Program-made: the position numbers and the translations under genes
In this document: one piece after another, positions 1-23,972 of the stretch
Layout: each line of letters begins with the position of its first letter
Position numbering within the stretch: the first letter of the stretch is position 1
The notes under the pieces: model-generated
Database searches by the model: none
What the model was told of the DNA's origin: nothing
The model's input: only the letters and a program-made list of their open reading frames with translations
Source of the DNA: a virus
Virus record (IMG/VR): IMGVR_UViG_3300037485_000166
Location: 1-23,972 of that record
DNA length: 23,972 bases
Reading direction: 5' to 3' (one strand)

Positions 1-2
1 AG

Positions 3-377
3 ATGGATGAGCTTGCGCCCTATTGGAAGTTCCAAGACTATGGTGTGCAGGGCAAGTCCTCAAGCTCCAAAGCCCCAAGCAGTCCTTTTAGATTTGGAAC
101 AGGTAGCGGAATGGCAGGAGGCTTATCACGCGCCATAGAAAAATGGGTTGCCGCACGAAGGTTTCAGTTTAGGGATAAGAAAGGTAAATTTTTAAGCTAC
201 GATGCAACTGCATTTATTGTAAGCCGCAGCATCTACAACAAGGGTATCAAGACAACCAGCTTCTTTACCCGACCCTTTCAGCTAAAGTTTGAACAGTTAC
301 CAGAGGAGATTGCAACGGCATACGCTCTTGAGTTATCTGACTTCTTACGCTTCACATTGCAAAACCAAAAAGAATGA
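3..377 (+). CDS. Neck / tail-completion-like protein, 5'-truncated
   Basis: The reading frame is open to the left edge and the first ATG lies two bases in, so the true start is probably upstream of the window. The visible 124 residues begin with LAPYWKFQDYGVQGK and end with a segment (AFIVSRSIYNKGI, then TSFFTRPF) that resembles small HK97-gp10/tail-completion proteins of Bacteroidota phages. Those proteins sit at the head-tail joint. The gene overlaps the next tail gene by ATGA, so the two are probably translationally coupled. The family assignment is from memory and from context. A different minor virion protein is possible. Confidence 0.5.
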   Translation: MDELAPYWKFQDYGVQGKSSSSKAPSSPFRFGTGSGMAGGLSRAIEKWVAARRFQFRDKKGKFLSYDATAFIVSRSIYNKGIKTTSFFTRPFQLKFEQLPEEIATAYALELSDFLRFTLQNQKE

Positions 378-1639
378 GTACACCAGTATCAGCACTACCC
401 GCGAGCATAGCTCAAGCTCGTAGCCCTTTATTTGTAACAGGCAAGAATAACACGCTACCAAACGATGCGCTTTATTCTTTTGATATTGCAATAGCAATCT
501 ATACAGGAACGCAAACTCCCGTAGCAGGACAAACAACATACAACCTTTCAAAGCCGTATGCGGTAAATAATGTCATAAACTACGAGGTGAGTGATTTGGT
601 GCGTGAGCGTTTCTTACATCCATTCGGCAAGGCGTTTATCACCGACCCAAGTGCATCAGAAACGGGTGAAGCGTTATGGGTACGCAGAACAGGCAGCTTC
701 TCATACTCTAATAATGGCTCTGCTCCCGAATCGGCAAGCGCAGGAACTGCTTACTTTCTTGCTTTAGATGGCTACAAGGCATTGGGTCAGCAGCAGAATA
801 CAGGAGTAACGCAGCCCAACCTATTCACCAATCGTACGATGCAGGTTCTTGCAGGTAACTACCAATCGTTGCCCGTATCGTATAACACCACAAGCAACGT
901 CAATGGTTTTAGTATTGAAATCAACGGAGCAGAATACTGGTTCTCTTTGAAGGATGAGTTGGGATGGGCAAACACTACGACCACCTCAACGCAGGTGGTT
1001 ATCTACATCCCCTCTGGCGTTGCTAACGTAGCAGCATTCTTGGGCATCACACCAACAGACAATTACACCATCAACCTGCTTGTCAATAGCGAAGGCATTG
1101 CCTACAACGACAGGGTGAAGACTGATGGTGGTACGGTAGAAGGGCTGAACTGCCTATGCGAAGCACTTGAGGCATTGGGTGAGGTAGATGACAAGACCGC
1201 AGTAGACTTTGAAGTTATCTGCGAACCGAAATACGACCCTTACCTTGTGCAGTTCGTGAACAAGTTTGGAATGAGCGACTACATCACGTTCTTTAAGAAG
1301 TCAACGGAGCAGGGTAACTTCACTCAAGACCAATATCAAAAGAGCATTTATGCAGATGCTTATACGGATGTAAACTACAACAACGGCAAGTACCAGTCCT
1401 TTAACATCAACTCACGCAACACCCTAACCTTTAACACGGGCTTTGTAGAGGAGTCGTATGGCGAGGTGGTAGAGGAGATTCTGATGAGCGAGAAGGTTGC
1501 TATCTACGAAGATGGGCAATGGGTAGCGGTGATTCCTAATCGTGGAAGTATTGACTATCAAAAGTCAATCAACGATAAGACCATAAACTACACCATGAGT
1601 TTCACCTACGCCTTTGACCAGAGGATGCTTGTACGATGA
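374..1639 (+). CDS. Large tail protein, Bacteroidota-phage type
   Basis: This 421-residue protein has no signal peptide or membrane segment and is rich in Thr, Asn, Ser and aromatic residues, as expected of a beta-rich virion protein. The middle carries CEPKYDPYLVQFVNKFG followed by YITFFKKS. The end carries LMSEKVAIY and INYTMSFTYAFDQRMLVR. I recall this combination from tail proteins of Flavobacterium-like phages. It starts on the ATGA that ends the preceding gene and itself ends in an ATGA overlap with the following tail gene. A tail or tail-tip role is inferred from these neighbours and the nearby tape measure. The exact role is not visible. Confidence 0.55.
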   Translation: MSTPVSALPASIAQARSPLFVTGKNNTLPNDALYSFDIAIAIYTGTQTPVAGQTTYNLSKPYAVNNVINYEVSDLVRERFLHPFGKAFITDPSASETGEALWVRRTGSFSYSNNGSAPESASAGTAYFLALDGYKALGQQQNTGVTQPNLFTNRTMQVLAGNYQSLPVSYNTTSNVNGFSIEINGAEYWFSLKDELGWANTTTTSTQVVIYIPSGVANVAAFLGITPTDNYTINLLVNSEGIAYNDRVKTDGGTVEGLNCLCEALEALGEVDDKTAVDFEVICEPKYDPYLVQFVNKFGMSDYITFFKKSTEQGNFTQDQYQKSIYADAYTDVNYNNGKYQSFNINSRNTLTFNTGFVEESYGEVVEEILMSEKVAIYEDGQWVAVIPNRGSIDYQKSINDKTINYTMSFTYAFDQRMLVR

Positions 1640-3660
1640 ACAAGGTTGATATTTACGTTAACAATGTGCGCTTGGATATATTCCAAGATGAGGAGATTAG
1701 CATCAACCTATCCGTGCAGAACGTACAGGACATCTCAAAGGTGTTCACGGACTTTACGCAGGGCTTCACCGTTCCTGCGAGTGCAACGAACAACGCAGTA
1801 TTCAGTTACTACTACCGCAATGATGTGGTGGGTGGCTTTGATGGTAGGTTAAGAGCAGAAGCAAGAATCGAAATAAACTCCTTGCCCTTCCGCACGGGAA
1901 TCGTAGAACTGGAGAATGTGCAGTTAAAAGGCACAGAGCCTTATGCGTACACGCTGACGTTCTATGGGGATGTAGTAACGCTTATTGATTTGTTTGGAGA
2001 GGACTATCTGTACGACCTTGACTTCAGCGACTACAATCACGAGTATTCTGATGATGCGGTTTTTGCACGTTTTACTACTGATACCTACGCTCCGTTGTTT
2101 TATCCGTTATGCAGCCCTGTAAAAAATTGGTTTTACCAAAGCGGTGGTGGAGCAGGTGCTGACAACGTGAATAACATTGCTCACAAGTCAGGCGGTGGAA
2201 GTCAAGGTAATCGTGGAATACGATACTATGAGTTGAAGCCTGCGCTGAAGGTGTATGCTATTTTGGAACAGATACAAGCAAAATACGGCATCACATTTAC
2301 TGGCTCATTCCTAAACATAACGCCATTCCAAGACCTGTCGCTATGGTTGCACCGATTTGAGGGGTATCTATTTGCAGGGGGCAATGATATTGCTTATCAG
2401 TTAATAAATATGAACCGCAATACGGGAAGCGGTTCGCAGTTTAGTTTAGCAACTGATACTTGGACAGTTGTAGATAGCAAGCAATATGACTTGGATATTA
2501 CAATGACAAACGTGAGCGAAAACTATGAACTATCTGTATTTCGTAATGGAGTATTTGACTTTTCGGTCTTGGTGAATGCTCACGCTGCATCTTCCGTGAC
2601 TACAACTATGGCTGCCTTGTCATTTGCAGCAGGAGACACGGTGCAGTTGTTTATCAGGCCGCAGAGTGCTACTGCAATGAGCTATCAATGCACGGACTAT
2701 TCTGCCATTGATGGCGATACGTCTGTCGTTAGTTTCTCGGTAGACCAAACTCTATTCGCAACGTATTCCTTTCAAGTGATAGTGCAAGACATAATGCCCG
2801 AAATAAAAGTCAAGGACTTCTTGGCAGGCATTCTGAAGATGTACAATATGGTAATTGTACCAACTACATCTACGAGCTTCTTGCTTCAGCCGTTGGATGA
2901 TTGGTACGCAGCAGGAAGCGACAAAGACTATCAAGAGTATTTAGACATAACCGAGTATGTGGTAAACAGGCCACCGCTTTACAGGGAGATTGAGTTTAAG
3001 TACCAAGAGACGCAGCAGATATTAGGCTTCCAATACTTGCAGACAAACAATGTCGGATTTGGGGATTTGAACACCACCTTCACTTTTGATGGCGATGAGT
3101 TCCTAATTGAAGTGCCGTTTGAATGCCCTTTGTTTGAGAGGCTGACCGACCAACATACAAGCACTCTAACCAACGTACTCGTGTACAAAAGCATCACAAG
3201 CGAAGCAAATGAAGATGGCACATTTAATCCATACTTGGGTGCGCCCATTCTATTCTACGGGTACTTTAATGACTACGACCTTACATCAAATCCTTTGACG
3301 TTTGTAGATGCAGACGGAACTCATAGGCTTGTTGAGATTGCTTGGTATGCCAACACTTCAAACCGCTATCAAAGTGCAGGGGCATCACACGCTATCACGT
3401 TTGGCGCAGACATAGACCCCTTCCACCTGCAATCGGTAAACCAAAGCCTCTACAACAATGAGTGGAGCAACTACATCACCGACCTTTATTCTATCCAGCG
3501 CAGGTTGTATAATGTAGAAGCGGTGTTGCCCATCGGTAAAATCATAACGCTGAACCTTCAAAATGCAATCATCTGGAACAACACCAAGTACCTAATCAAC
3601 AACGTGAGTCTTAATATGACCACAGGCAAAGCAACATTTGAACTCCTCAACGTAGTATGA
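1636..3660 (+). CDS. Large tail/baseplate-hub-like protein
   Basis: This is a 674-residue protein, one of the largest in the window. The N-terminus (VDIYVNNVRLDIFQDEEISI, then FTDFTQGFTVPAS) looks like the start of Bacteroidota phage tail proteins that follow the preceding family. The C-terminus ends in a beta-rich section (IWNNTKYLINNVSLNMTTGK). Residues about 255-375, between two more conserved-looking parts, resemble an inserted beta-sandwich and contain FAAGDTVQLFIRP. A hub or tail-tip role next to the tape measure is an inference. The gene overlaps both neighbours by ATGA, which points to coupled translation of the tail block. Confidence 0.5.
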   Translation: MNKVDIYVNNVRLDIFQDEEISINLSVQNVQDISKVFTDFTQGFTVPASATNNAVFSYYYRNDVVGGFDGRLRAEARIEINSLPFRTGIVELENVQLKGTEPYAYTLTFYGDVVTLIDLFGEDYLYDLDFSDYNHEYSDDAVFARFTTDTYAPLFYPLCSPVKNWFYQSGGGAGADNVNNIAHKSGGGSQGNRGIRYYELKPALKVYAILEQIQAKYGITFTGSFLNITPFQDLSLWLHRFEGYLFAGGNDIAYQLINMNRNTGSGSQFSLATDTWTVVDSKQYDLDITMTNVSENYELSVFRNGVFDFSVLVNAHAASSVTTTMAALSFAAGDTVQLFIRPQSATAMSYQCTDYSAIDGDTSVVSFSVDQTLFATYSFQVIVQDIMPEIKVKDFLAGILKMYNMVIVPTTSTSFLLQPLDDWYAAGSDKDYQEYLDITEYVVNRPPLYREIEFKYQETQQILGFQYLQTNNVGFGDLNTTFTFDGDEFLIEVPFECPLFERLTDQHTSTLTNVLVYKSITSEANEDGTFNPYLGAPILFYGYFNDYDLTSNPLTFVDADGTHRLVEIAWYANTSNRYQSAGASHAITFGADIDPFHLQSVNQSLYNNEWSNYITDLYSIQRRLYNVEAVLPIGKIITLNLQNAIIWNNTKYLINNVSLNMTTGKATFELLNVV

Positions 3661-3815
3661 AACAGACTTATTTAGGTTATTTAGTAGAGTTACTTCAGTC
3701 GGATGATTGGTGTGGGGTCAGTGAAGCCGTTGATTTAGCAAAAGGCAAATACGCCCTCCCAAGAAATTGGAGTGAAGGCATTAAACTCATTAAAAGGCAA
3801 TGGCAGAGCAAATAG
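3657..3815 (+). CDS. 52-residue protein before the tape measure
   Basis: The frame starts on the ATGA that closes the upstream tail gene and ends 16 bases inside the tape-measure gene, an arrangement typical of coupled phage genes. The protein starts MKQTYLGYLVELLQSDDW and ends in a basic stretch, IKLIKRQWQSK. It has no recognisable domain. Tail assembly chaperones often occupy this slot, but they are usually much longer, and I found no canonical slippery heptamer joining it to the next frame. Function is unknown. That it is a gene is supported mainly by the two overlaps. Confidence 0.55.
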   Translation: MKQTYLGYLVELLQSDDWCGVSEAVDLAKGKYALPRNWSEGIKLIKRQWQSK

Positions 3816-5791
3816 ATATTAATATAAAAATCAATTCCAACCTTAACACTACGGCTGATAAGGCGGTAAAGGGAATTGATAAAGTAAAGGATGCTGCGGC
3901 TGAAGCCAGTAAAGGCAGTAAAGAACTTGGTGAGACCACCGAAGGGGCTATTACTCTTATTGATGAGGGGTTTGGTGGCATAGGCACTAAATTAAAAAAT
4001 GTCAAGCAAGGACTCACGGCTCTAAAGACTGGATTTGATGCATCATTCAAAGCGGGCGTTGCAGGAGCAAGTACTTTACAGAAGGCTCTAATTGCAACAG
4101 GAATTGGTGCTTTAGTTGTAGCGTTAGGGTTGATTGTTGCCTATTGGGATGACATCACGGGCTTCATTACGGGAGCATCATCAGAGCAAACAAAACTACT
4201 CGAAAAAACAGAAAAGACTGCTCAGGCGCAGCAGGATGCTTTAGATGCCCTCAGCCTACAAGAGAACTCACTTCGCTTGGCTGGCAAGTCGGAGAAGGAG
4301 ATTCGCGACTTAAAGGTTCAGCAGACCAATGAGACCATTACATCATTAGAAGCTCAACTCTTGGTGCAAGAGCAAATTAAGAAAAGCCAAGAAGATTCCG
4401 CTAAACGCAATAAGCAGATATTAGATGACATTATTAAAACGGTGGCAGTACCCCTTACAATGCTACTACAAACTCTTGACAATGTAGGCACTGCACTTGG
4501 AAAGGATTTTGGGTTAGAAAAATCATTTAAGGCCACACGCGATTCTTTTGCAAGCGGTCTCGGAGATATGATTTTTGACCAATCAGATGAAATAAAAGCC
4601 GAAGGTGAGGCGGCAATTAAAGAAACCAAAGACCAACTTGCCAAGTTAAAAAGCGCCCGCGATGGGGTCATTCTCCAAGACAGGAAGGAGAAGGCCGATG
4701 CCGCAAAAATAGCAGCAGAGAAAGCAGCAAAAGACGCAGAGGCTCTGGTAGCAAAGGAGAAGGAAACTCAAGCTGCGATAGCTGCCCTAAACAAAGAAAC
4801 GCTTGATTTGATTGCTGCTAACCAAGAGGCGGCATTAAAGGATGAGACCGACCGTGAGACCACCCGCTTTGCCAACTTACAAGCAAAGCTCACTCGTGAG
4901 CGTGATGAGCAGGTAAAAGCAGCAGCAGGCAATGAAGAACTAATTGCTGCGGTAAACGCCAAGTTTGATGCGTTAGAAGTACAGGCAGCGCAAACCCACG
5001 CTACTACGTTAGAGAACATTGATAAGACATCGAAGGACAAGATACTTGCGCAGAATCAGCAGGCCGCAGACATCAACCGCAACCTCATTGCCAATGAGCA
5101 GGTGCGTGAGCTTGCCAATCTTCAAGCAGCATTCGATGCACAATACGCAGCAGCAGAAGGCAACGATGCTCTGCGCCTTGCCCTACAAAACAAATTCAAT
5201 GCAGATGTCGCTAAAGTAAATGATGATGCGCAAAAAACCCAAGCAGAAAAAGACAAAGCATATCGCCAACAACTACAAGACCTTGCTACCGACTCGGCTC
5301 TTGGGACTATATCTGCGTTAAAAGAACTAAACTCTATTTTTGATGCGGATAACGAAGAAGCAGCGCAAAAGTCATTCAATAGAAACAAGGCGTTAAGTAT
5401 TGTTGAAACGCTTATCACGACTTTTACCGCAGCTCAAAAAGCGTATGCATCGCAGCTAATTATTGGTGACCCCACCTCCATAATTCGTGGGCAGATTGCA
5501 GCAGGTATAGCCGTAGCGGGTGGCCTTGCTCGTGTAGCGGCAATCTCTGCAACAAAGTTTAATTCAAGCGGTGTAGAACCATCTGCACCCTCTGCAAGTA
5601 GCGCAGCAGGTCGCGGTGGTGGCGTTCCTGCGCCTCAATTTAACATCGTAGGTCAGAGTGGTACTAACCAACTTGCCCAGAGCATAGGTGGTCAATTCAG
5701 CCAACCCATCCGTGCTTATGTCGTAGGGCAGGATGTCACGACCTCACAACAACTACAACGCCAAAGAGTAAGAACCGCAACATTCGGATGA
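3800..5791 (+). CDS. Tail tape-measure protein
   Basis: This 663-residue, Ala/Lys/Glu/Gln-rich protein probably sets tail length and is ejected with the DNA. Residues about 96-122 form a hydrophobic segment (TGIGALVVALGLIVAYW). Residues about 130-500 are mostly heptad-like, charged coiled coil with long Ala/Lys/Glu runs. Near residues 533-590 a second hydrophobic part reads TLITTFTAAQKAYA and then GIAVAGGLARVAAIS, which is characteristic of tape-measure C-termini in Bacteroidota phages. At 663 residues it predicts a tail of roughly 100 nm using the usual 0.15 nm per residue, which is an inference only. It ends in an ATGA overlap with the protease gene. Confidence 0.85.
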   Translation: MAEQIDINIKINSNLNTTADKAVKGIDKVKDAAAEASKGSKELGETTEGAITLIDEGFGGIGTKLKNVKQGLTALKTGFDASFKAGVAGASTLQKALIATGIGALVVALGLIVAYWDDITGFITGASSEQTKLLEKTEKTAQAQQDALDALSLQENSLRLAGKSEKEIRDLKVQQTNETITSLEAQLLVQEQIKKSQEDSAKRNKQILDDIIKTVAVPLTMLLQTLDNVGTALGKDFGLEKSFKATRDSFASGLGDMIFDQSDEIKAEGEAAIKETKDQLAKLKSARDGVILQDRKEKADAAKIAAEKAAKDAEALVAKEKETQAAIAALNKETLDLIAANQEAALKDETDRETTRFANLQAKLTRERDEQVKAAAGNEELIAAVNAKFDALEVQAAQTHATTLENIDKTSKDKILAQNQQAADINRNLIANEQVRELANLQAAFDAQYAAAEGNDALRLALQNKFNADVAKVNDDAQKTQAEKDKAYRQQLQDLATDSALGTISALKELNSIFDADNEEAAQKSFNRNKALSIVETLITTFTAAQKAYASQLIIGDPTSIIRGQIAAGIAVAGGLARVAAISATKFNSSGVEPSAPSASSAAGRGGGVPAPQFNIVGQSGTNQLAQSIGGQFSQPIRAYVVGQDVTTSQQLQRQRVRTATFG

Positions 5792-6723
5792 TGAAACTAA
5801 TTGAACTTATACTTGATGAATCAATGCTTTTAACTGGCATTGACGCAATCTCCCTTGTAGAATACCCTGCGATTGAAGAGGACTTCATAGCCCTCAACTC
5901 ACAACGGGTGGAGTTCGCTACCCAGAGCGATGAGAAGCGAATCCTTATGGGAGCAGCACTCGTACCCAACAAGCCCATCTACCGAGCAGAAGGCGAGGAG
6001 GAGTTCTATGTGTACTTCAGCGAAGCCACCATCCGCAAAGCAAGCGAGATGTTCTTTCAGAAGTCCAAGCAGAACAACGCTACGCTTGAACACGAGGTAG
6101 GCATCAATGGCCTCACGGTTGTAGAGTCTTGGATTATTGAAGATGACGTACAAGACAAGAGCAAGAAGTATGGCTTTGATTTACCCATAGGCACTTGGAT
6201 GGTATCTATGAAAGTCAACAACCCCGAAATTTGGACAAACTTTGTCAAGACAGGGAAGGTCAAAGGCTTTTCTATTGAAGGGTACTTCGTGGACAAGCTA
6301 AACCTTGCCAAGCAAGAGATGGCACACCTTGAGGAGCAGGAAGCAGCGTTGATGCTTGCACAGATTGTTGCTATCATCAAACGTGATGGCCGCAAGAAGT
6401 CGGGAACACGCACAGAGATGGAATCGTTTGCCGATTACCCAGATGCGGTACGCAATAACGCCAAGCGTGGCATTGAACTAAACGAGAAGAACGGCAACAA
6501 GTGTGCTACTCCTGTCGGTAAGGTAAGAGCGCAGCAGCTCGCACAGGGCAAGCCTGTGAGCGTAGAGACAATCACACGGATGTACTCGTATCTATCAAGA
6601 GCCGAAGAATACTACGATGAGAATGACACGCAAGCCTGTGGCACAATATCGTTCCTACTATGGGGAGGTCTTGCAGGCAAGCGTTGGGCAGAATCAAAAC
6701 TTAAAGAACTTAACAATGAATAG
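5788..6723 (+). CDS. XkdF-like prohead protease with C-terminal extension
   Basis: Residues 50-170 match the XkdF-like S78-type prohead protease pattern. They contain MGAALVP, a His at 102 in LEHEVG, GTWMVSMKV, and a Ser at 162 in VKGFSIEG. The His/Ser pair is the expected catalytic core. Residues about 213-309 form a second domain running from YPDAVRNNAKRGIELN through GNKCATPVGKVRAQQLAQGK to LLWGGLAGKRWAESKL. I recall this module beside or fused to capsid proteases in Bacteroidota phages. The enzyme should mature the capsid by cutting the scaffold and capsid N-termini. It starts on the tape-measure stop by ATGA. A second ATG follows immediately and could be used instead. Confidence 0.8.
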   Translation: MMKLIELILDESMLLTGIDAISLVEYPAIEEDFIALNSQRVEFATQSDEKRILMGAALVPNKPIYRAEGEEEFYVYFSEATIRKASEMFFQKSKQNNATLEHEVGINGLTVVESWIIEDDVQDKSKKYGFDLPIGTWMVSMKVNNPEIWTNFVKTGKVKGFSIEGYFVDKLNLAKQEMAHLEEQEAALMLAQIVAIIKRDGRKKSGTRTEMESFADYPDAVRNNAKRGIELNEKNGNKCATPVGKVRAQQLAQGKPVSVETITRMYSYLSRAEEYYDENDTQACGTISFLLWGGLAGKRWAESKLKELNNE

Positions 6724-6877
6724 ACCTCAAAAACTCCCTGTCGCTTCACCCAGAGGTGGAAGGCGTGGGTGCTTATGCCCAGACAACACCTACAAGTCAA
6801 ACTGCTGCGATGGCTCATTGCAAGCACAAGGTGTCGGCTCACTTGTTGGGCAGGGAACCGTAGTTATCAATCCCTAA
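6716..6877 (+). CDS. 53-residue Cys-rich mini-protein
   Basis: The start is placed at ATG 6716, which overlaps the protease stop by eight bases. The frame stays open further upstream, but only inside the protease gene. The protein has a basic N-terminus, then RRGCLCPDNTYKSNCCDGSL and GVGSLVGQG. The CxC followed by CC pattern and the Gly-rich end recall small proteins found beside capsid genes of Flavobacterium phages. A metal site or disulfide is possible. It lies between protease and scaffold, so a minor head component is a reasonable guess, but the function is unknown. Confidence 0.65.
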   Translation: MNRPQKLPVASPRGGRRGCLCPDNTYKSNCCDGSLQAQGVGSLVGQGTVVINP

Positions 6878-6917
6878 AAATGTTACAAATAATCAAAACC
6901 CCTTTAATTAGTTAGAT

Positions 6918-7487
6918 ATGAAAGCAAACAATATCCTAAACCGCATACTTGCCGAACTGTCCTCCATCCGCGAGGTTAAGTTTGAGCAAATGACACTTGA
7001 GAACGGAGCCGTTCTTGAGGCAGAATCATTTGAAGCAGGTAACGAAGTATTTGTCCTTAGTGGCGAAGACCGAGTTGCTGCTCCGATTGGCGAACACCTA
7101 CTTGCTGATGGCCGTATTTTGGTCATCACCGAAGAAGGCGTAATCGCTGAAATTAAAGAAGCCCCTGCTGCTGAAGAAGTAGTAGAGGTTGAAGTACCTA
7201 CTGAACTTGCCGATATGGAAGTAGTAGAGGAAGCCCCTGCGGTTGTCGCAATCATTGAGAAAGTTCTCGAAGAGATTGCAATGATGCGTGAGGAGATGAA
7301 AGGAATGCGTGAGGAGATGGGCGGATACGCCAAGAAGGAGGAGATGGCTGCGGTTAAAGCAGAACTATCTGCCGCACCTGCTGCCAAAGCCATCAAGCAC
7401 AACCCCGAAACAAAGCAAGTCCAAAAGATGAGTTCTAACCGCCCCGAAAGAGCGATTGACCGAGTCCTTGCACGAATCAACAAATAA
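6918..7487 (+). CDS. Putative capsid scaffold protein
   Basis: This is a 189-residue acidic protein placed directly before the major capsid gene. Residues 20-80 contain MTLENGAVLEAESFEAGNE and LADGRILVITEEGVI, a small beta-rich segment. The middle is Glu/Val/Ala-rich, and residues about 110-160 form a coiled coil with a near repeat (MREEMKGMREEM). The basic end ERAIDRVLARINK could contact the capsid protein. Length, charge, coiled coil and location all fit a scaffold that is removed by the upstream protease. No direct family signature proves it. A decoration protein would be the alternative. Confidence 0.6.
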   Translation: MKANNILNRILAELSSIREVKFEQMTLENGAVLEAESFEAGNEVFVLSGEDRVAAPIGEHLLADGRILVITEEGVIAEIKEAPAAEEVVEVEVPTELADMEVVEEAPAVVAIIEKVLEEIAMMREEMKGMREEMGGYAKKEEMAAVKAELSAAPAAKAIKHNPETKQVQKMSSNRPERAIDRVLARINK

Positions 7488-7499
7488 TAAATAAACAAA

Positions 7500-8426
7500 A
7501 TGGCTACGACCACTTCAATCACTACAAACTACGCAGGAATTTTTGCGCAGAAGTACATCGCCGCTGCACTTCTTTCTGCTAATACTTTGGACAAAGGACT
7601 CATTGAGATTCTTCCAAACGTAAACTACAAAACAACCCTTCAGAAGGTTGCTACTAACGACATCGTAAAAGATGGTACGTGCGACTTTGATGCAACTTCT
7701 ACCTTGACCTTGACCGACCGCGTACTTGCCGTTGAGCCATTCCAAGTGAACTTGCAGCTTTGCAAAAAGGACTACTACTCATCTTGGATTGGTGGTCAAA
7801 TGGGTTTCTCTGCTTACGATAGCATCCCTGCTTCTTTTGCTGACTTCCTTATCGCTCACGTTGCTGCAAAGACTGCCCAAAAGATTGAGCAGAACATTTG
7901 GAACGGTACTGCTGCAAGCGCAGGAGAATTTAGCGGATTCCTTTCATTGATGACTGCTGACTCTGACGTTATTGACGTAACCGCTACCACCGTGACGGCT
8001 GCGAACGTAATCACCGAGCTTGGTAAAGTAGCTGATGCAATTCCTTCTGCCCTTTATGGTAAAGAGGACTTGACCATCTACGTTCCACAAAACGTAGCGA
8101 AGGCTTATGTCCGCGCTCTTGGTGGATTCGGAACTTCTGGTCTAGGTGCAAATGGTGTTGACAACAAGGGAACGACTTGGTACGGCAACGGAGACTTATA
8201 CTTTGATGGCATCCGCGTTGCTATGGCAAACGGTCTTCCTTCAAACAAGATGGTAGCTGCTGAATCAAGCAACCTATTCTTCGGAACAGGCTTGGCTGAT
8301 GAGCGCAACGAAGTGCGTGTCCTTGATATGGCCGACCTTGACGGAAGTGCCAACATCCGTGTTATCCTTCGCTTCTTCGCAGGAGTTCAGTACGGCATCG
8401 GAGCTGACGTAGTCCTTTACTCTTAA
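7500..8426 (+). CDS. Major capsid protein
   Basis: This 308-residue protein forms the head shell. Segments that I recognise from the capsid family of Bacteroidota phages include YIAAALLSANTLDKGLIEIL, LPNVNYKTTLQKVA, CDFDATSTLTLTDRVLAVEP and FADFLIAHVAAKTAQKIEQN. The HK97 fold is inferred from the family, not demonstrated. The ATG follows an A-rich leader (aataaacaaaATG) with no clear Shine-Dalgarno, a style used by highly expressed Bacteroidota genes. Upstream lie the scaffold and protease genes. A strong hairpin terminator follows 18 bases after the stop, consistent with a short abundant transcript. Confidence 0.85.
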   Translation: MATTTSITTNYAGIFAQKYIAAALLSANTLDKGLIEILPNVNYKTTLQKVATNDIVKDGTCDFDATSTLTLTDRVLAVEPFQVNLQLCKKDYYSSWIGGQMGFSAYDSIPASFADFLIAHVAAKTAQKIEQNIWNGTAASAGEFSGFLSLMTADSDVIDVTATTVTAANVITELGKVADAIPSALYGKEDLTIYVPQNVAKAYVRALGGFGTSGLGANGVDNKGTTWYGNGDLYFDGIRVAMANGLPSNKMVAAESSNLFFGTGLADERNEVRVLDMADLDGSANIRVILRFFAGVQYGIGADVVLYS

Positions 8427-8444
8427 TCCGAGTTAATGTAAATC

Positions 8445-8481
8445 AAGAGGGGGCTTGGGCTATGTCCTCGCCCTCTTTTTT
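8445..8481 (+). terminator. Rho-independent terminator after the capsid gene
   Basis: AAGAGGG (8445-8451) can pair with CCCTCTT (8471-8477), and six T follow from 8476. The loop contains further G/C pairing. It lies between the capsid stop and the tail-tube start, so it probably limits read-through from the capsid transcript. Confidence 0.75.
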
Positions 8482-8504
8482 AATTCTAATAAAAAAAATA
8501 AACA

Positions 8505-9053
8505 ATGGCTTGTGATTTAACAAAAGGCAGGGCGGTACCCTGTAAAGACGTAGTAGGTGGCATCCGTGCCGTGTACTTTGTAGACTTCGGTGACTTGGGT
8601 ACGATTACCCTTACCAACGATGAGATTACCAACATCAGTGGTACATTCTCTGCTTACCAATACCTTGTAAAAGGCAATAGCTCTTTTGAGCAGACCTTCA
8701 ACTCAAGCCGTGATAATGGAACTACATTCTTCACGCAGACCTTGAATCTTACGTTGACCAAACTCACAAAGGAGGACAACAAAGAATTGAAGTTGCTTGC
8801 TTATGGCCGCCCTTACGTTATCGTACAGGACTACAACGGCAACGCATTCCTAATGGGAATGAATAATGGAGCTGAAGTAACGGGTGGAACTATTGTAACT
8901 GGTGCTGCAATGGGTGACCTTTCTGGTTACACTTTGACAATGGAGGGACAGGAGACAATGCCTGCCAACTTCATTGCAGGTGCTACTACTGCCAATCCAT
9001 TCGCTGGACTTGCAGGTGCTACTGATACGATTGTAGTAGGTTCAAACTCGTAA
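8505..9053 (+). CDS. Putative major tail tube protein
   Basis: The 182-residue protein is predicted beta-rich, without a signal or membrane segment. It opens with TKGRAVPCKDVVGGIRAVYF. It then contains FFTQTLNLTLTKLTKEDNKE, LLAYGRPYVIVQDYNGN and GDLSGYTLTMEGQE. This layout recalls the Bacteroidota phage protein commonly placed after the capsid gene and thought to build the tail tube. A leader almost identical to that of the capsid gene (aataaacaATGGC) and its own terminators on both sides point to high expression, as expected for a tube subunit. The assignment is family memory plus context. A head decoration protein is the main alternative. Confidence 0.55.
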   Translation: MACDLTKGRAVPCKDVVGGIRAVYFVDFGDLGTITLTNDEITNISGTFSAYQYLVKGNSSFEQTFNSSRDNGTTFFTQTLNLTLTKLTKEDNKELKLLAYGRPYVIVQDYNGNAFLMGMNNGAEVTGGTIVTGAAMGDLSGYTLTMEGQETMPANFIAGATTANPFAGLAGATDTIVVGSNS

Positions 9054-9075
9054 CCTACCGCAAGGTAAAATAGTT

Positions 9076-9096
9076 GAAGGGGCGCAAGCCCCTTTT
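9076..9096 (+). terminator. Terminator with GCAA tetraloop after the tail-tube gene
   Basis: AAGGGGC (9077-9083) and GCCCCTT (9088-9094) pair perfectly around a GCAA loop, and the stem runs into four T (9093-9096). It stands 23 bases after the stop of the upstream gene. Confidence 0.8.
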
Positions 9097-9138
9097 CTAT
9101 TTTCAAACAAATCCAAACTAAAAGGTTATTTATTTAAG

Positions 9139-9573
9139 ATGCACATCCTTCAAGTATCAGCTTCACCTCAAACCATTACGGTCATCCCTCGTGAGTTCGT
9201 TTACTCATCAGAGGATTTGGAACTTTACTTTGAGCGTGTGTTGTTTGATGGTGGTACTTTAGAGGCCGCAGGATGCGTTACAAGCGCAGTAAACGCCCTT
9301 GATGGGGTTACGCTATATTTGATTGATGAAAGCACCAACACAGAGCAAGAAATCAATCCCACAATAACAGAGGGAAATGGCTTTATGGATTTAACCGCAG
9401 TCTATACATTAGTCAACAACCGATTCTACGGCCTCAAATTAATATACGATGGTGACCTAATCTACCGAGATAGGGTATTCGTAACTTCGCAGACAGACTT
9501 TGACAAATTTACCGTGAACCAAAATATCTACACGGAAGAAACAAGCTACAACAATGAGTACATCATCATCTAA
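9139..9573 (+). CDS. Hypothetical virion-region protein
   Basis: This 144-residue protein is acidic and looks all-beta. It has alternating hydrophobic residues (VTLYLIDESTNTEQEI, FYGLKLIYDGDLIYRDRVFV) and no membrane segment or catalytic motif. It starts after the tail-tube terminator behind an A/T-rich leader. Its last 20 bases overlap the portal start. The position between tube and portal suggests a minor structural or decoration protein with an Ig-like fold. I do not recognise the family, so this is inference only. Confidence 0.7.
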   Translation: MHILQVSASPQTITVIPREFVYSSEDLELYFERVLFDGGTLEAAGCVTSAVNALDGVTLYLIDESTNTEQEINPTITEGNGFMDLTAVYTLVNNRFYGLKLIYDGDLIYRDRVFVTSQTDFDKFTVNQNIYTEETSYNNEYIII

Positions 9574-11344
9574 AGTCCACGTTGTGAACTTCAGCTCCTA
9601 CACCACGCCTGTTGTAAAAGAGGTGCAAGGGAAGGACTATGTAGAATACGGAGACAACAACGACTACTTCGGCTACCTAATTGACCGCTACAACGGCTCA
9701 CCTACCAACAACGCTATCCTCAACTCTTTGATGGATATGACGTATGGTAAGGGACTGGATGCAACGGACTCTGCCAAGAAGCCGAGCGAGTACGCAGCGA
9801 TGCGTGGCCTGTTTACAAAGTCCTGCTTGCAGAAGGTTGTTGCTGATTATGTTATGATGGGGCAATGCTCTTTCCAAGTGGTGTACTCGCAAGACCACAA
9901 CACCATCGTAGAGGTACAGCACATCCCAGTAGAGACGCTACGAGCCGCAAGGTGCAACGAAGACGGAGAGATTGAGGCTTACTACTACGCAAAGGATTGG
10001 ACAGACGTAAAAGGCAGAAAAGAAACTGCGGTACGCATCCCTGCGTTTGGCACGAGTAAGGAAGGATTGGAGATATTGTACATCAAGCCATACCGAGCAG
10101 GATTCTACTACTACTCCCCAGTAGACTATCAAGGTGGCCTGCCCTACGCAGAGCTTGAGGAGGAGATTGCCAACTACCACATCAACAACATTCAGAACGG
10201 ACTTGCGCCTTCGATGCTGATTAACTTCAATAATGGAGTGCCAAGCGAAGAAGAACGCAGAACGATTGAGCAGCAGATTGCCACGAAGTTCAGCGGTAGT
10301 TCAAACTCTGGTAAGTTTATCCTTGCGTTCAATGATAACAAAGACCTTGCTGCAACCGTTGACCCTGTGCAGTTATCGGATGCTGCGCAGCAGTACCAAT
10401 TCTTGAGTGCTGAAGCAACGCAGAAGATATTAGTTTCGCATCGTATTGTAAGCCCTATGCTTTTGGGTATTAAGGACAATTCGGGACTTGGCAATAACGC
10501 TGATGAGCTAAAGACCGCTTCTATGCTTTTGGATAACCTTGTCATTCGCCCGAAGCAGGAGATTATCCTTGACGGCATAGACCAAATCTTGGCCTACAAC
10601 GACATCAGCCTAAACCTTTATTTCAAGACCCTTCAGCCTTTAGAGTTTACCAATGATGTGGTAACGCCTATGGATTTAGAAACTCGTGAAGAAGAAACGG
10701 GTGTAAAGTTGTCAAGCCAAGCCCCCGAATTTACCAAAGATGATGAGCATAAGTGGATAGATGCTCTGCGGGGAAAGGGTGAGGTCGTTGATTTAGAAGA
10801 ATGGGAACTCATCAGCGATGAGGTAGTCAACGACCCCGACAATGAGGACACCCACCTCGCCACGCAGTACAACTTTGCCGTAGAGGACTTCAGTAACTCG
10901 GAATCCAAGAGCAGCTTTGATAGCGGACTTTACAAGATACGCTACGCTTACACCCGTAACATCAGCAGCAACTCCCGCGAGTTCTGCCGTGAGATGGTGG
11001 GAGCAGCAAACGGAGGAACAGTATTCCGCAAGGAGGACATCGATATGATGAGCTTCAGCGGTGTAAATGGTCAGTTTGCTCCCGAAGGACAGAGCGTGTA
11101 CTCTATTTGGAAGTGGAAGGGCGGAGCGTTCTGCCACCACGCTTGGAGGCGGATGGTTTACTTCCGCAAGAAGCAGGGGGGTAAGTTCCTACCCAACGAA
11201 GGTTTGGACAACGACAAGCTCGTATCAACGGAAGCTGCAATCAAAGAAGGGGTACCAACGAGCAAGCTGGTTCCAAACGGATGGGATGCGGCACAAACAC
11301 GACCCATTGACACATCATCAAGAGGCTCATTAAAATACAGATAA
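9554..11344 (+). CDS. Portal protein with C-terminal head-morphogenesis-like domain
   Basis: This 596-residue protein should form the ring through which DNA enters the head. Residues 1-400 read like a phage portal: NDYFGYLIDRYNGSPTNNAI, VADYVMMGQCSFQVVY, YHINNIQNGLAPSMLINFNN, and ILVSHRIVSPMLLGI. Residues about 460-545 carry SREFCREMVGA, then YSIWKWKGGAFCHHAW. This Cys/His pattern resembles the C-terminal part of Mu gpF/SPP1 gp7-like minor head proteins. A portal and a minor head module would thus share one chain. The gene overlaps the preceding one by 20 bases and is followed by a head-tail connector, consistent with the role. Confidence 0.75.
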   Translation: MSTSSSKVHVVNFSSYTTPVVKEVQGKDYVEYGDNNDYFGYLIDRYNGSPTNNAILNSLMDMTYGKGLDATDSAKKPSEYAAMRGLFTKSCLQKVVADYVMMGQCSFQVVYSQDHNTIVEVQHIPVETLRAARCNEDGEIEAYYYAKDWTDVKGRKETAVRIPAFGTSKEGLEILYIKPYRAGFYYYSPVDYQGGLPYAELEEEIANYHINNIQNGLAPSMLINFNNGVPSEEERRTIEQQIATKFSGSSNSGKFILAFNDNKDLAATVDPVQLSDAAQQYQFLSAEATQKILVSHRIVSPMLLGIKDNSGLGNNADELKTASMLLDNLVIRPKQEIILDGIDQILAYNDISLNLYFKTLQPLEFTNDVVTPMDLETREEETGVKLSSQAPEFTKDDEHKWIDALRGKGEVVDLEEWELISDEVVNDPDNEDTHLATQYNFAVEDFSNSESKSSFDSGLYKIRYAYTRNISSNSREFCREMVGAANGGTVFRKEDIDMMSFSGVNGQFAPEGQSVYSIWKWKGGAFCHHAWRRMVYFRKKQGGKFLPNEGLDNDKLVSTEAAIKEGVPTSKLVPNGWDAAQTRPIDTSSRGSLKYR

Positions 11345-11347
11345 GAA

Positions 11348-11848
11348 ATGGCAACGGCACTTTGGATTAAACGAGAGGACTTGGTTCGCAACACCGCAAT
11401 AGGCGGTAACGTGGACACGGACAAATTTATCCAGTTCATTAAGATAGCACAGGAGATACACATCCAAAACTACACAGGCACGAAGTTGTACAACAAGATA
11501 AGTGCTGACATCATTGCAAACACTCTTGCAAATCCTTACTTGGCTTTGGTGAACGACTACCTTCAGCCGATGTTGATTCATTGGGCGATGGTGGAGTACT
11601 TGCCTTTTGCTGCGTACACTATCGGCAATGGTGGTGTATTCAAGCACAACTCCGAGAACTCTACCACCGCAGAAAAGATTGAGGTGGACTATTTGGTAGG
11701 CAAGGCTCGTGACTTGGCGCAGTATTATACCGACAGGTTTATCACTTATATGAGCTACAACCAAGCAACATTCCCTCAATACAATTCAAACAACAATGCA
11801 GATGTCTACCCCGACACGGACTCGAACTTTGCAAGCTGGGTTCTCTAA
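11348..11848 (+). CDS. Head-tail connector-like protein (DUF6712-like)
   Basis: The 166-residue protein is largely helical. The front part, WIKREDLVRNTAIGGNVDTD then FIKIAQEIHIQNYTGTKLYN, resembles the gp6-like connector group often labelled DUF6712 in Bacteroidota phages. These proteins bind under the portal and extend the neck. The middle (MLIHWAMVEYLPFAAYTI) is a hydrophobic helix typical of such connectors, and the end is polar. It starts three bases after the portal stop, which supports the role. The label is from memory. Confidence 0.6.
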   Translation: MATALWIKREDLVRNTAIGGNVDTDKFIQFIKIAQEIHIQNYTGTKLYNKISADIIANTLANPYLALVNDYLQPMLIHWAMVEYLPFAAYTIGNGGVFKHNSENSTTAEKIEVDYLVGKARDLAQYYTDRFITYMSYNQATFPQYNSNNNADVYPDTDSNFASWVL

Positions 11849-11924
11849 AAAGACCTATGTACCAAAGAAGGGCAATATCATCAAGTTAAAGAGTTACTTA
11901 AAAGAGAACGAACGAAATGGGTAA
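11796..11924 (+). CDS. 42-residue basic mini-protein
   Basis: An out-of-frame ATG inside the end of the connector gene opens a 42-codon frame that fills the otherwise empty gap before the next gene and overlaps it by eight bases. The product has ten Lys/Arg and only two acidic residues, with GFSKKTYVPKKGNIIKLKSY as its core. A second ATG two codons later is an alternative start. Filling the gap and overlapping both neighbours argue for a real gene. The function is unknown. A small virion or DNA-contacting peptide is possible. Confidence 0.5.
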   Translation: MQMSTPTRTRTLQAGFSKKTYVPKKGNIIKLKSYLKENERNG

Positions 11925-12135
11925 CGCAATAAATTGGGGACAGGTGTACTGCTCTTCATCTTGGGGGGATGAGGATTACAACACTCGCAGCCTTACGGGT
12001 GATGGCGTTCCTGCTTGCTTTAACAATGCATACACCTACGCAGAGGCTTACGACATTCGTGTAACTAATGATAGCGGAACTATAGAGGGCTACTCTTGCC
12101 TTGAGGGTGCTATTGATATATTAAATTTTAACTGA
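11917..12135 (+). CDS. 72-residue hypothetical protein
   Basis: This acidic, aromatic-rich small protein begins MGNAINWGQVYCSSSWGDED and contains CFNNAYTYAEAYDIR and three Cys in total. The opening reminds me of mini-proteins placed before the fibre gene of Bacteroidota phages. It overlaps the preceding frame by eight bases and touches the fibre start by one base (TGATG). A fibre-associated or neck role is guessed from position. There is no domain evidence. Confidence 0.65.
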   Translation: MGNAINWGQVYCSSSWGDEDYNTRSLTGDGVPACFNNAYTYAEAYDIRVTNDSGTIEGYSCLEGAIDILNFN

Positions 12136-13727
12136 TGAGCTATTTTGACGATGCATCGCTTGTAATGATACCTTCGGGGTATAAGACAAGCAAAGTTTAT
12201 AGTGTTAAACCTACTGACGGCACGGGCGATTTAGCCTTCACCCGCAGCAACGACACCGCCACCCGAGTCGGCCCCGATGGGCTTATTGAGAAGGTGCGGA
12301 CTAATCTTCTGCTTCAGTCAAATACGTTTACTAATGCGGCTTGGGTTAAGGATGGTTGTACCATCACGGCCGCCTACGGGACTGCTCCAGACGGAACGCA
12401 GACCGCAAGTCGTGCGGTATTTTCAGCTGGTGATAAAACCATTTATCAGCTTATTTCCGCTACGGGAGTTGCTGGTTCATTGTACGTAAAGGGTACCGCT
12501 GGACAAACTATCGCATTCGGTATCGCTGGTTCAGAGTCAACCTTTACCCTTGATGGCACTTGGCAGCGTTTTACAAAGTCAATCGCTGGTAGCACCTCAT
12601 CAATTCAGCTTAATACTTATGGCGGTGTAACTGCTCGTGACGTGCTAATTTGGTCAGCCCAGCTCGAATACGGTGATATAGCAACAGACGTAATTCCCAC
12701 CACCAGTGCAGCGGTATCGGTTGGCCCCGTTGCTAACGTACCCCGCTTGGATTATCTTAATAGTTCTTGTCCTCGTTTGTTGCTTGAACCGCAGCGGACT
12801 AACTTACACGCTTACAGTGAGCAACTGGTAAATACTTTTATTCAAGCTGGCACGTCAGTAACATCAAATACTAGCATAAGCCCAAGTGGTTACCAAGATG
12901 CCGATACTGTGACTAAAACCAGCGGGTCTGGTCACCTTTTTGTAAATACTGGCGGAGGTGATGCTGGAACTATACAAACCTTTAGTGTTTATTACAAGGG
13001 AACCGCTGGGCAAAGCATTGTAATGAATTTCTTACAAGGCGGCAGCGGCACGGATGCACAAAAAACGGTAGTGTTTACTGGTAATTGGCAAAGGGAGAGT
13101 ATTACTTTTACTCGTGGTACTAGTTACAATATTTATTATTTGGTAGACTACCGTCAAGGCGGTACATCTACGAGCTTTCAAGCTTGGGGTGCCCAGTTTG
13201 AAACGGGAGCCTACGCCACCTCGTACATCCCCACATTGGGAGCAGCGGTGACAAGGGGGGCGGATGCTGCTTCTAAAACGGGTATCAGCTCTTTGATTGG
13301 GCAGACTGAGGGGACTATGTTTTTAGATGCTGATTACATAGCGTCAACTGGCAGTAATTATAATACTCTTTTAGTCTTATCACCAACTGGGGGACTTGGT
13401 AGTGGTTATGTTGTTATTGACCGCTACCCCGACAATACCGTAGTTTGTGAATACAATCAAGGCGGCATACAAGCCAAAATTATTTCAGCCACAACGTACG
13501 GAAATCAAAGGCTTAAAATTGCCTTTGCATACAAGGCAAATGATTTTGTAGCTTATGTTAACGGGGTACAAATTGGTACTGATAATTCGGGTACTACGGG
13601 TTTAACGCTTAGTGAATTATTAATGCCCTATATTCCAAACGCTCCGTTTGGTGGCAAAATAGGCCAAGCCCTACTATTCAAGACCCGTTTAACCAACGCC
13701 CAACTGGCAGAACTAACCACGATTTAA
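12135..13727 (+). CDS. Receptor-binding tail fibre with duplicated modules and lectin-like end
   Basis: The 530-residue protein shows two homologous carbohydrate-binding-like modules, residues about 55-192 and 221-373. Each starts with RTNL, has KGTAGQ(T/S)I, an F-T-x-WQR segment, W-x-AQ-x-E-x-G, AT, IPT and AAV. A linker (NVPRLDY, SCPRLLLEPQ) joins them. Residues about 385-530 look like a concanavalin/LamG-type lectin domain, with QRLKIAFAYKANDFVAYVNG and ending GQALLFKTRLTNAQLAEL. This architecture fits a fibre that binds host surface glycans. The lectin part and late module 2 are AT-richer than the flanking genes. A structural spike without binding activity is less likely. Confidence 0.7.
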   Translation: MSYFDDASLVMIPSGYKTSKVYSVKPTDGTGDLAFTRSNDTATRVGPDGLIEKVRTNLLLQSNTFTNAAWVKDGCTITAAYGTAPDGTQTASRAVFSAGDKTIYQLISATGVAGSLYVKGTAGQTIAFGIAGSESTFTLDGTWQRFTKSIAGSTSSIQLNTYGGVTARDVLIWSAQLEYGDIATDVIPTTSAAVSVGPVANVPRLDYLNSSCPRLLLEPQRTNLHAYSEQLVNTFIQAGTSVTSNTSISPSGYQDADTVTKTSGSGHLFVNTGGGDAGTIQTFSVYYKGTAGQSIVMNFLQGGSGTDAQKTVVFTGNWQRESITFTRGTSYNIYYLVDYRQGGTSTSFQAWGAQFETGAYATSYIPTLGAAVTRGADAASKTGISSLIGQTEGTMFLDADYIASTGSNYNTLLVLSPTGGLGSGYVVIDRYPDNTVVCEYNQGGIQAKIISATTYGNQRLKIAFAYKANDFVAYVNGVQIGTDNSGTTGLTLSELLMPYIPNAPFGGKIGQALLFKTRLTNAQLAELTTI

Positions 13728-13728
13728 G

Positions 13729-14124
13729 ATGCAAACATTTAGGAAATACGAGTTCACGCCTACCCAGTGGGCAACGGCTCGCAAGAAGATTGAGAAAACG
13801 GGAACCGACCCCGAAGGAGAAACCTACACCTACTGGAACCCCGACCTCGTTGCGGTTCTTGTGGAACTTGGCAAACTTTGTCAAGAATGGGGAACGGATG
13901 CCGAAGGGAACCAAACGTGCATCAAGCAATCTACAAAGGTGAGCGTTGACATTGTGTGGGTAGGTGAGCCTTTGGCTGACTTCAGCGCATACATCGTTTG
14001 GCCTTTGCCAGTTGGCGTATCTTCAATGGGTTACACGCTGGACACGGAGTACGCTCAAGCGTTCTGCGTAGCGAATCCTTCGGCTGAATACTGCCAACCT
14101 CCCGTACCACCCGTAATTGAGTAA
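13729..14124 (+). CDS. Hypothetical protein after the fibre gene
   Basis: The 131-residue protein starts one base after the fibre stop. It contains FTPTQWATARKKIEKTG, DLVAVLVELGKLCQEWGT and VSVDIVWVGEPLADF, then a Pro-rich tail with CQPPVPPVIE. There are four Cys and no membrane segment. It lies between the receptor-binding fibre and the lysis genes, so a fibre chaperone or fibre-associated virion protein is plausible. I do not recognise a family and the sequence shows no catalytic motif. Confidence 0.65.
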   Translation: MQTFRKYEFTPTQWATARKKIEKTGTDPEGETYTYWNPDLVAVLVELGKLCQEWGTDAEGNQTCIKQSTKVSVDIVWVGEPLADFSAYIVWPLPVGVSSMGYTLDTEYAQAFCVANPSAEYCQPPVPPVIE

Positions 14125-14126
14125 CG

Positions 14127-14297
14127 GTGACAAAGGAGTCAGTTGATAGCGTTGTAACGTCTTGGTCTCTTACAGGCACAGGGCTTCTTGTAAGTTACGT
14201 TCACCAAGCCTTCGGGCTTTTGGTATTAGTTGCCTCATTGGGCTACACGCTATGGAAGTGGCGCAGGGATTACCTCAAGGACAAAGGTGCTAATTGA
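14127..14297 (+). CDS. 56-residue holin-like membrane protein
   Basis: A GTG start two bases after the upstream TAA opens this frame, consistent with stop/restart translation. The protein has a polar N-terminus, one long or two short hydrophobic stretches (LTGTGLLVSYV and FGLLVLVASLGYTLW) and a basic end (KWRRDYLKDKGAN). This is the size and shape of a small holin or holin partner, and the amidase lies nearby downstream. The end overlaps the next membrane-protein gene by 11 bases. A UUCG-type hairpin lies within the gene. Which of the two membrane proteins is the holin cannot be told from sequence. Confidence 0.6.
   Translation: MTKESVDSVVTSWSLTGTGLLVSYVHQAFGLLVLVASLGYTLWKWRRDYLKDKGAN
14206..14221 (+). 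terminator. Hairpin with TTCG loop inside a membrane-protein gene
   Basis: AAGCC (14206-14210), loop TTCG, GGCTT (14215-14219), followed by two more T. It looks like a weak intrinsic terminator, but it lies inside a plausible coding frame, so it may attenuate rather than end transcription before the second holin-like gene. Confidence 0.35.
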
Positions 14298-14487
14298 GCG
14301 CATCTTCGGCAATCCGAAGACTACGATACTTGGGCTGATTATCATCGGCCTTTGTTTTGTTCTGGTGTTTTACGAGAAAGCAACGCTCACAGAGTTGAGT
14401 GCATTTATGGTAGGTGCATTCGCACTTATGTTTCTAAAAGACCCGAAAGATGGCGAAGCAACAGGCGGTAAGCCGACACATAAGTAA
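14287..14487 (+). CDS. 66-residue holin-like protein, two membrane segments
   Basis: GTG 14287 is chosen because AAGGA lies five bases before it. The frame is open further upstream with a TTG, but that extension is not membrane-protein-like. The product has two hydrophobic helices, TTILGLIIIGLCFVLVFY and LSAFMVGAFALMFL, separated by a short charged turn (EKATLTE), and a polar Lys-rich tail. This is a class II holin-like shape. It overlaps the previous membrane protein by 11 bases and lies directly before the basic peptide and amidase genes. The likely role is timed permeabilisation of the inner membrane. Confidence 0.65.
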   Translation: MLIERIFGNPKTTILGLIIIGLCFVLVFYEKATLTELSAFMVGAFALMFLKDPKDGEATGGKPTHK

Positions 14488-14578
14488 GAGCAAGAAGCGA
14501 GGCAAGCATTCCAAGAGTGCATCTGCCAACAAAGCGAGTAAGAACTACTCCAAGCCCTACAAGTCGCAAGGTCGTTAA
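14450..14578 (+). CDS. 42-residue very basic mini-protein
   Basis: The frame starts inside the end of the holin-like gene and continues 91 bases past it. It has 13 Lys/Arg, two His and no acidic residue. The core is HISKSKKRGKHSK, followed by KNYSKPYKSQGR. I recall similar Lys/Ser-rich peptides ending in GQGR or SQGR in other Bacteroidota phages. Such charge suggests binding to DNA, RNA or acidic envelope polymers. The position between holin and amidase suggests a lysis-module or packaged peptide. Function is unknown. Confidence 0.6.
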   Translation: MAKQQAVSRHISKSKKRGKHSKSASANKASKNYSKPYKSQGR

Positions 14579-14628
14579 AATGCGCATAATGTGTAAAAAT
14601 TACAAATCTTGATATTAAAAACGTGACT

Positions 14629-15042
14629 ATGCGTAAACTCTCCCGAATCATTTTGCATTGCACCGCTACGCCAGACGGCCGCCACGTTAGCGTTGACACC
14701 ATCCGCAGGTGGCACGTCAAGGACAGGGGGTGGAAGGACATCGGCTACCATTACGTTATCTACTTGGATGGCTCGGTACACGAGGGCAGACCCCTTGAGC
14801 AGACAGGAGCGCATACAAGCGGTCATAATGCCGACTCCATAGGCGTGGTCTATGTTGGTGGGTGCGATTCCAAGATGAAGGCAAAGGACACCTTAAACGA
14901 AGCGCAAGAGGTAGCGATGGTTAATTTGATAAAGGCATTGCGAGCAGCACACGGAGAAATGACCCTACACGGTCACAACGAGTTTGCTGCAAAGGCGTGC
15001 CCTTCGTTCAACGTCAAAACCAAGTTCCATTGGCTTCTTTAG
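14629..15042 (+). CDS. Endolysin, N-acetylmuramoyl-L-alanine amidase (T7-lysozyme type)
   Basis: This 137-residue enzyme should cut the amide bond between N-acetylmuramic acid and the stem peptide. From ATG 14629 the zinc ligands are His10 (IILHCTATPDG), His116 and Cys124 (HGHNEFAAKACPSF). The catalytic-like Tyr40 is in IGYHYVI and Lys122 precedes the Cys. The spacing matches T7 lysozyme closely. HNADSIGVVYVGG fits the family core. A GTG six bases upstream is an alternative start. There is no signal peptide, so export should depend on the holin. The spanin-like gene follows. Confidence 0.9.
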   Translation: MRKLSRIILHCTATPDGRHVSVDTIRRWHVKDRGWKDIGYHYVIYLDGSVHEGRPLEQTGAHTSGHNADSIGVVYVGGCDSKMKAKDTLNEAQEVAMVNLIKALRAAHGEMTLHGHNEFAAKACPSFNVKTKFHWLL

Positions 15043-15066
15043 AGGACTTCATCAACGATTTAGAAA

Positions 15067-15462
15067 ATGCTCAACAACCGAATTGCAATGTGGATAATCC
15101 CGATGGCTGCGACTCTTGCGGCTCTTAACGGGTGCGCTACTGTGAAACCAGTCCTTCAGAGTGTAATTGTAAGGGACACGGTGATTGTCACCAAGACAAA
15201 GTACCTAACCGACACGCTCGAACTATACAAGGACACGACAATCTACCAAGACAAGGTTCGGCTGCAACTCCAATACATAGACCGAAAGGTACTCGTTGAG
15301 GCAACTTGCTTGCCCGACACCATCCGAGTCACCCAGACCAAGATTCTCACGAAGGAGAGGAAGCAGAGGGGTTGGACTCTCGAAGGTGGGCTAACGATGC
15401 TTGCCCTTGTTTTGGTCGCTGCGTACTTCGTAAAGAAGTGGATAGATAAACTATTGGAGTAA
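15067..15462 (+). CDS. Unimolecular-spanin-like lipoprotein
   Basis: The 131-residue protein has a lipoprotein signal ending in LNGC, with the lipidated Cys at 23. Residues 30-100 form a beta-rich, Thr/Val/Ile-rich region (RDTVIVTKTKYLTDTLELY). A C-terminal membrane helix follows at about 108-121 (LTMLALVLVAAYFV), then a basic tail (KKWIDKLL). A chain anchored by lipid at one end and by an inner-membrane helix at the other is the hallmark of u-spanins, which fuse the two membranes at the last step of lysis. It lies next to the amidase. A plain lipoprotein is possible, but the C-terminal helix argues against it. Confidence 0.7.
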   Translation: MLNNRIAMWIIPMAATLAALNGCATVKPVLQSVIVRDTVIVTKTKYLTDTLELYKDTTIYQDKVRLQLQYIDRKVLVEATCLPDTIRVTQTKILTKERKQRGWTLEGGLTMLALVLVAAYFVKKWIDKLLE

Positions 15463-15516
15463 TTATACCCCTTTAAGGCACTTTTAAGCGCATTAGGGAG
15501 GTTTTATACGCTAAAG

Positions 15517-15532
15517 GGTATAGTTCTATACC
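15517..15532. repeat. Perfect inverted repeat GGTATAG-TT-CTATACC
   Basis: Two seven-base arms are separated by TT. An AAGG/CCTT extension with one bulged G lengthens the pairing. A further near-complementary TATACCCCTTTA stands at 15464-15475 and can also pair with TAAAGGGTATA at 15512-15522, so two alternative hairpins are possible. There is no T-run, so a simple terminator is unlikely. A protein-binding site fits better. Confidence 0.6.
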
Positions 15533-15546
15533 TTGAGGTATTTGGA

Positions 15547-15560
15547 TGCGTTAGAACGCA
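15547..15560. repeat. Perfect inverted repeat TGCGTT-AG-AACGCA
   Basis: Six-base arms flank a two-base centre. It lies 14 bases after the GGTATAG palindrome and just before the pyrimidine tract. The short centre favours a DNA operator over an RNA hairpin. Confidence 0.5.
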
Positions 15561-15609
15561 ACTTCCTTTCTTTCTCTTTGTTTAGTTTCTCTTTCTTTAA
15601 GTTGTTTGG

Positions 15610-15689
15610 TTAAGTTAAAGGTTGATTAACTCTTGACTGAAGTCAAGTTAATAGTTGATTAAGTTAAGTAAGTTAGTAAGTCAACTATT
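15610..15689. repeat. Iteron-like cluster of direct and inverted repeats
   Basis: TTAAGTTAA occurs at 15610-15618 and 15659-15667. GTTGATTAA occurs at 15621-15629 and 15654-15662, 33 bases apart (about three helical turns). Between them CTTGACT (15632-15638) and AGTCAAG (15641-15647) form an inverted repeat. AATAGTTGA (15650-15658) pairs with TCAACTATT (15681-15689). The density and helical phasing resemble origin iterons or an array of operators. Confidence 0.55.
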
Positions 15690-15749
15690 CAACTTGTAAA
15701 AAAAAAGGAATAAAATTGACATACGCAAATTTTGTTAATAAATAATTCT

Positions 15750-15869
15750 ATGAACGACCACATCTACATTTATTGGGATGATGTACCTTTGACCAATGAC
15801 ACCAAAGTACTACATCGGCAAGACGTTGAAGATAGAGGCGAAGGATGTTGTGATGGACTTCCAACCTGA
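15750..15869 (+). CDS. Possible 39-residue leader protein
   Basis: This is the first ATG after the non-coding region. The first 20 residues (MNDHIYIYWDDVPLTNDTKV) look protein-like, but the rest overlaps the DUF3310 gene in another frame and is Gly/Cys-rich and less convincing. It overlaps the DUF3310 gene by 74 bases. It could be a real small gene, a leader peptide that couples translation to DUF3310, or chance. No family is recognised. Confidence 0.3.
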   Translation: MNDHIYIYWDDVPLTNDTKVLHRQDVEDRGEGCCDGLPT

Positions 15870-16065
15870 TAATTACAATCTGGGTACTGCTCTAACCTAC
15901 CTAATGAGAGCAGGCAAGAAACCACACAACCCTATCTGCGATGACATCCGCAAGGCTATCGCTCACCTACAATTTGAACTTGACCGACAGAATGAGCAGC
16001 CAACAATTAGCGCAACAAGCGAAGGAAGCCAAACAACAACAGGAAAATATGCAGTACTATACTAA
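15796..16065 (+). CDS. DUF3310-type small protein
   Basis: The first 65 residues match the DUF3310 pattern found in many phages: an opening IE, then NLGTALTYLMRAGKKP, and DDIRKAIAHLQFEL, in which Asp-Ile-x-Lys-Ala and the conserved Tyr-Leu-x-Arg are visible. The tail after residue 68 is polar Thr/Ser/Gln and looks unstructured. Members lie in phage nucleotide- and DNA-metabolism regions, but their reaction is not established. An in-frame stop shortly upstream fixes the start at 15796. Its last 17 bases overlap the next gene from its preferred start. Confidence 0.7.
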   Translation: MTPKYYIGKTLKIEAKDVVMDFQPDNYNLGTALTYLMRAGKKPHNPICDDIRKAIAHLQFELDRQNEQPTISATSEGSQTTTGKYAVLY

Positions 16066-16249
16066 CCCTGCCAAACGCAGGAAGATAGACTTTATCCTTG
16101 AGGAGTGCGCTACGCTGATGGCTAACTGCGAATCCGACTACAACTCACGCCAACAGGCGAAATACAAAGAACAAGAACTACTCGGTGATATTGCCAAGAT
16201 AGACCTGCACTTCGCCATCCAATGCGGCTATCTGATTCCCGACAACTGA
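16049..16249 (+). CDS. 66-residue hypothetical replication-region protein
   Basis: ATG 16049 is preferred because AGGAAA precedes it and the overlap with the DUF3310 gene is only 17 bases. ATG 15992 in the same frame would add 19 Gln/Lys-rich residues. The protein is helical and contains RRKIDFILEECATLMANCES, then YKEQELLGDIAKIDLHFAIQ and ends in GYLIPDN. I recall similar proteins in Flavobacterium phages before the RusA gene. There is no catalytic motif. It overlaps the RusA-like gene by 28 bases, so coupled expression is likely. Confidence 0.65.
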   Translation: MQYYTNPAKRRKIDFILEECATLMANCESDYNSRQQAKYKEQELLGDIAKIDLHFAIQCGYLIPDN

Positions 16250-16602
16250 CCTACAAGGTCGTAGTAGGCAAGGTTCCAAGCCTCAACGCCTTCTACGCAT
16301 CCAAGCATTGGACAGTCCGAGCAAAGGCAAAGGAGTTGGCATCCAAAGAAGTGATGTCGCAGCTTGAGAAGTACGACCTGCAAGAGATAAAGGATGTCCA
16401 CATCCATTGCAAGGTCAACTACCGCTACGATATTGACAATGCAATAATGGCGGTGAAGTTTGCTCTGGATGCTTTTAAGACTTGGGGTGGAGTAAAGGAT
16501 GACTCACGCACCTATGTTAAGTCGCTGAAGATGGTTCACGACCAAACAATTCCTAAAGACACGGCAGAAATAACCTTTACGGGTTTGGTGGTAACAGAAT
16601 AA
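16222..16602 (+). CDS. rusA: RusA-like Holliday-junction resolvase
   Basis: The 126-residue protein fits the RusA family in length and order. Near the start it has VPSLNAFYASKHW. The core is YDIDNAIMAVKFALDAF, with Asp70, Asp72 and Asn73 as the typical D-x-DN site and Asp83 behind it. GGVKDDSRTYVKSLKMV follows, with Asp93 and Asp94. These acidic residues should bind Mg2+ and cut branched DNA made during replication or recombination. The gene overlaps the upstream helical protein by 28 bases. Its last bases include the -33 box of the next promoter. Confidence 0.8.
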   Translation: MRLSDSRQLTYKVVVGKVPSLNAFYASKHWTVRAKAKELASKEVMSQLEKYDLQEIKDVHIHCKVNYRYDIDNAIMAVKFALDAFKTWGGVKDDSRTYVKSLKMVHDQTIPKDTAEITFTGLVVTE

Positions 16603-16614
16603 TTTGTATATTTG
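16584..16614 (+). promoter_or_regulatory. Bacteroidota-type promoter P1
   Basis: TTTG at 16584-16587 and TATATTTG at 16607-16614 match the -33 TTTG / -7 TAnnTTTG consensus with 19 bases between them. It starts inside the 3' end of the RusA gene and reads toward the coiled-coil and SSB-like genes. Confidence 0.65.
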
Positions 16615-16620
16615 CATAAC

Positions 16621-16639
16621 TTAAAACCAATCAGTTATG
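16621..16639 (+). promoter_or_regulatory. ACCAATC leader element 1
   Basis: TTAAAACCAATCA directly precedes the ATG at 16637, with four bases after ACCAATC. It lacks a Shine-Dalgarno. The same core recurs before four other start codons in this half of the window. Confidence 0.55.
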
Positions 16640-16777
16640 ACACTATCATTTTCTCAAGACGTTTACACCGAAATGGTGAGTGTGCAACAAGCACAAATCC
16701 AAGCACTTCAAAACAAGGTAGCAGAGCTTCAAGCTCGTATCGAGATTTTGGAGCAGCAATCAATTTTATTTATCTAA
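16637..16777 (+). CDS. 46-residue coiled-coil mini-protein
   Basis: The frame starts 22 bases after the promoter box, right behind an ACCAATC leader. After MTLSFSQDVYTEMVSV it forms one amphipathic helix with Leu/Val/Ile in heptad positions (QIQALQNKVAELQARIEIL). An oligomerising helix such as a small regulator or adaptor is likely. It ends just before the leader of the SSB-like gene, so both should share one transcript. The family is not recognised. Promoter, leader and spacing support a real gene. Confidence 0.65.
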   Translation: MTLSFSQDVYTEMVSVQQAQIQALQNKVAELQARIEILEQQSILFI

Positions 16778-16794
16778 AACCAATCTATACTATG
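16775..16794 (+). promoter_or_regulatory. ACCAATC leader element 2
   Basis: The TAA stop of the upstream mini-gene runs into AACCAATCTATACT and then ATG 16792, with six bases after ACCAATC. No promoter box lies here, so the element is associated with the start codon, not with a promoter. Confidence 0.5.
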
Positions 16795-17220
16795 TCCAAA
16801 ATTATTTCAATCACCCCAACGGGGCAATGGCAAGACCTCTTCAAACTTGAAGTACGCTTCGACAACGGAGACTTCGGTACTGCCTTTGCCAAATCACAGA
16901 CCCCTCCTTATGCCGTAGGCGATGAGGTAGAGTACACCAAAAATGAGAAAGGCACGGTGAAAATCCAACGCCCTAATCCTTATGGTGGGTCAACAGGTGG
17001 AGGGTACACACCATCTGCCCCTAAAGGCAACGATGAGCGTTCCGCTTCTATCATTCGCCAAGTGGCTCTAAAGGCTGCGGTGGAGTACGCTTGTGCTGCG
17101 CAGCACGATGTGAACACCATCCTTGCCAACGCAGAGACCTTTAACGCTTGGATGACAGGTGCGAGCGCAGCTCCTGCATCACACACCGAGCATTTCGCAA
17201 ATCGCAACGACCCTTTCTGA
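16792..17220 (+). CDS. Single-stranded-DNA-binding-like protein
   Basis: The start is placed at ATG 16792. The frame is open upstream but runs through the coiled-coil gene. The 142-residue protein has a small beta-rich front (LFKLEVRFDNGDFGTAFAK, VGDEVEYTKNEKGTVKI) that could be an OB-like fold. A Gly/Pro-rich linker follows, then a helical part (RSASIIRQVALKAAVEYAC). The last residues are NRNDPF, resembling the acidic DDDIPF tip of bacterial SSB that docks partner proteins. The gene lies before the helicase and ends in a strong terminator. The SSB role is inferred from tip, fold guess and context. Confidence 0.5.
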   Translation: MSKIISITPTGQWQDLFKLEVRFDNGDFGTAFAKSQTPPYAVGDEVEYTKNEKGTVKIQRPNPYGGSTGGGYTPSAPKGNDERSASIIRQVALKAAVEYACAAQHDVNTILANAETFNAWMTGASAAPASHTEHFANRNDPF

Positions 17221-17246
17221 TTGGTTTTATATTAGGTCGTTGTGTG

Positions 17247-17272
17247 AAGCCCCTCTACGGAGGGGTTTTTTT
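17247..17272 (+). terminator. Terminator after the SSB-like gene
   Basis: CCCCTC (17250-17255), loop TACG, GAGGGG (17260-17265), then seven T (17266-17272). The flanking AAG can pair with TTT. The next promoter box starts 17 bases further on. Confidence 0.85.
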
Positions 17273-17288
17273 ATGTCACAATTTTTTA

Positions 17289-17296
17289 TATATTTG
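17289..17296 (+). promoter_or_regulatory. Promoter -7 box P2
   Basis: TATATTTG stands 18 bases before the helicase start codon region. The expected -33 position falls in the T-tract of the terminator and shows no clear TTG, so this is a partial match. It would start the long helicase-to-nuclease transcript. Confidence 0.5.
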
Positions 17297-17298
17297 TG

Positions 17299-17316
17299 AA
17301 CCAATCAGAATAAATG
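17299..17316 (+). promoter_or_regulatory. ACCAATC leader element 3
   Basis: AACCAATCAGAATAAATG, with ACCAATC ending seven bases before ATG 17314. Only three bases separate it from the TATATTTG box, so it would lie at or near the transcript's 5' end. Confidence 0.55.
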
Positions 17317-18246
17317 ATACACCCAGACTTACTACCTAACGAATCTTCGTTACCATACCTCCAGAGAGCCTTAAAGGGCAAGTACTACGACACAGGCAAG
17401 CTTGGTGTCTATGAGATAGACCAATACCTGCGCCTTAAAGACGGTGAGTTTGTGGTAGTGGTAGGCCACGCCAACGTGGGCAAGACCCACACGCTGCTTT
17501 ACCTAATGCTTTTGCAGTCGTATAACTTCGGCAAGAAGTGGCTCATCTACTCTGCCGAGAACGAAGTGCCAAGCCTTAAAAGAAAGCTGATTGAGTTCTT
17601 GGTCTGCAAACCGATTCAAGGGATTGATGAAGGTATGATGTACCGCAAGTTGGACTTCATTAACGAGTACTTCCAATTCATAGACGGCAACAGGCTATTC
17701 ACCGCATTCGAACTTCTTGAGGTAATGAACTCCGTTAAGAACGAATGGAACTACACAGGAGCCTTGATAGACCCATACAACTCCCTATCAACAGACCAAA
17801 AGAAATTAGGCAAGACGGGGATGCACGAGTATCACTACGAGGTAGCCTCTGCGCTTCGGGTATTTGCCCACCAGAACAACGTCACTACCATAGTCAACGC
17901 ACACCCCGTAACGGAGGCAATGCGCAAGGTGTTCTTTAAGGGACACCAATACGAAGGGATGCCAATGCCACCAAATGCGGCAGATGTTGAAGGTGGCGGC
18001 AAGTGGAGTTCCCGCAGCGACTGTTTTGTTGTGATACATCGTTTTGCGGCTCACGAAACAGATTGGATATACACGCACATTCACGTTCGCAAGGTCAAGG
18101 AGATGGAGTCGGGAGGGCGCATCACGCCCCTTGAAACTCCCTTAATCTTGCAGAGCGTATTAGGTAATGTTGGTTTTGTTATCAACGGGCGTAACTTGCT
18201 GCCAATTAAAACTGATGAAACACCACAGAGCGATGTACCCTTCTGA
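17314..18246 (+). CDS. RecA-fold replicative helicase-like ATPase, short form
   Basis: The 310-residue protein has Walker A at residues 51-58 (GHANVGKT) after FVVVV. Walker B is at about 149-153 (GALID), and a NAH motif follows at 195-197 (TTIVNAHP). A Lys/Arg pair in VRKVKEMESGG could be the finger or sensor. This matches the SF4/DnaB-like or RecA-like core, but the protein is shorter than DnaB (about 450 residues) and has no N-terminal DnaB domain. It should unwind DNA at the phage fork. The last residues, SDVPF, resemble an SSB tip. It begins a transcript after terminator, promoter and leader. A recombination ATPase is the alternative. Confidence 0.7.
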   Translation: MIHPDLLPNESSLPYLQRALKGKYYDTGKLGVYEIDQYLRLKDGEFVVVVGHANVGKTHTLLYLMLLQSYNFGKKWLIYSAENEVPSLKRKLIEFLVCKPIQGIDEGMMYRKLDFINEYFQFIDGNRLFTAFELLEVMNSVKNEWNYTGALIDPYNSLSTDQKKLGKTGMHEYHYEVASALRVFAHQNNVTTIVNAHPVTEAMRKVFFKGHQYEGMPMPPNAADVEGGGKWSSRSDCFVVIHRFAAHETDWIYTHIHVRKVKEMESGGRITPLETPLILQSVLGNVGFVINGRNLLPIKTDETPQSDVPF

Positions 18247-18544
18247 TGACTCTCACGACCTTTACATAAGGGAGAAGCAGTTGATGCTTGCAGGGACTGC
18301 GATGTGGTTGGCAAAGCAAGCAGCAGACAAAGCAAACGGCAGAGAAGTTCAAGATGACCTACTCCACCACGTTATGAGTTGCCACTACGCAGACCTACTC
18401 CTTCAGCAGTTTATTGACTACCGCCAGTTCACGGAGGGCAAGATGAACGAGATGTACTTGGCGAACTCCAAGCTGCGAGTTGATGCGGAGCAGATGATAT
18501 ACGAGATACAACGCCTGCAAGGGATTATTGAGGACTCGCTATGA
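18233..18544 (+). CDS. 103-residue helical hypothetical protein
   Basis: ATG 18233 overlaps the helicase end by 14 bases. ATG 18215 in the same frame is also possible. The protein is mostly helix, with LYIREKQLMLAGTAMWLAKQ, two His in LLHHVMSCHYADLLLQQFID and a coiled-coil end (DAEQMIYEIQRLQGIIED). No domain is recognised. Coupling to the helicase, and an ATGA overlap with the next gene, suggest a replication accessory factor such as a loader, but this is inferred from position only. Confidence 0.6.
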   Translation: MYPSDDSHDLYIREKQLMLAGTAMWLAKQAADKANGREVQDDLLHHVMSCHYADLLLQQFIDYRQFTEGKMNEMYLANSKLRVDAEQMIYEIQRLQGIIEDSL

Positions 18545-18771
18545 AGCAAATCCTATCACCCTTCCAGAAGTACGAATGCTTTGAAGTAGATGGCGTGGAC
18601 TACCTTGTGGTTGACTACACCATCGTACAAGACAAGGATGACAATTTAGTGGAATGGGCAAGTGAGATGAAGTTCAAAAGACTTAAAGACCACAAGCACT
18701 TCACTATGCCAATCGCCAAAATAATAACCAATCATAAAGAGGGCAGGGCTAAACTCTGCAAATGCAAATGA
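18541..18771 (+). CDS. 76-residue hypothetical protein
   Basis: The gene starts on an ATGA overlap and ends in another, so it belongs to the same translation chain as its neighbours. The protein is beta-rich with FQKYECFEVDGVDYLVVDYT and a basic C-terminus ending KLCKCK. The paired Cys at the end could bind metal, but there is no full motif. Family and function are not recognised. Confidence 0.65.
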   Translation: MKQILSPFQKYECFEVDGVDYLVVDYTIVQDKDDNLVEWASEMKFKRLKDHKHFTMPIAKIITNHKEGRAKLCKCK

Positions 18772-19181
18772 GACCATTTGAACTACGTCAACTAAAAGTA
18801 AGCAAAGAGCAATACTTCGCCCGTCTGGGCTTTTCTGATAACGGAAGCAGAGCGCACAAAGAAAGCACCGCAAGAGCAGCATTCGTTTCAGCATTTAGAA
18901 ACCACGCCACCCTCCACGAACTGGGTGAAGCCATAGACAAAGACCATTCAAGCGTTGCGTATGCCGTAAGGATGCACAAGGATAGGCTTATGTATGGTGA
19001 TTATCAGCACTACTACAAGGTGGCGTGTTGTGTTCTTGAGGAGAACCCGATGGCCTGCATTGATAAGCCCGACTTTCAATCTTTGGAACTGGAACTAAAT
19101 AAACTAAACGAAGTCGTTGCGGAGTTATCTAAATACAAAGAATTATATTTAACTCTAAAGAAGACATTTGATGAATTTTGA
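18768..19181 (+). CDS. Stand-alone DnaA domain-IV-like DNA-binding protein
   Basis: The ATG at 18768 is chosen for its ATGA overlap. ATG 18762 lies two codons upstream in frame. In the 137-residue protein, residues 36-70 (ARAAFVSAFRN, then LHELGEAIDKDHSSVAYAVR) resemble the DnaA C-terminal helix-turn-helix with its DH(S/T)(S/T)V signature. That domain recognises DnaA boxes. No AAA+ domain is present. A helical coiled-coil tail (LELELNKLNEVVAELSKYKE) may dimerise it. It could bind the phage origin or compete with host DnaA. It overlaps the next gene by 11 bases. Confidence 0.7.
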   Translation: MRPFELRQLKVSKEQYFARLGFSDNGSRAHKESTARAAFVSAFRNHATLHELGEAIDKDHSSVAYAVRMHKDRLMYGDYQHYYKVACCVLEENPMACIDKPDFQSLELELNKLNEVVAELSKYKELYLTLKKTFDEF

Positions 19182-19329
19182 AGTAAACATTTGGCCTTTG
19201 ACAGGTTTACTGCTTGGCGTTAACTACGCTTCAACAACAGACCAAGATGGTGAGGACTTACAACATGAGCTTCAGTTTGCTTTGTTTGTGATAATTTTTG
19301 AAATTAGTTGGAACTCCTCGCAATATTAG
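19171..19329 (+). CDS. 52-residue small membrane-like protein
   Basis: The frame starts 11 bases before the DnaA-like gene ends and overlaps the sigma-like gene by 22 bases. It fills a gap that would otherwise be empty. The product contains VNIWPLTGLLLGVNY, an acidic middle (TTDQDGEDLQHE) and LQFALFVIIFEISW, so two short hydrophobic segments could insert in or lie on a membrane. I recall similar small proteins in Flavobacterium phages. No function is known. Confidence 0.6.
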   Translation: MNFEVNIWPLTGLLLGVNYASTTDQDGEDLQHELQFALFVIIFEISWNSSQY

Positions 19330-19844
19330 CAAAGCGACAGACGGACTGGATTCGGATGTGCAAGAGCTTCGGGGCGAGTGATGACCTTGCCCAAGAGCTT
19401 GTGCAGGAAATGTACGTTAGGTTGTACAAATACGTTGATGATGCGGAGAAAATAATGTACAACGAGACGGAGGTCAATACCTTCTTTGTGTACGTTACGC
19501 TGCGCAATATGTACGCCACCTTAATGCGCACCCGTGCAAGGTTTGAGTTCGTAGACGTTGACATCCTTGAGGACTTTATCTACGAGGAGGCCAACGAAGA
19601 TGCGGAGATACAACTCATACAACTTTATGACAGGGTATGGTCAACCCAAACTGACTGGCATTGGTATGACAAAAAGATATTTGCGCTATACCACAACACC
19701 GATATGTCTATTCGCACGTTAGCGGATGAGACCAAAATTTCAGCACGTTCAATTTTCAACACACTAAAAAATGCAAGAGAGCGAATCCAAGAAGACTGTC
19801 AAGACACCTACGAAGCGTACAAAGAAGCCAAGCGGCTTGGGTGA
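19308..19844 (+). CDS. Small sigma-like transcription factor
   Basis: The start is TTG 19308. There is no earlier ATG that extends the family-like part. In 178 residues, the front part (GASDDLAQELVQEMYVRLYK) resembles sigma region 2.1. TFFVYVTLRNMYATLMRTRA fits the region 2.3-2.4 helix that contacts the -10 box. Residues about 133-160 (SIRTLADETKISARSIFNTL) form a region-4-like helix-turn-helix. It lacks an anti-sigma or extra domain. It could direct host RNA polymerase to phage middle or late promoters. It overlaps the next gene by 74 bases. A non-sigma HTH regulator is possible. Confidence 0.65.
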   Translation: MELLAILAKRQTDWIRMCKSFGASDDLAQELVQEMYVRLYKYVDDAEKIMYNETEVNTFFVYVTLRNMYATLMRTRARFEFVDVDILEDFIYEEANEDAEIQLIQLYDRVWSTQTDWHWYDKKIFALYHNTDMSIRTLADETKISARSIFNTLKNARERIQEDCQDTYEAYKEAKRLG

Positions 19845-20175
19845 CACCATCGAAACAATCACAACTGCCACAGGCATCAAGGCTGCGGTAGATTGGTTCA
19901 GCGAAGCCACAGGCGTGGACTGCGGTTGCGATGCCCGTAAGGAGAAACTAAACAAGTTATTTCGGTATAGGAAGCCAGAGTGCTTGACCAAAGAGGAGTA
20001 TGAGTTTGTTGGCAAGATGCGAGGCAGGAACACCGTCACCGCTATTGAGCAGACGGAAGTAAATAAAATCTACAACCGAGTATTCAAAGACTCCGTGCAG
20101 CCCACAAGCTGCGGCTCTTGCCTGCGAGGTAGGGTGCAGGAACTTGAGACCCTATACAACGCTTATGGTCAGTAA
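19771..20175 (+). CDS. Cys-rich hypothetical protein, possible zinc protein
   Basis: ATG 19771 lies within the end of the sigma-like gene. The 134-residue protein has a Lys/Thr-rich start, then GLGDTIETITTATGIKAAVD. Cys occur as DCGCDARK, then PEC, then TSCGSCLRGRVQELETLY. The CxC plus CxxC pattern suggests a zinc site. I recall this family from Bacteroidota phages beside small sigma-like genes, so a role with the transcription factor is plausible but unproven. Its stop overlaps the following nuclease gene by 11 bases. Confidence 0.65.
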   Translation: MQESESKKTVKTPTKRTKKPSGLGDTIETITTATGIKAAVDWFSEATGVDCGCDARKEKLNKLFRYRKPECLTKEEYEFVGKMRGRNTVTAIEQTEVNKIYNRVFKDSVQPTSCGSCLRGRVQELETLYNAYGQ

Positions 20176-20668
20176 CGAACGCAGGGTGTATTCCAATCAG
20201 ATTGGGGACATTACTGCCAAGCGGTTTGTAGAGGCTTGTGAAGCCATAGGCTACTCCTGTGAGAAGTCAGACCGCAACACCGACATCTACGACCACATTG
20301 ACTACTTCGTTACACGCCTAAACGGAACAACATCCGTAGACGTAAAGGGAGGCAACCATCCCAATACCATCTGGGTGGAGTTCAAGAACGTAAAGGGTGA
20401 CAATGGATGGATGTACGGCAAAGCCGAATACATCGCATTTGATATGCCAGAGCTTGGTGGTTTTGTAATGGTCAGAACGCAGGAACTTGCCCGCCTTTGT
20501 GAGAAGATTGTAGAGCCTGTCTTTGTGACAAAGCAAGAAGCGACAAGAAAGTACTACCAAAGAGAAGGCAGGCAGGATGTGATAAGCAGACTTGAGTTGC
20601 CAGACATACAGAGGCTTATTAGTTTTAAGGTGTTGAACTACGCAGAGCCACAAGGGTCAAAGTGGTAG
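20165..20668 (+). CDS. PD-(D/E)XK-type nuclease-like protein 1
   Basis: ATG 20165 is preferred. A TTG at 20144 in frame is less likely. The 167-residue protein has a helical start (GDITAKRFVEACEAIGYSCE), then HIDYFVT, TSVDVKGG and WVEFKNVKG. Asp46, Asp59-x-Lys61 and Glu72 form the order of acid, D-x-K and later Glu expected of a PD-(D/E)XK core. GWMYGKAEYIAFD follows. It could be an endonuclease acting on junctions, on host DNA or on modified DNA. It overlaps the Cys-rich gene and stands directly before a second nuclease-like gene. Confidence 0.6.
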   Translation: MVSNERRVYSNQIGDITAKRFVEACEAIGYSCEKSDRNTDIYDHIDYFVTRLNGTTSVDVKGGNHPNTIWVEFKNVKGDNGWMYGKAEYIAFDMPELGGFVMVRTQELARLCEKIVEPVFVTKQEATRKYYQREGRQDVISRLELPDIQRLISFKVLNYAEPQGSKW

Positions 20669-20700
20669 GGTGGAGTATAGACACTTTACAACGCTTACTG

Positions 20701-21171
20701 ATGAATCAAGCAGGAACAATAGGTGAGGCAAAATTTAGTAGTTATTTAATATCTATTGGGTATGAAGTAGAGAAAGCACCTGCAAGAAAGTTCTATGATT
20801 GGGACATTAAGGCAACAAAAAAAAGCGCAGTAATTACATTTGAGGTGAAGTATGATGAGAAGGCATACTATTGGGCTGCTAAACGTGGAACGCCAAACGA
20901 GCCAAACATCTACATAGAATACAAGAACACAAATCGCAACGAAGATTCGGGCATACTTGCAAGCAAATCTGATTATTATATTTATATTCTAAAATCAGAA
21001 AACGACATTGCTTATGTTTTTGATAGAGCCAAGCTCTGCGCTTATCTTGTAAACTCAACATACAGGTCTGTTGGAAATTCTGCAACAGGTGATGATAATG
21101 CGATTGGATGGATTCCACCATTAAGTGAGATTATTAAGCACGATTCATACATAAGACAAATTGCTATGTAA
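20701..21171 (+). CDS. PD-(D/E)XK-type nuclease-like protein 2, AT-rich
   Basis: The product from ATG 20701 has 156 residues. GTG 20662, overlapping the previous stop, would add 13. Glu9 in GTIGEAKFSSYLISIGYEVE, Asp35 in FYDWDIKA and Glu48-x-Lys50 in ITFEVKYD follow the PD-(D/E)XK order. IYIEYKNTN matches WVEFKNVK of the upstream protein by position. G+C is clearly lower than in the neighbours (about 30% in two 60-base blocks, against 50% in a block of the upstream gene), which suggests later acquisition. Similar layout suggests shared ancestry with nuclease 1. A terminator follows directly. Confidence 0.55.
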   Translation: MNQAGTIGEAKFSSYLISIGYEVEKAPARKFYDWDIKATKKSAVITFEVKYDEKAYYWAAKRGTPNEPNIYIEYKNTNRNEDSGILASKSDYYIYILKSENDIAYVFDRAKLCAYLVNSTYRSVGNSATGDDNAIGWIPPLSEIIKHDSYIRQIAM

Positions 21172-21175
21172 ATAT

Positions 21176-21202
21176 GAGGGGGGCATTAGCCCTCTTTTTT
21201 TT
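21176..21202 (+). terminator. Terminator after the nuclease pair
   Basis: GAGGG...GGC (21176-21184), loop ATTA, GCCCTC (21189-21194), then eight T (21195-21202). Two or three G can slip or bulge in the stem. Confidence 0.8.
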
Positions 21203-21222
21203 ATTTATTTTTTCTTTGAGTG

Positions 21223-21251
21223 TTGGTAATTCAAAAAGTTTTGTATATTTG
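21223..21251 (+). promoter_or_regulatory. Bacteroidota-type promoter P3
   Basis: TTG at 21223-21225 and TATATTTG at 21244-21251, separated by 18 bases, after the terminator. It starts the transcript toward the small membrane peptide and the exonuclease. Confidence 0.6.
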
Positions 21252-21262
21252 ACAAACATTTA

Positions 21263-21277
21263 ATACCAATCAGAATG
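21263..21277 (+). promoter_or_regulatory. ACCAATC leader element 4
   Basis: ATACCAATCAGAATG, with three bases between ACCAATC and ATG 21275. The run ACCAATCAGAAT is identical to the helicase leader. Confidence 0.55.
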
Positions 21278-21367
21278 AAACTACTACTTAAAAACACGGC
21301 CTACTTCTGCGCTCTTGCGCTGACGTTTTGGGCATACCTATGGACTCTTGAACTTCTTGGGATATGA
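21275..21367 (+). CDS. 30-residue membrane peptide
   Basis: A promoter, leader and start codon stand in order, and the stop overlaps the next gene by ATGA, so this very short frame is well supported. MKLLLKNTAYF is followed by a hydrophobic helix (CALALTFWAYLWTLELLGI). It should insert into the inner membrane. Functions of such phage micro-proteins include superinfection exclusion or inhibition of a host membrane enzyme, but nothing specific is visible. Confidence 0.6.
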   Translation: MKLLLKNTAYFCALALTFWAYLWTLELLGI

Positions 21368-21690
21368 TATTTACATACAACGACCTAAAGTTCTGGCTAG
21401 AAGATGCCGACCTACTACCGCAGTCTTACTGGGATGCCCTCGAGGACTACGACCCAGACAATAAGAACTCCGATGAGATTCTTGCAAAGTGGCTTGGCTA
21501 CGTTCACGTTGCTGACTTCTACGAGTACGAGATGGACATCACCTACGTTGAGGAGACCTACAACGAGGATGGCTACACTAATACCGTAGCCTACCCCACG
21601 ACATCCGTTTATGGAGAAGCCCCAAAGCTTGCCGATGACATCTACACCAAGTGGATGAACTGGGCAACCCAAGTCGCATCTGAAGAATAA
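21364..21690 (+). CDS. Highly acidic 108-residue protein
   Basis: It has 24 Asp/Glu against five Lys and no Arg, giving a strongly negative protein with many Tyr and Trp (WLEDADLLPQSYWDALEDYD, then YEYEMDITYVEETYNEDG). No enzyme motif appears. Such charge with a compact length recalls DNA-mimic or anti-restriction proteins, but other acidic proteins exist, so this is a hypothesis. It starts on an ATGA overlap with the micro-peptide and shares its promoter. Confidence 0.65.
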   Translation: MIFTYNDLKFWLEDADLLPQSYWDALEDYDPDNKNSDEILAKWLGYVHVADFYEYEMDITYVEETYNEDGYTNTVAYPTTSVYGEAPKLADDIYTKWMNWATQVASEE

Positions 21691-21707
21691 TTAAAACCAA
21701 TCAAATG
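21691..21707 (+). promoter_or_regulatory. ACCAATC leader element 5
   Basis: TTAAAACCAATCA, identical over 13 bases to leader 1, stands between the stop at 21690 and ATG 21705, with two bases after ACCAATC. There is no promoter box next to it. Confidence 0.55.
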
Positions 21708-21881
21708 CAAACTATTTCCGAAATACTCAAAGACCTCAAGACCTGTGGCCTTTCTGAATCAATCATAAAAGACATTGAAACTATTGAGACCATACACTTG
21801 CGTTTAGCTTACCTAAATTCATCAGTTAGTGTTCCATTTGAGCAATGGTATGAAGCAACATTCAAAACAGAATCAAAATGA
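21705..21881 (+). CDS. 58-residue hypothetical protein
   Basis: The frame follows an ACCAATC leader and ends on an ATGA overlap with the exonuclease gene. The first half is helical (MQTISEILKDLKTCGLSESI, then IKDIETIETI) and the second half contains VPFEQWYEATFKTESK. The overlap suggests co-translation with the exonuclease, perhaps as a small partner. No family is recognised. Confidence 0.6.
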   Translation: MQTISEILKDLKTCGLSESIIKDIETIETIHLRLAYLNSSVSVPFEQWYEATFKTESK

Positions 21882-22648
21882 AAATCATAGAACTTTTAGA
21901 CGGCAGCACTTGGGATATGGACACAGTCCTCGAAAAGATGCAGGATGATGACTTTTACTACGGGGTACTCGGCAAGAACGCCCTGTCCTCAAGTGCTTGC
22001 AAGCTGCTCCTTACATCACCCAAGACCTACCATTACGTTACCAAATACGGCAGCGATGATTCCGATGCATTTGCAGTAGGTCGCTTGGTACACTTGATGA
22101 CCCTTGAGCCTCACAAGGTAGCGGACTACGAGGTGATTGAGGTGCAGAGCAAGAACGCAAAGGCGTGGCAGGATGCTAAAGGCAAGCGTAACCTTTGCAC
22201 CCGTAAGGAGTACAACGAGGCGCAACGTATCTCTGATGCGCTCCTGCGCAACGAGAACGTACTGGGTCTGCTTACTGGTTGCGAGTTTGAAGTGCCAAAG
22301 ATTGGTATGATTGGAGGCCTACCTTTTAGGGCAAAGGCTGACATCTATGCCGATGGGTTTCTCGCAGACATCAAAAGTACTCAAGATTTGCGCGCCTTCC
22401 CTTTTTCAGCTCGCAAATATGGTTATGATGTACAAGCGTTTATCTACACCCGACTCTTTGGAGTGCCGATAGATAAGTTCTTTTTTATCGCTATTGACAA
22501 AGGAAGCCTTGACATAGGCATTTACTCTGTAAGCCCAGAGTTCGTGGCAGAGGGTGAACGCAAGACTATGGAGGCAATAGAATTGTACAAGCAGTTCTTC
22601 ATCTTGGGTGAGGACTTGGACTCGTACACAATAGTAGGCACGTTATGA
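21878..22648 (+). CDS. RecE/Cas4-like PD-(D/E)XK exonuclease
   Basis: The 256-residue protein follows the DUF3799-type (PDDEXK_12-like) order. LSSSACKLLLTSPKTY is near the front, then GRLVHLM with His72, GLPFRAKADIYADG with Asp155, LADIKSTQDL with Asp164-x-Lys166, and DVQAFIY with Gln186 and Tyr190. This is the RecE/Cas4/AddB-like nuclease signature. It should chew DNA ends to produce single strands for recombination or annealing. No annealing partner of the RecT or Erf type is identified nearby; the SSB-like protein may serve. ATGA overlaps link it to both flanking genes. Confidence 0.8.
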   Translation: MKIIELLDGSTWDMDTVLEKMQDDDFYYGVLGKNALSSSACKLLLTSPKTYHYVTKYGSDDSDAFAVGRLVHLMTLEPHKVADYEVIEVQSKNAKAWQDAKGKRNLCTRKEYNEAQRISDALLRNENVLGLLTGCEFEVPKIGMIGGLPFRAKADIYADGFLADIKSTQDLRAFPFSARKYGYDVQAFIYTRLFGVPIDKFFFIAIDKGSLDIGIYSVSPEFVAEGERKTMEAIELYKQFFILGEDLDSYTIVGTL

Positions 22649-22800
22649 CCGACATCACTAAATGCACAGGAGAGGGCTGCGCCCTCAAAGAAACCTGCTA
22701 CCGCTTTACCGCAAACACAGGAATGTACCAATCGTTTTTCTTTGCAGTACCAATTCGGAACGGCAAGTGCGAGTCGTATTGGAACACCGAAATTAAATGA
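22645..22800 (+). CDS. 51-residue Cys-rich mini-protein
   Basis: The gene starts on the exonuclease stop by ATGA. The protein has four Cys: DITKCTGEGCALKETCYRF and a later GKCESYW. The spacing C-x4-C-x5-C followed by a distant C suggests a small zinc- or disulfide-bound knot. I recall related DITKC-x-C-x-K-x-C-YR mini-proteins in Bacteroidota phages. It overlaps the next frame by ATGA. Function is unknown. Confidence 0.65.
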   Translation: MTDITKCTGEGCALKETCYRFTANTGMYQSFFFAVPIRNGKCESYWNTEIK

Positions 22801-22862
22801 ACCGTTGCATTTTTTGCAACAACTCAAAGTGTAAAATGAAAACCAAACAAAGTGTAAAATGA
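22797..22862 (+). CDS. Possible 21-residue Cys-rich peptide
   Basis: ATGA overlaps both preceding and following genes, exactly bridging them. The product, MNRCIFCNNSKCKMKTKQSV plus Lys, has a CxxC and a further Cys within 11 residues, and is basic. The DNA holds a perfect hairpin GTTGCA-T5-TGCAAC and two copies of a 15-base repeat. It may be a true micro-protein or merely a translated linker that couples the neighbours. Confidence 0.45.
   Translation: MNRCIFCNNSKCKMKTKQSVK
22825..22862. repeat. 15-base direct repeat CAAAGTGTAAAATGA
   Basis: Perfect copies at 22825-22839 and 22848-22862, offset by 23 bases. Each carries an ATGA. The second ATG starts the next gene, so a duplicated start region is likely. 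Confidence 0.75.
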
Positions 22863-23014
22863 GAGACCAATTCATAAGGATAGCAACGGCACAACTTCGC
22901 AGTACCTATCCGTTCCGACCCCAACGTAACGCAGTAGCTGCAAAGATGTGGGTGCGATTCCTTGAGCGCAAAGCGATGGCGCAATGGTACAAAGACCAAG
23001 AGGCTAATTTATGA
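22859..23014 (+). CDS. 51-residue basic hypothetical protein
   Basis: The start overlaps the 21-residue frame and the stop overlaps the glycosyltransferase start, both as ATGA. The protein is basic and helical: RIATAQLRSTYPFRPQRNAV, then KMWVRFLERKAMAQWYKDQE. Nucleic-acid binding is possible from charge alone. No family is recognised. Confidence 0.6.
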   Translation: MRDQFIRIATAQLRSTYPFRPQRNAVAAKMWVRFLERKAMAQWYKDQEANL

Positions 23015-23949
23015 TTAGACCCTTTGTGCTTGCCTTCCACAAGCAGAACTCTGGAGTAAGCCACCACAGGGTATTTGCACCCTTGATATGCCACAAGGGA
23101 GTAGATGTCTTTTTCATTGAGAAAATAACCGACATTGACCCAGAGACGTGGCCGAAGGTCACTCACATTTATTCTTCAAGGACATTCCCTGTTGAACCGT
23201 TTGATGACTTTGTCAAGCTCTGCCGTAAGGAGGGCATCAAGCTAATCGTTGATAACGATGATTGGTGGGTGCTGCCCCCTACGCATCCCTTGCAAGGTCT
23301 GTATGTTGAGCAGATGAGAACACGCATCGTGCGCTCTATGAAAGCAGCAGATGAGGTATGGGTGACCAACAAGCACCTTGCCTCAAAGGTCAAGAAGTAC
23401 AATACCAACATCCGAATCATCCCCAATGCCATCAGCGTACCAACGTGGCAGGTAGAGCGTAAGCCAAGCGAAGAAGTCCGCTTTGGGTATGTCGGAGGCA
23501 ACCACCACGCAATAGACGTAAGAGAGTCCACAATCAACCTTGAAGGCTATCAAGGGTATGTGGCAGAGGTAGATGGCTACCCCGACATTATGAAGGCAAG
23601 CCATAGGCTGCCAACGATGCCACCAACACACTACCACAAGCTTTATGAGTTCTTTGATGTGAGCCTTGTGCCGTTGACAACCTCCGAGTTTGCCAAGTGC
23701 AAATCCCACCTAAAGATGTTGGAGGCAGGGTTTAGCAAGTGCGCTCTGATAGTGAGCAACACGCAACCCTACTCACCCTATATCACAAAGGATAACTGCA
23801 TTGCCATCAAACACCCAAGCGAATGGGCAGGAGCAATCAAGAGGCTAAGTGAAAACCCCAACCAAGTGGCTGACCTAACGGAATCGTTATACGAGTATGT
23901 TCAAGACTTCACGATGGAAAAGATAAACGAACTCCGATGCTTTACATAG
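23011..23949 (+). CDS. GT-B-fold glycosyltransferase (family 1-like)
   Basis: The 312-residue protein contains SGVSHHRVFAPL near the start, IVDNDDWWVLPPTHPLQG, AADEVWVTNKHLA, then IIPNAISV and RFGYVGGNHH. Near the end comes LVPLTTSEFAKCKSHLKMLE, then ALIVSNTQPYSPY. The C-terminal Lys...Glu segment (231-238) and the linker order match the nucleotide-sugar half of GT-B enzymes. It is near full length, and no signal or membrane helix is seen. It could glycosylate phage DNA bases, virion proteins or host glycans. It overlaps the next gene by 13 bases. Confidence 0.75.
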   Translation: MIRPFVLAFHKQNSGVSHHRVFAPLICHKGVDVFFIEKITDIDPETWPKVTHIYSSRTFPVEPFDDFVKLCRKEGIKLIVDNDDWWVLPPTHPLQGLYVEQMRTRIVRSMKAADEVWVTNKHLASKVKKYNTNIRIIPNAISVPTWQVERKPSEEVRFGYVGGNHHAIDVRESTINLEGYQGYVAEVDGYPDIMKASHRLPTMPPTHYHKLYEFFDVSLVPLTTSEFAKCKSHLKMLEAGFSKCALIVSNTQPYSPYITKDNCIAIKHPSEWAGAIKRLSENPNQVADLTESLYEYVQDFTMEKINELRCFT

Positions 23950-23972
23950 TCACGCCCTGCTCACGCCCTCAA
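23937..23972 (+). CDS. Start of a second glycosyltransferase-like gene (3'-truncated)
   Basis: ATG 23937 opens a frame that runs off the right edge. The twelve visible residues, MLYIVTPCSRPQ, resemble the VTPCSRP opening of family-2-like glycosyltransferases of phages. It overlaps the preceding glycosyltransferase gene by 13 bases, which favours a coupled pair. Confidence 0.45.
   Translation, partial: MLYIVTPCSRPQ

Follow-up and report, generated by a model that had tools for sequence, protein, structure and literature searches.

The DNA analysed here, hereafter the window, is a virus record of 23,972 nt in which the longer ORFs retained by script lie nearly all on one strand. Its longest non-coding stretch (15463-15749, + strand) extends from the stop of an upstream ORF at 15462 to an ATG at 15750. 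The initial annotation had placed it at the same coordinates and had called it the only long non-coding stretch; no other is longer, yet a second non-coding stretch exists at 21172-21363. As that annotation also stated, the gap forms the border of late and replication genes, with lysis genes on one side and a DUF3310-RusA-helicase module on the other. The gene ending at 15462, for which no family match was obtained, is putatively Rz-like or membrane-type, a label of our own. The first gene past the gap is a small ORF of 39 aa (15750-15869, + strand), conserved in relatives, which is read in a different frame from the DUF3310 ORF and runs into its start. The opening peptide of the small ORF was found in 62 of 63 sequences, the one exception reflecting an anchor that the script failed to match, and the changes seen in relatives within its first 15 codons are mostly silent. 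It is followed by a DUF3310-like gene (15796-16065, + strand; phrog_236, E 5.5e-10; Pfam DUF3310 16.5 bits, under the cut-off) and by a primase/helicase-type replicative helicase (17314-18246, + strand), a call supported by a match to phrog_18375 (E 3.5e-37). Further downstream, a DnaA-domain-IV-like DNA-binding protein with a C-terminal helix is encoded at 18762-19181 (+ strand), and a possible sigma-like or HTH protein at 19308-19844 (+ strand). For the latter, the initial sigma-like call agrees with a phrog_1190 match (E 8.8e-4), but this match is weak and that to Pfam UPF0122 (21.9 bits) is below the cut-off.

The portal protein of the window shares 38% identity with its counterpart in Nonlabens phage P12024S, in which the gene order differs, and the helicase matches primase/helicases of Maribacter and Cellulophaga phages at ~28-32%; these likenesses point to a Bacteroidota host as likely. 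BLASTN of 15067-16249 against named phages gave no match, the window had no hits to Rfam families or in a tRNA search, and no publication on the gap was found in a literature search limited to one library and chosen terms. To our knowledge, replication and early control of such aquatic Bacteroidota-type phages are largely unmapped. A search with the helicase over genome contigs yielded one relative (L368), in a metagenome-assembled record labelled as an archaeon, a label that is probably a binning error, and thus yielded no host. Seven relatives of 28-32 kb were retrieved for whole-record comparison. In four of them direct repeats of 73-137 nt occur at or near the record ends at differing map positions, and the compared maps overlap as a ring; the phage genome is therefore most likely circular or circularly permuted, with a length of about 29.4-30.3 kb. 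End repeats that fit circular or permuted DNA would also suit a packaging (pac) or recombination site at the gap. We regard such a site as highly improbable, given that the record ends fall away from the gap and that its identified neighbours are an amidase, the membrane-type ORF, DUF3310 and RusA, with no packaging genes.

Read from the lysis side, the gap contains a hairpin or palindrome GGTATAGTTCTATACC (15517-15532), which the initial annotation had not named, and a second one, TGCGTTAGAACGCA (15547-15560), which is followed by a T-rich tract and is weakly terminator-like. A pyrimidine tract, CTTCCTTTCTTTCTCTTT, occupies 15562-15579 (+ strand). Eight AGTTRAY-type sites in both orientations are clustered at 15613-15694, with starts at 15613+, 15626-, 15646+, 15653+, 15662+, 15671+, 15681- and 15689-. 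The same part of the gap holds two copies of the 9-base repeat GTTGATTAA (15621-15629 and 15654-15662, both + strand), exactly 33 nt apart and embedded in a 21-nt repeat of 86% identity, as well as the palindrome CTTGACTGAAGTCAAG (15632-15647). An A-tract (15698-15706, + strand) and a promoter-like element, TTGACA-N17-TAAATA (15716-15744, + strand), complete the layout. Thus, the two tight palindromes, TGCGTTAGAACGCA and CTTGACTGAAGTCAAG, the pyrimidine tract and the phased repeats of the initial annotation are all present as described; the longer inverted repeats that it listed exist as well, but they are imperfect (70-91% complementary).

The conservation of these features was examined in close relatives, namely the best 80 of 300 loci found with the helicase as query. 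Both the Rz-like and the DUF3310-like flank were present in 62 of the 80, the 18 loci without one flank being left out, and these 62 together with the window comprise 54 distinct gap sequences of 267-374 nt. The gaps share a common layout of hairpin(s), pyrimidine tract, AGTTRAY cluster, A-tract, usually TTGACA-N17-TA, and the conserved small ORF. TGCGTTNNAACGCA is present in 49 of the 54, a pyrimidine run of at least 12 in 48 and a run of at least seven A in 32. In the first hairpin, the six pairs between 15517-15522 and 15527-15532 are kept in 49-54 gaps, partly via T-A to T-G and T-A to G-C changes, whereas the innermost pair is found in 19 and the outer pair 15516-15533 in 24. Each of the six pairs of the second hairpin is kept in 50-54 gaps, and the relatives L066 and L070 have other sequence in its place. 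A 19-mer ending in the second hairpin had matches in 81 stretches in a scan of viral contigs; among 70 distinct contexts in the loci retrieved, all have the Rz-like gene upstream and 66 have the DUF3310 gene downstream, the remaining four lying near contig ends. The initial annotation had tied its proposal to conservation of the repeats among close relatives. This was borne out for the phased repeats and the hairpin at 15547-15560, but not for the palindrome at 15632-15647, which is unique to the window among the 54 gaps. Since the relatives are close ones, gap conservation partly reflects shared ancestry. As a separate observation, the 5' part of the gap (15463-15535) occurs in very unlike alleles among close relatives (TTATACCC... 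versus GTTTATTTGGC...), a pattern that suggests recombination at the late/replication border.

The most distinctive component of the gap is the AGTTRAY array. Counting AGTTAA, AGTTGA, AGTTAG and their complements, a set picked after the sequences had been viewed, the window gap holds eight such 6-mers; 2000 dinucleotide shuffles of 15601-15700 gave 1.0 +/- 1.0 and never as many as eight. The best other 150-nt segment of the record holds two. The gaps of the seven relatives retrieved as whole records contain 9-12 of these 6-mers; the cluster is unique in all eight records, where the maximum elsewhere is 2-4 per 150 nt. Every one of the 54 gaps carries 8-14 sites, and among 6-mers found in at least 40 of the 54, AGTTAA is the most enriched (35-fold relative to the rest of the eight records). 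Overall 6-mer repetition in the gap is mildly raised (96 pairs versus 65 +/- 14, a level attained by 30 of 1000 shuffles), and 8-mer repetition does not exceed that of shuffles. This last result, the low-complexity TTAAG/TAAGT runs and the variable gap length would be compatible with an ordinary junction, in which a weak terminator is joined to a promoter and slippage in AT-rich DNA has incidentally given rise to the repeats. Retention of AGTTRAY-type sites in every relative argues against such a junction, and so does the spacing of the phased repeats. Under a strict pattern, 50 of the 54 gaps have copies of GTTGAYTAA at a distance of exactly 33 nt, and under a slightly relaxed one 51 do; the second copy is absent from the remaining three, so that the 33-nt spacing occurs in 51 of 51 cases where two copies exist.

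Among these 51 sequences the copy-to-copy distance takes one length only, whereas the segment before the second hairpin takes five lengths, that from hairpin to array eight, that after the array nine and that before the ATG six. The 24-nt insert between the copies is nevertheless the most divergent stretch measured, with a mean pairwise difference of 19%, compared to 9.9% for the second hairpin and 6% for the start of the small ORF. Its AGTTRAY-type sites change orientation yet are not lost across 17 insert variants. An invariant spacing around a fast-changing insert renders the ordinary junction improbable in our judgement. Given that the spacing is fixed while the insert drifts and other segments vary in length, we read the 33 nt as a sign of selection on helical phase, approximately three turns, by a putative bound protein. 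Shared ancestry cuts the number of independent cases, yet it fails to explain the avoidance of indels in this segment alone. Structure at the RNA level was also considered: when the array was folded for 51 relatives, z ranged from -5.4 to -0.4 with a median of -2.5; three sequences were skipped, and one or more slices were badly truncated, to 22 nt. This signal was taken to follow from the presence of oppositely oriented sites, and RNA structure of the array was rejected as a candidate.

The array is followed by the promoter-like element, of which TTGACA-N17-TA is found in 45 of the 54 gaps and is absent or altered in nine. The form TTGACA-N17-TAATNT, with a spacer of 16-18, occurs in 37 gaps and TTGACA-N17-TAAATA in eight, the window included; in L027, L030 and L068 the whole -10 part is missing. 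A consensus promoter scan of the window gap found none. In flavobacteria, the promoter box TAnnTTTG and its variant motif TAnnTTGY have been reported (PMC9723704), and the TTGACA element of the gap differs from the TAnnTTTG box as given there. The exact Bacteroidota sigma-A promoter, TTG-N17-23-TANNTTTG, occurs in none of the 54 gaps; a TAnnTTGY box with TTG upstream is present in 28, not always at the TTGACA element. Outside the gap, each of the eight records carries the exact motif ~+1052 to +1068 from the gap marker, which corresponds to ~16584 in the window, and most carry it again at ~+5190 to +5690. Two conserved places thus have an exact host-type box that the gap lacks, so that the putative gap promoter is unlike these others and may require an activator or a different sigma factor. 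The conserved exact promoter-like sites of the window, at ~16584-16616 and 21222-21252 (TTTGTATATTTG), are each followed by a ACCAATCAG leader and an ATG within ~45 nt downstream. Regarding the gap as a whole, the 'control switch' proposed in the initial annotation gains support from the conserved layout, the genome-unique cluster, the invariant 33-nt spacing and the promoter-like element before the first gene of the replication module.

Termination in the gap would be weak. The candidate terminator has a five-pair stem with three GC pairs and a mixed C/T tail (-7.4 kcal/mol), and other terminator-like sites of the genome are stronger than the gap hairpins; the idea of a strong terminator at this position was therefore dismissed. 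Strong terminator-like hairpins with T runs are located at ~8475, 9092, 17281 and 21207, the same or similar in relatives, as detected with a home-made scan that is permissive, also reporting 38-43 minus-strand sites per record. Their presence suggests several separate transcription units in the genome.

Among the proteins that might act on the gap, the product of 18762-19181 is the first candidate. All 23 aligned members of this group match Pfam Bac_DnaA_C with E 0.01 or better (best 1e-10), although the window protein alone scores 18.5 bits against a Pfam cut-off of 31.5. A profile finds DnaA structures (best E 5e-9). An AlphaFold2 model with pLDDT 84, which replaced a discarded earlier model built on close relatives only (pLDDT 56), aligned to DnaA-DNA complexes with Z of ~10, namely 10.5 for 3PVP, the Mycobacterium tuberculosis DnaA DNA-binding domain on box DNA (rmsd 2.6 over 89 residues), and 10.1 for 1J1V, the Escherichia coli domain IV; the first non-DnaA row had Z 5.2. 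Foldseek alone on the model gave no hit under E 0.001, and the DnaA assignment rests on the family match, the profile and the structural alignment. Taken together, profile comparison and the predicted model confirmed the DnaA-domain-IV fold and thereby the initial call. In this protein the DnaA signature reads DHSSV, and the 139 aa consist of a domain-IV-like part and a C-terminal helix, the AAA+ ATPase domain of full DnaA being absent. BLAST of the protein against named phages gave no match. DnaA-type phage genes are already known, as the Polaribacter phages P12002L/S are reported to carry a 'replication initiation protein DnaA' (PMC4615864). A role for the DnaA-like protein as ligand of the gap is plausible, and the sigma-like protein would be the alternative candidate.

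A wider comparison was based on an alignment of the helicases of the window and of L192 (42% identical), which led to at least 80 further loci, the set comprising 81 with L192. In 40 of the 81 a DnaA-domain-IV-like match is present. The syntenic gap was placed by script in 21 of the 81, loci being left out where there was no DUF3310 hit or the hit was too near the end. Many of these distant gaps feature long AT-rich palindromes as well as a strong terminator where the late genes end, and eight of the 21 contain the exact TTG-N17-23-TANNTTTG promoter. In L261 (199-371), L263 (547-748) and L264 (1199-1523) the long AT-rich palindromes, for example around CCCTTTAGGGG, are cruciform-prone. DnaA boxes of the form TTWTNCACA number 12 in 6.1 kb of distant gaps versus 13 in the other 163 kb. 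They are spread over six clade groups, set by sequence likeness and not by tree; none of 600 letter-shuffled patterns matched six groups and six of 600 reached 12 counts.

These boxes and the frequent DnaA-domain-IV-like match speak for the gap as a replication origin, in which an iteron-like array would be bound by the DnaA-domain-IV-like protein or another initiator, the AT-rich flank would open and the helicase would be brought in, as at oriL/oriR of phage SPP1. The repeat cluster, which adjoins AT-rich DNA where the replication module begins, and the fixed 33-nt phasing are in line with this. However, DnaA boxes (TTATNCACA), strict or with one mismatch, are absent from the window-clade gaps in the eight records, except for one one-mismatch site in the window. 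DnaA boxes serve promoters too, and the DnaA-domain-IV-like protein stands alone without an AAA+ motor. Regarding GC skew, which the initial annotation had put forward as a check, there was no cumulative minimum at the gap and no origin signal: the cumulative minima of four relatives lie ~15-18 kb from it, and in four complete-looking relatives the skew at four-fold sites does not differ from one half to the other. The skew results speak against a bidirectional origin at the gap, and are silent on rolling-circle or recombination-driven replication. We therefore treat the origin as a possible but doubtful reading, and rank above it a protein-bound operator/promoter control region at the late/replication border, possibly also acting as an origin, which we consider reasonably probable.

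Under the control-region reading, late transcription would enter from the lysis genes and be weakened at the two small hairpins and the T-rich tract. A DNA-binding protein, with the phage DnaA-domain-IV-like protein as first candidate, would occupy the AGTTRAY array, anchored at the two GTTGAYTAA sites, which would lie on nearly the same helix face, separated by 33 nt or roughly three turns. Once bound, the protein may govern the TTGACA-N17-TA promoter ~20 nt downstream of the array, from which the small-ORF/DUF3310/RusA unit would start, and the same nucleoprotein complex may open the DNA for the phage helicase.

In SPP1, oriL/oriR and the origin-binding protein gp38 likewise combine short repeats beside an AT-rich region with a phage DNA-binding protein and a DnaB-type helicase (PMC6316719). 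However, in SPP1 oriL lies within gene 38 and has direct repeats, whereas in the window the sites are in both orientations within a non-coding gap that is a candidate origin. Bacterial DnaA domain IV (1J1V, 3PVP) has the same fold as the phage protein, and DnaA boxes likewise crowd the syntenic gap of the distant relatives; in contrast to bacterial DnaA, the phage protein has no AAA+ domain and carries the DHSSV signature, and the window-clade gap has AGTTRAY sites instead of TTATNCACA. The gaps of L192, L229, L261-L265 and L278 resemble that of the window in being positioned ahead of the DUF3310 module, AT-rich, palindromic and promoter-bearing. The window clade differs in having neither the strong GC-rich terminators with T runs seen in many distant gaps nor the exact host-type promoter of the eight mentioned above. 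One speculative scenario, to which we assign a low probability, is that of a minimal, motor-less DnaA-domain-IV initiator, in which the window clade would have moved from DnaA boxes to a phased AGTTRAY array, with initiator and origin co-diverging and the distant relatives keeping the box form. If the array is the binding site of a motor-less DnaA-domain-IV protein, the two would constitute a small, testable initiator-site pair, and the array would be a marker of the start of replication or early transcription in hundreds of uncultured phage contigs.
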